Assembly (NCBI GenBank): GCA_944325765.1
Contig: CALVBH010000098.1
Coordinates: forward strand, 1 to 60,780
DNA from: an uncultured Bacteroidales bacterium
GTDB lineage: Bacteria; Bacteroidota; Bacteroidia; Bacteroidales; UBA932
DNA length: 60,780 nt
Direction of reading: 5' to 3'
The position numbers and the translations under genes are program-made. A model generated the notes under the pieces. It did no database searches. It was not told the DNA's origin and worked only from the letters and a program-made list of their open reading frames with translations. The stretch's first letter is position 1. Each line of letters opens with the position of its first letter. Positions 1 through 60,780 of this stretch are shown piece after piece.

Positions 1-10
1 AGGAGACAAT

Positions 11-457
11 ATGGAGATAATACTTAAAAAAGATGTGGCCAATCTCGGTCATGCAGACGATATTGTAAAGGTAAAGAACGGTTATGCCGTGAACTATCTG
101 ATTCCTCAGGGCTTCGCTATTCTGGCTACTCCTTCAGCCAAGAAGATTCTGGCTGAAAATATCCGCCAGCGTGCGCACAAGGAGGCCAAATTCCGCGCCG
201 ATGCAGAGGCTCTTGCAGCAAAGCTTGCCGAAACTACCGTAAAGATAGCCGTGAAAATCAGCGAAAGCGGTAAAATCTACGGTTCTGTCACTACCCAGCA
301 GGTCGCAGATGCACTGGCTGCTGCCGGTATCGAAGTCGACAAGAAGGATATCACCATTCTTTCCGACAGCGTCAAGGAAGCCGGAGTTTACGAGGCATCC
401 GTAAAATGCTACAAGGACATAAAGGGAACTTTTAAGTTCGAAGTCGTAGCTGAATAA
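11..457 (+). CDS. rplI: 50S ribosomal protein L9
   Basis: Large-subunit ribosomal protein L9, which binds 23S rRNA near the base of the L1 stalk. The 148-residue length is the family norm. The N-terminal rRNA-binding domain opens MEIILKKDVANLGHADD and has the glycine- and lysine-rich turn VKVKNGYAVNYLIP; a long helix of about residues 40-75 (rich in A, E, K, R) connects to a C-terminal domain containing GKIYGSVTTQQVADAL. The ATG at 11 follows AGGAGACAAT, one of the few purine-rich leaders in the window. The usual partners rpsF and rpsR would lie to the left, outside the window. Confidence 0.97.
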   Translation: MEIILKKDVANLGHADDIVKVKNGYAVNYLIPQGFAILATPSAKKILAENIRQRAHKEAKFRADAEALAAKLAETTVKIAVKISESGKIYGSVTTQQVADALAAAGIEVDKKDITILSDSVKEAGVYEASVKCYKDIKGTFKFEVVAE

Positions 458-477
458 CCTGTTTTCAGCACAGCATA

Positions 478-520
478 AGGGTGGGTGCTTCAGAAGGACA
501 TCTTTTGAACGCCCACTTTA
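478..520 (+). terminator. Probable terminator after rplI
   Basis: A stem pairs GTGGGTG at 481-487 with CGCCCAC at 510-516, extended inward by TTCA/TGAA with a one-base bulge, and is followed by TTTAATT. The T-run is weak, so read-through into the tRNA-Gln 13 bases later is possible. Confidence 0.45.
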
Positions 521-528
521 ATTGGAAC

Positions 529-599
529 TGAGATATGGTGTAATGGTAGCACTACAGATTTTGGTTCTGTCTGTCCAAGTTCGAATCTTGGTATCTCAA
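529..599 (+). tRNA. tRNA-Gln (anticodon TTG)
   Basis: A full cloverleaf can be drawn. Acceptor strands are TGAGATA at 529-535 and TATCTCA at 592-598; the anticodon stem ACAGA/TCTGT encloses the loop TTTTGGT with anticodon TTG at 561-563; the T arm has GTTCGAATC. CCA is not encoded. No TAnnTTTG box lies directly upstream, so it may be co-transcribed from rplI. Its 3' end is also one arm of the long hairpin at 591-640. Confidence 0.96.
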
Positions 600-640
600 C
601 ACGAAAGGAGGGCTCGAGTCCTCCTTTTGTGTTGAGATAC
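591..640 (+). terminator. 21-bp hairpin overlapping the tRNA-Gln 3' end
   Basis: Bases 591-611 and 620-640 form an inverted repeat of 21 positions with an 8-base loop (612-619). Twenty positions are Watson-Crick and position 603 gives a G-U pair in RNA. The outer eight bases of the left arm are the 3' strand of the tRNA acceptor stem. An internal TTTT at 625-628 resembles a terminator tail. It probably ends the tRNA transcript, but folding would compete with the cloverleaf. The strand of action is inferred. Confidence 0.6.
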
Positions 641-755
641 TCCTCCTAACCCCCTGCACCCCCATTAGGGGGATTTCGCTCCTTCCAGTCGCGGTCCCTG
701 CGGGACCTGTTAAAAAATGAATTGCCCTTCTTTGCAAGCAACTAGGTTCCCTAAT
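641..755. other. Non-coding spacer with two small palindromes
   Basis: There is no credible gene here. Two short perfect hairpins are visible: CCCCC/GGGGG at 659-663 and 668-672, and GGTCCC/GGGACC at 693-698 and 702-707. The short ORFs crossing this spacer do not resemble a protein family. Confidence 0.5.
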
Positions 756-1193
756 TCAAAAAAGCCCGAAAATCAGATTCCAGACGAGGAAGCGGGCGAA
801 TTTGCCTGCAAGCATCAGAATGATGCTCCAGAACGGACGTGTCTTGTAGAAGCCCAAGGCGATGGCTATGACATCTCCTATTATGGGAACCCAGCACAGA
901 AGCGCCGTCCACACCCCGTATCTGTCGATTTTCGCTTTCTGTCCGGCAAGGGTTTCCGGTTTGACCTTGAACCACTTTTCTATCCATTCCCATTTTCCTA
1001 TCCAGCCGATATAATAGGTGAGTACGCTGCCGAGCCAGTTGCCCAGCGTTCCGACTATGAGACAGCCGGCAGGATTCCCTGTGGCAGCCAGCACGGAAAG
1101 ATAGACGGCATCTGAACTGAAAGGAATGACGGTGGCGGCCAGAAAAGTGCCGATAAACAGTCCGAGCAGGCCCAGATCTTCAAGCCAGGACAT
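756..1193 (-). CDS. YqaA-like DedA/SNARE-associated (VTT) membrane protein
   Basis: A small integral membrane protein of 145 residues, the length of YqaA-type VTT proteins. It has hydrophobic segments at about 8-30, 40-62, 92-115 and 120-143, the N-terminal signature FIGTFLAATVIPFSSDAVY, the glycine-rich NWLGSVLTYYIG, and a re-entrant-like WVPIIGDVIAIALG. DedA/VTT proteins are linked to lipid transport across membranes, but the substrate of this subgroup is unknown to me. It follows tadA with three bases between the genes, so the two are co-transcribed. Confidence 0.85.
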   Translation of the reverse strand: MSWLEDLGLLGLFIGTFLAATVIPFSSDAVYLSVLAATGNPAGCLIVGTLGNWLGSVLTYYIGWIGKWEWIEKWFKVKPETLAGQKAKIDRYGVWTALLCWVPIIGDVIAIALGFYKTRPFWSIILMLAGKFARFLVWNLIFGLF

Positions 1194-1196
1194 AGG

Positions 1197-1637
1197 CTAA
1201 CGTCGTTTTGAAAGAAAGAAATCGGACATAAGGGCACCGCAGTCATCTGCCAGCACACCCTTCACGACTTCCGTTTTCGGGTGAAGGAGGCTCGGACTGA
1301 ACAGAGAAAAACCGCGCTTCGGATCGCCTGCCCCGTAGACCACTCTGCTGATTTTGGCCCAGTTGAGAGCGGAGGCACACATACCGCAAGGCTCGACCGT
1401 AACGTATATGGTGCAGTTTTCCAGGTATTTCCCGCCTAATGCCTGGGTGGCGGATGTGACGGCTATCATTTCCGCATGTGCGGTAGGGTCGCCGAGCCTT
1501 TCGGTCATATTGTGCCCCCTGGCGATGACCCTGCCATTGCAGACTATAACCGCTCCTACGGGTACTTCGTCTTCATCGAGTGCAGCTGCCGCTTCCTTCA
1601 GCGCTTCCTTCATGTATTTTTCATCGAGATTTTCCAT
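1197..1637 (-). CDS. tadA: tRNA-specific adenosine deaminase (TadA-type nucleoside deaminase)
   Basis: A zinc deaminase expected to convert A34 of tRNA-Arg(ACG) to inosine. The active site is complete: HAE in DPTAHAEMIAV provides the zinc histidine and proton-shuttle glutamate, and PCGMC provides the two zinc cysteines. The C-terminus GVLADDCGALMSDFF is typical of TadA. I start at the ATG at 1637 (MENLDEKYMKEAL, 146 residues); upstream in-frame codons run into non-coding spacer. A TATATTTG box on the minus strand at 1683-1690, inside the first tandem repeat, is well placed as its promoter. A related small deaminase acting on a free base or nucleoside cannot be excluded. Confidence 0.88.
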   Translation of the reverse strand: MENLDEKYMKEALKEAAAALDEDEVPVGAVIVCNGRVIARGHNMTERLGDPTAHAEMIAVTSATQALGGKYLENCTIYVTVEPCGMCASALNWAKISRVVYGAGDPKRGFSLFSPSLLHPKTEVVKGVLADDCGALMSDFFLSKRR

Positions 1638-1682
1638 ATAACGACCTTCTTGTCCGGTTATACTATGCAGGCACGAAGTGAG

Positions 1683-1690
1683 CAAATATA
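1683..1690 (-). promoter_or_regulatory. -7 promoter box TATATTTG for tadA (repeat copy 1)
   Basis: A perfect TAnnTTTG on the minus strand about 46 bases upstream of the tadA ATG. It is the first eight bases of the 80-bp repeat unit. Confidence 0.55.
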
Positions 1691-1762
1691 CGCAGAAGCC
1701 GAGAGCAGAACAAATTTATTTGTTCTGCCGAGGCGCAACAGTATATGTGGACGCGCAGCGGC

Positions 1763-1770
1763 CAAATATA
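1763..1770 (-). promoter_or_regulatory. Duplicated -7 box TATATTTG (repeat copy 2)
   Basis: The same box exactly 80 bases further from tadA, created by the tandem duplication. A transcript from here would carry the unit-1 hairpin in its leader. Confidence 0.4.
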
Positions 1771-1849
1771 CGCAGAAGCCGAGAGCAGAGCAAATAAATT
1801 TGCTTTGCCGAGGCGCAACAGTATATGTGGACGCGCAGCGGCCAAATAT

Positions 1850-2053
1850 TACTGTAATTTCCCCCTCAGGGGACGTACAATCTGCCTTTTGTCTGCGGAC
1901 GGACGTGGCGTAACACGCAAAATGTTACAAAATGTCACTATGCTGAACGCGGAAACGGTACATTGTGACAAAAAATCCGCAAAGATGTTACGTCATACAC
2001 CTTCGGAAAAAACGATACCAGCCATATTTGCATCGAAAACAGGACCACAGAAG
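1850..2053. other. Non-coding leader upstream of the sigma-factor gene
   Basis: Open reading frames crossing this stretch extend into the tandem repeat and look spurious. It holds a small CCCCTCAGGGG palindrome near 1862 and several TGTTAC/GTCAC/TTGTGACA motifs between 1920 and 2000 that could be protein-binding sites. No perfect TAnnTTTG box was found on the plus strand. Confidence 0.4.
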
Positions 2054-2593
2054 ATGACACCGGACTATACCGATATGAAAACCGATTACAGGAAAAGGCG
2101 GGATGCCCTGATCTCGGCGAAATATTCCGAGATGAAGGGTGTCCTGTATTCATATATCAGACGGAGGATAGACGATGCGCAGGAAGCTGAAGACATTCTT
2201 CAGGAAGCGTTCACGAAACTGCTCGAAAGCGGGACTGTGATATCCGAATACACGTTGGACCGTTTCATATACAGGATTATACGGAATCTGATTACGGACT
2301 GGTACCGCAGGCACGCCTGCAGTGCCAGGGCACAGGAGTATTTTGCGGTATTCGCTGACAGGACGGAGTCGCGGACGGAGAACGAGGTCGCGGTCAGGGA
2401 AATGCTGGAAATCGAACAGGCCTGCATCGGAAAAATGGGAAAGAAGAAGGGGGAGATCTATCTCAGGTACATACACGGAGGCGAGAACAGTACGGAATTG
2501 TCCCGGATGCTGAATCTCAGCAGACGGACGATAGAAAATCATATTTTTTCGGCGAGGAAGTCGGTACGCGAGGCATTCATGAGTGCTATGTGA
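2054..2593 (+). CDS. ECF-type RNA polymerase sigma factor
   Basis: A group IV sigma-70 protein that would direct RNA polymerase to a specific promoter set. With a start at 2054 it has 179 residues; 2075 is an equally possible start. Region 2 lies at about residues 20-90 (KGVLYSYIRRRIDDAQEAED, then LQEAFTKLLES and ITDWYRRHA). Region 4 lies at about 125-175, with the helix-turn-helix ELSRMLNLSRRTIENHIFSA. In this phylum such factors usually sit beside a FecR-type anti-sigma factor and a SusC/SusD pair. Here a SusC start follows after 84 bases and no anti-sigma gene is present. Confidence 0.88.
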   Translation: MTPDYTDMKTDYRKRRDALISAKYSEMKGVLYSYIRRRIDDAQEAEDILQEAFTKLLESGTVISEYTLDRFIYRIIRNLITDWYRRHACSARAQEYFAVFADRTESRTENEVAVREMLEIEQACIGKMGKKKGEIYLRYIHGGENSTELSRMLNLSRRTIENHIFSARKSVREAFMSAM

Positions 2594-2677
2594 TGAGGCG
2601 ATTGCGCAGTCACGGACGAGCACGAAAAAGGGTGAAAGGAAACTTGAACTGACACTATATTATTAACAACTGAAGAT

Positions 2678-3105
2678 ATGAGCAATTCTATGAAAACGTT
2701 TTTGAAGACAGTGCTGCTTCTGACGGCGCTGGCGCTGAAAACAGGGACTGCCTCGGCCCAGGACGGCATTTCCGGCCGGGTCATCGACAATGAAGGCTAC
2801 CCTGTCATAGGAGCCGCAGTCATCATAGACGGAACTTCTACCGGTACTACTACCGGAATCGACGGTGAATTCACCCTCGAAATGGCAGAAGGAACTACCA
2901 TCACTGTTTCCTGTATCGGCTATACCGATGTGAAAACGACCTATGTGCCAGGTATGACCATCACTATGCAGATAGAGTCTACTCTGCTGGATGATGTGGT
3001 CGTGGTAGCTTACGGCGTTCAGAAAAAGGAGACGCTGACGGGCGCCATATCCGTAGTCAAGGATGAAATGCTGGAGGAAAAAGGAGCCCTTTCGAGCCGG
3101 CCGGC
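2678..3105 (+). pseudogene. SusC-family TonB-dependent receptor, N-terminal fragment only
   Basis: This is the start of a SusC-like outer-membrane receptor, a family of roughly 1000 residues. Residues 1-28 are a signal peptide ending ASAQ; about 30-110 are a carboxypeptidase-regulatory-like domain (GRVIDNEGYPVIGAAVIIDG then TTTGIDGEFTLEM); then comes the TonB-box/plug start DDVVVVAYGVQKKETLTGAI. Homology stops after EEKGALSS at about 3096, where the DNA passes into a GH88 gene in another frame; the ORF continues to 3358 as out-of-frame sequence. No plug remainder, barrel or SusD exists. Either a deletion fused two genes of a polysaccharide-utilization locus, or the assembly was joined wrongly here. 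Confidence 0.85.
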
Positions 3106-3106
3106 T
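3095..3106. other. 12-bp palindrome at the SusC/GH88 junction
   Basis: AGCCGGCCGGCT is a perfect self-complementary sequence lying exactly where SusC-like coding gives way to GH88-like coding. It marks the likely deletion or mis-join point. Confidence 0.6.
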
Positions 3107-3111
3107 ATGCT

Positions 3112-4143
3112 ATGTCTCCGAGAAACATCGCCCCGGGAGACAGTACCTGGAATCTCTGCCCTGTCAGCAAGGAACTCTGGACGGAAGGTTTCTGGCCGGG
3201 AGTGCTGTGGTATGACTATGAGCATACTTCGGATCCCGAAATCCGTGAAGCGGCGGAAAAATATACCGAAGCCCTGGAATTCATCAGCGAAATCCCGGCA
3301 TACGACCACGACCTCGGATTCATCATTTTCTGCAGTTACGGCAACGGCTACCGCCTGACCGGAAATCCCGAATACAGGGATGTCATACTCGCCACGGCGG
3401 ACCGGCTGGCTTCGCTGTACAATCCTGCAGCGGGCACCATCCTTTCCTGGCCACGCGAAGTAGGAAACTTCGGCGGCCACAATACCATCATAGACAATAT
3501 GATAAATCTCGAAACCCTGTTCTGGGCCGCCGAAAACGGCGGCAATCCCGAATATGCCGCGATAGCCCGTTCGCATGCGGATACCACGATGAAATACAAT
3601 TTCCGTCCCGACGGAAGTTCCTATCATGTGGCCGTATATGACCCGGAAAGCGGCCGGCATATCCGCAGCTGCACCCATCAGGGCTATTCCGACTCCTCGA
3701 TGTGGGCCCGAGGGCAGGCCTGGGGCATTTACGGCTATACCATGTGCTACAGGTTTACTCATGACAGAAAATATCTGGATTTCGCCTGCAGGATTACCGA
3801 TGCCTATCTTTCGAGACTGCCTGAAGATATGGTGCCTTACTGGGATTTCGATGACCCGGGTATTCCGGATGTCTCCCGTGACGCTTCCGCAGCGGCCGTG
3901 GTAGCTTCGGCCCTGATCGAACTGTCAGGATATGCGGGCGGAGACAAGGGCGCATCATATCTTTCCGCTGCGGAAAAGATGCTCTGTTCTCTTTATGAGA
4001 ACTATCGGGGCGGCGATTCGTGCCCGGCCTTTCTCCTGCATTCGACAGGTCACAGGCCGGCCGGTACGGAAATCGACTATTCCATCATCTATGCCGACTA
4101 CTATTACATAGAAGCGCTTACGAGACTGCGCGGACTCCGGTAG
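3112..4143 (+). pseudogene. GH88 unsaturated glucuronyl hydrolase, 5'-truncated
   Basis: The family removes unsaturated uronic acid from the non-reducing end of lyase-cleaved oligosaccharides. The (alpha/alpha)6-barrel motifs are present: LWTEGFWPGVLWYDYEH, HDLGF (first catalytic aspartate), IIDNMINLETLFWAA (second catalytic aspartate) and MWARGQAWGIYGY, through to the end. The signal peptide and first helix of about 40-50 residues are missing. The first ATG in frame is at 3112, giving 343 residues against a usual 380-400. Upstream, the frame runs back into SusC DNA. If translated, the product would probably be cytoplasmic and perhaps unstable. Confidence 0.85.
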
Positions 4144-4205
4144 CGGGACTTTCCCGCGATGCATATTCCGGTGCCGTTACCGGTTCGTAATTAGAAAAAA
4201 CTTTT

Positions 4206-4213
4206 TATCTTTG
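4206..4213 (+). promoter_or_regulatory. -7 promoter box TATCTTTG for the aminotransferase
   Basis: A perfect TAnnTTTG 23 bases before the ATG at 4237, in an A+T-rich gap after the truncated GH88 gene. Confidence 0.65.
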
Positions 4214-4236
4214 CGGCTTTCGCATCATTTACGGAG

Positions 4237-5436
4237 ATGAAGATTTCAGAACGGATTACGGGGATGGCGAGTTCCCCGATTAGAAAACTCACGCCGCTTG
4301 CAGACAAGGCCAAATCGAAAGGCATCAAAATATATCATCTGAACATAGGGCAGCCTGATATCAGGACTCCGCAGAAAGCACTCGACAGCCTGAAAAACAT
4401 AGACAGGACCGTGCTCGAGTACAGCCCGTCGCAGGGCTTCCTTTCCCTGAGGAAGAAAATTGCGGAATACTACGCCGGATATGATATGGATTTCGCTCCC
4501 GAGGATATAACCGTCACTACCGGTGCCTCGGAAGCGGTCCTTTTTTCGTTCCTGACCTGTATGGACCCCGGTGACGAACTGATTACCACGGAGCCGACAT
4601 ACGCGAACTACCTTGCGTTCGCGGATGTGGCCGGAGTGAAGGTCAAGACTCTCAAGACCCGTATCGAAGACGGTTTCGCCCTGCCGGAAGTCGAACATTT
4701 CGAGGAACTGATTACGGACAGGACCAGGGCTATCCTTATCTGCAACCCCAACAATCCGTCCGGAACCCTTTACGGAAAAAGGGAGATGCAGATGCTCGCC
4801 GACATTGTCAGAAAGCATGATCTTTATCTCTTTTCGGACGAAGTATACAGGGAGTTCGTATATGACGGTATGGAGTTCATATCCGCCGGACATTTCAGCG
4901 AAATCAGCGAGAATGTGGTGCTTATAGATTCATTCTCCAAAAGATATTCGGAATGCGGTATCAGGGTGGGCGCCCTTATTACCAAGAACAAGTCCATCAC
5001 GTCCGGCGTACTCAAACTATGCCAGGCACGTCTCAGTCCGCCTCTGCTCGGGCAGATAGTGGCGGAAGCCTCCTGCGATGAAAATCCTGAATATCTGCAG
5101 AATGTCATCGCGGAATATGACCTCAGACGCAAGGTGCTCATAGACGCTCTCTCTGAAATACCTGGTGTAAAGGCGTCGGTTCCTCACGGGGCTTTCTATG
5201 CGATGGCTGCGTTGCCTGTGGATGACTCGGAGAAATTCTGCGCCTGGTGTCTGACGGATTTCCAGTATGAAGGGGAAAGCGTGATGACTGCTCCGGCAAA
5301 CGGGTTCTATATCACTCCGGGACTCGGTACGAATCAGGTCCGTATGGCCTACGTGCTGAATGCGGATGATTTGCGCAGGGCTGTCTTCCTCCTCGGGAAA
5401 GCCCTCGGGCAGTATCCCGGCAGGCAGCTCAGGTAA
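4237..5436 (+). CDS. Class I/II pyridoxal-phosphate aminotransferase (aspartate-aminotransferase-like)
   Basis: A fold-type I PLP enzyme of 399 residues, probably moving an amino group from aspartate or another amino acid to 2-oxoglutarate. Visible are [12 protein letters not shown] near the N-terminus, TTGASEAV for cofactor phosphate binding, NPNNPSG with the PLP asparagine, SDEVYREF with the PLP aspartate and tyrosine, [14 protein letters not shown] with the Schiff-base lysine, and a conserved C-terminal arginine in NQVRMAY. It is clearly related to the gene at 11493-12701. The exact amino acid substrate cannot be read from the sequence. It looks monocistronic with its own promoter. Confidence 0.9.
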
Positions 5437-5481
5437 CGGCATCGGAGTATTTCTTTATTAGGAATATTTTTCAAACATCAT

Positions 5482-5489
5482 TATATTTG
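5482..5489 (+). promoter_or_regulatory. -7 promoter box TATATTTG for secA
   Basis: A perfect box 57 bases upstream of the secA ATG. Its last bases TTG (5487-5489) are in frame with secA and could be mistaken for a start codon. Confidence 0.65.
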
Positions 5490-5546
5490 CAGAATTGCGT
5501 TTACGGCGCGGAAGAAAGTGGAATACAGAAATTTATTGGAAAAAAT

Positions 5547-8500
5547 ATGTCAGTAGCAGGATTGTTCAGGAAATTGTTCGGTACCAAGGCTGAGAGGGAT
5601 TTGAAACAGCTTCAGCCGATTCTGGCCAAGGTGCTCGAAGCATACGACAGGATAGACAGGCTTTCTGTGGAAGAACTGAGGGCCAAGTCTGCGGAACTCA
5701 GACAGATAATCAGAGACAGGATAGCCGAAGACGAAAACAGGATAGCCCATATCAGGGAAGAACTCGAGAAGGACATCCCTCTCGACAGGAAGGAAGCTCT
5801 CGCCACGGAATCCGACAAGCTCGTGAAGAAGGTGGATGAAGATATCGAAGCTGTCCTGAATGAGATTCTTCCTGAAGCCTTTGCCGTGATGAAGTCCACT
5901 GCCCGCAGATTCAAGGAGAATGCGGAAATCAGGGTCAGGGCCACGGATTTCGACAGACTTCTCAGCACGACCAGGGACTTCGTCCGCATAGAGGGCGATG
6001 ATGCCGTATGGCAGAACCACTGGATGGCAGGCGGAAATGAAGTCACCTGGGATATGGTGCATTACGATGTGCAGCTTATCGGCGGTATCGTGCTCCATCA
6101 GGGGAAAATCGCAGAGATGGCGACAGGTGAGGGAAAAACACTCGTGGCGACCCTCCCGGTCTTCCTCAATGCCCTGGCAGGCAAAGGCGTGCATGTGGTT
6201 ACGGTGAATGATTACCTGTCCAAGCGAGACTCCGAGTGGATGGGGCCGCTCTATATGTTCCACGGCCTTTCCGTAGACTGTATCGACAAGCATCAGCCGA
6301 ACAGCGAAGCCAGGAAAAAGGCCTATGCCTGCGATATCACGTTCGGTACGAACAACGAATTCGGCTTCGACTATCTGAGGGACAATATGTCCATATCGGT
6401 CAACGATCTGGTGCAGCGCAAGCATCATTATGCCATAGTCGACGAGGTCGACTCCGTCCTGATAGACGATGCGAGGACACCTCTTATCATTTCCGGTCCT
6501 GTTCCGAAAGGCGACGACCAGCAGTTCCTCGAATTCAGACCGTATGTCGAGAAACTTTACAACAACCAGAAGACTCTGGTCACGTCCACTCTTAACGAAG
6601 CCAAGAAACTGATTGCCGAAGGCGATGAAAGGGAAGGAGGAAAACTTCTCCTGCGTGCATACAAGGGACTTCCGAAATACAAGCCTCTGATAAAGTTCCT
6701 CAGCGAACCGGGTATGAAGCAGCTCCTTCAGAAAACCGAAAATTATTATATTCAGGACAATGAGAGGGAAATGCCTGTCGTGACCGACCCTCTGTATTTC
6801 GTCATAAACGAAAAACAGCATTCGGTAGATATGACCGACAACGGTCATGACCTGTTGAGCGGCACTCTTTCGGATCCGAAATTCTTCATCCTGCCGGATG
6901 TCGGGAATGCCATAGCCGATGTGGAGAAGAGCGGCCTTTCTCCGGAAGAAAAGAGCGTGAAGAAAGACGAAATCATGGCTGATTTCGCCCTGAAATCCGA
7001 GAGGGTCCATACGGTCAACCAGCTTCTGAAAGCGTATGCCATGTTCGAAAAGGATGTGGACTACGTGATTATGGACAACAAGGTGAAAATCGTCGACGAG
7101 CAGACAGGCCGTATCATGGAGGGCCGCCGATGGAGCGACGGTCTTCATCAGGCTGTGGAAGCCAAGGAAAACGTCAAGGTCGAGGCTGCTACCCAGACTT
7201 TCGCCACCATCACTCTCCAGAACTACTTCCGTATGTATCACAAGCTTGCCGGTATGACAGGTACCGCGGAAACGGAGGCAGGCGAATTCTGGTCCATCTA
7301 CAAGCTGGACGTGGTGGTCATCCCTACCAACAGGCCCATAGCACGAATAGACTACGATGACCTTATATACAAGACGAAGAAAGCCAAATACGAGGCGGTC
7401 ATAAACAAGATAGTGGAACTGACCTCTGCAGGCAGGCCTGTTCTGGTCGGCACTACGGATGTGGAAACATCCGAATTGCTTAGCAGGATGCTGAAACTCA
7501 GAGGAATACAGCATCAGGTACTGAATGCGAAACAGCATGCCCGCGAAGCTGAAATCGTGGCCCATGCAGGTCAGAAAAGTACGGTTACCATAGCCACGAA
7601 CATGGCCGGACGAGGTACGGATATCAAACTTTCGGAGGAAGTCCGGAAGGCCGGCGGTCTCGCCATCATTGGTACCGAAAGGCATGACAGCCGCCGTGTA
7701 GACCGCCAGCTCAGAGGCCGTGCGGGACGTCAGGGCGACCCGGGAACCTCTACCTTCTATGTATCTCTGGAAGACAAGCTGATGCGGCTTTTCGGCTCCG
7801 AAAGGATAGCGGCAGTCGTGGACAAGCTCGGTATGGAGGACAACGAGGCTCTGGAATCTTCCATGCTGTCCAGTTCAATCGAACGCGCCCAGAAGAAAGT
7901 AGAGGAAAACAACTTCGGTATCAGAAAGAGACTTCTGGAGTACGATGATGTCATGAATTCCCAGAGGGAAGTGATTTACACCAAGAGGAGAAATGCTCTG
8001 GTGGGTGACAGGGTGGAAATCGATGTTATGAACATGATGCAGGATACCGCGGAAATTCTTGTGGAAAACTGCGAGGGCTACGATTTCGCCTCTTTCAACG
8101 AGGCTGTAATGCGCCTGATGTCGATAGATGCCGGATTCGATGAGGCCTTTTACAACAAGGCCACACCGAAGGAACTGAGCGACAGGCTTTTCCAGAATAT
8201 GCTCGAAGTTTACCGCCGCAGGATGGATGCCATGGCGCAGAAGTCCGCACCGATAATAAAGGAAGTCTACGAGAAGCAGGGCGCCATTTACCAGAACATC
8301 GCCATTCCTATTTCGGACGGGCGTAAAATGCTGACGCTTTCTGTCAACCTGAAGAAAGCATACGAAACGGAAGGCCGCGAAATAGCCAGGGCCCTGAGCA
8401 AGACCATTACCCTTTACCAGATAGACGAGCACTGGAAAGAGCATCTGCGCGATATGGACGACCTCAAGCAGTCGGTCCAGAATGCCACTTACGAGCAGAA

Positions 8501-8822
8501 AGACCCGCTTCTGATATACAAGTTCGAAAGTTTCAACCTTTTCAAGGCAATGCTGGAGTCTTTGAACAAGGATATTCTTTCCTTCCTGTTCAGGGCGCAT
8601 ATTCCGCTGCGTGATACGACGGAAGTCCGGAAGGCTCCTGCCCCGCAGGTACGCAAGCCGGATATGAGCCAGTTGCGCACCAGCCGGACGGATATGGTAA
8701 CGAACGGTCCTGACCAGAAGAGCAGGATGCCCGTCCACGTGGAGAAGACCGTAGGCAGAAACGACCCGTGCCCTTGCGGCTCAGGAAAAAAATACAAGAA
8801 CTGCCACGGAAGGAATCTTTGA
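5547..8822 (+). CDS. secA: Preprotein translocase ATPase SecA
   Basis: The motor ATPase that drives unfolded preproteins through SecYEG. The product is 1091 residues, long as usual for Bacteroidota. Walker A MATGEGKT is at about residue 190, the [14 protein letters not shown] motif follows, the DEAD-box variant [14 protein letters not shown] is near 297, and motif [15 protein letters not shown] is near 683 with [11 protein letters not shown] after it. The C-terminal zinc-binding SEC-C tail is intact ([17 protein letters not shown]). I start at ATG 5547 ([12 protein letters not shown]) because the in-frame upstream TTG is part of the promoter box. A large insertion of about residues 355-470 follows the Walker B region. 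Confidence 0.98.
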
Positions 8823-8848
8823 CAACAGTTTTAAAAACAGATATTGAT

Positions 8849-9271
8849 ATGGCAAAAATAGAGCAGGCCGCAAATGTGAATCTTGTCAGCCGTATATCGG
8901 CCGGAACGTATTTCAAGGGGGAAATCATTTCTCCGAATGACCTGCGGATAGACGGGAAATTCGAAGGCAGCATCGTGTCGGACGGCAAGGTGGTAGTAGG
9001 CGAGGGCGCGGAAGTGAATGCCGACATAGTATGTGTGAATGCCGATGTATGGGGTAAGACCAAGGGCAGCTTTACCGTAAAGGAAATAATGTCCATCAAG
9101 AGCGACTGTTCAGTGGAAGGCGAAATCAGCGTCCGCCGTCTGATAGTGGAACTCGGGGCTTCTTTCAACGGCTCCTGCCGCATGATAACGGAACAGGACT
9201 ATGAGAAGGCGGCTTCAGCCAGGACCTCCGGCCAACCTGTCCCGGTACAGCAGCCAGCCCAGAAGAAATAA
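8849..9271 (+). CDS. Bactofilin-family cytoskeletal protein
   Basis: A polymer-forming protein that self-assembles into filaments used as scaffolds for cell-wall or surface structures. The start at 8849 gives 140 residues. A right-handed beta-helix core of about residues 12-105 shows the repeated glycine/valine pattern (GTYFKGEIISPNDLRIDGKF, then EGSIVSDGKVVVGEGAEVNA), followed by a disordered tail rich in Q, P and A. It lies 26 bases after secA and is probably on the same transcript. Its TAA at 9269-9271 touches the termination T-run of the convergent SRP RNA gene. Confidence 0.9.
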   Translation: MAKIEQAANVNLVSRISAGTYFKGEIISPNDLRIDGKFEGSIVSDGKVVVGEGAEVNADIVCVNADVWGKTKGSFTVKEIMSIKSDCSVEGEISVRRLIVELGASFNGSCRMITEQDYEKAASARTSGQPVPVQQPAQKK

Positions 9272-9275
9272 AAAA

Positions 9276-9371
9276 GGGTAAGCTGAATACATCGCACCGC
9301 TACAACCGCTTACCCTTGCTACCTTCCGGTCCTGGGGGATTCAGCAGGAGCTGGTCGTGTATGACTTACCC
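9276..9371 (-). ncRNA. ffs: Signal recognition particle RNA, small bacterial type
   Basis: Read on the minus strand, the apical loop CCAGGACCGGAAGGTAGCA carries the conserved GGAA tetraloop and the symmetric and asymmetric bulges bound by Ffh. The ends pair (GGGTAAG at 9371-9365 with CTTACCC at 9282-9276), and GCTGAAT/ATTCAGC extends the helix inside. A T-run follows at 9275-9270. The 5' end falls five bases after a perfect TACATTTG box (9383-9376), so promoter, RNA and terminator agree. The length of about 96 nt lacks an Alu domain. Confidence 0.93.
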
Positions 9372-9375
9372 GATG

Positions 9376-9383
9376 CAAATGTA
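9376..9383 (-). promoter_or_regulatory. -7 promoter box TACATTTG for SRP RNA
   Basis: A perfect TAnnTTTG whose spacing to the paired 5' end of the RNA (five bases) calibrates the box-to-start distance for the other promoters in this window. Confidence 0.75.
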
Positions 9384-9449
9384 GTGATTTTTTCCGGAAT
9401 ACCAAAAATTACTGCAGCCTCCGTTTCAGTCAGGCAGAGGACGGGAGGA

Positions 9450-9926
9450 TTACTTCAGGCTGTCGAATATGAACGGAAGAATGTCGTCGACACGTTCGAA
9501 AACCAGGATTTTCTTCGCTCCGGCCAGGATGATTTTCATGTTTTTCCCTGCTTTTGTCTGATATTCGGCCATGACCTGGCGACAGGCACCGCAGGGTGAA
9601 GCCGGCAGTTCGCAGAGCCTGCCGTTCTGGGAGGCGGCTATCGCGATGGCTTCCATCGCAATGTCCGGATAGGCGGCGCTGGCATAGTACATGGCAGTCC
9701 TTTCAGCGCAGAGACCCGACGGGTACGCTATGTTTTCCTGATTCGCACCGGTGATGATTTCTCCGTTTGAAAGTTTCACTGCGGCGCCTACGTGGAATTT
9801 TGAATAAGGTGAATATGAACGGTTTGTGGCTTCTATGGCTTTTTCCGCCAGAATCCTTTCATTTTCCGGAAGTTCATCCGCGAAGTCGTATTCCCTGTAG
9901 GAGATATTGATTTCTTTCCGTATCAT
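9450..9926 (-). CDS. cdd: Cytidine deaminase
   Basis: A zinc enzyme of pyrimidine salvage that deaminates cytidine and deoxycytidine to uridine forms. The 158 residues match the homotetrameric type. Motifs are SPYSKFHVGAAV (substrate pocket), NIAYPSGLCAERTA with the zinc cysteine and catalytic glutamate, and SPCGACRQVMAE with the two other zinc cysteines. It is monocistronic, convergent with the SRP RNA and divergent from mnmA, with a TATATTTG box 24 bases upstream on its strand. Confidence 0.95.
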   Translation of the reverse strand: MIRKEINISYREYDFADELPENERILAEKAIEATNRSYSPYSKFHVGAAVKLSNGEIITGANQENIAYPSGLCAERTAMYYASAAYPDIAMEAIAIAASQNGRLCELPASPCGACRQVMAEYQTKAGKNMKIILAGAKKILVFERVDDILPFIFDSLK

Positions 9927-9950
9927 AACTTTCTATTGTGGCCGTAAAGC

Positions 9951-9958
9951 CAAATATA
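9951..9958 (-). promoter_or_regulatory. -7 promoter box TATATTTG for cdd
   Basis: A perfect box on the minus strand 24 bases before the cdd start. Confidence 0.6.
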
Positions 9959-10036
9959 ACGAGAATCGGAAAGAAATGCAAGTATTATTGTATTCCGGGC
10001 CAATCCGGAGAATCTGATTTACAGTAAGAAACAGAT

Positions 10037-11479
10037 ATGAAAGTTTGCGTCGGTCTGTCGGGAGGTGTCGACTCCAGTGTGGCTGCCCTTCTTCTCAAAA
10101 GGGCCGGATATGATGTTTTCGCCCTGTTCATGCAGAACTGGCATGATACCGCGGGGACGCTGCACGGGGACTGCGAATGGGAGGAGGACCGTTTCGTGGC
10201 CGAGATGGTGGCCAGAAAAATAGGAATCCCGTTCTATTTCGTGGATTTGAGCGAAGAGTACAGGAAAAGGGTAGTGGACTATATGTTCGACGAGTATTCG
10301 AAAGGCCGGACTCCGAATCCTGACGTATTGTGCAACAGGGAAATCAAATTCGACGCCTTTATGAAGTGCGCTATGAATCTCGGGGCGGATTTCGTGGCTA
10401 CGGGACATTATTGCCGCAAGGACGAGATAGCCGGGCCGGACGGAAGGCCGGTCTACAGGATTTTCGCCGGGACCGACCCTAACAAGGACCAGAGTTATTT
10501 CCTTTGCCAGCTTACTCAGGCCCAGCTGGCAAAGGCAATGTTCCCGATAGGGGACTTGGCCAAGCCCGAGGTGCGCCGCATTGCTGCGGAAGCCGGGCTT
10601 CCGTCAGCCGATAAAAAGGATTCACAGGGGATCTGTTTCGTGGGCAAGGTGGATCTGCCGGTTTTTCTGCAGCAGAAACTCGCGCCGTCTGAAGGGGATG
10701 TCGTGGAAGTATATGACGGATATTTCAGCGAAAACAGGCATTACCGTTTTATGGAAAACGTTCTGAACGGTCTGGAAAGAGACGGAGCAACTACACCGGT
10801 CAATATGGTGACTTCCTATATCTCCGAATCCAAGTCCCTGAAAGTGAATGATCCCGTACACGAAAAATCCGTGGAGGGCAATCCCGGGTTCGAGGGAGGC
10901 TGTTCTTCGGATGGAATCTTCGACCCTGCCAGAATCGCGGCCCTGTCCGACGGGACCCTGTATGAACTTTCCGAGCCGGTCAGGTATGATATCCGTTTCG
11001 AAACGGAGACTTACAGGTCGGGAAAGAAACATGTCAGAAAAACCAGATACAAGGATAATCCTTACGGAAAAATCATAGGGAAGCACAACGGGGCGCAGTT
11101 CTATACCATAGGGCAGCGCAAGGGCCTGAATATCGGAGGTCACAGCGACAGCCTTTTCGTCATAGCCACAGACATGGAATCCAACAGGATATACGTGGGC
11201 GAGGGCCACACCCACAAGGGGCTGTCCCGGAGCTGTCTGAGAATCGCTCCGGAAGATATTCACTGGATAAGGGAAGACCTGAGGATGAAGCCGGGCGAAA
11301 TCAGACGTTACCGTGTCCGCATAAGATACCGTCAGCCGCTGCAGGATGCAACGCTGATTATGAGAGACAACGGTCTGTTCGTGCTTTTTGACGAAGCTCA
11401 GCGGGGAATAACGGCAGGTCAGTTCGCTGTCTGGTATTCCTCCGCCGAGATGATAGGTTCAGGAGTAATCGATAAGTGA
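10037..11479 (+). CDS. mnmA: tRNA 2-thiouridylase MnmA with a large insertion
   Basis: It thiolates U34 of tRNA-Lys, -Glu and -Gln. The PP-loop GLSGGVDSSVA is at residues 6-16; the catalytic cysteines lie in TPNPDVLCNREIKF and DSQGICFVGK; the C-terminal domain begins at GKIIGKHNGAQFYTIGQRKG. The protein has 480 residues against about 360-380 in most bacteria. The excess lies between residues about 215 and 343, after LPVFLQQKL, where most homologues have only a short linker. The insert is low in recognisable motifs and polar. I recall Bacteroidales homologues also being enlarged here, but this insert looks unusually long. Confidence 0.93.
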   Translation: MKVCVGLSGGVDSSVAALLLKRAGYDVFALFMQNWHDTAGTLHGDCEWEEDRFVAEMVARKIGIPFYFVDLSEEYRKRVVDYMFDEYSKGRTPNPDVLCNREIKFDAFMKCAMNLGADFVATGHYCRKDEIAGPDGRPVYRIFAGTDPNKDQSYFLCQLTQAQLAKAMFPIGDLAKPEVRRIAAEAGLPSADKKDSQGICFVGKVDLPVFLQQKLAPSEGDVVEVYDGYFSENRHYRFMENVLNGLERDGATTPVNMVTSYISESKSLKVNDPVHEKSVEGNPGFEGGCSSDGIFDPARIAALSDGTLYELSEPVRYDIRFETETYRSGKKHVRKTRYKDNPYGKIIGKHNGAQFYTIGQRKGLNIGGHSDSLFVIATDMESNRIYVGEGHTHKGLSRSCLRIAPEDIHWIREDLRMKPGEIRRYRVRIRYRQPLQDATLIMRDNGLFVLFDEAQRGITAGQFAVWYSSAEMIGSGVIDK

Positions 11480-11492
11480 CGCTTTCTCCGGA

Positions 11493-12701
11493 CTACCGGG
11501 CAAGCGTGTTTCCCGGATAGTTTTTCAGACCCTCTTCGAGACAGTCGAGTGCTTTTACCATTTCCGGAACTTCCAGAACGTATGATATGCGTGCATGGTT
11601 CAGGCCTTTGCCCGGAGTCTTGTAGAAAGATGCCGCAGGCGTAATCATCGTGGTCTCGTTGTTCAGACGGAATTCCTCGAGCATCCAGCGTGCGAACTTC
11701 TCGGTATCGTCTACCGGCAGTTCCGCTATGGTATAGAAAGCTCCCATAGGAAGCGGTGTGAATACTCCAGGTATGCTGTTGAGCCTGTCTATCATATAAT
11801 TCCTTCTGCGGATGTATTCTTCACGCACTTCCCTGTAATATTCCGCCGGTGTGTCGAGTGCCCCGATGGCGGCGTACTGTCCGAGCACCGGAGGGCAGAG
11901 CCTTGCCTGCGCATATTTCATGGCTGCGGCCATCACATCTTTGTTATGCGAGACTATGCACCCTATCCTCGCTCCGCAAAGATTGTATCTCTTCGATACC
12001 GAGTCCACGAGGATGACGTTCTGGTCGAGGTCAGGAATGTTCATAGCAGAGAAATACGGCTCGTCCGAGTAGATGAATTCCCTGTACACTTCGTCCGAAA
12101 TCAGGAACAGGTCATGTTTGCGGGCAATCTCGCCGAGGGCGAGCATGTTTTCCTTGGAGTAAAGCGTACCGCACGGGTTTCCCGGATTGCATACCAGAAT
12201 GGCTTTGGTCCTGTCCGTGATGGCCTTCTCGAATTCCTCTATGTCCGGTACCTGGAAACCTTTTCTGATGTCGGTAGGTATGGCTTTGAGAGTGAGTCCG
12301 TTCATAAAAGCGAAAGTGTTGTAGTTCGTATAGAACGGTTCGAGAACGATCACTTCATCCCCTTCGTTGCAGGCGATTTCCAGTGCCATGTTCACGGCTT
12401 CGCTTCCGGCTACCGTTACGATGAGTTCGGAAACGTCTATGTCGATGCCGATACCTTTATAATATTTGTTGACAAGCCCTTCGCGAAGTTCCATCAGCCC
12501 CGCAGAGTTCGTATATGAAACATTTTTCAACCTGATATTCCTGACGGCTTCCAGGGCGCAGTCAGGAGACTTTATATCAGGCTGGCCGATGTTCAGATGA
12601 TATACTTTCACACCCTGCTTCTTGGCAGCGTCCGAAAGGGGAACCAACTTTCTGATGGCGGAAGCAGGCATCTGCCGGGCTTTCAATGAAATACTTGCCA
12701 T
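11493..12701 (-). CDS. Class I/II pyridoxal-phosphate aminotransferase, paralogue
   Basis: A 402-residue fold-type I PLP enzyme with the same order of motifs as the gene at 4237-5436: [38 protein letters not shown], and SVSKRYNLCGARIG with the PLP lysine. The C-terminal GLNHARISYVLE keeps the carboxylate-binding arginine. The first half of the two proteins aligns without gaps in most blocks. It is probably an aspartate or aromatic aminotransferase; which one is unclear. It is transcribed from a divergent promoter region shared with the lipoprotein gene at 12808. Confidence 0.9.
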   Translation of the reverse strand: MASISLKARQMPASAIRKLVPLSDAAKKQGVKVYHLNIGQPDIKSPDCALEAVRNIRLKNVSYTNSAGLMELREGLVNKYYKGIGIDIDVSELIVTVAGSEAVNMALEIACNEGDEVIVLEPFYTNYNTFAFMNGLTLKAIPTDIRKGFQVPDIEEFEKAITDRTKAILVCNPGNPCGTLYSKENMLALGEIARKHDLFLISDEVYREFIYSDEPYFSAMNIPDLDQNVILVDSVSKRYNLCGARIGCIVSHNKDVMAAAMKYAQARLCPPVLGQYAAIGALDTPAEYYREVREEYIRRRNYMIDRLNSIPGVFTPLPMGAFYTIAELPVDDTEKFARWMLEEFRLNNETTMITPAASFYKTPGKGLNHARISYVLEVPEMVKALDCLEEGLKNYPGNTLAR

Positions 12702-12741
12702 AATGATTCTTTTAAGTTAAATTTGTTAAATCGTATTCTTA

Positions 12742-12749
12742 CAAAGGTA
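12742..12749 (-). promoter_or_regulatory. -7 promoter box TACCTTTG for the second aminotransferase
   Basis: A perfect box on the minus strand, 40 bases before the ATG at 12701. An identical box on the plus strand lies 32 bases away. Confidence 0.65.
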
Positions 12750-12781
12750 AGAATTTTTCTTAAAAAATTCGGATATTTGCT

Positions 12782-12789
12782 TACCTTTG
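12782..12789 (+). promoter_or_regulatory. -7 promoter box TACCTTTG for the lipoprotein operon
   Basis: A perfect box 18 bases before the ATG at 12808. Its TTG at 12787-12789 is in frame and is not a start codon. Confidence 0.65.
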
Positions 12790-12807
12790 CCCGATAAAAA
12801 ACAGAAA

Positions 12808-14103
12808 ATGTTCAGGATCGCTTCATATATTCCATTGTCTTTCGCGGCATTGTTTCTGGCAGTATCCTGCGGCAGGGAGGCCGTTTCGGATTTTGTGCCT
12901 GCGGCATTGGCGGAAACGGCTGTTTCGGACACCTCGTCGGTATGGCACAAGTGCATTGCCGGCTACACCGGTTCCGGAAACGACGGTCCTATAGCCATAT
13001 TCGGCGGAGTAGAGGAGACGGCGGTGCTGTCCGAGGTCCTGCTTACGGCTGATATGTTCGACAACATAGACGGCAGTTCCGACCCGGACGGGCTTCCGGA
13101 TTTTGCCGGTGAGACTGTAATGCCGGTTTTCGATGCCGTGAATTCCCCTTATGCCGGCTACTTTGTTGCAGGAAACGGGGATTTTGTCAGGGAGGTGGCC
13201 ATGAAGGGCTTTTTGTCATCCGTATCCGGACATTGTTCCTCAAGTGCTTTCGATCAGAAATTGTCTCTGGAGAAGCCCGAAGCGAAACTTTTCATATTTT
13301 CTTCATCGCTGATGTCCGTTTCCGGCAATGAGGACGTGGAATATGTCCTGGAGCGGACAGGCAAGAATGTCGGTATACTGAATCCCGTGGAATCGTCAGT
13401 GTCGTTTTTCTTTTCGACGGCCCGTGAAAACACGAATCTCGGAGTATGGGCCGATGAGGCAGTGGTCCGTTCCGGTGTTTACTCCGGCGTATTCGGCAAG
13501 TTGCGGGCGAAATATGCCGACAGGCACAATGACTGTTACAGGGAATGGGCGGAAAGTCAGGAAATCGCCTGCCTTTCTCCGGAAATGAAGGGTAATGCCC
13601 GTGAAATGGTTCTCGGCTATCTGGAAGCATATCTCGATGCATCATATACGGTTCCGCTTTCATGCGTTATAGTCGATGACCCCGGAGCCTGTCATGCGGT
13701 GGATTCCCTCAATGCCGCCGTTGCGGAAATCCTGGCTTCTGAGGCTCCTGAAACAGAGGCTTGCAGAAGTGTACTGGCCGGGGACTTCGTATTTATCAGT
13801 CCGGTCCGGACTCTGGCCCGGGATGCATACGGCTGGCTGCGCAGGAACGACAGGTTTACACACTATGTGGCTGCGCCACAGGTGTGCGGATATGCCACGG
13901 CCGTCTCTCCTCGGGTGAATCCCGAAAATATCGTTGGAAACGGAGTGTTGGAAGACGGTTACAAATACGAGAGGCCGCAGGGATCGGACGTGGAGACATT
14001 CCTGTTCACTCCTGTCAGCCAAAGCAGTTTTGCGGACAGAGACCTGAGGATAATCAGGGATCTGGCTCCGGTAACTTATAAAAGTCTGATTTATGTATAT
14101 TAG
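12808..14103 (+). CDS. Lipoprotein of unknown function
   Basis: The 431-residue product begins MFRIASYIPLSFAALFLAVS with a lipobox ending in cysteine 21, so it should be lipid-anchored after export. I do not recognise the rest. It is a globular alpha/beta protein with segments such as GPIAIFGGVEETAVLSEVLL and a C-terminal third containing several aromatic-rich strands. The ATG at 12808 is used because the upstream in-frame TTG belongs to the promoter. Its last 11 bases overlap the exonuclease gene, so translation may be coupled. This context (lipoprotein, exonuclease, rRNA methyltransferase) gives no direct clue to function. Confidence 0.8.
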   Translation: MFRIASYIPLSFAALFLAVSCGREAVSDFVPAALAETAVSDTSSVWHKCIAGYTGSGNDGPIAIFGGVEETAVLSEVLLTADMFDNIDGSSDPDGLPDFAGETVMPVFDAVNSPYAGYFVAGNGDFVREVAMKGFLSSVSGHCSSSAFDQKLSLEKPEAKLFIFSSSLMSVSGNEDVEYVLERTGKNVGILNPVESSVSFFFSTARENTNLGVWADEAVVRSGVYSGVFGKLRAKYADRHNDCYREWAESQEIACLSPEMKGNAREMVLGYLEAYLDASYTVPLSCVIVDDPGACHAVDSLNAAVAEILASEAPETEACRSVLAGDFVFISPVRTLARDAYGWLRRNDRFTHYVAAPQVCGYATAVSPRVNPENIVGNGVLEDGYKYERPQGSDVETFLFTPVSQSSFADRDLRIIRDLAPVTYKSLIYVY

Positions 14104-14701
14104 CAGCATATCTCCCGAGGAAATACAGAAATTGGAGTATGCCGGTTTTCCGGGCAGCATCAGTGTCATCGATACTGCCGGTGCGGAATTCAACAGAGCG
14201 GTAAACTATCTCAGAGCACAGAAAATCATAGGATTCGATACGGAAACCAGGCCATGCTTTTCTCCGGATCAGCCGCGTTACGGAGTCGCCCTGCTGCAGT
14301 TGTGCGGACCTGAAAAGGCTTTTCTGTTCAGAATAAAAAGCCTCGGAATGCACCGCAGGCTGTGCAACCTCCTTTCGAACGGTAAAATCATCAAGGTAGG
14401 GGCTGCGGTATTGGATGACATAAGGGGACTGCAGCGCTATCGCGACTTCACGCCCAACGCTTTCGTGGATTTGCAGCGGATAGTAGGGGATTACGGGATT
14501 AAGGACAAGAGTGTCAAGAAGATGACTGCCATTATCCTCGGTTTCAGGATATCGAAGACCCAGCAGCTTTCGAACTGGGAGGCGGATGTCCTGTCGGAAT
14601 CGCAGATCCGGTATGCCGCCACCGATGCCTGGGTATGCAGGGAGATGTATCTGAAACTGATGAAATCTGAGAAAATCTTGGGAGAGCCATCTAACGGATG
14701 A
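14093..14701 (+). CDS. 3'-5' exonuclease of the DEDDy family
   Basis: An RNase D/WRN-type nuclease of 202 residues with only the catalytic domain. The four acidic residues are visible: IGFDTETRP (ExoI, D and E), KVGAAVLDDIRGL (ExoII, D) and RYAATDAWVCREMY (ExoIII, YxxxD), with two-metal catalysis expected. There is no HRDC domain, so the substrate could be RNA or DNA. The start overlaps the lipoprotein gene by 11 bases, and its stop overlaps the next start as ATGA. Confidence 0.9.
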   Translation: MYISSISPEEIQKLEYAGFPGSISVIDTAGAEFNRAVNYLRAQKIIGFDTETRPCFSPDQPRYGVALLQLCGPEKAFLFRIKSLGMHRRLCNLLSNGKIIKVGAAVLDDIRGLQRYRDFTPNAFVDLQRIVGDYGIKDKSVKKMTAIILGFRISKTQQLSNWEADVLSESQIRYAATDAWVCREMYLKLMKSEKILGEPSNG

Positions 14702-15900
14702 GTATGAAAAAAGTGATTTTGAAAAGGGGCAGGGAGGATTCTGTCCTGCGTTTCCATCCCTGGATTTTTTCCGGAGCAGTCGCCGATGTTCATGGCAGTC
14801 CGGATGAAGGTGATTTGGTGGCTGTATGTTCCTGCGACGGGAGCGTGCTTGCATTCGGCCACTGGCAGATAGGCTCGATTGCTGTGCGCATATTGAGTTT
14901 CGGGCCGGATATGCCAGGTCTGGATTTCTGGGAGGAAATGCTGTCGAAAGCATTGGCAGTCAGAAAGGCTGTCTTGCCGGCATTCTCCGGAACGGAAACA
15001 GACTGTTACAGACTCGTACATGGTGAGGGGGACAGTCTTCCCGGGCTTATAGTGGACTATTACCGCGGAGTGTGCGTGATACAGGCCCATTCAGCCGGAA
15101 TGTTCAGGGCTAAAAGGCAGATAGCGGAAGCGTTGCGGAGGATATATGGTCCTGAACTTCTTGCCATATATGACAAGAGTTCGGGCACCGCTCCTTTCAA
15201 GGCAGGGCTCGACCTGGTGGACGGATATCTGTATCGCAGTCCGGAGTTTTCCGGAGACGATCAGACAGTCACGGAAAACGGTCACAGGTTCATAGTCAAC
15301 TGGACATCCGGTCAGAAAACAGGCTTTTTCCTCGACCAGAGGGAAAACAGGGCTTTGGTGGAGAAGTATTCCCGCGGGAGAAATGTCCTGAATCTGTTCT
15401 GTTATACCGGAGGCTTTTCCGTTTATGCCCTTGCGGGCGGAGCGGCGTCCGTGGTGTCTGTGGACAGTTCGAAAAAGGCTATGGAACTGGTGGACAGGAA
15501 TGTGGCTTTAAACGGGTTCGATGACGGACGTCATACCGGACTTTGCTGTGACGCCATCGATTATCTTAAGACCGTCCCGGAAGGCGGATTCGACCTTATG
15601 ATAGTGGACCCTCCCGCTTTTGCCAAACACAGGGGAGCATTGAAAAATGCACTCAGGGCGTATCAGAGACTTAATGCTTCGGCTATTTCGAAGGTTGCGT
15701 CAGGAGGACTGGTCTTTACGTTCAGCTGTTCGCAGGTGGTGGACAAGGAGGCGTTTGCGTTGGCTGTATTTTCCGCAGCCGCCCAGACAGGTCGGAATGT
15801 AAGGATTCTCGACAGACTGAACCAGCCGGCAGACCATTCCGTCAATATCTATCATCCGGAAGGGGAGTATCTGAAGGGCCTTCTGCTGTATGTAGAGTGA
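14698..15900 (+). CDS. RlmI-like 23S rRNA cytosine-5 methyltransferase
   Basis: A class I SAM-dependent methyltransferase of 400 residues. The N-terminal PUA domain is seen in KRGREDSVLRFHPWIFSGAV, a central EEHD-like region follows, then the Rossmann domain with motif I NLFCYTGGFSVYALAGGA, acidic SVDSS, motif IV MIVDPPAFAK, and FTFSCSQVV carrying a conserved cysteine. The relatives RlmI and RlmK/L act on 23S rRNA; E. coli RlmI makes m5C1962. The target here is inferred by family. The gene is last in the three-gene operon with coupled ATGA overlap. Confidence 0.88.
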   Translation: MSMKKVILKRGREDSVLRFHPWIFSGAVADVHGSPDEGDLVAVCSCDGSVLAFGHWQIGSIAVRILSFGPDMPGLDFWEEMLSKALAVRKAVLPAFSGTETDCYRLVHGEGDSLPGLIVDYYRGVCVIQAHSAGMFRAKRQIAEALRRIYGPELLAIYDKSSGTAPFKAGLDLVDGYLYRSPEFSGDDQTVTENGHRFIVNWTSGQKTGFFLDQRENRALVEKYSRGRNVLNLFCYTGGFSVYALAGGAASVVSVDSSKKAMELVDRNVALNGFDDGRHTGLCCDAIDYLKTVPEGGFDLMIVDPPAFAKHRGALKNALRAYQRLNASAISKVASGGLVFTFSCSQVVDKEAFALAVFSAAAQTGRNVRILDRLNQPADHSVNIYHPEGEYLKGLLLYVE

Positions 15901-15958
15901 TTTAAGGCGAAATTATTTCCTGAGGCCGGAATAATTTTGCGGATTAAGGAAAAAATGC

Positions 15959-15966
15959 TATATTTG
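15959..15966 (+). promoter_or_regulatory. -7 promoter box TATATTTG for tRNA-Cys
   Basis: A perfect box 26 bases upstream of the mature 5' end of tRNA-Cys, giving a short leader of about 20 nt. Confidence 0.65.
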
Positions 15967-15992
15967 CATTCCTTTCAATGGAAGACATACAA

Positions 15993-16063
15993 GGTGCTAT
16001 GGCCGAGTGGTTAGGCAATGGTCTGCAAAACCATGTACAGCAGTTCGATTCTGCTTGGCACCT
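15993..16063 (+). tRNA. tRNA-Cys (anticodon GCA)
   Basis: Acceptor strands GGTGCTA (15993-15999) and TGGCACC (16056-16062) pair with one G-T; the discriminator is T. The anticodon stem ATGGT/ACCAT encloses CTGCAAA with GCA at 16025-16027, and the T arm has GTTCGATTC. CCA is not encoded. Confidence 0.96.
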
Positions 16064-16072
16064 CTGAAATGA

Positions 16073-16106
16073 ACAGCGGGGATTCCGGAATCGGGATCCC
16101 CGCTGT
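16073..16106 (+). terminator. Hairpin after tRNA-Cys
   Basis: ACAGCGGGGAT (16073-16083) pairs with ATCCCCGCTGT (16096-16106), an 11-bp perfect stem directly behind the tRNA. A T-run is lacking, so it may also serve in 3' end processing. Confidence 0.6.
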
Positions 16107-16136
16107 CTCTATGTAGAATATGGCTGATTCGGAAAT

Positions 16137-16255
16137 AAAAAAAATGAGTGTCGGCACCTCACGTGCGGACCCTCATACTAACCACATAATTAATAACACT
16201 AAAACTAATAACCAATAAGCTGTGAAGGTTTTGGAATAACCTTTCGATCAACTCG
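16137..16255 (-). ncRNA. Candidate small RNA with its own promoter and terminator
   Basis: On the minus strand a perfect TACCTTTG box (16267-16260) is followed by about 118 bases without a gene, then a strong terminator. The terminator stem combines ATGAG/CTCAT, GTC/GAC and GCAC/GTGC between 16176 and 16144, with eight T residues (16144-16137). A 6-bp hairpin (16243-16238 with 16230-16225) lies near the 5' end, and the middle is an A+T-rich single-stranded stretch. A four-codon ATG TGG TTA GTA TGA reading frame is present and probably meaningless. I do not recognise a known RNA family. Confidence 0.5.
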
Positions 16256-16259
16256 GGTG

Positions 16260-16267
16260 CAAAGGTA
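16260..16267 (-). promoter_or_regulatory. -7 promoter box TACCTTTG for the candidate sRNA
   Basis: A perfect box on the minus strand, 75 bases downstream of the 16342-16722 gene's stop codon, with no CDS ahead of it before the terminator. Confidence 0.5.
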
Positions 16268-16341
16268 CTGCTTTTTTTGATATCTCCAAACTTTTTTTGA
16301 CTTTTTTGCATTTTTTAAGTAAAAATCAGTGAAAAAAGCCC

Positions 16342-16722
16342 TTATCTGACTGCAAGAATCCTGTCCACCACGTATTTTTGCTGTCCCCTCCAGGGCAGAC
16401 TCCCGAGATATTCCTTGTAATGGAGTTCCACCAGTTTTCCGCTGCACCTCATCAGAGAGTCGGCTACCTCGGGATCGGTTATGGAAAATTCGAATTCATA
16501 CGACTGGATGGCCGATGTGGTGTTTTTCATTTTGGAGTTGAAACCAGCCTGTATTACCTTCCCTTCGTAAGTCTTGAATATATATCCCTTGTATACGACG
16601 AAATTCAGTTCACCGGCCTTGACGCCTTCGCCGAAAACGAAGTAGAATTTAAAGAAGACGAACAGTGCCAGCAACGCTGCGGCTATGACAGCGGAAATTC
16701 CTATGATTCTGCCTTTTTTCAT
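16342..16722 (-). CDS. Small membrane-anchored conserved hypothetical protein
   Basis: The 126-residue product has an N-terminal membrane segment of about residues 7-28 (IIGISAVIAAALLALFVFFK) and a soluble domain with GELNFVVYKGYIFKTYEGKV, a pattern I associate with a Bacteroidales family of unknown function that has sometimes been mislabelled 6-phosphogluconate dehydrogenase. Nothing in the sequence supports that enzyme: there is no Rossmann motif. It lies 13 bases downstream of the GH3 gene and is probably co-transcribed. Confidence 0.75.
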   Translation of the reverse strand: MKKGRIIGISAVIAAALLALFVFFKFYFVFGEGVKAGELNFVVYKGYIFKTYEGKVIQAGFNSKMKNTTSAIQSYEFEFSITDPEVADSLMRCSGKLVELHYKEYLGSLPWRGQQKYVVDRILAVR

Positions 16723-16735
16723 GCTGTATCAGTAT

Positions 16736-18961
16736 TTATTTCAATTCGAATGTGACTTCGGAGCGGATATCGTCTGAAGAAGAGCCTATGAGCGCCTTGA
16801 ATTTTCCCGGTTCAGCCACCCATTCATGCCTGTCCGCATCGAAAAAGCTCAGGTCATCCTTGTTTATGGTAAATGTGACTTCCGCTGTTTCTCCAGGCTC
16901 GAGTTCTATTTTTCTGAAACCCTTCAGTTCCTTTACCGGTCTCGGAAGACTTGATTTCAGGTCTGAAATATAGAGCTGGACGACTTCCTTGCCTGTCATT
17001 TCTCCTGTATTGGAAACTTCGATGCTGACATTCAGGCTTCCGTCCCCTGACAATGTCCTGCTGTCGGAGGATGCTTTACCGTATGAAAACTCCGTATAAC
17101 TCAGTCCGTGTCCGAAAGCGAACAGCGGTCTGATCTTTTCTTTTTCATACCACCGGTAGCCGACGAAGATGCCTTCCCTGTATTCGATATCCCAGATTCC
17201 GTCATTTCTTCTTGTCCCCGGATATTCACCGACAGAATGTGCCGGACAGTCCTCAAGCGCTGCGGGGAATGTGAACGGCAGTTTTCCTGACGGGTTGGCG
17301 GCTCCGGACAGGATGTCTGCAATCGAGTTGCCGGCTTCCGAACCGAGATACCAGGCCTGGACGACGGCAGGCACTTCATCGATCCATGGCATGGCCACCG
17401 CATTTCCGGAAATGTTGACAACGATCGTATTTCCGTTGGCTTCCGCCAGGGCTGAAACAAGCTTGTCCTGGCCGTAGGGGAGTCCGAGTCCGCTCCTGTC
17501 GGAGTCTTCGCAGTCCTGATGTGGGGACTTGTTCAGTCCTCCGATGAATATGACATAATCGGCTTCCTTTGCCATACTGACGGCTTCTGCGAGCAGTTCT
17601 TCCGGAGTCCTGCTGTCCTGAAGATTCTGTCCGGTAGTGACACCGTTGTATTCGCCGGAAGGATCACCGATGTAGCCCCGTGCATACAGGACTTCAGCCT
17701 GGCCTTTGAATGCATCTTCAATCCCTTTAAGCGGCGAGACTTCTCTCTGGACTTTCAGTGATGAGCTTCCTCCGCCTACTGTCATCATCTTGACCGCATT
17801 TTCCCCGACCACAAGTATCCTGCAATCTCCCGAAGGCCGGACAGGAAGAACGGACCCTTCATTTTTAAGCAGGACAATCCCTTCGTCTCCGATAGCCCTG
17901 GCTGCTTCGTAATGTTCATCCGACAACATGCTCCCCATAGGCCTGTCCTGTCTCATGACAGTTCTGAAAGCCAGTCTCAGGACTCGGCGGACCTTGTCAT
18001 CGAGTTCTTCCGTCCCCACTTTCCCGCTTCTGATGCGTTCCAGATAAGGAGCCGCAAGATAATAGCTGTCGTATGCATTCTTCGAACCCGCACTCAGACC
18101 GTCAGTCCAGGAGCCGAACTCCAGATCAAGCCCGTTCTTTATGGCCTGGTCGGTATCGTGAGTGCCGCCCCAGTCCGAAACTACTACGCCGTCGAAACCC
18201 CATTCGCCTTTGAGAATATCGTTAAGCAGATATTCGTTGTGGCATCCGTGCTGGTTCCTGTAAAGATTGTACGACCCCATGACAGTCCAGGCTCCGCCCT
18301 CCTGTACGGCCGCCTTGAATGCCGGAAGATATATTTCATAGAGGGTCCTGTCATCCACTATGACATTGCTGGTATGGCGGTTTATTTCGTTGTTGTTCAG
18401 TGCAAAATGCTTTACGCAGGCTGCCACTCCGTTGGACTGTACCCCTTTGATGTACGGGACTACCATCTCCGATGCCAGGAAGGGGTCTTCGCCCATATAT
18501 TCGAAATTCCTTCCGTTCAGAGGTGTCCTGTATATGTTCACTCCAGGGCCGAGCAGGACGGTCTTGTTCCTGTATCTGGCCTCCTCTCCGATACTTGTGC
18601 CGTAAAGATATGAAAGTTCTTCATTCCAGGTGGCGGCCAGACACGTAAGAGCCGGAAAGGCTACGCAGGAGTCATTGGTCCAGCCGGCCTGGTCCCAGTC
18701 ATCCCAAAATACCTCGGGTCTGATGCCGTGAGGTCCGTCCGTCATCCATATTTCAGGGATTCCCAGCCTTTTCACGCCCGGTGAACTGAATTTGGACTGG
18801 GCATGAATCATGGCGATTTTCTCTTCCGTCGTAAGCTTCTTCATAACATCTTCGATACGGTCTTCGATGTCTGCGGAATTGTCGAGATATACGGGAGTCT
18901 GTGCTGAAAGTGCGGCTGCGACGAGTGCCATAACTGCCGTCAGGAAAATTCTGATAATCAT
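16736..18961 (-). CDS. Glycoside hydrolase family 3, exported beta-glucosidase-like
   Basis: The 741-residue product has a signal peptide (residues 1-20, ending LSAQ), so it acts in the periplasm or at the surface. The GH3 N-terminal barrel includes MTDGPHGIR, the substrate-binding KHFALNNNEINRH, and VVSDWGGTHD with the nucleophile aspartate near residue 260. The C-terminal alpha/beta sandwich domain (VGENAVKMMTVGGGSS) and a fibronectin-III-like domain (PRPVKELKGFRKIELEPGE) follow. Likely substrates are beta-glucosides or beta-xylosides; sequence reading cannot separate them. It is not beside a SusC/D pair. Confidence 0.93.
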   Translation of the reverse strand: MIIRIFLTAVMALVAAALSAQTPVYLDNSADIEDRIEDVMKKLTTEEKIAMIHAQSKFSSPGVKRLGIPEIWMTDGPHGIRPEVFWDDWDQAGWTNDSCVAFPALTCLAATWNEELSYLYGTSIGEEARYRNKTVLLGPGVNIYRTPLNGRNFEYMGEDPFLASEMVVPYIKGVQSNGVAACVKHFALNNNEINRHTSNVIVDDRTLYEIYLPAFKAAVQEGGAWTVMGSYNLYRNQHGCHNEYLLNDILKGEWGFDGVVVSDWGGTHDTDQAIKNGLDLEFGSWTDGLSAGSKNAYDSYYLAAPYLERIRSGKVGTEELDDKVRRVLRLAFRTVMRQDRPMGSMLSDEHYEAARAIGDEGIVLLKNEGSVLPVRPSGDCRILVVGENAVKMMTVGGGSSSLKVQREVSPLKGIEDAFKGQAEVLYARGYIGDPSGEYNGVTTGQNLQDSRTPEELLAEAVSMAKEADYVIFIGGLNKSPHQDCEDSDRSGLGLPYGQDKLVSALAEANGNTIVVNISGNAVAMPWIDEVPAVVQAWYLGSEAGNSIADILSGAANPSGKLPFTFPAALEDCPAHSVGEYPGTRRNDGIWDIEYREGIFVGYRWYEKEKIRPLFAFGHGLSYTEFSYGKASSDSRTLSGDGSLNVSIEVSNTGEMTGKEVVQLYISDLKSSLPRPVKELKGFRKIELEPGETAEVTFTINKDDLSFFDADRHEWVAEPGKFKALIGSSSDDIRSEVTFELK

Positions 18962-19096
18962 AACTGACAGATAATTTCAGGTAAAAAGGATGATTGAACA
19001 GTTAAAATAATATTTCTTCCCTAAGATACTTCATAAAATCCATATTGTAAAATATATGGGCGATTTCTTTAAGATTTCTGACGGAAACAATCAAAA

Positions 19097-19146
19097 AACG
19101 GACAGATGACTCCGTCTTCCCAAGACTCTGTCGTCATCTGTCCGTT
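19097..19146 (-). terminator. Terminator after gdhA
   Basis: AACGGACAGATGAC (19097-19110) pairs perfectly with GTCATCTGTCCGTT (19133-19146) over 14 bp, and a run of T on the minus strand (plus-strand A tract before 19097) follows the hairpin. Confidence 0.85.
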
Positions 19147-19173
19147 AAGGAAACTTGTCTTCCGGGCCGTAAC

Positions 19174-20827
<1,654 letters not shown>

Positions 20828-22768
20828 TCAGAACATTCGTCCTGCCCGAAAACTTTCGATGCCGTTTTGAAGAAATGCCTTGAATCCAGGTATGCTGAGA
20901 TCATAGCCGCGGACCGGAGCCAGCATTTTCCCGTCCGGAGCCAGCAGGATGTAATTCGGCTGCGCATTGACGCCGAACAGTGTCCTCACCGTATAGGAAT
21001 TGGCCCGTCCCATCTGTTTGAGTACGTCGCCGCTTTCCGTAGTGACCCAGTCTTCTTCATCCAGTCTGGTCTTGTCATCGGTGTACAGGGCCACGATTAT
21101 ATATTCGTTCCTGAGTATGTCGAGAATTTCCGGATCGCTCCAGACGCGTGATTCCATCTCCCTGCAGTTTACGCAGCCGTGGCCGGTCACATCCACGAAA
21201 ACTGGTTTTCCGGCTTTTTCCGCTGCTTCCAGGCCTTCTTCCAGGTCGAAATATCCTTCAAGACCGAGAGGCAGGTGCAGGTCGTACCTGTTCCCTGACT
21301 GCTGTCCGCCTGCGGACATATCTGTCCCGGTGACTGCAGCTCCGAGGACGAAATCCTGTGTGGACATAGGCGGAAGGTAACCCGACAAGGCTTTCAGCGG
21401 GGCCCCGAACATGCCTGGAATCATATAGACGACAAAAGAGAAGACAGCGATGGCGGCAGCCAGTCTTTTGACGGAAACATGATCTGTCTTTTCATCATGT
21501 GCGAAACGTATTTTTCCGAGCAGATAGAAACCGAGCAGGGAGAATGTTACTATCCAGATGGCCAGATACACCTCTCTGTCGAGGATTCCCCAGTGATATG
21601 TCTGGTCGGCCACACTGAGGAACTTGAATCCTAATGCCACCTCTATGAATCCCAGAATGACCTTTATCGTATTCATCCAGCTCCCGCTTTTCATCCTGTT
21701 CAGAAGCGACGGGAAGAAAGCCAGCAGGGTAAACGGAAGAGCGAATGCCAGTGAGAAAGCCAGCATGGTAACCATCGGCGTCCAGAATTCCCCCTCGGTC
21801 GACTTTATGAGCACTGTTCCCACGATAGGACCCGTACAGGAGAATGAAACCAGAACCAGCGTGAGAGCCATAAAGAAAATCCCCGCCAGTCCGCCTCTGT
21901 CGGAGCCTTTGTCCGATTTGTTTATAAGGGACGAAGGCAGTATGATTTCGAATGCTCCGAAAAACGAGGCGGCAAATATCATGAATACGATGAAGAATAT
22001 GATATTCGGGAGCCAGTGCGTAGCCAGCCAGTTGAATATGTCGGCGGTTACCGCATCTCCTCCGGCTATTCTGGTTATCAGAATGATAAGTGAAATCGGA
22101 ACCGTGTACAGCAGGACAATGAAGAGTCCGTACATGGAAGCCTTGAAGCGCCCTGCCGCCGGTGATGACGAACCTTTCAGGAAAAACGATACGGTCATCG
22201 GAACCATAGGGAAGACGCAGGGTGTCAGCAGGGCGGCGAAGCCCCAGAGAATGGCCTCGATAATCAGCGCCCAGTCGAAACCACCTTTCCCGACGGGAGA
22301 TACCTGCGCGTCCTCTCCGGACAGGTTATCGAGGGAAATGTCGAATTCATAATATTCAGGGGCAGCGCAACTCCTGTCGCTGCAGCTCATCCATGTGATT
22401 TCACCGGCCGCCGAGGCTTCCGGTGATTCCACGTTCACGTCTACTGCAAAACTGACTTCGTCGAAAAACACATTCTCTCCGTCGTATTCCGTACCTTCGG
22501 AAAGGGCGTACGGTTCACCTGCGGGGGAACACCCCTCCAATGACGAAAACGTCACGGCAAAAGGATATGCTTCGCTGTCCGTATCGTATGTATGCCAGCC
22601 GGCGGCGATTTTACCGGTGAATACTATGGATATCCTGCCGGCGCTGTCCAGCCGTTCTACCGTCCACTCGACGGTCCTGTCCGGTGCCGTACCTGCATTC
22701 TGCCCGCAGAGCAGGCCCGGGATACAGAGGAGAACGGCGGCAATGATGGTTTTCAGAACGCGTTTCAT
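20828..22768 (-). CDS. DsbD-type thiol:disulfide interchange protein
   Basis: It carries electrons from cytoplasmic thioredoxin across the inner membrane to periplasmic proteins. Domains in order are a signal peptide (1-22), a DsbD-alpha-like domain to about residue 150, a CcdA-like membrane domain of about 165-460 with some eight segments including LLTPCVFPMVPMTVSFFLKG (first conserved cysteine) and SFSCTGPIVGT (second), and a C-terminal thioredoxin domain with CVNC at about residue 545. The 646-residue length is normal. The start at 22768 is four bases after the RNase Y stop, so it is in the rny operon. Confidence 0.92.
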   Translation of the reverse strand: MKRVLKTIIAAVLLCIPGLLCGQNAGTAPDRTVEWTVERLDSAGRISIVFTGKIAAGWHTYDTDSEAYPFAVTFSSLEGCSPAGEPYALSEGTEYDGENVFFDEVSFAVDVNVESPEASAAGEITWMSCSDRSCAAPEYYEFDISLDNLSGEDAQVSPVGKGGFDWALIIEAILWGFAALLTPCVFPMVPMTVSFFLKGSSSPAAGRFKASMYGLFIVLLYTVPISLIILITRIAGGDAVTADIFNWLATHWLPNIIFFIVFMIFAASFFGAFEIILPSSLINKSDKGSDRGGLAGIFFMALTLVLVSFSCTGPIVGTVLIKSTEGEFWTPMVTMLAFSLAFALPFTLLAFFPSLLNRMKSGSWMNTIKVILGFIEVALGFKFLSVADQTYHWGILDREVYLAIWIVTFSLLGFYLLGKIRFAHDEKTDHVSVKRLAAAIAVFSFVVYMIPGMFGAPLKALSGYLPPMSTQDFVLGAAVTGTDMSAGGQQSGNRYDLHLPLGLEGYFDLEEGLEAAEKAGKPVFVDVTGHGCVNCREMESRVWSDPEILDILRNEYIIVALYTDDKTRLDEEDWVTTESGDVLKQMGRANSYTVRTLFGVNAQPNYILLAPDGKMLAPVRGYDLSIPGFKAFLQNGIESFRAGRMF

Positions 22769-22771
22769 TCC

Positions 22772-24313
22772 TTATTTCGCAAAAGCTACCGATCTGGTCT
22801 CTCTGATTACGGTGATTTTCACCTGTCCTGGATAAACCATTTCGTCCTGAATCTTCTTGGCTATCTCTCCGGACAGGGCTTCCGCATCCTGGTCGCTGAC
22901 CTGGTCTGCACCTACGATGACTCTCAGTTCGCGTCCGGCCTGAATGGCGTAACTCTTGGTGACGCCCTTGTATGACTGGGCTATGCCCTCCATGTCCTTC
23001 AGCCTCTTTATGTAGGATTCTATGACCTCGCGTCTCGCACCCGGCCGGGCACCGGAAATGGCGTCTCCGACCATTACTAAAGGCGAGATTATGGATGTCA
23101 TTTCGATTTCCTCGTGATGCGCTCCTATGGCGTTGCAGATTTCCGGCCTTTCCTTGTATTTTTCGGCGAGTTTCATACCGAGAACAGCGTGCGGCAGTTC
23201 CGGATCCTCATCCGATACTTTCCCTATGTCGTGAAGCAGGCCGGCCCTTTTGGCTATCTTTGGATTCAGTCCGAGCTCCGAAGCCATAGTAGCGCAGATG
23301 TTGGCGACTTCGCGCGAGTGCTGGAGCAGGTTCTGACCGTAGGATGAGCGGTATTTCATCCGGCCTATCAGTTTCACCAGTTCGATGTTCAGGCCGTGTA
23401 TTCCCAGATCGATGCAGGTCCTTTTCCCTGTTTCCAGGATTTCCTCCTCAAGCTGCTTCTGTACCTTTGCCACCACTTCCTCGATACGTGCAGGATGGAT
23501 ACGTCCGTCGACTACGAGCTGGTGCAGCGCCAGTCTGGCCACTTCTCTTCTCACAGGGTCGAAAGCTGACAGAAGAATGGCTTCCGGAGTGTCGTCGACC
23601 ACGATTTCCACTCCCGTAGCGGCTTCCAGCGCCCGTATGTTCCTTCCTTCACGGCCTATGATCCGGCCCTTTATTTCATCGCTTTCGATATTGAATACAG
23701 TCACTGCATTTTCGATGGCCGTTTCCGTAGCCGTCCGCTGTATCGTATTGATGACGATGCGTTTGGCTTCCTTGCTGGCATTCATCCTCGCGTCATCCAT
23801 CACATCGTTTATGTATGACTGCGCCTGGCTCCGTGCCTCGGCCTTCATATTTTCCATCAGCTGGTTCTTGGCCTCGGACGCACTCATCCCTGCTATGTTT
23901 TCTATCTGGCGAATCGCTTCCTGGCGGAGCCTTTCGTAGTCTTCCGCCTTCCGGGTAGCTATTTCCACCTGGTTTTTAAGGTTTTCCCTGATGGCGTCGG
24001 CTTCCTTGTTCTTTCTTCCGAGCTCCGAATTCTGCTGGTTTACGGCATTTTCCTTCTGTCTCAGCCGGGCTTCCCCCTCCTGAAGCTGTTTGTTCTTTTC
24101 GTTTATGTACTGTTCGTGCTCGGTTTTCAACTGCAGGAACTTTTCCTTCGCCTGGAAAATCTTTTCTTTCTTTATGTTTTCGGCTTCCGTCTCCGCCTTC
24201 CTTATGATTTCTTCCTTCTGCCCCTTGAGCATGGACTTGCGGACAGGAATATATATTCCGAGTGCTATGACCGCACCGGCAATGACCGCCAGTATATAAA
24301 ATAAAATTTCCAT
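22772..24313 (-). CDS. rny: Ribonuclease Y
   Basis: A membrane-anchored endoribonuclease that starts mRNA decay. Residues 1-23 are an N-terminal membrane segment; about 25-200 are a charged coiled coil ([20 protein letters not shown] and on); a KH domain has [19 protein letters not shown]; and an HD domain has LLHDIGK with DPELPH and IGAHHEE metal ligands. The 513 residues match the family. The upstream spacer carries 6S RNA and its own terminator, so rny probably begins a new transcription unit in the 24314-24368 gap, although no perfect -7 box is seen. Confidence 0.96.
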
Positions 24314-24368
24314 AATAAATGTATATATAATAACAACAATATCTCCGTGTTACTTACCGTCCGTCCTC

Positions 24369-24410
24369 AAAAAAAATACGACAGGCCGGCAACAGAAGCC
24401 GACCTGTCGG
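24369..24410 (-). terminator. Terminator between 6S RNA and rny
   Basis: CGACAGGCCGGC (24379-24390) pairs with GCCGACCTGTCG (24398-24409) with one G-T, loop of seven, and is followed on the minus strand by TATTTTTTTT. Confidence 0.85.
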
Positions 24411-24430
24411 AATGAATCTATAAGAATATT

Positions 24431-24622
24431 AAAAAAAGCCGTTAGTCAAAATTTCAGAAAATCCTATAAAAATAAGATTTGAGCTCCGAAAAGTGGTTCT
24501 GACATCCTCCGTCCCGCAAAGCGGAATCCCCGTCAGGGTCACATAGGTCCGTCATCCCCATTCGAGTGTACCCGGTTACTTTTGTATAATTGTAGATTTC
24601 AGCAAATAAGTAACTAACGGCT
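24431..24622 (-). ncRNA. ssrS: 6S RNA (probable)
   Basis: On the minus strand the ends pair (AGCCGTTAGT at 24622-24613 with ACTAACGGCT at 24447-24438), leading to a T-run at 24437-24431. Inside are long purine- and pyrimidine-rich stretches broken by short helices: GTTACTT/AAGTAAC, GGGTACA/TGTGACCC and an apical CTGAC...CCGC/GCGG...GTCAG arm. An RNA of about 190 nt that is a long interrupted rod is the architecture of 6S RNA, which binds the housekeeping RNA polymerase. The gene lies directly behind zapA, the same neighbourhood as ssrS in E. coli. Its 5' end overlaps the zapA stop codon, so it is probably processed from the zapA transcript. Confidence 0.65.
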
Positions 24623-24914
24623 ATTTTCCCTTTTCAATATTGTCCAGATAACTTTTCAACTTCGCATGCAGGTCATCTTCTTCACGTCTGATATCCGCAA
24701 CAGCCTTTTCCAGTTCCGCCGCATGCATAAAACTGTTCAATGCCACGAATGACAGAATCTCCTCCGTACTCTTCCCGGGATTCCTCTTCAGATATTCGTA
24801 GAACTTTTCATTCAACTGTTCTGCCGCCACCCGGATATCGTGTTCGACTTCCGGACTTTCCGCGGGAACGGTGAACTTGCTTTCCAGTATTCTGATCGTT
24901 ATGTCCCGTTTCAT
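24621..24914 (-). CDS. zapA: Cell division protein ZapA
   Basis: A small protein that bundles FtsZ filaments at the division site. I start at ATG 24914 (MKRDITIRILESKF, 97 residues), four bases after the upstream stop; the longer frame begins inside the previous gene. The N-terminal ZapA globular domain covers residues 1-45, followed by a coiled coil ending AKLKSYLDNIEKGK. The neighbouring small coiled-coil gene suggests a ZapA/ZapB-like pair. Confidence 0.88.
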   Translation of the reverse strand: MKRDITIRILESKFTVPAESPEVEHDIRVAAEQLNEKFYEYLKRNPGKSTEEILSFVALNSFMHAAELEKAVADIRREEDDLHAKLKSYLDNIEKGK

Positions 24915-24918
24915 CTTG

Positions 24919-25185
24919 TCAGTCCAGCAAAGCGATGCATCTGTCAATCTTTCTGATCAGGCTGTCGATTTTCTCTTTCGCCTTCTCATCTCCCGACGCA
25001 GAAAGAAATGCGCTTTTGAGTTTCAAGCTATCTATTTGTCCTTCCAACTCCTTGATCTGCTTCTTTTGGTTTTCCAGAATTTCGTCCTTTTGCCGAAGTT
25101 CCTTCAGCGCGGCATCATAGGCTTCTTTCGTGTTCTCATACAGCGAAATCAGAGTGTAGATGTCATTCAGAATATCTTCGCGCAT
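24919..25185 (-). CDS. Small coiled-coil protein, ZapB-like candidate
   Basis: An 88-residue protein that is almost wholly coiled coil from residue 15 to 85, rich in K, E, L and Q (KELRQKDEILENQKKQIKEL). It lies just upstream of zapA with a four-base gap, which suggests a partner in Z-ring assembly analogous to ZapB. The link is from size, predicted shape and context only; coiled-coil sequences give no reliable homology. Confidence 0.7.
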   Translation of the reverse strand: MREDILNDIYTLISLYENTKEAYDAALKELRQKDEILENQKKQIKELEGQIDSLKLKSAFLSASGDEKAKEKIDSLIRKIDRCIALLD

Positions 25186-25214
25186 ACGGAGTCCGAAACT
25201 ATGGAAACACTTAG

Positions 25215-25222
25215 CAAAGTTA
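25215..25222 (-). promoter_or_regulatory. -7 promoter box TAACTTTG for the zapB-like/zapA/6S unit
   Basis: A perfect box 29 bases upstream of the small coiled-coil gene. Confidence 0.6.
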
Positions 25223-25246
25223 GCAAAAATTACGATACAACCAATA

Positions 25247-25804
25247 TTACAGTGCGGATTCGGAAATTATTTTTACCTTCTCCATACCCTTTTCTATGGC
25301 TTCGCGGTTTTTCTGAATCATATCGGCGTACCGTGCCGGAATCGACTTTTCCAGTCCTTTCACCACGTTTTCCATATTCAGGAACGGTCTCATTTTCAGA
25401 TAGGCTCCCAGTACGGCCATATTGTACACTTTAGAGTTGCCCAGTTCTGCCGCCACTTCGATGGCATCGATGGAGCATACCGTTATGTCTTTCCTTTCCG
25501 GGACTCTGGTAATGCCGCTCGGATCGTACACCAAAAGTCCTCCCGGCTTTACGTTCTGCTCGAATTTGTCGAGGGACTGCTGGTTCAGTATCACGGCCGT
25601 GTCGTATCTGGTGATGATGGGCGAACTGATTTTCCTGTCGCTGACTATCACGCAGACATTGGCTGTACCGCCCCTCATTTCCGGCCCGTATGACGGCATC
25701 CAAGTAACTTCCAGATCCTGCATTATGGCGGAATATGCGAGGATTTTACCCATTGAGAGTACTCCCTGGCCGCCGAAACCCGCTATTATTATCTCTTCTT
25801 TCAT
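25247..25804 (-). CDS. korC: 2-oxoacid:ferredoxin oxidoreductase, gamma subunit
   Basis: This subunit is the gamma domain of the pyruvate/2-oxoglutarate:ferredoxin oxidoreductase family. MKEEIIIAGFGGQGVLSMGK is the signature, followed by SYGPEMRGGTANVCVIVSD. I use ATG 25804, giving 185 residues; the longer frame overlaps the beta gene in a way unlike the family. It is the last gene of a four-gene operon (ferredoxin, alpha, beta, gamma). The enzyme probably acts on 2-oxoglutarate, supplying reduced ferredoxin or running reductively to make 2-oxoglutarate in anaerobes. Confidence 0.9.
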   Translation of the reverse strand: MKEEIIIAGFGGQGVLSMGKILAYSAIMQDLEVTWMPSYGPEMRGGTANVCVIVSDRKISSPIITRYDTAVILNQQSLDKFEQNVKPGGLLVYDPSGITRVPERKDITVCSIDAIEVAAELGNSKVYNMAVLGAYLKMRPFLNMENVVKGLEKSIPARYADMIQKNREAIEKGMEKVKIISESAL

Positions 25805-25833
25805 ATCTTTTTGTTTCTTTTCAGCGATAGCCT

Positions 25834-26616
25834 TTATTTCCCGGCATCCTCTTTCAGGACATCCTTGATGTCTCCGAGAGGATATTTCGCGAACATGTTT
25901 TCTACCATCCACCTGTTTGCTTCCACCGGGGAGAGCTTCCATCCCGAATTGCAGGTGGATACGATTTCTATAAACGACAGTCCGATATTTCTGGAACTGT
26001 ATTCGAACCCTTTCCTGATGGCGTTTTTGGCTTTCCTGACAGCGGCAGGGGTATGTACGGCCTGCCTGGTAATGAAGGCCGTACCGTCCAGTTCCGCAAG
26101 CATTTCAGTGATTTTCAGCGGAAATCCGTTCAGTTTGGCATCCCTGCCGTACGGGGTGGTCGAGGTCTTCATACCGAGCAGCGTGGTAGGAGCCATCTGT
26201 CCTCCGGTCATACCGTAGATGCCGTTGTTGATGAAAATCACGACAATGTTTTCACCCCGGCTGCATGCGTGTATGATTTCGGCGGCTCCGATGGATGCCA
26301 GATCTCCGTCACCCTGGTATGTGAACACGAATTTGTCAGGACAAAGCCTTTTTACCGCCGTGGCCAGTGCCGGAGCGCGGCCGTGTGCCGCCTCCTGCCA
26401 GTCGATGTCTATGTAGTTGTATGCAAAGACCGAGCAGCCTACGGGACTGATACCGACAGTCCTGTCCTGAATGCCCATCTCGTCTATCACTTCGGCGATG
26501 AGTTTGTGCACTGTGCCATGGGAGCACCCCGGGCAGTAGTGCATAGTGGTATCGGTGATAAGAGCCGGTTTCCTGTACACTATGTTTTCCGGCCTTTTTA
26601 TGTCTGTACTTTCCAT
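25834..26616 (-). CDS. korB: 2-oxoacid:ferredoxin oxidoreductase, beta (TPP-binding) subunit
   Basis: The thiamine-diphosphate-binding subunit, 260 residues. MHYCPGCSHGTVHKLIAEV at the N-terminus and the TPP/Mg motif YQGDGDLASIGAAEIIHA then NNGIYGMTGGQMAPTT are characteristic. There is no separate iron-sulfur motif, which is supplied by the ferredoxin-like subunit. It is eight bases behind korA, and the operon order is D-A-B-C. Branched-chain 2-oxoacids are an alternative substrate class. Confidence 0.93.
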   Translation of the reverse strand: MESTDIKRPENIVYRKPALITDTTMHYCPGCSHGTVHKLIAEVIDEMGIQDRTVGISPVGCSVFAYNYIDIDWQEAAHGRAPALATAVKRLCPDKFVFTYQGDGDLASIGAAEIIHACSRGENIVVIFINNGIYGMTGGQMAPTTLLGMKTSTTPYGRDAKLNGFPLKITEMLAELDGTAFITRQAVHTPAAVRKAKNAIRKGFEYSSRNIGLSFIEIVSTCNSGWKLSPVEANRWMVENMFAKYPLGDIKDVLKEDAGK

Positions 26617-26624
26617 AGTAGGGT

Positions 26625-27707
26625 CTATTTCAGATTGTTGAATTTCCTGAATGCATCCGCTATTTCTTCAGGCGTGTAGACGTTTCCTCCCTGTCTGCCG
26701 TAGAATCCTACGGGACACCGGCCGTTTACGGCCAGCCGCACGTCTTCCACCATCTGTCCCAGGTTCAGTTCTATGCTCATCATACTTTTTACCTTGGATG
26801 CGAGTCTGGCGATTTCCTTTTCAGGAAAAGGATACAGTGTTATTGGGCGGAGCACTCCTGCCCTGATTCCTTCTTCCCTCAGCATATCGGTGGCGGCTTC
26901 GCAAATCCTCGAAGAGCAGCCGAAGGCTACGAAAATGTATTCGGCATCTTCCGTGAGATATTCGCTGAATTTCACCTCGTTTTCCCTTATGGCGTCGTAT
27001 TTGGCGAGAAGTTTCCTGTTGAACGCTTCCTGGGTATTGGCTTCGAGCGAAAGGGACGTGATGATATTGCGTTCGCGTCCGGCAGGCTTTCCTGTCGTTG
27101 CCCACGGTGCTACGGCCAGTATTTCGGCATCGGTGCGTCTCGGTTTCACAGGATGTATTTCCACTTTTTCCATAAGCTGGCCTATGATGCCGTCGGCCAG
27201 GATTATGACAGGATTCCTGTATTTGAAAGCCAGTTCGAAGCCCCAGTCCACGAAATCGTACATGTCCTGCGCCGAGGCAGGGGCAATGACTATGCAGTGA
27301 TAGTCTCCGTGTCCTCCGCCCTTGACTGACTGGCTGTAATCGCTCTGGCTCGGCTGGATGGTCCCCAGACCGGGACCGCCGCGCATTACGTCCACGACCA
27401 CGCAGGGCAGTTCCGCCCCTGCTATGTAGCTTATGCCTTCGCTCATAAGGCTGATTCCAGGGCTGCTGGAAGAAGTCATGACCTTTTTCCCGCAGCAGGC
27501 TCCTCCGTAAACCATGTTGATGGACGCCACTTCGCTTTCAGCCTGCAGGACGACCATCCCTGTAGTTTCCCACGGTTTTTCCTTCATCAGGGTTTCCATA
27601 ACCTCGGACTGCGGCGTGATAGGATAACCGAAAAACCCGTCCACGCCATTGCGTATAGCCGAAATGGCTATCGCCTCATTCCCTTTCAACAATATTTTTT
27701 CCGCCAT
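26625..27707 (-). CDS. korA: 2-oxoacid:ferredoxin oxidoreductase, alpha subunit
   Basis: The alpha subunit, 360 residues. It has GNEAIAISAIRNGVDGFFGY with the substrate-side YPITPQSEVME, then SSSPGISLMSEGISY and GGPGLGTIQPSQSDY, all standard for KorA/VorB proteins that have the gamma domain on a separate chain. The C-terminal domain (YIFVAFGCSSRICEAA) is the transketolase-C-like part. It begins five bases after the ferredoxin gene stop. Confidence 0.93.
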   Translation of the reverse strand: MAEKILLKGNEAIAISAIRNGVDGFFGYPITPQSEVMETLMKEKPWETTGMVVLQAESEVASINMVYGGACCGKKVMTSSSSPGISLMSEGISYIAGAELPCVVVDVMRGGPGLGTIQPSQSDYSQSVKGGGHGDYHCIVIAPASAQDMYDFVDWGFELAFKYRNPVIILADGIIGQLMEKVEIHPVKPRRTDAEILAVAPWATTGKPAGRERNIITSLSLEANTQEAFNRKLLAKYDAIRENEVKFSEYLTEDAEYIFVAFGCSSRICEAATDMLREEGIRAGVLRPITLYPFPEKEIARLASKVKSMMSIELNLGQMVEDVRLAVNGRCPVGFYGRQGGNVYTPEEIADAFRKFNNLK

Positions 27708-27712
27708 ATTCC

Positions 27713-27931
27713 TCAGATTTTTACTCTGTAAACCGTGATTACCGAATCAGGGCATACGACAGCGCAGCCGGCACACCCGATGCAGTCGTCATTGGCAAGC
27801 TCGGCATATCTGTAGCCTTTGCCGTTGACCTTTCTGGACAGCCGGATGCATTTGTTCGGACAGTTCTCGATGCAGACCGAACAGCCTTTGCATCGCTGGA
27901 TGTCTATTTCTATAGTCCCTTTGAATGCCAT
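27713..27931 (-). CDS. korD: 4Fe-4S ferredoxin-type (delta) subunit of the oxidoreductase
   Basis: A 72-residue protein with two [4Fe-4S] motifs, CKGCSVCIENCP and CIGCAGCAVVCP, carrying electrons from the TPP subunit. I place the start at ATG 27931 (MAFKGTIEID). The longer frame starts at a TTG that is part of the -7 box at 27968-27975, so it lies upstream of the mRNA 5' end. Confidence 0.88.
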   Translation of the reverse strand: MAFKGTIEIDIQRCKGCSVCIENCPNKCIRLSRKVNGKGYRYAELANDDCIGCAGCAVVCPDSVITVYRVKI

Positions 27932-27967
27932 TTTTGCAAGTTTTTGGTTTCCGTTAAAATAATTCGC

Positions 27968-27975
27968 CAAATTTA
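27968..27975 (-). promoter_or_regulatory. -7 promoter box TAAATTTG for korDABC
   Basis: A perfect box on the minus strand, 36 bases before the korD ATG. Confidence 0.62.
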
Positions 27976-28097
27976 AGAAAAATTGGACAAGATTTTCAGA
28001 AAATCGACCATTTCATTGCGGCGCTTACAGGAGAGCCGCGTATATGAGAAAAAGAGTTTTTTGTTTATATTAGCGAAAATTTTTCGATTTATTCGTT

Positions 28098-29372
28098 ATG
28101 AGCGGACTTTTGTTGAAAAATATAATTGTCGGGGGCAGGGAAAGCGATATTTTTATAAAAGACAATATTATCGGGAAAATCTGTCCGGCAGGTGAACCTG
28201 AAGACGGGGAAACCGGTGCGTGTGAAGATGTCGAGACCGTGGATTGCGGTGGAATGACGGCGTTGCCGGGACTTGTAAATGCCCATACGCACGCGGCCAT
28301 GTCCCTTTTCAGGGGGGTCGGCGAGGATATATGCTTTGCGGACTGGATAGACAGGATATGGGAAGTGGAGAAGAAAGTGGACGAGGAATACATTTACACG
28401 GCGACCAAGGTGGCCTGCATAGAGATGATCAGGACCGGGACCACGACTTTCCTCGACCAGTACTGGATGGTGCCCGCCGCTGAAAAGGCTGTACGCGAGA
28501 TGGGGCTCCGGGCTGTCCTTTCGTATGTCCATCTGGACCATTATGACAGAAAACTGGCCGACAGGCAGAAGGAAGAGTGCGAGGCGGTTTTCGAGGCTTC
28601 GCTTTCCTGGCCAGGCAACACGGGTTTTTCCATCGGCATACATTCGGTATATTCGGTAAGTGAGGAACTTATCCTGTGGGCAGCGGATTTTGCAAGACGT
28701 CACGGGTTGAAAATCAACCTGCATCTGAGCGAAACGGAAAAGGAGGTGCTTGACTGCAGGGCCGCGCATGGCGTCAGTCCCGTAAGATTCCTTGACAATC
28801 TGGGGGTTCTGGGACCGGATGTCATTGCCGCCCATACTCTGTGGCTCGATCAGGATGACATTTCCATTCTGGCCCGCAGGAAGGTGACCTGCGTGCACAA
28901 CGTGAATTCGAACCTTAAACTGGCATCGGGTTACCGCTTCCGATACAATGAAATGCGCGATGCCGGCATAAACCTGTGCCTCGGTACGGACGGCTGCGCC
29001 TCGTCGAACAATCTCGATATGCACGAAGCCATGAAAACCGCCGCCCTGATTCAGAAAGCCTGGCGCGGCGACCCCGCCGCAATGCCTTTGGCCGAACTGA
29101 TGGCGATGGCTACCGTCAATGCCGCGGATGCCTTGGGTTTGAATACCGGCAGACTGGAACCGGGATGCCTCGCCGACATCATCATAGTGGATACGGACAG
29201 CAGTTTCTTCCTTTCGAATGCCCCGTTTCTCGCGAACTTCATCTATTCGGCCCACAGCGACTGCATAGATTCCGTGATATGCGACGGGAAGTTCCTTATG
29301 CGGCACCGCGAGATTCCCGGGGAGAAGGAAATACTGTCGGAGGCGCGTAAACTTTTAGACGGACTTTGTTGA
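28098..29372 (+). CDS. Amidohydrolase: adenosine / methylthioadenosine / S-adenosylhomocysteine deaminase type
   Basis: A metal-dependent hydrolase of 424 residues in the MtaD/TrzN group. The zinc site is visible: NAHTHAAMSLFRG (HxH), IGIHSVYSVSEE, NLHLSETEKE (histidine), AAHTLWLD and LGTDGCASSNNLDM (catalytic aspartate). Expected chemistry is deamination of MTA, SAH or adenosine to the inosyl compound. It is followed after 25 bases by a purine nucleoside phosphorylase specific for 6-oxopurines, which is the logical next step. Guanine deaminase is less likely because of overall length and the LSETEKE motif. Confidence 0.85.
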   Translation: MSGLLLKNIIVGGRESDIFIKDNIIGKICPAGEPEDGETGACEDVETVDCGGMTALPGLVNAHTHAAMSLFRGVGEDICFADWIDRIWEVEKKVDEEYIYTATKVACIEMIRTGTTTFLDQYWMVPAAEKAVREMGLRAVLSYVHLDHYDRKLADRQKEECEAVFEASLSWPGNTGFSIGIHSVYSVSEELILWAADFARRHGLKINLHLSETEKEVLDCRAAHGVSPVRFLDNLGVLGPDVIAAHTLWLDQDDISILARRKVTCVHNVNSNLKLASGYRFRYNEMRDAGINLCLGTDGCASSNNLDMHEAMKTAALIQKAWRGDPAAMPLAELMAMATVNAADALGLNTGRLEPGCLADIIIVDTDSSFFLSNAPFLANFIYSAHSDCIDSVICDGKFLMRHREIPGEKEILSEARKLLDGLC

Positions 29373-29397
29373 ATATTATAATAATACAGTATCGGTT

Positions 29398-30225
29398 ATG
29401 GATTCGAGAATCGAAAGAATAAACAATGCCGCCGATTTTATCAGAAGCAGAATCGGGGCTCTGCAGCCGCAGGTAGGCATAGTTCTGGGCAGCGGACTCG
29501 GCAAGCTCGCCGACAGGATTTCCGACAGCATCGTGATTCCCTACAGGGAAATTCCAGGCTTCCCCGTGTCCACGGCCATCGGACACAAGGGCAATTTCAT
29601 CATCGGAACCCTCGGCGGGAAGACGGTGATGGCCATGCAGGGAAGATTCCATTACTATGAAGGATATCCTATGGAACTGGTGGTGCTGCCGATAAGGGTT
29701 ATGAAAAAGACTGGCATCAGCTGGCTGTTCGTTTCCAATGCGGCCGGAGGTGTGAATTTCGATTTCAGGATCGGCGACCTGATGATAATCAGGGATCATA
29801 TCAACCTTCTGCCGAACCCTCTCGTGGGGCAGAATCTGTCCGAGTTCGGCCCTCGCTTTCCCGATATGACCAGGCCATACGATCCGGCACTGATCAGGGC
29901 TGCAGAGAATATTGCGGTTTCGCTCGGCATTGAGGTCAGAAAAGGTGTTTATCTGGCCGGAACAGGTCCTTCATACGAGACTCCGGCCGAGTACCGATAT
30001 TTCAGGATGATAGGAGCCGATGCCGTGGGAATGTCCACCATACCGGAGGTGATAGCCGCACGTCATGCTTCCATCCCTGTCTTCGGAATGTCCGTAATCA
30101 CGAATGAGGCGCATGACGATTATGCGGAAGATTACGAGAACAACGGCGATGACGTAGTGGCTGCCGCGGATGCCGCAGCTGACAGGATGACGATGATTTT
30201 CGAAAGACTGATCGAAAGTCTGTAG
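29398..30225 (+). CDS. punA: Purine nucleoside phosphorylase
   Basis: A trimeric-type PNP of 275 residues. Motifs are GIVLGSGLGKLAD (phosphate site), MQGRFHYYEGYP, VSNAAGGV, AGTGPSYETPAEYR with the purine-binding glutamate, and GMSVITNEAHDDY, where the asparagine selects 6-oxopurines (inosine, guanosine) over adenosine. Co-transcription with the preceding deaminase suggests a two-step path from adenosine-type nucleosides to hypoxanthine-type bases and ribose-1-phosphate. It ends seven bases from the convergent nadE. Confidence 0.93.
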   Translation: MDSRIERINNAADFIRSRIGALQPQVGIVLGSGLGKLADRISDSIVIPYREIPGFPVSTAIGHKGNFIIGTLGGKTVMAMQGRFHYYEGYPMELVVLPIRVMKKTGISWLFVSNAAGGVNFDFRIGDLMIIRDHINLLPNPLVGQNLSEFGPRFPDMTRPYDPALIRAAENIAVSLGIEVRKGVYLAGTGPSYETPAEYRYFRMIGADAVGMSTIPEVIAARHASIPVFGMSVITNEAHDDYAEDYENNGDDVVAAADAAADRMTMIFERLIESL

Positions 30226-30232
30226 GGACCTG

Positions 30233-32200
30233 CTACCGGATGTCCTTCAGGCCGGAAAGGAAAATATCCGGCCTGGCATCCGACGGCATGCGCCAGTCTC
30301 CGCGTGGAGACAGCGATACGCTTCCCACCTTCGGCCCGTCCGGCAGGCAGGATCTCTTGAACTGCTGGGCGAAGAAGCGCCGGATGAACGTCTCGAGCCA
30401 TTTCCCTACAGTCTGGCTGTCGTATTTGCCCTCGAAGGCCTTGCATGCCAGAAAATGTATCTTTTCGGGAGAATAGCCCGACCTGAAAAAATGGTAAAGG
30501 AAAAAGTCGTGGAGTTCGTACGGACCGACGAGGTCTTCAGTCTTCTGGCTGATTTTGCCGTCATTGTCCGCAGGGAGAAGTTCCGGACTTATAGGCGTAT
30601 CTATGATGTCCTCCAGGATTTCCTTCGCGCTTTTTCCCGAACCCGGAACTGCGTCAGGGCCGAAGCGGTTCTCCGCGGCCCATCCGACCAGATGTCTGAC
30701 GAGTGTTTTCGGAATGCTCGCGTTGACTCCGTACATGGACATGTGGTCGCCGTTGTATGTCGCCCATCCGAGGGCCAGTTCGGACAGGTCTCCCGTCCCG
30801 ACGACTATGCCTCCCGTCTGGTTCGCCACATCCATAAGAATCTGAGTCCTTTCACGGGCCTGTGAATTTTCGTACGTTACATCGCGGATATTCCTGTCAT
30901 GCCCTATGTCCGCGAAATGTCTGTCGCAGGCAGCGGCTATCGGGATTTCTCTGGCCGTGACGCCGAGGGCTTCCATAAGGCCGACTGCATTGTCGTGCGT
31001 GCGGTCTGTCGTCCCGTAGCCGGGCATGGTGATCCCGATAATGCGTTTCCTTTCCCATCCGAGTTTGTCGAAAGCCAGGGCAGTGACTAAAAGAGCCAGA
31101 GTACTGTCAAGCCCTCCGGATATGCCGACTACGGCTGTCCTGCACCCGATGTGTGCAAGCCGGGACGCCAGCCCTGTCATCTGGATAGATATGATTTCAC
31201 TGCATCTCTTGTCCGCTTCCGGAGAGTTCGCTTCAGGAACGAACGGATGTGCGTCGATGTGTCTGTAAAGTCTCGTCCTGAAATCCGTTTCCGGTGTTTC
31301 TCCGAGACTGATTTCCCTGTAAAGTTTTCCGTATGCCGTATGTGACGTCCCGTCGGGGGCGACTGCCCCGAATGTGTTCATTTTCTGTCTCAGGGTATCC
31401 AGCCTTTCCACGTCGATGTCTGCGAATGTGATGGAAGATTCAGTCCCGAATCTTTTGTTGGAGGCAAGCCTGATCCCGTTTTCATAAATCATAGAGGTCC
31501 CTGCGAATACCAGATCCTGGGTGGATTCCCCGAAACCTGACGAACAGTAGACGTAGCCGCAGACGCTTCTCGCGGATTGCTGGCTGACAAGACTTTTCCG
31601 GTATGTATGCTTGGCCAGGACATCGTTGCTTGCCGACGGATTGAGAATAATCTGCGCTCCGGCAAGGGCCAGATACGATGAAGGCGGAACCGGTGTCCAC
31701 AGGTCTTCGCAGATTTCTATGCCGAAGACGGCTTTCCCTATCCTGAAAAGCAGATTCGGCGATATCCCGGAGTCCGTGTTTCCGGAAAGGAAATCGCGTC
31801 CGGATGAGAACCACCGGGCTTCGTAGAATTCGTTGTAGTCGGGAAGCCATATTTTAGGTACAATGCCTTTGATGCTGCCGTTGTGCAGGACAACGGCGCA
31901 GTTGTACAGTTTCCCGTTGTGTCTGACAGGCGCTCCGACAACGGCCGCTACGGATTTGCCTGCGGTGAATTCCATTATCCTGAGGACGCCGTCCCATGCA
32001 GCGTCCGCTATAAGCCGCTGCCCGAAAAGGTCTCCGCAGGTGTATCCCGTAACGGAGAGCTCCGGGAAAAGCACGATGGAAGCCTTTCCGGCTTCCGCCT
32101 TGTCCGTCAAGGCGCAAATTTCATCAACATTCGCCTTTATGTCGGCTACTTTTACGACTGGCACGGCTGCCGCCACGCGAATGAACCCGTAGTCTTTCAT
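30233..32200 (-). CDS. nadE: Glutamine-dependent NAD+ synthetase
   Basis: Makes NAD+ from deamido-NAD+ with ammonia taken from glutamine. The N-terminal nitrilase-fold glutaminase (residues 1-300) shows LFPELSVTGYTCGDL (catalytic glutamate), PKIWLPDYNEF (lysine) and FGIEICEDLW (cysteine). The C-terminal synthetase has the PP-loop VVGISGGLDSTLALL near residue 360 and GTGDLSELALGWATYNGDHM. The 655 residues match the two-domain type. It has no perfect -7 box directly upstream. Confidence 0.96.
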   Translation of the reverse strand: MKDYGFIRVAAAVPVVKVADIKANVDEICALTDKAEAGKASIVLFPELSVTGYTCGDLFGQRLIADAAWDGVLRIMEFTAGKSVAAVVGAPVRHNGKLYNCAVVLHNGSIKGIVPKIWLPDYNEFYEARWFSSGRDFLSGNTDSGISPNLLFRIGKAVFGIEICEDLWTPVPPSSYLALAGAQIILNPSASNDVLAKHTYRKSLVSQQSARSVCGYVYCSSGFGESTQDLVFAGTSMIYENGIRLASNKRFGTESSITFADIDVERLDTLRQKMNTFGAVAPDGTSHTAYGKLYREISLGETPETDFRTRLYRHIDAHPFVPEANSPEADKRCSEIISIQMTGLASRLAHIGCRTAVVGISGGLDSTLALLVTALAFDKLGWERKRIIGITMPGYGTTDRTHDNAVGLMEALGVTAREIPIAAACDRHFADIGHDRNIRDVTYENSQARERTQILMDVANQTGGIVVGTGDLSELALGWATYNGDHMSMYGVNASIPKTLVRHLVGWAAENRFGPDAVPGSGKSAKEILEDIIDTPISPELLPADNDGKISQKTEDLVGPYELHDFFLYHFFRSGYSPEKIHFLACKAFEGKYDSQTVGKWLETFIRRFFAQQFKRSCLPDGPKVGSVSLSPRGDWRMPSDARPDIFLSGLKDIR

Positions 32201-32308
32201 TTTCCGGAAATCTTAAATATTATCGGGATTCGGGCCAAGCCATTTACGGAGGTAAATTCCTGTCGCCCTTACCCTCGATGCCTTGCATTTTATCAATTCC
32301 AACACACA

Positions 32309-32353
32309 TAGAGGGGCTGCGCAAAATTTATCATTTTGACACAGCCCCCTCTC
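32309..32353. terminator. Bidirectional terminator hairpin, dispersed family copy 1
   Basis: A long near-perfect hairpin sits between the DUF3276-like gene and nadE (both minus). Its 36-base core (32313-32348) is identical to that at 38500-38535, while the outer arm differs (GAG/CTC here against AAC/GTT there), each still self-complementary. It probably terminates the DUF3276-like transcript. Confidence 0.7.
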
Positions 32354-32373
32354 TCCATTTCCCGTCTTACCGG

Positions 32374-32736
32374 CTACAGTTCATCGAAATTTACATCGGA
32401 TGAGTATGGTGCGCCGCCGTCAGCCGCGCCGCTCGCTGCGGGCCCGTGATCCGGAACCGGACAGTTCGCCTTTATGAATTTCACCATTTCTTCAAGACTG
32501 TCGACGAATTTGTCGAAATCCTCCTTATACAGGAATATCTTGTGTTTGTCGTATGCAAATCTGCCGTCTCTTTCGATTCTGCGCTTGCTTTCGGTAATGG
32601 TCAAGTAATAGTCGTTCCCTTTCGTAGCCTTCACGTCAAAGAAATAGGTCCGTTTCCCGGCTCTGACCTGCTTGGAATATACATCCTCTCCGGAACGTTC
32701 CTGGATATTTGCATCATCGTAATCCTCGCTGTACAT
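32374..32736 (-). CDS. DUF3276-like PUR-alpha-type nucleic-acid-binding protein
   Basis: A 120-residue Bacteroidota protein. The core AGKRTYFFDVKATKGNDYYL with TITESKRRIERDG resembles a PUR repeat of the kind found in Borrelia and Bacteroidetes PUR-alpha homologues, which bind single-stranded nucleic acids. The rest is acidic, with an N-terminal MYSEDYDDAN and a tail ending SDVNFDEL. The ATG at 32736 is chosen because the upstream frame crosses the -7 box at 32762-32769. It is monocistronic and divergent from nusB. The cellular role is unknown. Confidence 0.82.
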   Translation of the reverse strand: MYSEDYDDANIQERSGEDVYSKQVRAGKRTYFFDVKATKGNDYYLTITESKRRIERDGRFAYDKHKIFLYKEDFDKFVDSLEEMVKFIKANCPVPDHGPAASGAADGGAPYSSDVNFDEL

Positions 32737-32761
32737 AGCAATATCTTTTAGTAAAACTTTA

Positions 32762-32769
32762 CAAAGATA
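32762..32769 (-). promoter_or_regulatory. -7 promoter box TATCTTTG for the DUF3276-like gene
   Basis: A perfect box 25 bases before the ATG at 32736; its mirror copy for nusB lies 23 bases away. Confidence 0.68.
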
Positions 32770-32792
32770 GGGATTTTTCCGAAAACACTTCT

Positions 32793-32800
32793 TATCTTTG
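32793..32800 (+). promoter_or_regulatory. -7 promoter box TATCTTTG for nusB
   Basis: A perfect box 20 bases before the nusB ATG, giving a leader of only about 15 nt. It is identical to the divergent box at 32762-32769. Confidence 0.68.
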
Positions 32801-32820
32801 CAGAAAATTGGAATCATATT

Positions 32821-33780
32821 ATGCTCAATAGACGGATATTAAGGATAAAGGTCTTTAAAACTTTGTATGGAGCCGAATTCAAGGGCGATTCTTCACTGTC
32901 CGAGGCTGAAAAGCAGCTCGATGCCTCGTGTGAAGCCACGAGGGATCTTTATCTTTTCATGCTCGGGATAATACCGCCCCTGACGAGAATAGCGGCGGAG
33001 CGCATAGAGGCATTGAAACGGAAGTTCAATCCTACGGAGGAAGAAAAAAATCCGAATACCCGCTTTGCGGACAATGCGCTGGCCGTGCTTCTGGAGCAGG
33101 ATCCCGATTTCGGAAAAATTTTCGCAAAAAGGAAATTCTCCTGGGAGCAGTACGATATTTTCCTGAAGAAGATACTTGCATCGGTCGTTTCCAAAGACTA
33201 CTATGCCGCATACATGCAGGCCCCGCAGTCTTCCCTGAAAGATGACTGCAGGCTTTTCAGACATATTTTCGAAGAAGAGTTCGCGGACAACGAAGACCTG
33301 GAGAAAATACTGGAAAGCATGTCCATTTACTGGGGGGAAGACCTGCCGTATGCCCTGACTTTCGTCTGCAGGACCCTCGATTCTCTCGGAAAAGGGGAGC
33401 GCTGGTCTCTCCCTCCTCTGTATATGAGCGATATGAAAAAAGGCGACGGCGTGGAGGATGACAGGGCGTTCTCGAAAAACCTTCTCAGAGCTGCATATCT
33501 GAATTACCGGAAGTATGCGGATATGGTTTCGGCATCGGTTTCGAACTGGGACAGCGAACGTATAGTTTCGACGGATATGTGCCTGATAATCCAGGGGATT
33601 GCGGAGGCGGTGGCTTTTCCGACCATCCCTGTCAAGGTCACGATAAACGAGTACGTGGAGATTTCCAAGTATTTCGGTACGCCTAAAAGCAAGATTTTCG
33701 TGAACGGCATACTCGACTCCATCGTGCAGAAACTTCTGAAGGAAGGCGTGATAGTCAAGTCAGGAAAAGGGCTGATGTAG
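32821..33780 (+). CDS. nusB: Transcription antitermination protein NusB, long form
   Basis: NusB with NusE/S10 binds boxA RNA for rRNA antitermination. The product has 319 residues, about twice the E. coli length; the extended N-terminal part is normal for Bacteroidota. The N-terminus MLNRRILRIKVFKTLYGAEF and the all-helical C-terminal NusB domain (FSKNLLRAAYLNYRKYADMV, then IPVKVTINEYVEISKYFGTP and FVNGILDSIV) are clear. It heads a run of same-strand genes through 38476. Confidence 0.92.
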   Translation: MLNRRILRIKVFKTLYGAEFKGDSSLSEAEKQLDASCEATRDLYLFMLGIIPPLTRIAAERIEALKRKFNPTEEEKNPNTRFADNALAVLLEQDPDFGKIFAKRKFSWEQYDIFLKKILASVVSKDYYAAYMQAPQSSLKDDCRLFRHIFEEEFADNEDLEKILESMSIYWGEDLPYALTFVCRTLDSLGKGERWSLPPLYMSDMKKGDGVEDDRAFSKNLLRAAYLNYRKYADMVSASVSNWDSERIVSTDMCLIIQGIAEAVAFPTIPVKVTINEYVEISKYFGTPKSKIFVNGILDSIVQKLLKEGVIVKSGKGLM

Positions 33781-33842
33781 CAGCGGGCGTTCAGATTTCC
33801 GAATGACATTATTTATTGGTTAACTAAAAATTTATAGAAGAA

Positions 33843-34181
33843 ATGAATTTGATTACTTTTCTGCTTCAGGCAGAAGGCGCAGCCGCCGCTTCCGCCCAGC
33901 CGGGCAATTCATCATGGTCCATGTGGGTGATGCTTGTCCTCATCTTCGTGGTTATGTGGTTCTTTATGATCAGGCCGCAGAGAAAGCAGCAGAAAGAACT
34001 GCAGAAATTCCGTGAAGGCCTGAAGAAAGGCGACAAGATCGTGACCATCGGAGGAATTTACGGTACCGTGGCTGAAGTAAAGGAAAAGACTCTCCTTATC
34101 GAAGTGGACGGCAACGTCAAGCTCCGCGTGGACAAGAATTCCGTGGTGAAAGACTTCAGCGAGGCATCGCAGCAGCAGTAA
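33843..34181 (+). CDS. yajC: Preprotein translocase subunit YajC
   Basis: The small membrane partner of SecDF. A single segment of about residues 25-45 (MWVMLVLIFVVMWFFMIRPQ) is followed by the hallmark RPQRKQQKELQKFREGLKKG and DKIVTIGGIYGTVAEVKEKT. The 112-residue length is standard. It is 62 bases downstream of nusB. Confidence 0.95.
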   Translation: MNLITFLLQAEGAAAASAQPGNSSWSMWVMLVLIFVVMWFFMIRPQRKQQKELQKFREGLKKGDKIVTIGGIYGTVAEVKEKTLLIEVDGNVKLRVDKNSVVKDFSEASQQQ

Positions 34182-34200
34182 TGCGCAGGGCGTGACCGCC

Positions 34201-35175
34201 ATGAAAAAATTGTTGCATAGACTTTTGCTCTCGTGGAAGACCAACGGAAGGGACTGGACCGTGTTTTTCCTGTCTCTTCTGTTGGCTTTCAGTATATGGC
34301 TGATTCATAATCTGTCGCTCAACTATTCCGATTTCCTGACGGTACAGATGACAGCCAGATGCGACAATATCGAAGGCCATACGGTCACATCGGCGAATGT
34401 CTGCAAGGTCGTGGCAAGATGCCGGACCTCCGGCTACAATATCATAAAGTCTTCTCTGGCACTGAACCGCGCGCCTGTACAGGTGAATTTCGACCGCCAG
34501 TCGCTGACGAGGAAATCCGGCGAGATTTTCTATATTACCAGACGCGAACTGAACGAGTCGGCCCATATCCTGTACGGAGAGAAGGTGGAAGTCGAGTATT
34601 TTCTCTCGGATACTCTCTTTTTCCGTTTCCCTGCCGAAACTCACAAGAAAGTACCGGTATTTCCGGTGGTGTCCCTCGGTTTCGCTCCGCAATACATGAG
34701 TCAGAACGGCCTGGAAATAGAGCCTGACTCCGTAACCGTCTATGGAGAGCCTTATCATCTCGACCATGTGGACCGGGTATTTACGGAAGCGTTCAAACTT
34801 CAGAACCTCAGTACTTCCACGGCCGGTGTCGCAAGAATCGAACGCACCAAGGGAGTACGTCTTTCCGAAAGCGAGGTCCACTATTCCATCAACGTGACCA
34901 GATATGTGGAAATAGAAAAGGAAATTTCCATCACGGCAGTGAACGTCCCTCCTGACAAGGAAATGATGATTTATCCGTCACGTGCGGCAGTGATATTCAA
35001 ATGTGTATTCCCTCTGATTTCGGATGTCGGCGATGCCGTATTCCAGATTGATTACGAGGACTATATCGTTTCACGTTCGCGGAAATGCATTCCGTATCCG
35101 GGTTTTCTTCCGGACGGGGTCCTCGATTATGAGATAATTCCGGAGATTTTCGAATGCGTGCTGACGGAAAAATAG
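34201..35175 (+). CDS. YbbR-domain membrane protein (CdaR-like)
   Basis: A 324-residue protein with one N-terminal membrane segment (WTVFFLSLLLAFSIWLIHNL at about 17-40) and extracytoplasmic beta-rich YbbR repeats. In Firmicutes, YbbR/CdaR regulates the diadenylate cyclase CdaA; no cyclase is adjacent here. In Bacteroidota the family commonly sits between yajC and coaE, as here. The last 22 bases overlap coaE. I start at ATG 34201, with an in-frame GTG at 34192 as the alternative. Confidence 0.85.
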   Translation: MKKLLHRLLLSWKTNGRDWTVFFLSLLLAFSIWLIHNLSLNYSDFLTVQMTARCDNIEGHTVTSANVCKVVARCRTSGYNIIKSSLALNRAPVQVNFDRQSLTRKSGEIFYITRRELNESAHILYGEKVEVEYFLSDTLFFRFPAETHKKVPVFPVVSLGFAPQYMSQNGLEIEPDSVTVYGEPYHLDHVDRVFTEAFKLQNLSTSTAGVARIERTKGVRLSESEVHYSINVTRYVEIEKEISITAVNVPPDKEMMIYPSRAAVIFKCVFPLISDVGDAVFQIDYEDYIVSRSRKCIPYPGFLPDGVLDYEIIPEIFECVLTEK

Positions 35176-35792
35176 TGCTTGCCGTTACTGGAGGCATCGG
35201 GAGCGGAAAATCGGCGGTATGTTCGGTTCTCGCAAGCCGGGGCGTTCCGGTATACGATTCGGACTCGCGCACCAAGGCCCTTTACGTGGAAGTTCCCGGA
35301 CTGATGTCGCGGATATCGGAGGCATTGGGAACTGATGCGGCAGACCCTGACGGCAGGCCGGATACGCGGAAACTGGCATCGCTTGTTTTCTCCGATCCGG
35401 AAAAACTGCGTTTGCTGGAGGAAATCGTATATCCGGAGGTGAAAAAGGATTTCCGCAGATGGGCCGACGGCTTGTCCGGAAGCAGGATAGTGGCGATAGA
35501 ATCGGCCGTCATCCTTGAAAAACCTTTTTTCAGGGATATGTACGACAAGGTCCTGGTCGTGGACGCTCCGGTGGAACTCAGGCTCCGCCGCGCCGCGGCG
35601 CGGGACGGTTCGGATCCGGGAAGGGTACGGGCGAGGATGGACGAACAGAAACTGCTGAATTCCATTTCGGAAGGCAGACGTGTGGATGGAGTGGATTATA
35701 TCATAGAAAATGACGGCGACCTGACTGCATTGGAACGGAAAACGGATGAAGTCATAGATTACTTGAAGAAAACGGATGAAATCATAGATTAA
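35154..35792 (+). CDS. coaE: Dephospho-CoA kinase
   Basis: The last step of coenzyme A synthesis. The P-loop GGIGSGKSAVCSVLA is at the N-terminus, followed by VYDSDSRTK (the CoA-domain aspartate), PEVKKDFRRW, and a lid arginine region DAPVELRLRRAAARDGS. The 212 residues are slightly long because the C-terminus carries a 30-bp tandem duplication (35738-35767 and 35768-35797) that encodes TDEVIDYLKK and then TDEIID plus stop. It overlaps the YbbR gene by 22 bases. Confidence 0.94.
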   Translation: MRADGKIVLAVTGGIGSGKSAVCSVLASRGVPVYDSDSRTKALYVEVPGLMSRISEALGTDAADPDGRPDTRKLASLVFSDPEKLRLLEEIVYPEVKKDFRRWADGLSGSRIVAIESAVILEKPFFRDMYDKVLVVDAPVELRLRRAAARDGSDPGRVRARMDEQKLLNSISEGRRVDGVDYIIENDGDLTALERKTDEVIDYLKKTDEIID

Positions 35793-35797
35793 TTGAA
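35738..35797 (+). repeat. 30-bp tandem duplication at the coaE 3' end
   Basis: Two 30-base units differ at two positions (G/A and C/A). The C to A change turns a TAC codon of the first unit into the TAA stop of the second. Confidence 0.85.
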
Positions 35798-35798
35798 T

Positions 35799-36203
35799 AT
35801 GAAAACCGATCTTAAGAAAATTCTGACCATATCTGGTCAGAGCGGATTGTTCCGCTATCTGTCGCAGGGCAGAAGCGGTGTCATCGTGGAATCTCTTTCC
35901 GACGGGAAAAGAGCCTGTTTCGGACTGAAAAGCAAGGTGACTACACTTGAGGATATTTCGATTTATACCGAAGAAGGGGAAGTGCGGCTTCGCGAACTTT
36001 TCGTGAAGATGCATGAGGCTCTCGGCGAGGAAAGCGCTCCGGTTTCCAGGTCTTCGGACAAGGAACTTCAGGACTTTTTCGCCAAGGTACAGCCGGACTA
36101 TGACCGGGACAGGTTCCACGTCTCACATATGAAAAAAGTGGTGACCTGGTATAACCTGCTGAAAGATTTCGCGTCACTGGATTTCGAAACCGGGGAAGAA
36201 TAG
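35799..36203 (+). CDS. DUF5606-like Bacteroidota protein
   Basis: A 134-residue protein conserved in Bacteroidota. The N-terminus MKTDLKKILTISGQSGLFRY and the phrase GVIVESLSDGKRACFGLKSK are what I recognise as the DUF5606 pattern, with an SH3-like start and a helical C-terminus (HMKKVVTWYNLLKDFASLDF). Function is unknown. It sits six bases after coaE and before rimO. The ATG at 35799 is preferred over the in-frame TTG at 35793. Confidence 0.82.
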   Translation: MKTDLKKILTISGQSGLFRYLSQGRSGVIVESLSDGKRACFGLKSKVTTLEDISIYTEEGEVRLRELFVKMHEALGEESAPVSRSSDKELQDFFAKVQPDYDRDRFHVSHMKKVVTWYNLLKDFASLDFETGEE

Positions 36204-36209
36204 TCGTTC

Positions 36210-37514
36210 ATGGGCAGACTTTCACTTCAGACGCAGACACTCGGGTGTTCGAAGAACACGGTGGATACCGAGCATATCCTGGCCCGGCTGGAGAACGTAT
36301 ATGACATACTGCCGGAGAATGGCCCGGGACCATGCGACGTATTCCTGATCAATACCTGCGGCTTCATAGGTGATGCGAAGGAGGAATCGGTCTCTGTCAT
36401 TCTGGAAGCTGTCAGACGCAAGACGCTGGGTGAAATAGGACGTATCGTGGTTTTCGGCTGCCTTTCCCAAAGATACGCAGTTGAAATGCCCGGGCTGATT
36501 CCTGAAGTGGACGCCTGGTTCGGGGCCGTGGATTTCGAGCCGCTGCTGAGCTATCTCGGCGTTGCCCCGGATGAATGCAAGTCCGGTCCGCGGCTCCTGA
36601 CTACTCCACGCCACTATGCTTATCTGAAGATTTCGGAAGGCTGTGACAGGAGGTGTTCGTACTGTGCGATACCGTTTATCAGGGGAAAACACCGTTCAGT
36701 CCCGATGGAGGAACTGGAGGCGGAAGCCCGTATGCTGGCTCTCAAAGGGGTCAGGGAACTGATAATCATAGCCCAGGATACGACTTATTACGGGCTGGAT
36801 TTGTACCGCAGGCGTTCTCTTGCCGCACTCCTGCGGAGACTTTCAGCCATAGACGGAATAGAATGGATACGTATCCACTATTCGTATCCGGCGGATTTCC
36901 CGGAGGACGTCCTGGAAGAGATGGCGCAGAATCCCAAGGTTTGCCGCTATATGGACATTCCGCTCCAGCATATTTCCGACATAGTCCTGAAAAACATGCG
37001 CAGGAATGTCGACGGGGCCTGGACGAGGTCCCTGATATCGAAAATGAGGGAAAAGGTTCCGGGTGTCGTCCTCAGGACGACAATGATAGTTGGCCATCCG
37101 GGCGAGGGAAGGAAAGAGTTCGGAGAACTTCTCGACTTCGTGGAAAAGGCCCGTTTCGAACGGTTGGGGGCTTTCATGTATTCGGAAGAAGAAGGCACTT
37201 TCGGGGCCGGTCATTTCCGCGACTCGGTTTCTCCTGCGACAAAACGGCGCCGGCTGGACCGCCTTATGGATTTGCAGAGAGGCATTTCCCTGGAATTCAA
37301 CCGCTCCAGGATCGGCTCCGCAGTCAGGGTAATTGCCGACAGCTGTGCGGACGGCATCCTTGTATGCCGGAGCGAGTTCGAGAGCCCTGAAGTGGACGGA
37401 GAGATTTTAGTCGGATGCCCCCGCACCATAGACCCCGAATCACTGGTCGGCACTTTCATAAATGTCAGGATTACCGGTGCGGACGAATACGACCTCACTG
37501 CCGAAATGATATGA
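36210..37514 (+). CDS. rimO: Ribosomal protein S12 methylthiotransferase RimO
   Basis: A radical SAM enzyme that methylthiolates the conserved aspartate of ribosomal protein S12. The N-terminal UPF0004 domain has TLGCSKNTVDTEHILA, INTCGFIGDAKEES and FGCLSQRY with its three cluster cysteines; the radical SAM motif CDRRCSYCAIP follows at about residue 147; and a C-terminal TRAM domain ends NVRITGADEYDL. The GCSKN signature distinguishes it from MiaB. It has 434 residues and overlaps the next gene as ATGA. Confidence 0.96.
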   Translation: MGRLSLQTQTLGCSKNTVDTEHILARLENVYDILPENGPGPCDVFLINTCGFIGDAKEESVSVILEAVRRKTLGEIGRIVVFGCLSQRYAVEMPGLIPEVDAWFGAVDFEPLLSYLGVAPDECKSGPRLLTTPRHYAYLKISEGCDRRCSYCAIPFIRGKHRSVPMEELEAEARMLALKGVRELIIIAQDTTYYGLDLYRRRSLAALLRRLSAIDGIEWIRIHYSYPADFPEDVLEEMAQNPKVCRYMDIPLQHISDIVLKNMRRNVDGAWTRSLISKMREKVPGVVLRTTMIVGHPGEGRKEFGELLDFVEKARFERLGAFMYSEEEGTFGAGHFRDSVSPATKRRRLDRLMDLQRGISLEFNRSRIGSAVRVIADSCADGILVCRSEFESPEVDGEILVGCPRTIDPESLVGTFINVRITGADEYDLTAEMI

Positions 37515-38476
37515 ATTTATATAACTTTACGGATATGGGAAATTACAAAGGAAAATTCGCATTCATCTTCGCGGTCCTGCTGTCGGGATTCTGTATGTCG
37601 TCCTGCGGACCGACGGCCTATCTTCTCGATATCGAAACCAGCCATCCGTCGGAAGCCGGTGTCGATCTGGCCGGGAAGACCATATCTGCCGTATATCTTG
37701 ACAACGGGGATGTCGGGGATTCCCTCTTTTCGGCTGCACTTGCCACATCCTTCGTCACCAGAATGGAAAAAGATTATTTCCAGGGGGACAGTCTGATTTC
37801 CATTTATTGTCTCGACAAGGCTCCTGAAACCGATTATTCTTCGAAAAGGGAGATGCTGGAAATACTGATGGATACCGGTTCCGATGTCGTATTCGTGTTC
37901 GATGCCCCTGAATTTCAGGACAATGTCGCAGTGAATCTTGAATCGGACCCGGACGGCTCATTTACGGCAAAGGCCTCTTTCCCGTTCTCGATAGAGCTTT
38001 ATGTCTATGATTCGATGGACAAGCGCGATACCGTACTGAGGTTCCGTGGTGCATCGGTAGCGGACGCATCATCGGCCGTAAGCGGAAAGGAGAGCCGTGA
38101 TGCCCTTGGGGATATCCTGAAATCACAGCTCGGAGGTACGGCCCGCAGGCTCGGAGACGCCTCGGGAGACAAGTTTTCCCCTGTCTGGAAAATGGAGGAG
38201 GTCCTGTTTTTCCTGTATGATTCGAACAGTTGGTACGAGACCTATTTCTACGTCCGTGATTATGAGTGGCAAAAGGCGATAGACATCTGGATGTCCATGC
38301 TCGACACCGCGAATATGGAAAAAAAGGCCTGTATCGAATACAATATCGCTGCAGCCTGCTATCTCTCAGGACAGTACGATCTCGCTTCGGACTGGCTGGA
38401 ACTCTCCCGCAGGCATTTCAACCTTTCTCCGTATACGGACAGCCTCGGTAAGAAATTAGCCGGACGCAGCAAGTAG
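37511..38476 (+). CDS. Lipoprotein with TPR-like C-terminus (DUF6340-like)
   Basis: A 321-residue exported lipoprotein. The signal peptide FAFIFAVLLSGFCMSSCG ends in a lipobox. The middle has a VVFVFDAPEF strand, and the C-terminus has a TPR-like pair (EWQKAIDIWMSML then YNIAAACYLSGQYDLASDWL). The pattern resembles DUF6340 proteins as I recall them. Two starts are possible: 37511, overlapping rimO as ATGA, or 37535 (MGNYKGK), which gives a tidier signal peptide. The role is unknown. Confidence 0.75.
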   Translation: MNLYNFTDMGNYKGKFAFIFAVLLSGFCMSSCGPTAYLLDIETSHPSEAGVDLAGKTISAVYLDNGDVGDSLFSAALATSFVTRMEKDYFQGDSLISIYCLDKAPETDYSSKREMLEILMDTGSDVVFVFDAPEFQDNVAVNLESDPDGSFTAKASFPFSIELYVYDSMDKRDTVLRFRGASVADASSAVSGKESRDALGDILKSQLGGTARRLGDASGDKFSPVWKMEEVLFFLYDSNSWYETYFYVRDYEWQKAIDIWMSMLDTANMEKKACIEYNIAAACYLSGQYDLASDWLELSRRHFNLSPYTDSLGKKLAGRSK

Positions 38477-38494
38477 GTATCAATTCTGACACAC

Positions 38495-38540
38495 TTAACG
38501 GGGCTGCGCAAAATTTATCATTTTGACACAGCCCCGTTAA
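38495..38540. terminator. Bidirectional terminator hairpin, dispersed family copy 2
   Basis: TTAACGGGGCTG... pairs with ...CAGCCCCGTTAA across a loop, with one mismatch and a one-base bulge. It lies between the lipoprotein gene (plus) and RNase P RNA (minus), so it can end both. Its core is identical to the hairpin at 32313-32348. Confidence 0.75.
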
Positions 38541-38545
38541 TTTCA

Positions 38546-38895
38546 GGTATGACCGTAAGCCGGTTTCTGTTCCTGTGCTGCCATTTATCTTCGCAGCCTA
38601 CCCCCTGACATCGGACGGGCAGCCCTTGACTGTCAGTATATTTGGCCTTGCAGGCTTCAGGGACGTACGCGGACGATGTCGCCATGGCCCGCCGTGAGCT
38701 CTTGCCTCACATTTTCACCCTTGCATATCCGGAGATATGCGGTTATTTTCTGTTACGTTCACCACAAGGTTACCCCTGTCTGCGCTTTCCGCAGTGAAGT
38801 GCCCTTTCCTGTCCGGACTTTCCTCACGGTTCCGGCCGCACAGGCGGCCGGACGGCGCCATCTGCATGGCACCCCGCGCGGCAGCTCGTCATACC
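38546..38895 (-). ncRNA. rnpB: RNase P RNA (catalytic subunit)
   Basis: On the minus strand the universal signature GAGGAAAGTCCGGAC is followed by the P4-proximal conserved blocks and a 3' end ACAGAAACCGGCTTACGG. The terminal helix P1 pairs GGTATGAC (38895-38888) with GTCATACC (38553-38546). The length of about 350 nt is typical of type A RNA. A GC-rich P3 hairpin and the GCTGCC strand of P2/P4 are also visible. A degenerate -7 box TATATTCA lies just upstream. No protein-coding ORF in this stretch is credible. Confidence 0.94.
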
Positions 38896-38920
38896 TTGAA
38901 TATATCTCTGCCTGACGGGT

Positions 38921-40180
38921 TTATTTGTATCCCAATTTACGTTCCATACGGTCGTTAGAGCGTATGGTCCTTTCGACATTGCGTTTCAGTGCCGGAGTGA
39001 TGTCCTTGCATACCTTGTGGCAGCACATCTCCAGCGTGTACATTCTTCCTACGCAGAAGTTCGTATGTTCGCATCCGCTGCAATGATTTTCATCGGCCTT
39101 CATCTTGTTCACGAAATCCGTATCCTCAAGCACTGCACGGCCCATCTGAAGCAGTTCGAACCCGCTGTCCATCACCTTGTCTGCATCGGCTCTCGACAGT
39201 ACGCCGCCGACATATACCAAAGGCATATCGGGAAGAGCCTTCCTGAATTTCATGGAATCCTCGAGAAAGAAAAGATGTCTGAACGGAACAGTCGGACATA
39301 CGATTTTCCCTCCCAGCAGAACCCCGAGCTTCAGCCACCACTGTGTCTTCATCGGCATATAGTGGGTGATGGTCCTTACCGGAAACTGCCCCCTCATTAC
39401 GTACATCGGCGCACGGCTTACGAATCCGCCGGACAGAACCAGCGCATCCGCCCCGCATCTCTGCAGTTCCCTGGCCACTTCTATGCTTTCATCGATTTCC
39501 ATACCGCCTCTGAATCCGTCTCTGGTATTCATTTTGACGAAAATGGCCACTTTCCCTTTCCCGGCATCCGTGACCGCCTTCATACACCTGCGCATGAACC
39601 GCATCCTGTTTTCCAGAGAACCTCCGTATTCGTCCTTTCTCCTGTTAGTGTACGGGGAAAGAAACTGGGAAATCAGGTATCCGTGCCCGGCATGGATTTC
39701 CACAGCATCGAACCCGGCCTTGATACTGAGTTCGACTGCCTTTCCGTAAGCTTCCACCACTTCGTCGATTTCCTTGACGGTCATTCCGTGCACGAAAGTA
39801 GGGGAGTACAGGTTGAATCCGCTGCTGGCACCGAGCGGCCGGCAGCCGCAGATTCTCCTGTGGGACATATTGCCGCAGTGTCCGAGCTGGATGGACGCCC
39901 TGGCCCCTTCCCGGTGGATGGCATCAGTAAGCCTTTTCAGTTCCGGTACTATTTCTTCCCTCATCCAAAGCTGCCTTTCGAACGACAGCCCGCTGCGGCA
40001 GACGGCCGCGTATGCTACCGTAGTCATGCCTATTCCTCCGCGGGCTACGGCGGTATGGTAGTCGAAAAGGGACTGTGACGGCGAATTGTTTTCGCACATA
40101 CCCTCGAATGCCGCCGACCTTACAGTCCTGTTCCGCAGTTCTATGGGACCTATCTTTACAGGTGTAAAAAGATTGCTCAT
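38921..40180 (-). CDS. Old-yellow-enzyme family FMN reductase (NADH:flavin oxidoreductase)
   Basis: A TIM-barrel ene-reductase of 419 residues. The N-terminus LFTPVKIGPIELRNRTVRSA and the active-site block EIHAGHGYLISQFLSPYTNR with DEYGGSLENRMRF are the family signature. The C-terminus has a cysteine cluster CSGCEHTNFCVGRMY...CCH that probably ligates an iron-sulfur centre, but the flavodoxin-like FAD/NADPH domain of the larger 2,4-dienoyl-CoA reductase and BaiCD/BaiH proteins is absent. It is seven bases behind a steroid 5-alpha-reductase homologue. By analogy with gut bacterial steroid and bile-acid clusters it could reduce the C4-C5 or C1-C2 double bond of 3-oxo steroids. Confidence 0.88.
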   Translation of the reverse strand: MSNLFTPVKIGPIELRNRTVRSAAFEGMCENNSPSQSLFDYHTAVARGGIGMTTVAYAAVCRSGLSFERQLWMREEIVPELKRLTDAIHREGARASIQLGHCGNMSHRRICGCRPLGASSGFNLYSPTFVHGMTVKEIDEVVEAYGKAVELSIKAGFDAVEIHAGHGYLISQFLSPYTNRRKDEYGGSLENRMRFMRRCMKAVTDAGKGKVAIFVKMNTRDGFRGGMEIDESIEVARELQRCGADALVLSGGFVSRAPMYVMRGQFPVRTITHYMPMKTQWWLKLGVLLGGKIVCPTVPFRHLFFLEDSMKFRKALPDMPLVYVGGVLSRADADKVMDSGFELLQMGRAVLEDTDFVNKMKADENHCSGCEHTNFCVGRMYTLEMCCHKVCKDITPALKRNVERTIRSNDRMERKLGYK

Positions 40181-40187
40181 ATTTCGT

Positions 40188-40967
40188 TTACCAGATAAAA
40201 GGTATCAGATTTTTCTTTTTCAGTTGACGGTATTCGTCTCCGAATTCCTGTTCGTATTTTTCGGTCAGGGACCTGGATCTCGGAGCCAGGTTCGCGAATG
40301 TCCATACAGCGAAGAGAAGCCCCGCAGGAGACCAGGTCAGAACGGCATAGCCGACCCATTCGGTCAGTTCTCCGAAATAATTGGCTGAAGTCACGTATTT
40401 GTACAGCCCTTTCTTAGGAATATAATGCTTCGTATCCCCCGGCTGGCGCAGATGCCTGATGACATGGTCGGAATCCAGATTTATCAGCATCCCGGTCAGG
40501 AAAACCAGAGTGCCGATGATGAACTGCGGAGAAGTGAGCCATTCGCTGCCGTATGTGCCGGCAGGAGCCTGTTCGAAGAGCCAGCCTCCGATGAAGTAGG
40601 AATTCAGACCGTTGAATACCATTCCCATAGCCATAATGACAACAGGCATTTCCCCCTTGCCTCTCATCAGGAACGGGAAAATGAAGGCTCTTTGGAAGTA
40701 ATGGACGAGAAACAGTCCGGCCATTATCAGGAGGACGGTCCTGTCATTGCCGGTATCGGCGCCTGAAATCAGATAATCTGCCACATACAGCATCAGAAAG
40801 ACGAATGCCGGGGCTTCCATAATGACCCAGGCGGTCCTGTTGTTGATCTTGGGACCCCAGTTCGCCGTAGAAAGATAGCCGTAACCTGCCTTGAAGAAGA
40901 AAAGGGCAATGAATACTACGACTGCCATCGCGAACATTACGGTCATTAATATATAATATGTATTCAT
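40188..40967 (-). CDS. Steroid 5-alpha-reductase homologue (SRD5A family membrane protein)
   Basis: The start at ATG 40967 gives 259 residues with six or seven membrane segments. The second half reads almost like mammalian SRD5A1: LTGMLINLDSDHVIRHLR, PGDTKHYIPKKGLYKYVT, ANYFGELTEWVGYAVLTWS and a C-terminal EKYEQEFGDEYRQLKKKN before IPFIW. The family reduces the C4-C5 double bond of 3-oxo-delta4 steroids with NADPH in the membrane. Homologues in gut Odoribacteraceae and Parabacteroides act on bile acids (established knowledge from memory). Here it heads a two-gene operon with the flavoenzyme at 38921-40180. Substrate is inferred. Confidence 0.9.
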   Translation of the reverse strand: MNTYYILMTVMFAMAVVVFIALFFFKAGYGYLSTANWGPKINNRTAWVIMEAPAFVFLMLYVADYLISGADTGNDRTVLLIMAGLFLVHYFQRAFIFPFLMRGKGEMPVVIMAMGMVFNGLNSYFIGGWLFEQAPAGTYGSEWLTSPQFIIGTLVFLTGMLINLDSDHVIRHLRQPGDTKHYIPKKGLYKYVTSANYFGELTEWVGYAVLTWSPAGLLFAVWTFANLAPRSRSLTEKYEQEFGDEYRQLKKKNLIPFIW

Positions 40968-40992
40968 TAAGATGACTGGTATCAAATTCCCG

Positions 40993-41000
40993 CAAAGTTA
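40993..41000 (-). promoter_or_regulatory. -7 promoter box TAACTTTG for the steroid-reductase operon
   Basis: A perfect box on the minus strand, 25 bases before the ATG at 40967. Confidence 0.65.
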
Positions 41001-41032
41001 ATAAACATTTTTCTCATATCATTTTTTTTGAT

Positions 41033-41040
41033 TAATTTTG
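41033..41040 (+). promoter_or_regulatory. -7 promoter box TAATTTTG for pyrG
   Basis: A perfect box 29 bases before the pyrG ATG, divergent from the box at 40993-41000. Confidence 0.63.
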
Positions 41041-41069
41041 TCCCTCTGTAACGTTTAAGGAATTTTTCT

Positions 41070-42716
41070 ATGAATCCCAAGTATGTCTTCGTTTCAGGAG
41101 GAGTCGCATCGTCGCTCGGAAAGGGAATAATATCCGCATCACTGGCAAAACTGCTCCAGGCCCGCGGCCTGAGAGTCACCATCCAGAAATTCGACCCGTA
41201 TATCAATGTCGACCCCGGTACTTTGAATCCGTATGAACATGGCGAATGCTATGTGACCGACGACGGGGCGGAGACGGACCTGGATCTCGGACATTACGAG
41301 CGTTTTCTCGGAGTGCATACATCCAAGGCCAACAACGTGACCACGGGGAAAATATACAATACCGTAATCAACAAGGAAAGGGAAGGCGCCTATCTCGGCA
41401 AGACCGTCCAGATCGTTCCCCATATCACGGATGAGATAAAGAGAAGGATGCTGCTGCTCGGCAAGACCGGAAAGTACGATGTCATCATCACGGAAATAGG
41501 CGGTACGGTGGGCGATATGGAATCCCAGCCTTTCGTGGAAGCTGTCAGACAGCTCCAGTGGGAACTCCCTGAGGAAGACTGCGTGACCATACATCTGACA
41601 CTCGTCCCGTATCTGAGCGCAGCCAAGGAACTGAAGACCAAACCGACCCAGCACTCTGTACAGATGCTTCAGCAGAGCGGCGTGCAGCCCGATATCATCG
41701 TCTGCCGTACAGAGCACAGGCTGACTCCGGAACTGAGAAAGAAGGTGGCCCTCTTCTGCAATGTCAAGCCCGGTCATGTCATCGAGTCAATCGATGCGCC
41801 GTCCATCTATTCCGTGCCGCTGAACATGCAGGCCGAGAAACTGGACCGGCTTGTTCTCGATCATTTCGGTCTGAAGAATATGCCCGAACCGGACCTTACT
41901 GAATGGAAACGTTTTCTGGAAAAGCTGTTCCACCCGAAATCGGAGGTCGATATAGCACTCGTGGGCAAATACGTGGAACTTCAGGATGCCTACAAGTCCA
42001 TTCTCGAATCATTCGTACATGCCGGAGCCGCCAATGAGTGCAAGGTCAATGTCCACAGCATACACAGCGAATTCATCGATCCGGCCAATGTCGGGGAGAA
42101 ACTGTCAGGAATGGACGGAATCCTCGTCGCCCCGGGATTCGGGGAAAGAGGCCTGGAAGGGAAGATACTTGCCATCAAATATGCCAGGGAAAACAATGTC
42201 CCGTTCTTCGGAATCTGTCTCGGGATGCAGATGTGCGTGGTGGAATTCGCCAGAGACGTTTTGGGGCTGAAAGAAGCCGTATCCACTGAAGTCAACCCTG
42301 CCACGAAATATCCCGTCATCGACCTGATGGAAGACCAGAAGAGTACGACCATCAAGGGCGGTACGATGCGTCTCGGGGCGTACGACTGTAAAATCGCGAA
42401 GAATTCCCTTGCGGAAAAGATATACGGAACAGACATGATTTCCGAAAGGCACCGCCACAGGTATGAGTTCAACAACGACTATCTCGACATGATAGAGTCG
42501 GCAGGCATGAAGGCTACGGGGAAAAACCCGGATACGGGCCTCGTGGAAATTGTCGAGATTCCCGCGCATCCGTTCTTTATCGGAGTACAGTTCCATCCCG
42601 AACTGAAAAGTACCCCGGAACATCCGCAGCCTATTTTCGTGGCTTTTGTAAAGGCGGCAATGAAGTTCAGGGACGAACACAGGGAAAAGCGGCAGGATGC
42701 TGCCGCCGGGAAATGA
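41070..42716 (+). CDS. pyrG: CTP synthase
   Basis: Converts UTP to CTP with glutamine as nitrogen donor. The N-terminal synthetase domain shows KYVFVSGGVASSLGKGI and KFDPYINVDPGTLNP then HGECYVTDDGAETDLDLGHY. The C-terminal class I glutaminase has APGFGERG, the nucleophile in FFGICLGMQM, and the histidine/glutamate pair in GVQFHPELKS. The 548 residues are normal. It overlaps the next gene by four bases. Confidence 0.98.
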   Translation: MNPKYVFVSGGVASSLGKGIISASLAKLLQARGLRVTIQKFDPYINVDPGTLNPYEHGECYVTDDGAETDLDLGHYERFLGVHTSKANNVTTGKIYNTVINKEREGAYLGKTVQIVPHITDEIKRRMLLLGKTGKYDVIITEIGGTVGDMESQPFVEAVRQLQWELPEEDCVTIHLTLVPYLSAAKELKTKPTQHSVQMLQQSGVQPDIIVCRTEHRLTPELRKKVALFCNVKPGHVIESIDAPSIYSVPLNMQAEKLDRLVLDHFGLKNMPEPDLTEWKRFLEKLFHPKSEVDIALVGKYVELQDAYKSILESFVHAGAANECKVNVHSIHSEFIDPANVGEKLSGMDGILVAPGFGERGLEGKILAIKYARENNVPFFGICLGMQMCVVEFARDVLGLKEAVSTEVNPATKYPVIDLMEDQKSTTIKGGTMRLGAYDCKIAKNSLAEKIYGTDMISERHRHRYEFNNDYLDMIESAGMKATGKNPDTGLVEIVEIPAHPFFIGVQFHPELKSTPEHPQPIFVAFVKAAMKFRDEHREKRQDAAAGK

Positions 42717-43480
42717 TGAAGACCCTGTTCGGAACTGTGCTGTCGTGCCTTGCCCTGACAGTGTCCTTCACTTTGTCCGCGCAGGTGCGGCAGTACAGGG
42801 TAAATGTCGTGGAGGAATATCCTCATGATGAGACTTCATATACGCAGGGGCTGTTTTTTCATGAAGGTCAGATGTATGAGAGCACAGGACAGAACGGTTC
42901 TTCCACATTCAGGAAGGTGGATATGGAGACCGGAAAGCCTTTGAGGAAACTGGATTTTGCCAGAAAGTATTTCGTGGAAGGTTCCGTGGTACTGGACGGA
43001 TGCCTGTATATACTGACCTGGACGAGCAAAGTGGCCTTTATCTATGACATAGAGACACTTGAATACAGGTCGACGGTATCGTATCCGAGACAGGGATGGG
43101 GGCTGACGACAGACGGCGAGTCCCTGATAGCCAGTGACGGTTCGTCCAGACTCTTCTTCCTCGACAGGAATCTGAATACGCTCCGGTCCGTCCAGGTGAG
43201 ACTGCGCGGCAAACCGCTCAACTATCTGAATGAACTGGAATATATCGACGGGAAAATTTGGGCGAACGTGTATACTACCAACATGATAGCGATTATCGAC
43301 CCTGTCAGCGGAAACGTCGAGGGCGTGGTAGACTGCAGCGGCCTCCTTCCGGATAAACTGAAAACCTCCCGGACGGATGTCCTGAACGGGATAGCATACG
43401 ACGGAAGAACGGGAAATGTCTATCTTACCGGGAAAAACTGGCCCCGCCTGTATCAGGTGAAGATAGAGGAAAAGAAATGA
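42713..43480 (+). CDS. Glutaminyl-peptide cyclotransferase (glutamine cyclotransferase), exported
   Basis: Forms N-terminal pyroglutamate on peptides. The 255 residues start with a signal peptide (ending TLSAQ at about 23), and the five-bladed propeller is evident from SYTQGLFFHEGQMYESTGQN, FVEGSVVLDGCLYILTWTSK, WGLTTDGESLIASDGSSRLF, LNELEYIDGKIWANVYTTN and VLNGIAYDGRTGNVYLTGKN. Bacterial members are widespread in Bacteroidetes periplasms, where most secreted proteins begin with Gln after cleavage. It is coupled to pyrG by ATGA overlap. Confidence 0.92.
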   Translation: MMKTLFGTVLSCLALTVSFTLSAQVRQYRVNVVEEYPHDETSYTQGLFFHEGQMYESTGQNGSSTFRKVDMETGKPLRKLDFARKYFVEGSVVLDGCLYILTWTSKVAFIYDIETLEYRSTVSYPRQGWGLTTDGESLIASDGSSRLFFLDRNLNTLRSVQVRLRGKPLNYLNELEYIDGKIWANVYTTNMIAIIDPVSGNVEGVVDCSGLLPDKLKTSRTDVLNGIAYDGRTGNVYLTGKNWPRLYQVKIEEKK

Positions 43481-43506
43481 TAGTCTATCCTTATAAACTT
43501 ATTATT

Positions 43507-44088
43507 ATGAAACTCGCGGTATTTGTATGCATCTTATGTTCGATGCTTCTGGCAGGCAGCATCACTGCCTCTGCACAGTACAATGACATTTACAGGAGGG
43601 GTGTCAACTATTTTTCCGACGGGGAGAAACTGACTGACGTTCAGCTTTCCGCTCTTCTGGACAGGTCTGACAGCGGAATTACCTTTGATGATGTGGAAAA
43701 ATACAGGAAAGGTTTCAAGACCGGCCGTGGGCTGCTGATAGGTTTCGGCACACTGACAGGGGTGGGACTCCTCACGACGGGTATAGGTACAGTCGGTCTG
43801 ATGATCGAGGGTGTGGCCGTCGGTATCGGCACTGCATTTGTCGGCCCTTTGGCCGCTTTGGGAGGGGCTGATCCGGCTATTGCATTCGACAGCAAGTTTT
43901 ATGGAGTGACTGTAGCCGGCGTATGCGCCACTCTGACGGGGATTGCCGGAATAGTAGCCGGAACGACGGTCCTGTGTGTATACAAGAAGCGTATGAACAA
44001 TGTAGCGGACGTGTGCAATTCCGCTCCATCCGTCACGCTTTCGTTCGGAGCCCAGAAATACGGCACGGGTGTGGCCTTGAATTTTTAG
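43507..44088 (+). CDS. Exported glycine-rich hypothetical membrane protein
   Basis: A 193-residue protein of unknown function. The signal peptide MKLAVFVCILCSMLLAGSIT ends ASAQ. A charged segment (about 30-75) follows, then two hydrophobic stretches unusually rich in glycine (GRGLLIGFGTLTGVGLLTTG with GTVGLMIEGVAVGIGTAF, and a second near 145-165), ending in a beta-like tail SFGAQKYGTGVALNF. The terminal phenylalanine is reminiscent of outer-membrane beta-barrel ends. The ATG at 43507 fits the signal peptide; 43477 would overlap the previous gene by four bases. Confidence 0.7.
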   Translation: MKLAVFVCILCSMLLAGSITASAQYNDIYRRGVNYFSDGEKLTDVQLSALLDRSDSGITFDDVEKYRKGFKTGRGLLIGFGTLTGVGLLTTGIGTVGLMIEGVAVGIGTAFVGPLAALGGADPAIAFDSKFYGVTVAGVCATLTGIAGIVAGTTVLCVYKKRMNNVADVCNSAPSVTLSFGAQKYGTGVALNF

Positions 44089-44344
44089 GCAGCGGGCGGT
44101 TTCCGGGAATGTCCTGCAGACATTCGAGAGTGAGCAGGGGCGCCACAGCGGCTCTGGTTTGAAAAATATGACATATTGCGGGGGTGCCCGGGCAGGAGCT
44201 TGTCTCCTGCCGGCACTTCGGAAAGACCCTTTCCGAAGTGCTTGAGGTCGACTCAAAAGGAGGAATTTCAAGGCTTGCGAAGATGAGAAAACCGGAGTTT
44301 ACTTGTCGTAAATGAGGATTTTCGAATCAAGCGTAACGCGGAAA
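44089..44344 (+). other. Structured non-coding leader upstream of the TPP riboswitch
   Basis: About 255 bases contain no credible gene but have strong structure. Hairpin A pairs GGCAGGAG (44191-44198) with CTCCTGCC (44204-44211). Hairpin B pairs GCACTTCGGAAAG (44213-44225) with CTTTCCGAAGTGC (44229-44241), a perfect 13-bp stem. GTGCC at 44184-44188 could pair with GGCAC at 44212-44216, which overlaps hairpin B, so the two pairings exclude one another. No T-run follows, so it is not an ordinary terminator. Confidence 0.65.
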
Positions 44345-44420
44345 TTACCCTTTTGGGGCGATCTCGGGGCTGAGAGAGACCCATTGAACCTGATACGGCC
44401 AGTACCGTCGAAGGGAAGCA
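44345..44420 (+). promoter_or_regulatory. TPP (THI-box) riboswitch
   Basis: The thiamine-diphosphate aptamer is recognised by CGGGGCTGAGAGAGACCC, then TGAACCTGATACGGCCAGTA and ACCGTCGAAGGGAAGC in the canonical order. The P1 helix forms from CCCTT (44348-44352) and AAGGG (44411-44415). The aptamer ends about 50 bases before the TonB-dependent receptor start. The space between holds a TTCG-capped hairpin (CGCA/TGCG) and TTCCCCCTT at 44444-44452, which can pair with part of the P1 3' strand. Binding of TPP is expected to lower expression of the receptor. Confidence 0.93.
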
Positions 44421-44469
44421 GATTTCTCTGGCGCATTCGTGCGTTCCCCCTTGCATAAAACTAAATATT

Positions 44470-46782
44470 ATGCGAGGTTTTTTATTTTGTGCAGCACTTG
44501 CAGTGCTGGTGCCGTTTTCCGCAGCAGCTGCGGAAAACGAAGCGGCCGGAGATCCGGCCGATGCTGTTGAGAGGCTCGACAGCGCAGTAGTTTCAGTTTC
44601 ACGTGCCGGAGCACGTACTCCCGTGACCTACACAATGATCGGAAAATCCGAACTGAAGCAGGTCAATCCCATGTTTTCACTGCCTATGTCGCTGAACCTT
44701 CAGCCTTCGGTCGTATCCGTGAACGAAGGCGGAACGGGACTCGGCTATTCAAAAATGTTTGTCCGCGGCAGCAAAGGCTCCCAGATAAACGTTACGCTGA
44801 ACGGAATAACCCTGAATGATGCCGAATCCCAGGAAGTATTCTGGGTGAATATCCCGTCGCTGGGCAAAATCCTGAGTTCAGTGCAGCTTCAGCGCGGTTT
44901 GGGAACTTCCGCCAACGGGCCGGGCGCATTCGGGGCAAGCGTGAATATGAGCACTTCGTCCGTGGGCCCGGAGCCGTACGTTTCGGCCGAAGTATCGGCA
45001 GGTTCCTACAATACGTTCATGTCCACCGTGGCGGCAGGAACGGGGCTGACGAAGTCCGGACTTTATTTCGATTTCGCCTATTCGAGGAACTACACCGACG
45101 GCTATATCAGGAACGCCAAGGCCAAGGTGCAGTCCGCGCTGGCCGTACTCGGCTGGATGAAGGGAAACAATTCCCTGAAGCTCACTTATCTGATGGGCGA
45201 CCAGCATACCGGTATCACCTGGAACGGAATCGACCTTGAAACGTATGAAACGGACCGCAGGTACAACAGCGCAGGCGAGTATTATGATGAATTCGGGAAT
45301 GTGCATTACTATGACAACCAGACCGACAACTACACGCAGCACCATCTCCAGCTGAACTATACGCACCAGTTTCCGAAGAACCTCGTCTGGAGCACGACGC
45401 TGAATTTCACGAAAGGTGACGGTTATTATGAGGAATATGAAGCCGGAGAGGATGCATCCGCATTCAATATAGACCCTTCGATATTGAAGAATCCTTCCGA
45501 CGGACAGGTTCTGAACAGTCCTGAAGGGGACTTCATCGTAAGGGAAGCCATGGACAACTGGTATCTGGTGCTCAATTCCGAAGTCCGCTATGCAGCGGAC
45601 AGGCTGAATGTCACGGGCGGCGTAAACCTTTCCCGCTATGACGGAGACCATTTCGGCCGTTTGCTCTGGGGCAACAGGCTTCCCGAGGATTTCGACTATG
45701 ACGGCTACAATGCAGCCGATACCTGGTATATGAACAACGGCCTGAAAAGCGAACTGAACGTGTTCGCGCGGGCTGAATACACTCCTGTGGAATGGCTTAC
45801 GGCATACGCTGACCTGCAGTACAGGGGCATTTCCCTGAAAATGAAAGGTCCCGACGATGACGGCAGCCCGTTGGACTACAGCACGTCCTGGAATTTCTTC
45901 AATCCCCGCGCAGGCCTGACCTTCCATTGGTCGCCGAGGCATAAGGCATACGTATCGGCCGCCCTCGGTAACCGCGAACCCGGCAGAAGCGACATCAAGG
46001 ATGTGATAATATCCAATTACTGGATAGGCGTCAACGGCGGTGACGGGAAAAGGGATGAACTGAAACCGGAGAAAATGGTAGATGTCGAGATCGGCTACAC
46101 CTACACGGCTCCGAAAATCACGGCATCCGCGAACCTGTATTTCATGGAATATTTCGATTTGCTCATAGAGTCCGGCCGTCTGAGCGATTCCGGTTATGCC
46201 ATCAAGGAGAATGCCGGCAGGGGATACCGCAGGGGAGTGGAGCTGGCAGCTGCCTGGGAGGCTCTTCCATGGTTGAGGGTCGACGCCAATACTACATTGA
46301 GCCTCAATAAAATCAAGGATTATGTCGCCTATATTCCGGTCTATGACGACGATTACAGTTTCCTTCGGAATTTCAGACAGGAATGCGGCAGGACCGACAT
46401 GCTTATGTCTCCGCCGGTTATCGGTATGGTGCAGCTCAGCTTTACCCCGTTCCGGAATACGGCCCGCAATTCGTTGAAGACCACAACTCTTACGATAAAC
46501 GGGAAATATGTCGGCAAACAGTATCTCGACAATACTTCGAGCAATGACCGCAGCATTCCGGGATATTTCGTGTCCAATCTCAGCCTTACTCATGAGTTCG
46601 ATCTCAAAAAGGGCGTGCTGGGCATCGGCGGATACATAAACAACTTGTTCAACAATATGTATTACGCAGACGGAGGCGCTTCCCGTGAAATGTACGATGG
46701 CAGTGACGATATCACCACGTATGTCTGGATTTATCCTCAGGCCCCGGTGAATTTCATGCTGCGCCTGAGCTACAGTTTCTGA
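44470..46782 (+). CDS. TonB-dependent outer-membrane receptor, presumed thiamine transporter
   Basis: The 770-residue product has a signal peptide (about 1-21), a TonB-box-like DSAVVSVSRAG, a plug domain (residues 45-160, with SKMFVRGSKGSQINVTLNG and GPGAFGASVNM), and a 22-stranded barrel ending in MLRLSYSF with the C-terminal phenylalanine needed for BAM insertion. It lacks the carboxypeptidase-like N-terminal extension of SusC proteins. The TPP riboswitch in its leader makes thiamine or a thiamine phosphate the likely ligand, uptake being energised by TonB-ExbB-ExbD. No thiamine synthesis genes are adjacent. Confidence 0.92.
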   Translation: MRGFLFCAALAVLVPFSAAAAENEAAGDPADAVERLDSAVVSVSRAGARTPVTYTMIGKSELKQVNPMFSLPMSLNLQPSVVSVNEGGTGLGYSKMFVRGSKGSQINVTLNGITLNDAESQEVFWVNIPSLGKILSSVQLQRGLGTSANGPGAFGASVNMSTSSVGPEPYVSAEVSAGSYNTFMSTVAAGTGLTKSGLYFDFAYSRNYTDGYIRNAKAKVQSALAVLGWMKGNNSLKLTYLMGDQHTGITWNGIDLETYETDRRYNSAGEYYDEFGNVHYYDNQTDNYTQHHLQLNYTHQFPKNLVWSTTLNFTKGDGYYEEYEAGEDASAFNIDPSILKNPSDGQVLNSPEGDFIVREAMDNWYLVLNSEVRYAADRLNVTGGVNLSRYDGDHFGRLLWGNRLPEDFDYDGYNAADTWYMNNGLKSELNVFARAEYTPVEWLTAYADLQYRGISLKMKGPDDDGSPLDYSTSWNFFNPRAGLTFHWSPRHKAYVSAALGNREPGRSDIKDVIISNYWIGVNGGDGKRDELKPEKMVDVEIGYTYTAPKITASANLYFMEYFDLLIESGRLSDSGYAIKENAGRGYRRGVELAAAWEALPWLRVDANTTLSLNKIKDYVAYIPVYDDDYSFLRNFRQECGRTDMLMSPPVIGMVQLSFTPFRNTARNSLKTTTLTINGKYVGKQYLDNTSSNDRSIPGYFVSNLSLTHEFDLKKGVLGIGGYINNLFNNMYYADGGASREMYDGSDDITTYVWIYPQAPVNFMLRLSYSF

Positions 46783-46788
46783 CAAACC

Positions 46789-46818
46789 AAAAAAGCCTGC
46801 ATCACTGCAGGCTTTTTT
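46789..46818. terminator. Bidirectional terminator after the TonB receptor
   Basis: AAAAAAGCCTGCA (46789-46801) pairs perfectly with TGCAGGCTTTTTT (46806-46818) around a TCAC loop, giving T-runs in both directions. Confidence 0.92.
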
Positions 46819-46971
46819 CTGGTTAGTAATAGTGTAATTTTCTCAGCCTTCGATAGGCTCAATTTTGTGGTTAGTATTTTTTACAGCTTAAAAAATTTAA
46901 GGCAGAAGCCTGATGTCGTTTAAAGATTTTAATGAAAAATCACTCTAATCCTTATGAACACTTCACAAATG
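46789..46971 (-). ncRNA. Candidate small RNA opposite the TonB receptor 3' side
   Basis: A perfect minus-strand box TACATTTG (46983-46976) has no CDS ahead of it. About 180 bases later the transcript would meet the perfect terminator at 46818-46789. The interval is A+T-rich and contains two copies of TACTAACCA (around 46870 and 46826) and short GC hairpins such as AGGCTTCTGCCT near 46905. Read-through from trmD is an alternative source of this RNA. There is no coding potential. Confidence 0.35.
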
Positions 46972-46975
46972 TAAG

Positions 46976-46983
46976 TATAATTT
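46976..46983 (-). promoter_or_regulatory. -7 promoter box TACATTTG without a downstream gene
   Basis: A perfect box on the minus strand, 70 bases after the trmD stop codon, with only the candidate sRNA interval ahead. Confidence 0.4.
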
Positions 46984-47052
46984 TCAGTTTTGCAAATAAA
47001 TTTCAATTTTTTGTCCGAATTAATTATGCAAACAGGTCCCGGAACGTGAAAA

Positions 47053-47727
47053 TCATTCCAAAAGTCCCGGTCTGAGTTTCCTGGTCCTTTCGACAGCCTG
47101 TTCGTCCTGCCACTGGCGGATAAGTTTCGGATTCCCGCTGAGAAGGACGTCCGGAACCTTCCATCCGTTGAATTCCGCCGGCCTGGTATAGACCGGGGCG
47201 GAAAGCAGCCCGTCCTGATAGCAGTCGCTCAGGGCGGAGGTTTCATCGGAAATGGCACCCGGAAGCAGCCTGACCACCGCATCGGCGATGATGGCGGCCG
47301 GAATTTCCCCTCCGCTGAGGACATAGTCGCCCACTGTTATTTCGCGTGTGACGAGATGCTCCCGTATGCGGTGGTCTATGCCTTTGTAATGCCCGCACAG
47401 AATGATGATGTTGTCCTTCAGCGACAGCTCGTTGGCCATATTCTGGGTGAACTGTTCACCGTCGGGCGACATATAGATGACATCATCGTATTCGCGTTCA
47501 GCCTTTAGTTCCTCTATCATATTGAACACCGGTTCTACCATGAGAACCATCCCCGCATCTCCTCCGTAGCTGTAGTCGTCCACCTGAAGGCGCGGTCCCT
47601 TGCCGTATTTTCTGAGATTGTGGACGTGGATTTCGACTATGCCCTTTTTTATGGCTCTGCCCACTATTGAATGGCCCAGCGGACTTTCGAGCAGCTCCGG
47701 TACCACTGAAATTATGTCTATCCTCAT
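47053..47727 (-). CDS. trmD: tRNA (guanine-37-N1)-methyltransferase
   Basis: A SPOUT-class knotted methyltransferase that makes m1G37, essential for reading-frame maintenance. The 224 residues contain [32 protein letters not shown], and the knot with [25 protein letters not shown]. The C-terminal domain has [19 protein letters not shown] then [11 protein letters not shown]. It is monocistronic rather than in an rpsP-rimM-trmD-rplS operon. Confidence 0.97.
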
Positions 47728-47767
47728 GTTCGATGTCGCTTGTACGGATTTGTCATATAACAGGATG

Positions 47768-47775
47768 CAAAATTA
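47768..47775 (-). promoter_or_regulatory. -7 promoter box TAATTTTG for trmD
   Basis: A perfect box on the minus strand, 40 bases before the trmD start. Confidence 0.6.
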
Positions 47776-47819
47776 GCAACAGAAATCGAAACGGCTAAAA
47801 GGTTTCTCAAAAAATTTCG

Positions 47820-47827
47820 TACATTTG
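47820..47827 (+). promoter_or_regulatory. -7 promoter box TACATTTG for the DUF349 gene
   Basis: A perfect box 29 bases before ATG 47857, divergent from the trmD promoter. Confidence 0.62.
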
Positions 47828-47856
47828 TAGGCTGAAAAAACAAACTCCTTTGAACT

Positions 47857-49656
47857 ATGAGTGAAGAAAAAAATCCGGAAACAGTGGATGTTGTAGTGGA
47901 AACTGTTGAAACTGAAGAAGTTCCGCAGATAAATCTGTCTGATAAAAGTCTGGCTGAACTGGCTGACATGTTCATGGAACTTGCCAGGAATCCGGAGAGA
48001 ATGAAGATGAACAAGGAGGCGGAAGCCATCAAGTCCGCATTTTATAAATGTCTTTCGAAGGAAAAGGCCGCCGCAGGTTATTCCGAGCCGGAAACATTGC
48101 CGCAGGATGCGGCGGAAGAAACTGAAACTGCAGTGGAAAACGACGCAAGGGAGGCGGATACTGTTTCGGAGAATCCTTTCGAGGAAATAGAGAGAGGGTT
48201 CAAGGCTCTTTACAATGCCTACAGAAAGGAGCGTGCCGAATACAACAGGCAGCAGGAGAAGGAGAGAGAACATAACCTGGAACTGAAGGAAGAGGTGATA
48301 AGGGACCTGAAGGCCCTGATTGAAAAGCAGGAGGACGTGAACAGGACTTTTCCGGAATTCAGGGAAATCCAGAACAGATGGCGTGCAGTGGGACCGGTGC
48401 CGGTACAGAATTTCAGGAATCTGAACGACACTTACCAGCTTTATGTAGAGCAGTTCTACGATATGGTCAAGATAAACAGGGAGTTGAGGGATCTCGATTT
48501 CAAGAAGAATCTCGAAGTGAAGACATCTTTCTGCGAACAGGCCGAAAAACTGGCCGAGAGTCCGAATATCGTGGAATCTTTCAGGGAACTCCAGAAGCTT
48601 CACGAACAGTGGAAGGAATACGGACCTGTGGCAAAGGAATTCCGCGACTCCATCTGGGAGCGCTTCAAGGCTGCCACTTCCGTTATCAACAAGAAATACC
48701 AGGCCTATTTCGAAGGCCTTAAGGAACAGCATTCCGAGAACCTGGCCGCCAAGACCAGACTGTGCGAACAGGTGGAGGAAATAGCGTCCAGAGAGGATAT
48801 TTCCGCTTCCGGATGGAATACCCTTTCCAAGGAAATCGAGGAAATACAGAAGCAGTGGAGGACCATAGGTTTCGCTTCGAAGAAGGAAAACCAGAAAATC
48901 TATGACAGGTTCCGCGCAGCCTGCGACAAATTCTTCGACAGAAAGCGCGAGTTCTATGCCGGGTACAAGGAGAACATAAATGCCAATTTGGAAAAGAAAA
49001 TAGCTCTCTGCGAAGCTGCCGAGGCTCTCAAGGACAGCACGGACTGGAAAAAGACCACCAATCTGCTTATCAACCTGCAGAAACAGTGGAAAGAAATCGG
49101 TGCCGTGCCGCGCAAGAAGTCTGAACAGCTTTGGAAACGTTTCCGTGCTGCCTGCGATGAATTTTTCAACGAAAGGGACAAGAACGTGAAACCCGAAAAT
49201 GATTTCTACGGAAATCTGAAGGCGAAGCAGCGGCTTGTAAACGAAATCTCGGCCTATAACCTTACCGGAGATGAGGACACCGATTCTGATGCCATGGAGG
49301 ATTTCATCCGCAGATGGCAGGAGATAGGTTTCGTCCCGTTCAAGGAGAAGGACGACATAGCCGCAAAATACAAGGCTGCCCTTGAAGAAAAATTCGGTGA
49401 ACGGGCTGCCAAAGCGGGCAGAAACAGCAGGTATTCGCGTTCTCCGAAGAGCGAAAAGGAGCGTCTGGTCCAGAAATATCTGAAAAAGGAGCAGGACATA
49501 GTGACATACGAGAACAATATAGGATTTTTCGCCATGTCGAAGAATTCGGAGCCTCTCATAAGACAGATGCAGGCGCGTATCGACCAGGCAAAAAAGGAGT
49601 TGAAAGAGTTGGAGGAGCAGATAAGGGCTGTCGAAAACACCCAGTCTGCAGAATAA
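47857..49656 (+). CDS. DUF349 repeat protein
   Basis: A 599-residue, strongly helical, cytoplasmic protein. After an acidic N-terminus (residues 1-110) come about five DUF349 units of 70-75 residues, each with the pattern W..L.......W..IG.V.......W..F..A.D.FF, for example LQKQWKEIGAVPRKKSEQLW then KRFRAACDEFFNERDK. The C-terminal 60 residues form a coiled coil (RIDQAKKELKELEEQIRAVE). Function is not established; members in other phyla have been linked loosely to RNA metabolism and stress. It is upstream of yidC by 13 bases and likely co-transcribed. Confidence 0.9.
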   Translation: MSEEKNPETVDVVVETVETEEVPQINLSDKSLAELADMFMELARNPERMKMNKEAEAIKSAFYKCLSKEKAAAGYSEPETLPQDAAEETETAVENDAREADTVSENPFEEIERGFKALYNAYRKERAEYNRQQEKEREHNLELKEEVIRDLKALIEKQEDVNRTFPEFREIQNRWRAVGPVPVQNFRNLNDTYQLYVEQFYDMVKINRELRDLDFKKNLEVKTSFCEQAEKLAESPNIVESFRELQKLHEQWKEYGPVAKEFRDSIWERFKAATSVINKKYQAYFEGLKEQHSENLAAKTRLCEQVEEIASREDISASGWNTLSKEIEEIQKQWRTIGFASKKENQKIYDRFRAACDKFFDRKREFYAGYKENINANLEKKIALCEAAEALKDSTDWKKTTNLLINLQKQWKEIGAVPRKKSEQLWKRFRAACDEFFNERDKNVKPENDFYGNLKAKQRLVNEISAYNLTGDEDTDSDAMEDFIRRWQEIGFVPFKEKDDIAAKYKAALEEKFGERAAKAGRNSRYSRSPKSEKERLVQKYLKKEQDIVTYENNIGFFAMSKNSEPLIRQMQARIDQAKKELKELEEQIRAVENTQSAE

Positions 49657-49669
49657 GAAAATTCGGTTT

Positions 49670-51535
49670 ATGGATAAGAATTCGATTGCAGGGTTCGTAC
49701 TGATAGGTGTAATATTTTTCGGTTTTACATGGTATCAGTCGAACCAGTATAAGAAACAGAGGGCATATCAGCAGCAGCTGGACTCCATAGCAAGGGTCGA
49801 GTATGCGCTGCAGGCTGCACAGGATTCGCTGGCTGCAGCACAGAGGAGGGCATCCGGCGATACTGTAACGGCGCGGAATGCGCAGCCGGAGAAATACAGG
49901 GATTCCCTGCTGATAAGCAGCAGCAAGGCCGATGCCGGGTATGTCACTCTCGCGAACGACAAACTTGAAATAGTATTCACCACCAGGGGCGCACAGCCGT
50001 ATTCAGCCAGACTGAACGACTACAGGGCCTACGACAGTACCGACCTGTATCTTGTCAAACCGGGTTACAGCGATTACAACATAGCCGTATTCGCAGGGGA
50101 GAATATCAATACCAGGGACATGGTGTTCCAGGTAGCCGAGAAGACGGATTCGTCAGTGACCATGCGTCTGCCGTTCAGCAACGGCGGTTATCTGGAGCAG
50201 AAATTCTTCCTCAGGCGCGGAAGTTATATGGTAGGCAACGAGCTCTCGTTCGTCGATATGGGGGAACTCGTTCCGAGGAAGATAAACAGTTTCGACATAG
50301 ACTGGAATGTCATCATTCCGAGACTGGAGAAAGGTTATTCGAATGAAAAGCAGTATTCGAAACTGGATTATTACTTTTCCGGAGAAAAGAAGCCCGAGCA
50401 GATAGGCAGGGGAGGGCGCAACGGCTCCGAAAGCATTGTATCCAAGGTGAAATGGTTCGCTTTCCAGCAGCAGTTCTTTTCCGCGATTATGACGGCCGGC
50501 GAAGAATTCTCGTCGGCGGATTTCAGCCTGAAATTCTTCGAGGAAAACGATCCGGAAAGGAATCTGATGATGTGTTCGGCGAGGGTGCAGTCCGAACTCA
50601 GGCATGACCCGGACGGCACGGTCACGATTCCGTATGAATTCTATTTCGGTCCGAACCATTACCGGACGCTGAAAAGCTATGACCTGCACTATGACAAGAT
50701 AATACCATTAGGAGGAAGTGTCATCGGGCTGATAAGCCGGTACGTAATCATCCCGACATTCAATTTCCTCGGGAAATTCATCGACAGTTACGGTCTTATA
50801 ATCCTGATTCTGACCGTACTTATCAAACTGGTCATCTCCCCTCTGACACTGAAGTCGTACAAGTCTTCGGCTAAGATGAATGTCATCAAGCCGGAGATAG
50901 ACAAACTGAACGAGAAATATCCGAAGCAGGAAGACGCGCTTAAGAAGCAACAGGCTATGATGGCCCTTTATCAGCGTGCCGGAATCAGTCCTATGGGAGG
51001 CTGTCTGCCTATGCTTCTGCAGCTCCCTGTACTTTATGCGATGTTCCGTTTCTTCCCGGCTTCCATAGAACTTCGCCAGCAGGGCTTCCTTTGGGCCGAC
51101 GACCTGAGCGCATACGATTCCATTCTTGATCTGCCGTTCAAAATTCCGCTCTACGGAGATCATGTATCCCTGTTTGCGCTTCTGATGGCTGTTTCGATGT
51201 TCCTGTATTCGAAGATGACTTCGAGCCAGATGTCGAACGACCCGAATATGGCGGGAATGAAGTTCATGAGTGTATGGCTTATGCCTGTAATGATGCTTTT
51301 CATCTGTAACAACCTTTCCAGCGGCCTCAGTTACTATTATCTGCTCTCGAACCTGTTTACCATGCTCCAGACCTGGGTGGTAAGGCGCTTCCTGATAGAC
51401 GAGAAGAAAATCCACGCCCAGCTCGCTGCGACGGAAGGCAAGCCTTTGCCCAAGTCCAAGTGGCAGCAGAGACTTGAAGAGGCGCAGAAGATGCAGCAGC
51501 AGGCACTTAAGGAACAGCAGAAACGCAGAAGATGA
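49670..51535 (+). CDS. yidC: Membrane protein insertase YidC
   Basis: Inserts and folds inner-membrane proteins, alone or with SecYEG. The 621-residue Gram-negative form has an N-terminal segment (residues 6-24), a periplasmic beta-supersandwich domain (about 75-345), and the conserved five-helix core (FIDSYGLIILILTVLIKLVI, SPLTLKSYKSSAKM, GGCLPMLLQLPVLYAMFRFF and SSGLSYYYLLSNLFTM). The basic C-terminus ends KEQQKRRR. It overlaps the next gene as ATGA. Confidence 0.97.
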   Translation: MDKNSIAGFVLIGVIFFGFTWYQSNQYKKQRAYQQQLDSIARVEYALQAAQDSLAAAQRRASGDTVTARNAQPEKYRDSLLISSSKADAGYVTLANDKLEIVFTTRGAQPYSARLNDYRAYDSTDLYLVKPGYSDYNIAVFAGENINTRDMVFQVAEKTDSSVTMRLPFSNGGYLEQKFFLRRGSYMVGNELSFVDMGELVPRKINSFDIDWNVIIPRLEKGYSNEKQYSKLDYYFSGEKKPEQIGRGGRNGSESIVSKVKWFAFQQQFFSAIMTAGEEFSSADFSLKFFEENDPERNLMMCSARVQSELRHDPDGTVTIPYEFYFGPNHYRTLKSYDLHYDKIIPLGGSVIGLISRYVIIPTFNFLGKFIDSYGLIILILTVLIKLVISPLTLKSYKSSAKMNVIKPEIDKLNEKYPKQEDALKKQQAMMALYQRAGISPMGGCLPMLLQLPVLYAMFRFFPASIELRQQGFLWADDLSAYDSILDLPFKIPLYGDHVSLFALLMAVSMFLYSKMTSSQMSNDPNMAGMKFMSVWLMPVMMLFICNNLSSGLSYYYLLSNLFTMLQTWVVRRFLIDEKKIHAQLAATEGKPLPKSKWQQRLEEAQKMQQQALKEQQKRRR

Positions 51536-52203
51536 GTCACATAGCATCTGAAATAGCGGGATTGAGAGAGGAACTGCCATCAAGTGTAAAACTGGTGGCA
51601 GTTTCCAAATTCCATCCAGCCTCGGCTGTGATGGAAGCATATAACGCAGGCCAGAGGATTTTCGGTGAGAGCCGTCCGCAGGAACTTTTCGCGAAGGCCC
51701 GGATCCTGCCGGGTGACATTTCCTGGCATTTCATCGGGCATTTGCAGACGAACAAACTGAAAATGGTCCTGCCGTACGTCTCGATGGTTGAATCGGTCGA
51801 TTCTGAGCATCTGCTCGGAGCCATAGACAGGTGGGGGAAAGAAAACGGGAGGACTACGGACGTACTTCTGGAAATGCACATCGCTTCAGAGGAAACCAAA
51901 CAGGGTTTTACCCGCGACGGGATTCTGAAAATCCTGTCTGAAGCCGGAAACTACGGAAATGTCCGCATATCCGGACTGATGGGTATGGCGACACTGACGG
52001 ACGACGAGTCCGTAATCAGGGCGGATTTCGCGAAACTGGTGGCATTGCGCGACGAGGTCCTTTCCGACAGGTCGGGATTTCCGGCATTGCCCGAAGGTTT
52101 CGGGCTCCTTTCTTTCGGTATGACGCATGATTACAGGATTGCCGTGGAAATGGGCGCCGACATTGTCAGGATAGGGACATTGATTTTCGGAGAGAGAGTT
52201 TAA
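51532..52203 (+). CDS. YggS-family PLP homeostasis protein
   Basis: A non-catalytic PLP-binding TIM-barrel protein (PLPBP family) that keeps pyridoxal phosphate in balance. The 223 residues hold VKLVAVSKFHPASAVMEAYN with the PLP lysine, GESRPQEL, WHFIGHLQTNKLK, and FGLLSFGMTHDYRIAVEMGA with VRIGTLIFG for phosphate binding. It is translationally coupled to yidC and is followed by fbp after 15 bases. Confidence 0.95.
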   Translation: MSHIASEIAGLREELPSSVKLVAVSKFHPASAVMEAYNAGQRIFGESRPQELFAKARILPGDISWHFIGHLQTNKLKMVLPYVSMVESVDSEHLLGAIDRWGKENGRTTDVLLEMHIASEETKQGFTRDGILKILSEAGNYGNVRISGLMGMATLTDDESVIRADFAKLVALRDEVLSDRSGFPALPEGFGLLSFGMTHDYRIAVEMGADIVRIGTLIFGERV

Positions 52204-52218
52204 TAACCGCATTTGCAG

Positions 52219-54213
52219 ATGGATACGAAGAATACAGAAATCGAAGAGGATATCAGGAAGAATATCAAGTATCTGGAACTTCTTTCCCTGAATTTTCCGA
52301 CCATAGCTTCGGCAAGTACCGAGATCATAAACCTGGAGGCGATTCTGAATCTGCCCAAGGGGACGGAACACTTCCTTGCCGACCTGCATGGCGAGAACGA
52401 GGCTTTCGAACATGTGCTCAGGAATGCTTCCGGGGCTATAAAGCGGAAGGTGAACGAGATTTTCGGCAACTCCCTGTACGAGTCGGAGAAAAAGGAGCTG
52501 TGCACTCTGATTTATTATCCGGAACAGAAACTCCAGCTGATAAAGGAGACCGTGCAGGAGATAACTTCCTGGTACAGTGTGACCTTGAATCGGCTGGTAA
52601 AGGTCTGCCGGAGCGTTTCTTCGAAATATACGCGCTCGAAGGTCCACAAGGCTCTTCCGGAAGAATTTTCCTATATCATACAGGAGCTGCTTCACGAAAG
52701 CAGCGCGGAGCCGAACAAGGAAGCTTACATAAACGTCATCTTCAGTTCCATTATCGAGACGCAGAGGGCGGATGACTTCATCGTGGCCCTGTGCAATCTT
52801 ATCCAGCGTCTGACGATAGACTCCCTGCACATCCTCGGAGACATTTTCGACCGCGGTCCAGGCCCTCACATCATTCTGGATACGCTGTGCGACTATCATC
52901 ATTTCGATATCCAGTGGGGAAACCACGATATTCTCTGGATGGGCGCGGCTTCCGGAAACGATGCCTGCATAGCCAATGTCATACGTCTGGCGATGAGGTA
53001 TGCGAACCATTCCGTTCTGGAGGACGGCTACGGTATAAACCTGCTTCCGCTCGCCACGTTCGCCATGGAAACCTATGCCGATGACCCATGCACCCTGTTC
53101 GGACCGAGAGTCGAGGATGAGGCGCAGAAATTGGACGAAAAGACCAAGCGTCTGCTTGCCCAGATGCATAAGGCCATAAGTGTCATCCAGTTCAAGTTGG
53201 AGGCGGAAATCATAAGGAGGCGTCCCGAGTTCGGTATGGATGACAGGCTTCTGCTCGAACATATAGATCTCGCTGCGAAGGTTTTCGTCCTCGACGGCAA
53301 GACCTACGAAATGAAAGACTGCTTCTTCCCTACGCTCGACCCTGACGACCCTTACAGGCTGACTCCGGAAGAGAGGGAGGTGGTGGACAAACTGCACAAT
53401 TCCTTCATCAGGAGTGAAAAGCTCAGAAAACATATAAAATGCATATTCCGTTACGGATGCATGTACAATATCTGTAACTCCAACCTGCTTTTCCATGCAT
53501 CCATGCCGATGAACGCGGACGGCACCCTGAAAGAGGTGGATATTCTCGGACGGAAATACAGGGGACGCGAGTTGCTGAGCCGGGTAGGGCAGCTTGTGCG
53601 TATCGCATATTTCGCTGCTCCGAACGACCCGGAAAAGAGTTTCGCCCTGGATTACGTCTGGTATCTGTGGTGCGGGAAGGATTCTCCGGCGTTCGACAAG
53701 AGCAAGATGGCTACCTTCGAGCGGTATTTCCTGGTAGACAAGGAGATGCACAAGGAGGAAAAAGGCGCTTACTATACCTTGCGGAACGATGAGGCTGTCT
53801 GCGACCGGATTCTCGACGAGTTCGGCGTCTCCGGAGAGCACAGGCATATCATCAACGGCCATGTCCCGGTGAAGGCGGCAAAGGGGGAGAAACCGGTCAG
53901 GGCCAACGGCAAGCTCATGGTCATAGACGGCGGCTTTTCCAAGGCCTACCATCCGGAAACGGGGATTGCCGGATATACTCTGGTGTATCATTCCCGCGGA
54001 TTCCAGCTTGTGCAGCACGAACCGTTCTCGTCCACGCAGAAAGCCATCGAAGAAGGACAGGATATAAAGTCCACGACCCAGCTGGTGGAACTGAGCAGCC
54101 AGAGAATGATGGTGAAGGATACCGACAAGGGACGCGAACTGGCAGTGCAGATAGAGGATCTGAAAAAACTGCTGACGGCCTACAGATTAGGTATCATAAA
54201 GGAGCGGTCTTAG
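52219..54213 (+). CDS. fbp: Class III fructose-1,6-bisphosphatase
   Basis: The gluconeogenic phosphatase of the type first seen in Firmicutes, also common in Bacteroidales. With ATG 52219 it has 664 residues. The metallophosphatase core shows HFLADLHGENEAFEH, LGDIFDRGPGPHIILD, QWGNHDILWMGAASGN, and INGHVPVKAAKGEKPVRANG, with VIDGGFSKAYH near the C-terminus. An in-frame TTG at 52213 is not needed. It overlaps the convergent lpxB by four bases at its 3' end. Confidence 0.95.
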   Translation: MDTKNTEIEEDIRKNIKYLELLSLNFPTIASASTEIINLEAILNLPKGTEHFLADLHGENEAFEHVLRNASGAIKRKVNEIFGNSLYESEKKELCTLIYYPEQKLQLIKETVQEITSWYSVTLNRLVKVCRSVSSKYTRSKVHKALPEEFSYIIQELLHESSAEPNKEAYINVIFSSIIETQRADDFIVALCNLIQRLTIDSLHILGDIFDRGPGPHIILDTLCDYHHFDIQWGNHDILWMGAASGNDACIANVIRLAMRYANHSVLEDGYGINLLPLATFAMETYADDPCTLFGPRVEDEAQKLDEKTKRLLAQMHKAISVIQFKLEAEIIRRRPEFGMDDRLLLEHIDLAAKVFVLDGKTYEMKDCFFPTLDPDDPYRLTPEEREVVDKLHNSFIRSEKLRKHIKCIFRYGCMYNICNSNLLFHASMPMNADGTLKEVDILGRKYRGRELLSRVGQLVRIAYFAAPNDPEKSFALDYVWYLWCGKDSPAFDKSKMATFERYFLVDKEMHKEEKGAYYTLRNDEAVCDRILDEFGVSGEHRHIINGHVPVKAAKGEKPVRANGKLMVIDGGFSKAYHPETGIAGYTLVYHSRGFQLVQHEPFSSTQKAIEEGQDIKSTTQLVELSSQRMMVKDTDKGRELAVQIEDLKKLLTAYRLGIIKERS

Positions 54214-55400
54214 GACTTGTCTCCGGACAGGGAGTGGAACATATCCGCAGCTACTGCATTCGAGGCACCGGTATTCCCGAGTGCCTTTCTTATTTCCGCG
54301 TAGCCTTCAAGCATCTTCGTCCTGTACTGCGGGTCTTCGAGCAGGGCCCTGATTTCCGACACGAGATTTTCCGCCGAGCAGTCATCCTGAATGAGTTCCC
54401 TGAACACGGGCTTGTCCACTATGAGATTTCCGAGGCTGATATACCGGATTTTGATTATCAGCCTGCCTATCAGGTAAGTAAGTCTGTTGCAGATATAGCC
54501 TACCACCTGAGGTGTCCCGAGCAGGACAGTCTCCAGCGATGCCGTCCCCGAATTTACCACCGCAGCCTCCGCATGTCTGACGACGGACTGCGTTTCCCCG
54601 AAAATTATCCGGATGTCAGGTTCTCCGCCTGCGGCAATGCCTGGGTAACCGGAATAATCTTCTGCCGACCGGGCCGGAGCCCCGGCAATGATGAAGCGGT
54701 AATCCCTGTACTTCGGAATCCTGTGCAGCCTCGCCGCAAAATCTGCCAGTACCGGCATCATGGTGCTTATTTCCCCTTTCCGTGACCCTGCAAGCAGGGC
54801 AATGTAAGGCCTGTCATCCAGAGAATTCCTTTTAAGAAAATCCTCTCTGGTTTCGTTCATGGCCTTCGAGCCGGCAATGGCATCGACCAACGGATTTCCA
54901 AGATATATCGCATTGACGCCTTTCGACTTGAAATACGGTATCTCGAAAGGAAAGATGATATACAGCCTGTCGATGTATTTCCTGAGTTTCCGGATACGGC
55001 CTTCGCGCGATGCCCATACTTTCGGAGCTATGTAATAATATGTGCGGAAGCCTTTTTTGCTGGCGAATCCGGCTATCCTGAAATTGAAACCGGGGTAGTC
55101 TATGAGGATGACTGCATCCGGTTGCCATTCGAGTATGTCTCTTTTGCATTTTCGGATATTGCCGAGGAGTTTTCCCGCCTTGGTAAGGACTTCGGTGAAA
55201 CCCATTACCGCACCTTCCTTATAATGGCGGACGAGCCCGCCGCCCCGGGCCCCTGTCCGGTTTTCCTGATAGACGCTGTTCATCAGGTCGCCTCCCCAGA
55301 AGCGGATAACCGCCTGAGGGTCTTCAGCGTAGAGGCCTTTCATCAGATTCGAACCATGCAGGTCGCCGGAGGCTTCTCCTGCTATGATATAATATTTCAT
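54210..55400 (-). CDS. lpxB: Lipid-A-disaccharide synthase
   Basis: A GT19 glycosyltransferase that joins UDP-2,3-diacylglucosamine and lipid X in lipid A synthesis on the inner leaflet. The 396 residues have MKYYIIAGEASGDLHGSNLM, DAVILIDYPGFNFRIAGFA, YYIAPKVWASREGRIRKL, LLAGSRKGEIS, and VNSGTASLETVLLGTPQVV. Presence of LpxB confirms a lipopolysaccharide-bearing cell. It follows surE after 36 bases, so surE-lpxB is probably one operon. Confidence 0.97.
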   Translation of the reverse strand: MKYYIIAGEASGDLHGSNLMKGLYAEDPQAVIRFWGGDLMNSVYQENRTGARGGGLVRHYKEGAVMGFTEVLTKAGKLLGNIRKCKRDILEWQPDAVILIDYPGFNFRIAGFASKKGFRTYYYIAPKVWASREGRIRKLRKYIDRLYIIFPFEIPYFKSKGVNAIYLGNPLVDAIAGSKAMNETREDFLKRNSLDDRPYIALLAGSRKGEISTMMPVLADFAARLHRIPKYRDYRFIIAGAPARSAEDYSGYPGIAAGGEPDIRIIFGETQSVVRHAEAAVVNSGTASLETVLLGTPQVVGYICNRLTYLIGRLIIKIRYISLGNLIVDKPVFRELIQDDCSAENLVSEIRALLEDPQYRTKMLEGYAEIRKALGNTGASNAVAADMFHSLSGDKS

Positions 55401-55436
55401 GATTGTCTTGGTTTTACAGATGTGGCAGACCTTCCG

Positions 55437-56279
55437 TCAGAAGTCGCGGTCGAAGAAATCCAGGGTGCGGAGCCTTGAAAGTTCTTCCGTATCTGTGCAG
55501 ACTATGTTGTGAGGTACGACAGTGATATATCCCCTGTGGTTGTAATGGTGGTCGGCGTCAGAGGGATTCCGGGGATCATCCGTGAAATCGCCGCACATAA
55601 GATACAACTTTTCCCCTTCTTCGGCTTCGGCAATGGCGGCTTCCACTGTCCGGGCCGGAATTCCATATTTTGACAGATTTTCGCAGTTCCAGTCCTCGAA
55701 CTCCCTTACCCATTTCCCGAGGCCCTGGGAGGCCGTCTTTATGCCTTTCACCGGTCCCCTGGAACTGCCGGGAAAATTGACGTTGTAGTAAATCCCGTAC
55801 CTGGAAGGAAGATTTTCCATTATTCTGCTGAAAATGCCGGGAAAATATTTCACGACGCTGGAGAAATCGGCATCCGCGTCCCAGGTGTCCAGGGATACTC
55901 CGATGCCGGGAATATCGTGGATGGCGGCTTCCGCTACGGCTCCCAATGTCCCTGAGTAGCAGGATGCCGTCGCCGCATTCGAACCGTGGTTGATTCCGGA
56001 TACGACCACGTCCGGTTTCTTTCCGGAGAAAATGCGGCTGATGCCGAATTTCACACAACTTGACGGTGTCGCGTCAAGATATGACCAGACGATGCCTTCT
56101 TCCCGATATGTTTCCTTGTATGCCAATGCTTTCCCGTTCATGGAGACAGCCATGCCCATGCCCGACTGGTGATGCTTCGGCGCCACCACGGTCACGTTTC
56201 CGAACTGCTTCATAATCTCCGCCAGCACCCTTATTCCCTTGGCCCTGTAGCCGTCGTCATTCGTCAGTAATATGTCCAT
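55437..56279 (-). CDS. surE: 5'/3'-nucleotidase SurE
   Basis: A metal-dependent nucleoside monophosphate phosphatase. MDILLTNDDGYRAKGIRVLA carries the DD metal ligands; VVAPKHHQSGMGMAVSMN follows, then PDVVVSGINHGSNAA and CYSGTLGAVAEAAIHDIPGI. At 280 residues it is somewhat longer than the usual 250-260 because of a C-terminal extension ending LRTLDFFDRDF. surE and lpxB are often neighbours in Bacteroidota. Confidence 0.95.
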   Translation of the reverse strand: MDILLTNDDGYRAKGIRVLAEIMKQFGNVTVVAPKHHQSGMGMAVSMNGKALAYKETYREEGIVWSYLDATPSSCVKFGISRIFSGKKPDVVVSGINHGSNAATASCYSGTLGAVAEAAIHDIPGIGVSLDTWDADADFSSVVKYFPGIFSRIMENLPSRYGIYYNVNFPGSSRGPVKGIKTASQGLGKWVREFEDWNCENLSKYGIPARTVEAAIAEAEEGEKLYLMCGDFTDDPRNPSDADHHYNHRGYITVVPHNIVCTDTEELSRLRTLDFFDRDF

Positions 56280-56305
56280 AAAATCCGTTTTCTTGAACCA
56301 GGCTC

Positions 56306-56313
56306 CAAAGATA
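56306..56313 (-). promoter_or_regulatory. -7 promoter box TATCTTTG for surE-lpxB
   Basis: A perfect box on the minus strand, 26 bases before the surE start. Confidence 0.63.
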
Positions 56314-56446
56314 TTGAATAAACTGATTAAAAATTCCTGTTTCTGAAAAATTATTCCGATTCACGGCTTCTTTCCGGAAACTTTTTGTAAATTCGTCATT
56401 TCAGTGTCCGGGTAACGGACAATATCTGACCTCAAAATGCACTGAA

Positions 56447-57256
56447 ATGATATTTCCTGAACAGATATGGATATTGGCCGCGGTTTCATTTGTCGTTAGC
56501 GCACTCGGCTGGATTAAATTCGTCTATTTCATTTCTCTCGGCTATGGTTTTTCCATAGCCGCAATGTCGCTGTACATGATGGCGGCATACTGCGGTTCCC
56601 TGACATTGCCTTCAGCGGTATTATGCCTTATACTTATGGCCTACGGCTGCCGGCTCGGCGGGTTTCTTCTGCATCGGGAACTTAAGAGCGCCTCATACAG
56701 GAAAGAACTTCCGTCACTGACGAAGACTTCGGCAAGGCTCGGTTTCGGAACCAGGATGGCGATATGGCTTTCAGTCGTAGTCCTGTATGTCTGTCAGGTG
56801 TCTCCGGTCTTCTACAGACTGTCCAACGGTACGGACCGGTATGCATCGGAAGGATGGGTCTGGGCCGGTGCCGCAGTAATGCTGGCAGCGCTTGTACTTG
56901 AGTCGGTCGCCGACTCTCAGAAATCCGCTTCCAAAAAGCTCCGTCCCGACAGATTCTGCGATACAGGTCTGTTCAGGATTGTCCGCTGTCCGAACTATTT
57001 TGCGGAAATCCTGTTCTGGACAGGATGCCTTATATCCGGTATCGGCACTTTGTCGGGATGGCAGTGGTCATTGGCTGCCGCAGGGTATCTGTGCATAGTA
57101 TACATTATGTTCGGCGGTGCCAGAAGACTTGAAATACGGCAGAACAGGCGCTATGGCTCCGACCCCGGGTATCGGCGCTATGCTGCCTCCACTCCTGTCA
57201 TACTTCCGTTTGTCCCGCTCTATTCCGTCGAACGATATACCTTTCTCAAAGGCTGA
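56447..57256 (+). CDS. DUF1295 membrane protein (steroid-5-alpha-reductase superfamily)
   Basis: A 269-residue polytopic membrane protein with six or seven hydrophobic segments. The C-terminal half has the DUF1295 signature: CDTGLFRIVRCPNYFAEILF, then WTGCLISGIGTLSGWQWSL and a terminal RRLEIRQNRRYGSDPGYRRY. This places it in the same superfamily as the 40188-40967 gene, but it lacks the close SRD5A1-like stretch, so a steroid substrate is not implied. DUF1295 proteins are widely distributed and mostly of unknown function. It is monocistronic. Confidence 0.85.
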   Translation: MIFPEQIWILAAVSFVVSALGWIKFVYFISLGYGFSIAAMSLYMMAAYCGSLTLPSAVLCLILMAYGCRLGGFLLHRELKSASYRKELPSLTKTSARLGFGTRMAIWLSVVVLYVCQVSPVFYRLSNGTDRYASEGWVWAGAAVMLAALVLESVADSQKSASKKLRPDRFCDTGLFRIVRCPNYFAEILFWTGCLISGIGTLSGWQWSLAAAGYLCIVYIMFGGARRLEIRQNRRYGSDPGYRRYAASTPVILPFVPLYSVERYTFLKG

Positions 57257-57402
57257 CACGCACATGCGGCTTTTGTACCGGAGACAAACCAGTGGCTGGA
57301 CCGTCGGCCCGGAAAAATCGCAGTAGGGACAGACTCCTTAATGTCCGGAATGGAAAATCTTATAAAAATCAAGAATTTTTAATGGATTTTGATAAATTTT
57401 CT

Positions 57403-57410
57403 TATTTTTG
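57403..57410 (+). promoter_or_regulatory. -7 promoter box TATTTTTG for gapA
   Basis: A perfect box giving a leader of about 80 nt before the gapA ATG at 57495, longer than for most genes here. Confidence 0.65.
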
Positions 57411-57482
57411 CGAAGATTTTCCGGTGAGGTACGAGATGACGGGCGGAACCGGAAGCGACAGGACGTAAAAGTGTTACTTTAA

Positions 57483-58493
<1,011 letters not shown>

Positions 58494-58515
58494 TCTGAAC
58501 CGACTCCGGTAAATG

Positions 58516-58548
58516 AACAGGATCGTCCGCTGGCGGTCCTGTTTTTTT
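58516..58548 (+). terminator. Terminator after gapA
   Basis: AACAGGA pairs with TCCTGTT around an inner CCG/CGG helix, followed by seven T residues. Confidence 0.88.
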
Positions 58549-58610
58549 ATGAAATCCGATATCAAGGAAAAATTCAGGTCAGGTAAGGCAGGATGAACGG
58601 GAAAAGTTCA

Positions 58611-58618
58611 TAAATTTG
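58611..58618 (+). promoter_or_regulatory. -7 promoter box TAAATTTG for the MFS transporter
   Basis: A perfect box 24 bases before ATG 58642, just behind the gapA terminator. Confidence 0.63.
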
Positions 58619-58641
58619 CCGGGCATTTGAGAAGACGGAAT

Positions 58642-59820
58642 ATGTCTGAGAAACTCTGGAACAGCAACTACCTGAAGATATGGACGGGAAATTTCCTGCT
58701 GAATTTCTCGTTCACCCTTATCGTGCCGCTTCTTCCGCTGTATCTTAGCGAAACGTTCGGCGCCGGCAACGACACTATCGGAATGGCGCTGGCCGGCTAT
58801 ACCCTGATGGCGCTCGTCATCAGACCTTTCAGCGGCTATATCGTGGACAATTATCCCCGCAAGACGGTGCTCATAGTCTGCAATTTCCTGTTTTTCCTTC
58901 TGTTTTTCGGTTATATCGTAGCCGGGTCCCTGACAATGTTCACCATATTCCGCACCCTGCACGGTGCTCCCTTCGGCTCCACGACTGTCGCTGCCAGTAC
59001 TGTCGCCATCGACGTGCTGCCGTCGTCGAGGAGAACGGAAGGAATCGGATATTACGGCTTGAGCAACAACCTCGCAACGGCTCTCGGCCCGGTGCTTGCC
59101 GTCTATCTTCTCCAGGCGCTTGACGGCAACTTCCAGACGCTTTTCTGGATTTCTACCGCCTTTTCATTCGCCGGCCTGATTCTGGATTCCACCATCAGTC
59201 TTCCGTCCAGGGAATTCAGGCCGGACAAGCAGGTAATCTCCCTTGACCGTTTCTTCCTCCTGAAAGGTTGGAGGGAAGCCCTTTCTATGATATGCTTTTC
59301 GTTCAGCTACGGCGTGATATCGACGTATGTGGCCATTTACGGGAAGGAAGAACTGGGCATTACCGGAGGAACAGGTATCTTCTTCACGCTTTTTGCCGTG
59401 GGACTGATACTGTCGCGCCTGACCGGAGCCAGGGCGCTGAGGGAAAACAGAGTCACGTACAATGCCTCACTCGGGACAGTTGCCGCCGCCTGCGGCTATC
59501 TGATTTTTGCGGCCCTGCATAATCCGGTCGGCTATTATGCCTCCGCTTTCATCATAGGACTCGGCAACGGGCACATGTACCCGGCCTTTCAGAACATGTT
59601 CATAAATCTGGCGGAGAACAACCAGCGGGGAACCGCGAACTCTTCCATATTGACCGCCTGGGATGCAGGAGTCGGTCTCGGGGTGCTTTCCGGCGGTATG
59701 TTTTCCGAACATTTCGGCTATCACTCCGCGTTCTGGGCTGCGTTCATCGTCAATGCAGCCGGCATGGTCTGGTATTTTCTGCATGTACGGGGCCATTTCG
59801 AAAGGAACAAGTTAAGATGA
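58642..59820 (+). CDS. Major facilitator superfamily transporter
   Basis: A 392-residue protein with about twelve membrane segments. The motif A-like loop GYIVDNYPRKTVLIVCNFL lies between segments 2 and 3, and FRTLHGAPFGSTTVAASTVA with GIGYYGLSNNLATALGPVLA resembles drug- or sugar-efflux MFS proteins. The substrate cannot be deduced. I use ATG 58642 (MSEKLWNSNYLKIW); the longer frame begins only 15 bases upstream. The gene is monocistronic. Confidence 0.9.
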   Translation: MSEKLWNSNYLKIWTGNFLLNFSFTLIVPLLPLYLSETFGAGNDTIGMALAGYTLMALVIRPFSGYIVDNYPRKTVLIVCNFLFFLLFFGYIVAGSLTMFTIFRTLHGAPFGSTTVAASTVAIDVLPSSRRTEGIGYYGLSNNLATALGPVLAVYLLQALDGNFQTLFWISTAFSFAGLILDSTISLPSREFRPDKQVISLDRFFLLKGWREALSMICFSFSYGVISTYVAIYGKEELGITGGTGIFFTLFAVGLILSRLTGARALRENRVTYNASLGTVAAACGYLIFAALHNPVGYYASAFIIGLGNGHMYPAFQNMFINLAENNQRGTANSSILTAWDAGVGLGVLSGGMFSEHFGYHSAFWAAFIVNAAGMVWYFLHVRGHFERNKLR

Positions 59821-59844
59821 CTTGTTATTCTGGTTATTCTGGAC

Positions 59845-59907
59845 GGCGTCGTCCTGAGCGACGCCTCAATGTCATTCTGAGCGACGCCGAAGAATCTGTC
59901 AAATGAC
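59845..59907. repeat. Palindromic interspersed element upstream of rubrerythrin
   Basis: GGCGTCG (59845-59851) pairs with CGACGCC (59859-59865), then GTCATTCTGAGCGACGCCGA and AGAATCTGTCAAATGAC follow, with CGACGCC repeated and outer GTCATT/AATGAC complementary. The phrase GTCATTCTGAGCG...GAAGAATCT is a short repeat I have seen in many bacterial genomes. Confidence 0.6.
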
Positions 59908-59941
59908 CCGATAAAATTCTTTGAAATAGAATTAAAATTCC

Positions 59942-59949
59942 TATATTTG
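59942..59949 (+). promoter_or_regulatory. -7 promoter box TATATTTG for rubrerythrin
   Basis: A perfect box 44 bases before the rubrerythrin ATG. Confidence 0.66.
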
Positions 59950-59992
59950 TGGAAGTATAATCTAAATTTTAATAATTCTAAATTCAAAAGTT

Positions 59993-60535
59993 ATGAAGGA
60001 TCTGAAAGGAACGAAAACCGAAGCTAATCTTCAGGCAGCTTTTGCCGGAGAGTCGCAGGCAAGGAATAAATACACTTACTATGCCTCAAAGGCCAAGAAA
60101 GACGGCTACGTGCAGATAGCTTCCATCTTCGAAGAGACTGCGAACAACGAGAAGGAACATGCGAAAATCTGGTTCAAGCTCCTGCACGGCGGAGAGGTGC
60201 CGGCTACCGAAGCGAATCTTCTCGATGCCGCCGAAGGCGAGAACTACGAATGGACCGACATGTATGCCGGCTTTGCGAAGGATGCCAGAGAGGAAGGCTT
60301 TACTGAAATAGCCGTTTTGTTTGAAAAGGTAGGCGCCATCGAGAAGATGCATGAGGAGCGCTACCGCAAGCTTCTGGCAAATGTTAAGGACGGACTGGTG
60401 TTCTCCAAGGATCAGGATATGGTATGGGAATGCTCGAACTGCGGCCATATCGTCATAGGGAAGAAGGCTCCTGAGATGTGTCCGGTGTGCAAGCATCCTA
60501 AGGCTTACTTTAAGATTCACTCCGAAAACTATTGA
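59993..60535 (+). CDS. rbr: Rubrerythrin
   Basis: A peroxide-scavenging non-haem iron protein of anaerobes, 180 residues. The N-terminal ferritin-like four-helix bundle supplies the di-iron glutamates and histidine ([50 protein letters not shown]). The C-terminal rubredoxin domain has [10 protein letters not shown] and [12 protein letters not shown], one Fe(Cys)4 site. It implies an oxygen-sensitive lifestyle. It is monocistronic, with a terminator at 60648-60690, and has a palindromic repeat on each side. Confidence 0.97.
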
Positions 60536-60597
60536 TGATTTTTTGTGATAACCGGCAAATTGCTGCGTTATCTTCAGGATTCGGGCTCGGTTCCCGT

Positions 60598-60640
60598 GTC
60601 ATCTCGACCGGAGGTCCGAAGGACCGCAGTGGAGAGATCT
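60598..60640. repeat. Palindromic interspersed element downstream of rubrerythrin
   Basis: ATCTC (60601-60605) pairs with GAGAT (60634-60638), and GGTCC (60613-60617) with GGACC (60621-60625) around GAA. The motif GTGTCATCTCGACCGGAG with CAGTGGAGAGATCT is a type of repeat I recall from many Bacteroidota genomes. Confidence 0.6.
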
Positions 60641-60647
60641 TTATAAT

Positions 60648-60690
60648 TCACGGACAGTCATTGATTTATGGCTGTCCGTGATTTTTTTTT
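60648..60690 (+). terminator. Terminator after rubrerythrin
   Basis: TCACGGACAGTCAT (60648-60661) pairs with ATGGCTGTCCGTGA (60668-60681) with one G-T, followed by nine T residues. Confidence 0.9.
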
Positions 60691-60780
60691 GTAAACTTTT
60701 TGCCCGAAATATTTTGCGGGGGGGGGAATTTTTTCTTCTTTTTAACCGTCTTTGCGAATTAGGCAAGGGTGGGTGTGAAA
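60691..60780. other. Window-end spacer with a nine-base G tract
   Basis: A run of nine G at 60718-60726 lies in an A+T-rich spacer, with CTTTGCG near 60751 resembling part of a -7 box. No gene starts before the window ends. Confidence 0.5.

Follow-up and report, generated by a model that had tools for sequence, protein, structure and literature searches.

A minus-strand 5-alpha-reductase and flavoprotein gene pair in a Bacteroidales genome matches a described bile-acid cluster in two-gene form

The 60,780-nt stretch of an uncultured Bacteroidales genome analyzed here (contig CALVBH010000098.1, hereafter the window) carries, at 38921..40967 on the minus strand, a gene for an SRD5A-type membrane 5-alpha-reductase (5AR) followed by one for a flavoprotein of the old yellow enzyme type (OYE). 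The pair is largely known, as it matches the bile-acid cluster described from Bacteroidota, in two-gene form. We consider it probable that the locus acts as a two-gene form of the Bacteroidota 5AR-5BR(-3betaHSDH) cluster, converting the A/B junction of a steroid, most likely a bile acid. Across related genomes the conserved core is the 5AR/flavoenzyme pair rather than the three-gene cluster, and the allo-bile-acid gene set is thereby extended to a large Bacteroidales genus, in which 31 of the 61 genomes searched have both genes. Mapping the carriers of this ring-flipping core, and those without the last step, helps predict who makes what.

The gene pair and its surroundings

The two genes are real as the preliminary description had them, with the 5AR read from an ATG at 40967 to 40188 (259 aa), the flavoprotein from an ATG at 40180 to 38921 (419 aa), and a gap of 7 nt between them in the window's ORF map (Table 1). 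The 5AR start is backed by 13 close relatives that align over residues 1-259. The single -7 box proposed ahead of the pair was also found, TAACTTTG beginning 33 nt before the 5AR ATG. TAnnTTTG is the Bacteroidales -7 consensus, and such a box lies upstream in all 14 members of the window's clade, the window counted. In 11 of the 14, the box is preceded by a TTTG or TTGA lying 15-17 nt farther upstream; the window, L016, and L017 lack it.

Just downstream of the pair is the RNase P RNA gene (38540-38864, minus strand), and a Bacteroidales small SRP RNA was also detected in the window (both Rfam). Upstream lies a divergent gene at 41070-42716, which we take, from its sequence, to be pyrG-like. 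All 13 mapped clade members have an upstream neighbor from window 41070-46782, and window genes 36210-38476 recur downstream in 6 of the 13 within the stretch taken. These common neighbors suggest one ancestral site.

Table 1. Features of the 5AR/flavoprotein locus in window coordinates
Feature	Position	Strand	Basis
Bacteroidales -7 promoter box TAACTTTG	40993..41000	-	Sequence inspection, clade comparison
5AR, SRD5A-type membrane 3-oxo-steroid 5-alpha-reductase, 259 aa	40188..40967	-	Profile and homology
Codons M50-E51, equivalent to human SRD5A2 Q56-E57; catalytic Glu, Met in place of Gln	40815..40820	-	Alignment
Codon Y90, equivalent to catalytic Y91 of SRD5A2	40698..40700	-	Alignment
N163 to R174 with D167, TM5 NADPH contacts	40446..40481	-	Homology
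N196-Y197 and E200, TM6 NADPH contacts	40368..40382	-	Homology
T223, N226, R230, TM7 NADPH contacts	40278..40301	-	Homology
5BR-like OYE/FMN flavoprotein, short form, 419 aa	38921..40180	-	PF00724
OYE active-site block H163-x2-H166-x-Y168	39677..39694	-	Aligned to EIHAAHGYL block, PDB 3krz
C-terminal element C367-x2-C370-x-H372-x3-C376-x10-C387	39020..39082	-	Alignment

Conserved residues of the two enzymes

The membrane protein matches Steroid_dh (PF02544) over residues 106-259 with 132.4 bits (1.7e-38; curated cut-off, 22.6), compared with 30.1 bits for DUF1295 and 21.8 for PEMT; these scores led us to reject a methyltransferase or DUF1295 identity. In phmmer comparisons with solved structures, PbSRD5A (7c83) scored 173.9 bits over window residues 12-258, human SRD5A2 (7bw1) 126.7 bits over residues 19-259, and the enoyl-CoA reductase 22of 37.5 bits. 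A profile built from 38 sequences ranked the three likewise (238, 181.2, and 58.7 bits). The window protein shares near full-length homology with PbSRD5A and SRD5A2, as well as their catalytic Glu and Tyr.

Residues were mapped over 111 5AR rows and numbered after PMC7815742. The rows comprised the window, 25 genus relatives, four proteins from other genomes of the same order (L018, L020, L022, and L028), and 81 named-record loci, three of which are identical to genus rows. The catalytic Glu and Tyr (window E51 and Y90) are kept in all 111. In PMC7815742, SRD5A2 is described as carrying a QEY motif, and the human Q56A and Q56L mutants as having lost activity; here the Gln is Met in 111 of 111 rows, giving M-E-Y. 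As this change is shared across Bacteroidota 5ARs, we file the window protein with the Bacteroidota 5AR group. Its presence in every Bacteroidales member examined questions the generality of a motif reported as indispensable for human SRD5A2.

Of the 13 residues that the same account lists as hydrogen-bonding NADPH in PbSRD5A, 10 are kept in the window 5AR and identical in 111 of 111 rows: Y29, N163, D167, R174, N196, Y197, E200, T223, N226, and R230 (Y32, N159, D163, R170, N192, Y193, E196, T219, N222, and R226 in the numbering of PMC7815742). Nine of the 10 hydrogen-bonding positions in TM5-7 are kept throughout the 111 rows. The window 5AR departs from PbSRD5A and SRD5A2 at the Met and at the three remaining positions, of which R34 is variable, Y177 is His in all 111 rows, and the H230 position holds Ile in 95 rows and Leu in the other 16. 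The H231A mutant of SRD5A2 is reported there as an exception, its activity showing no significant fall (PMC7815742). The window 5AR may work like SRD5A1/2.

The flavoprotein matches PF00724 over residues 3-271 (188.7 bits, 2.2e-55) and is the only PF00724 match in the window's genome, which is 88% complete. Its nearest NCBIfam model is BaiCD (NF041087), with 211.8 bits against a cut-off of 825 and a best stretch of residues 2-260; no FAD/NAD(P) domain was found in its 419 aa, compared with the 642 positions of the BaiCD model. The preliminary description took this short form as a difference from the described clusters, a view that does not survive comparison. Of 103 flavoproteins at 5AR loci, 87 are 404-425 aa long, so that the short form is the usual one; four are shorter and 12 longer (maximum, 486 aa), the longer ones probably stemming from mechanical start choice. 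The same short OYE stands beside the 5AR in named Phocaeicola, Bacteroides, Parabacteroides, and Butyricimonas (Odoribacteraceae) loci, and the window protein is 53-67% identical to the equally short OYEs of named loci (70% for one 77-residue fragment).

BaiCD carries a cysteine-rich element after the barrel, and the window flavoprotein resembles BaiCD-type Fe-S flavoenzymes and ci2350, a steroid 5beta-reductase of clostridia, in having an OYE/FMN domain with such an element behind it; unlike them, it has no FAD/NAD(P) domain, and its element is of a CxHx3Cx10C type. The C-terminal cysteine cluster claimed earlier is present, although CxHx3Cx10C with a variable extra Cys is the better wording for it. 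Among the 103 OYEs of 5AR loci, C370, N374, C376, M380, and Y381 occur in 101 of the 101 that reach them, and H372 and C387 in 99 of 101 and 99 of 99, respectively. The whole motif is found in 97 of 103, 77 of these having an extra Cys in the preceding four residues. Those without it are cut by contig ends (L014 and L104), shortened (L023 and L100), or full-length exceptions (L090 and L094). Such a Cys/His element in a flavoenzyme without a pyridine-nucleotide domain is, together with the M-E-Y motif of the 5AR, among the less expected features of the pair.

Distribution of the pair and comparison with the described cluster

The same two-gene pair was sought in the window's genome and 100 relatives, counting 5AR matches of at least 230 bits and OYE matches of at least 500 bits; weaker hits were left uncounted, namely a 5AR match at 115 bits, another four at 21-26 bits, and OYE matches not exceeding 120 bits. 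Among these 101 genomes, the 5AR was found in 37, the OYE in 36, and both in 35. The two are adjacent in 34 of the 35, on one strand and with a gap of at most 113 nt, G063 being the exception; counted among the 34 are G024, with an OYE truncated at a contig end, and G018, with an in-frame TGA in its OYE. With adjacency this frequent, chance is no credible source of the pairing. The 5AR occurs without the OYE in G027, where an SDR follows it, and in G061, which has two 5ARs, and the OYE without the 5AR in G035, a genome 72% complete.

Two 5AR groups are present within the genus. That of the window's clade comprises 14 genomes, including the window's, at 66-88% identity to the window, and the second comprises 18 genomes at 49-54%. 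The 5AR tree, built by a fast method, has very long branches to the outgroups and samples 12 of the 18 proteins of the second clade; it serves for grouping within the genus.

To these we can add named loci from a scan of GTDB representative genomes, which gave at least 496 confirmed relatives; the best 80 by similarity to a Phocaeicola protein were kept, so the named sample leans to Bacteroidaceae. In these best 80 of at least 496, the OYE lies on the same strand and at most 600 nt away in 71, lies farther off in 2, and is absent despite room in 4 (L056, L068, L106, and L111); L049, L070, and L099 have too little sequence to judge. Protein distances of the 5AR and OYE correlate across 103 loci with an r of 0.719, against 0.105 for the top of 999 shuffles, a correlation that includes a contribution from species ancestry, which was not removed.

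The published cluster is known here through review descriptions (PMC10382948, PMC9645264, and PMC11271093). As summarized in PMC10382948, it consists of a 5AR, a 3beta-HSDH, and an NADH:flavin oxidoreductase; disruption of the 5AR in Parabacteroides merdae left no alloLCA derivatives, and a 5beta-reductase role for the flavoprotein is given there only as a hypothesis. The description in PMC9645264 is of an indirect pathway, in which a 5beta-reductase leads to the delta4 compound and the 5AR and 3beta-HSDH then lead to the iso-allo acid. PMC11271093 and PMC12697870 refer to 5beta-reductase, 5alpha-reductase, and 3beta-HSDH in Bacteroides/Bacteroidetes. A table in PMC12692668 enters 5alpha-reductase for three Bacteroidales species and 5beta-reductase activity only for H. 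hathewayi and Lachnospiraceae (Firmicutes), and PMC6069880 notes 5AR annotations in nearly all Bacteroidetes isolates from chicken caecum. Flat bile acids such as isoalloLCA are described as inhibiting Gram-positive pathogens and acting on T cells (PMC10382948 and PMC11271093).

In line with the 5AR-5BR-3betaHSDH cluster of P. merdae, Odoribacteraceae, and Bacteroides, as these reviews present it, the window has a 5AR followed by a same-strand gene of the NADH:flavin oxidoreductase type. The gene order is the same in the named Phocaeicola, Bacteroides, Parabacteroides, and Butyricimonas loci, with Parabacteroides massiliensis L075 standing in for the P. merdae cluster and Butyricimonas L069 for that of Odoribacteraceae. 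The window pair differs from that cluster in having no SDR beside it and in sitting between the pyrG-like and RNase P RNA genes.

That no hydroxysteroid dehydrogenase adjoins the pair, as first noted from the window alone, is borne out by its gene map. No SDR was seen beside the pair in gene maps of the 13 other clade members, which are rough, drawn by longest-ORF calling, and miss real genes (e.g., the OYE in L121, L133, and L141); the neighbors examined in them included an acyltransferase and a GNAT protein as well as a 501-aa protein of DUF type. Nor was a close relative of the Phocaeicola SDR found in the window's genome (88% complete), where five matches had 26-31% identity. Matches to this SDR at E<=1e-15 occur in 12 genus genomes, with none in the 14 of the window's clade, and 10 of the 18 genomes of the second 5AR group have such a match no more than 2 kb from the pair or the 5AR. 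With no SDR beside the pair or close relative in the genome, we file the locus as a two-gene variant, not a complete copy.

Pairs lacking an SDR also occur outside the window. Among the 69 adjacent named pairs whose sequence continues for 900 nt or more past the OYE (from the best 80 of at least 496), 42 have within 1 kb an SDR that shares at least 50% identity with that of Phocaeicola, 14 have another SDR, and 13 have none, a count in which SDRs unlike the query would be missed; L066 has one farther off.

Proposed function and alternatives

The steroid-reduction reading of the preliminary description stands in part. An SRD5A-type reductase with an OYE partner was found, and a 3-oxo-delta4 steroid is the best-supported substrate class; the idea of a distinct module was not upheld. 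The data establish what the two genes are, that they are conserved together, and that the catalytic and most cofactor residues and a promoter box are present. What we infer for the pair in substrate, stereochemistry, direction of the flavoenzyme, and electron donor and acceptor would run as follows. The flavoprotein, as the 5BR, would interconvert a 3-oxo-5beta steroid and the 3-oxo-delta4 enone via FMN, its His/His/Tyr pocket holding the C3 ketone. The 5AR would grip the C3 ketone of the enone via E51 and Y90 and deliver a hydride from NADPH to C5 on its alpha face, yielding a flat 3-oxo-5alpha product. With their presumed opposite stereochemistry, the two enzymes would make sense in series, resetting the A/B junction, and not as competing reductions; the order 5beta to delta4 to 5alpha would turn A/B-cis steroids into A/B-trans ones. 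In the absence of a 3beta-HSDH from the operon, the expected product would be a 3-oxo-allo steroid, which may leave as such or undergo C3 reduction elsewhere, by a different enzyme or organism.

It is conceivable, although we think it unlikely to hold, that this pair, having no SDR, forms a redox-balanced A/B-ring isomerase complete in itself, in which the short flavoenzyme would be chiefly a 3-oxo-5beta dehydrogenase whose electrons return to the M-E-Y 5AR via NADP(H) or via a metal or Fe-S center of CxHx3Cx10C. If true, cis steroids would be converted to trans at zero net electron cost.

Several observations tell against the bile-acid proposal. The 5beta-reductase role of the flavoprotein is itself a hypothesis in PMC10382948, and the PMC12692668 table enters that activity for no Bacteroidales species. 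The Gln56 needed in human SRD5A2 (PMC7815742) is Met here, the 5AR occurs without the OYE (G027, G061, and 4 of the best 80 of at least 496 named loci), the match of the OYE to BaiCD covers residues 2-260 only and stays under the cut-off, and the genome has no close Phocaeicola-SDR relative and a hydrolase below both model cut-offs. The last refers to the one choloylglycine-hydrolase-family protein of the window's genome (PF02275, 198 bits), whose presence as such speaks for the proposal; it scores 180.6 bits with the bile-salt-hydrolase model and 173.8 with the penicillin-V-amidase model. PF02275 matches of at least 170 bits, a threshold chosen after the scores were seen, occur in 12 of 14 window-clade genomes, 0 of 18 other 5AR carriers of the genus (8 of which have weaker matches above the family cut-off), and 1 of 29 remaining genus genomes. 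As the clade is one lineage, this distribution is no more than consistent with bile-acid use.

To the alternative that the pair handles steroid enones other than bile acids we assign a small but real probability. The enzymes would then act on 3-oxo-delta4 products of plant sterols or hormones, each producing a single stereoisomer; the purpose would be detoxification or the disposal of electrons, and the flavoenzyme would work only reductively. Progesterone gave the main response with PbSRD5A (PMC7815742), and hormones are substrates of a 5beta-reductase from clostridia (PMC12238238); a relative with an identical 5AR comes from horse faeces (L100 = L023), and the window operon lacks the SDR found in most named clusters (best 80 of at least 496). 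However, genera linked to the conversion of bile acids also have clusters with this short OYE, and the strong choloylglycine-hydrolase-family match in 12 of 14 clade genomes, confounded as it is by relatedness, also favors bile acids.

A non-steroid lipid is a different matter. The 5AR superfamily includes enoyl-CoA and polyprenol reductases, and the 5AR might reduce a lipid enone in the manner of these enzymes, the OYE being an unrelated general ene-reductase. The 38-sequence profile does give a weak match to the enoyl-CoA reductase of PDB 22of, at 58.7 bits, yet the same profile gives PbSRD5A 238 and SRD5A2 181 bits, and we regard this reading as very improbable. The distinct module with a prenyl-lipid substrate put forward earlier also runs against 5-alpha-reductase scores far above those for DUF1295, lipid methyltransferase, and enoyl-CoA reductase, and against the 10 of 13 NADPH residues kept; a prenyl-lipid reductase identity of the 5AR is disfavored, in a comparison that covered PbSRD5A, SRD5A2, and 22of. 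In addition, the catalytic Glu of all 111 rows aligns with a Tyr in 22of, and the OYE accompanies the 5AR in 35 of 36 genomes.

Table. Features of the window and of its own genome

Feature	Position	Strand	Remark
RNase P RNA gene	38540-38864	-	starts 56 nt past the flavoprotein stop, same strand
TPP riboswitch	44344-44433	+	score 54.5, barely above the gathering score of 54.3
DUF1295 protein, 269 aa	56447-57256	+	PF06966, 103.8 bits
Choloylglycine-hydrolase-family protein	1435-2526 of locus L159 (contig C83, window's own genome)	-	

Neighboring elements and a second superfamily member

The riboswitch lies upstream of the gene at 44470-46782, which we take from its sequence to be TonB-receptor-like and which possibly serves thiamine-related uptake. 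On sequence grounds, the DUF1295 protein is assigned as a second, distant member of the superfamily that includes the SRD5A-type reductase; its Steroid_dh match is subthreshold.

Choloylglycine-hydrolase family in the genus

The choloylglycine-hydrolase-family protein of the window's own genome was placed between the bile-salt-hydrolase and penicillin-V-amidase models, and carries a putative signal peptide that, judged by eye, ends before Cys26. Across the genus, strong matches to this family (PF02275, at least 170 bits) were nearly confined to the window's reductase clade, where they occurred in 12 of the 14 genomes.

Reductase loci in other genomes

The cluster of reductase, flavoprotein (OYE), and short-chain dehydrogenase (SDR) was also present in a record named as a Phocaeicola massiliensis plasmid (L034, OY726067.1). 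This copy is almost identical to the one on the type strain's chromosome (L035), and its neighbors are presumably, from their sequences, aconitase-, isocitrate-dehydrogenase-, and citrate-synthase-like genes. The record is probably a piece of chromosome mislabeled as a plasmid.

Another genome of the order (G061) has two reductase genes, on contigs C68 and C64 (47% identity each), with no match to the paired flavoprotein among the matches listed; perhaps the reductase is put to a different use there. Single in-frame stops were seen in the OYE match of G018 (TGA; contig C78, 28359-29564) and the SDR match of G058 (TAA; contig C31, 2787-3578), and these interrupted genes may be pseudogenes or assembly errors.
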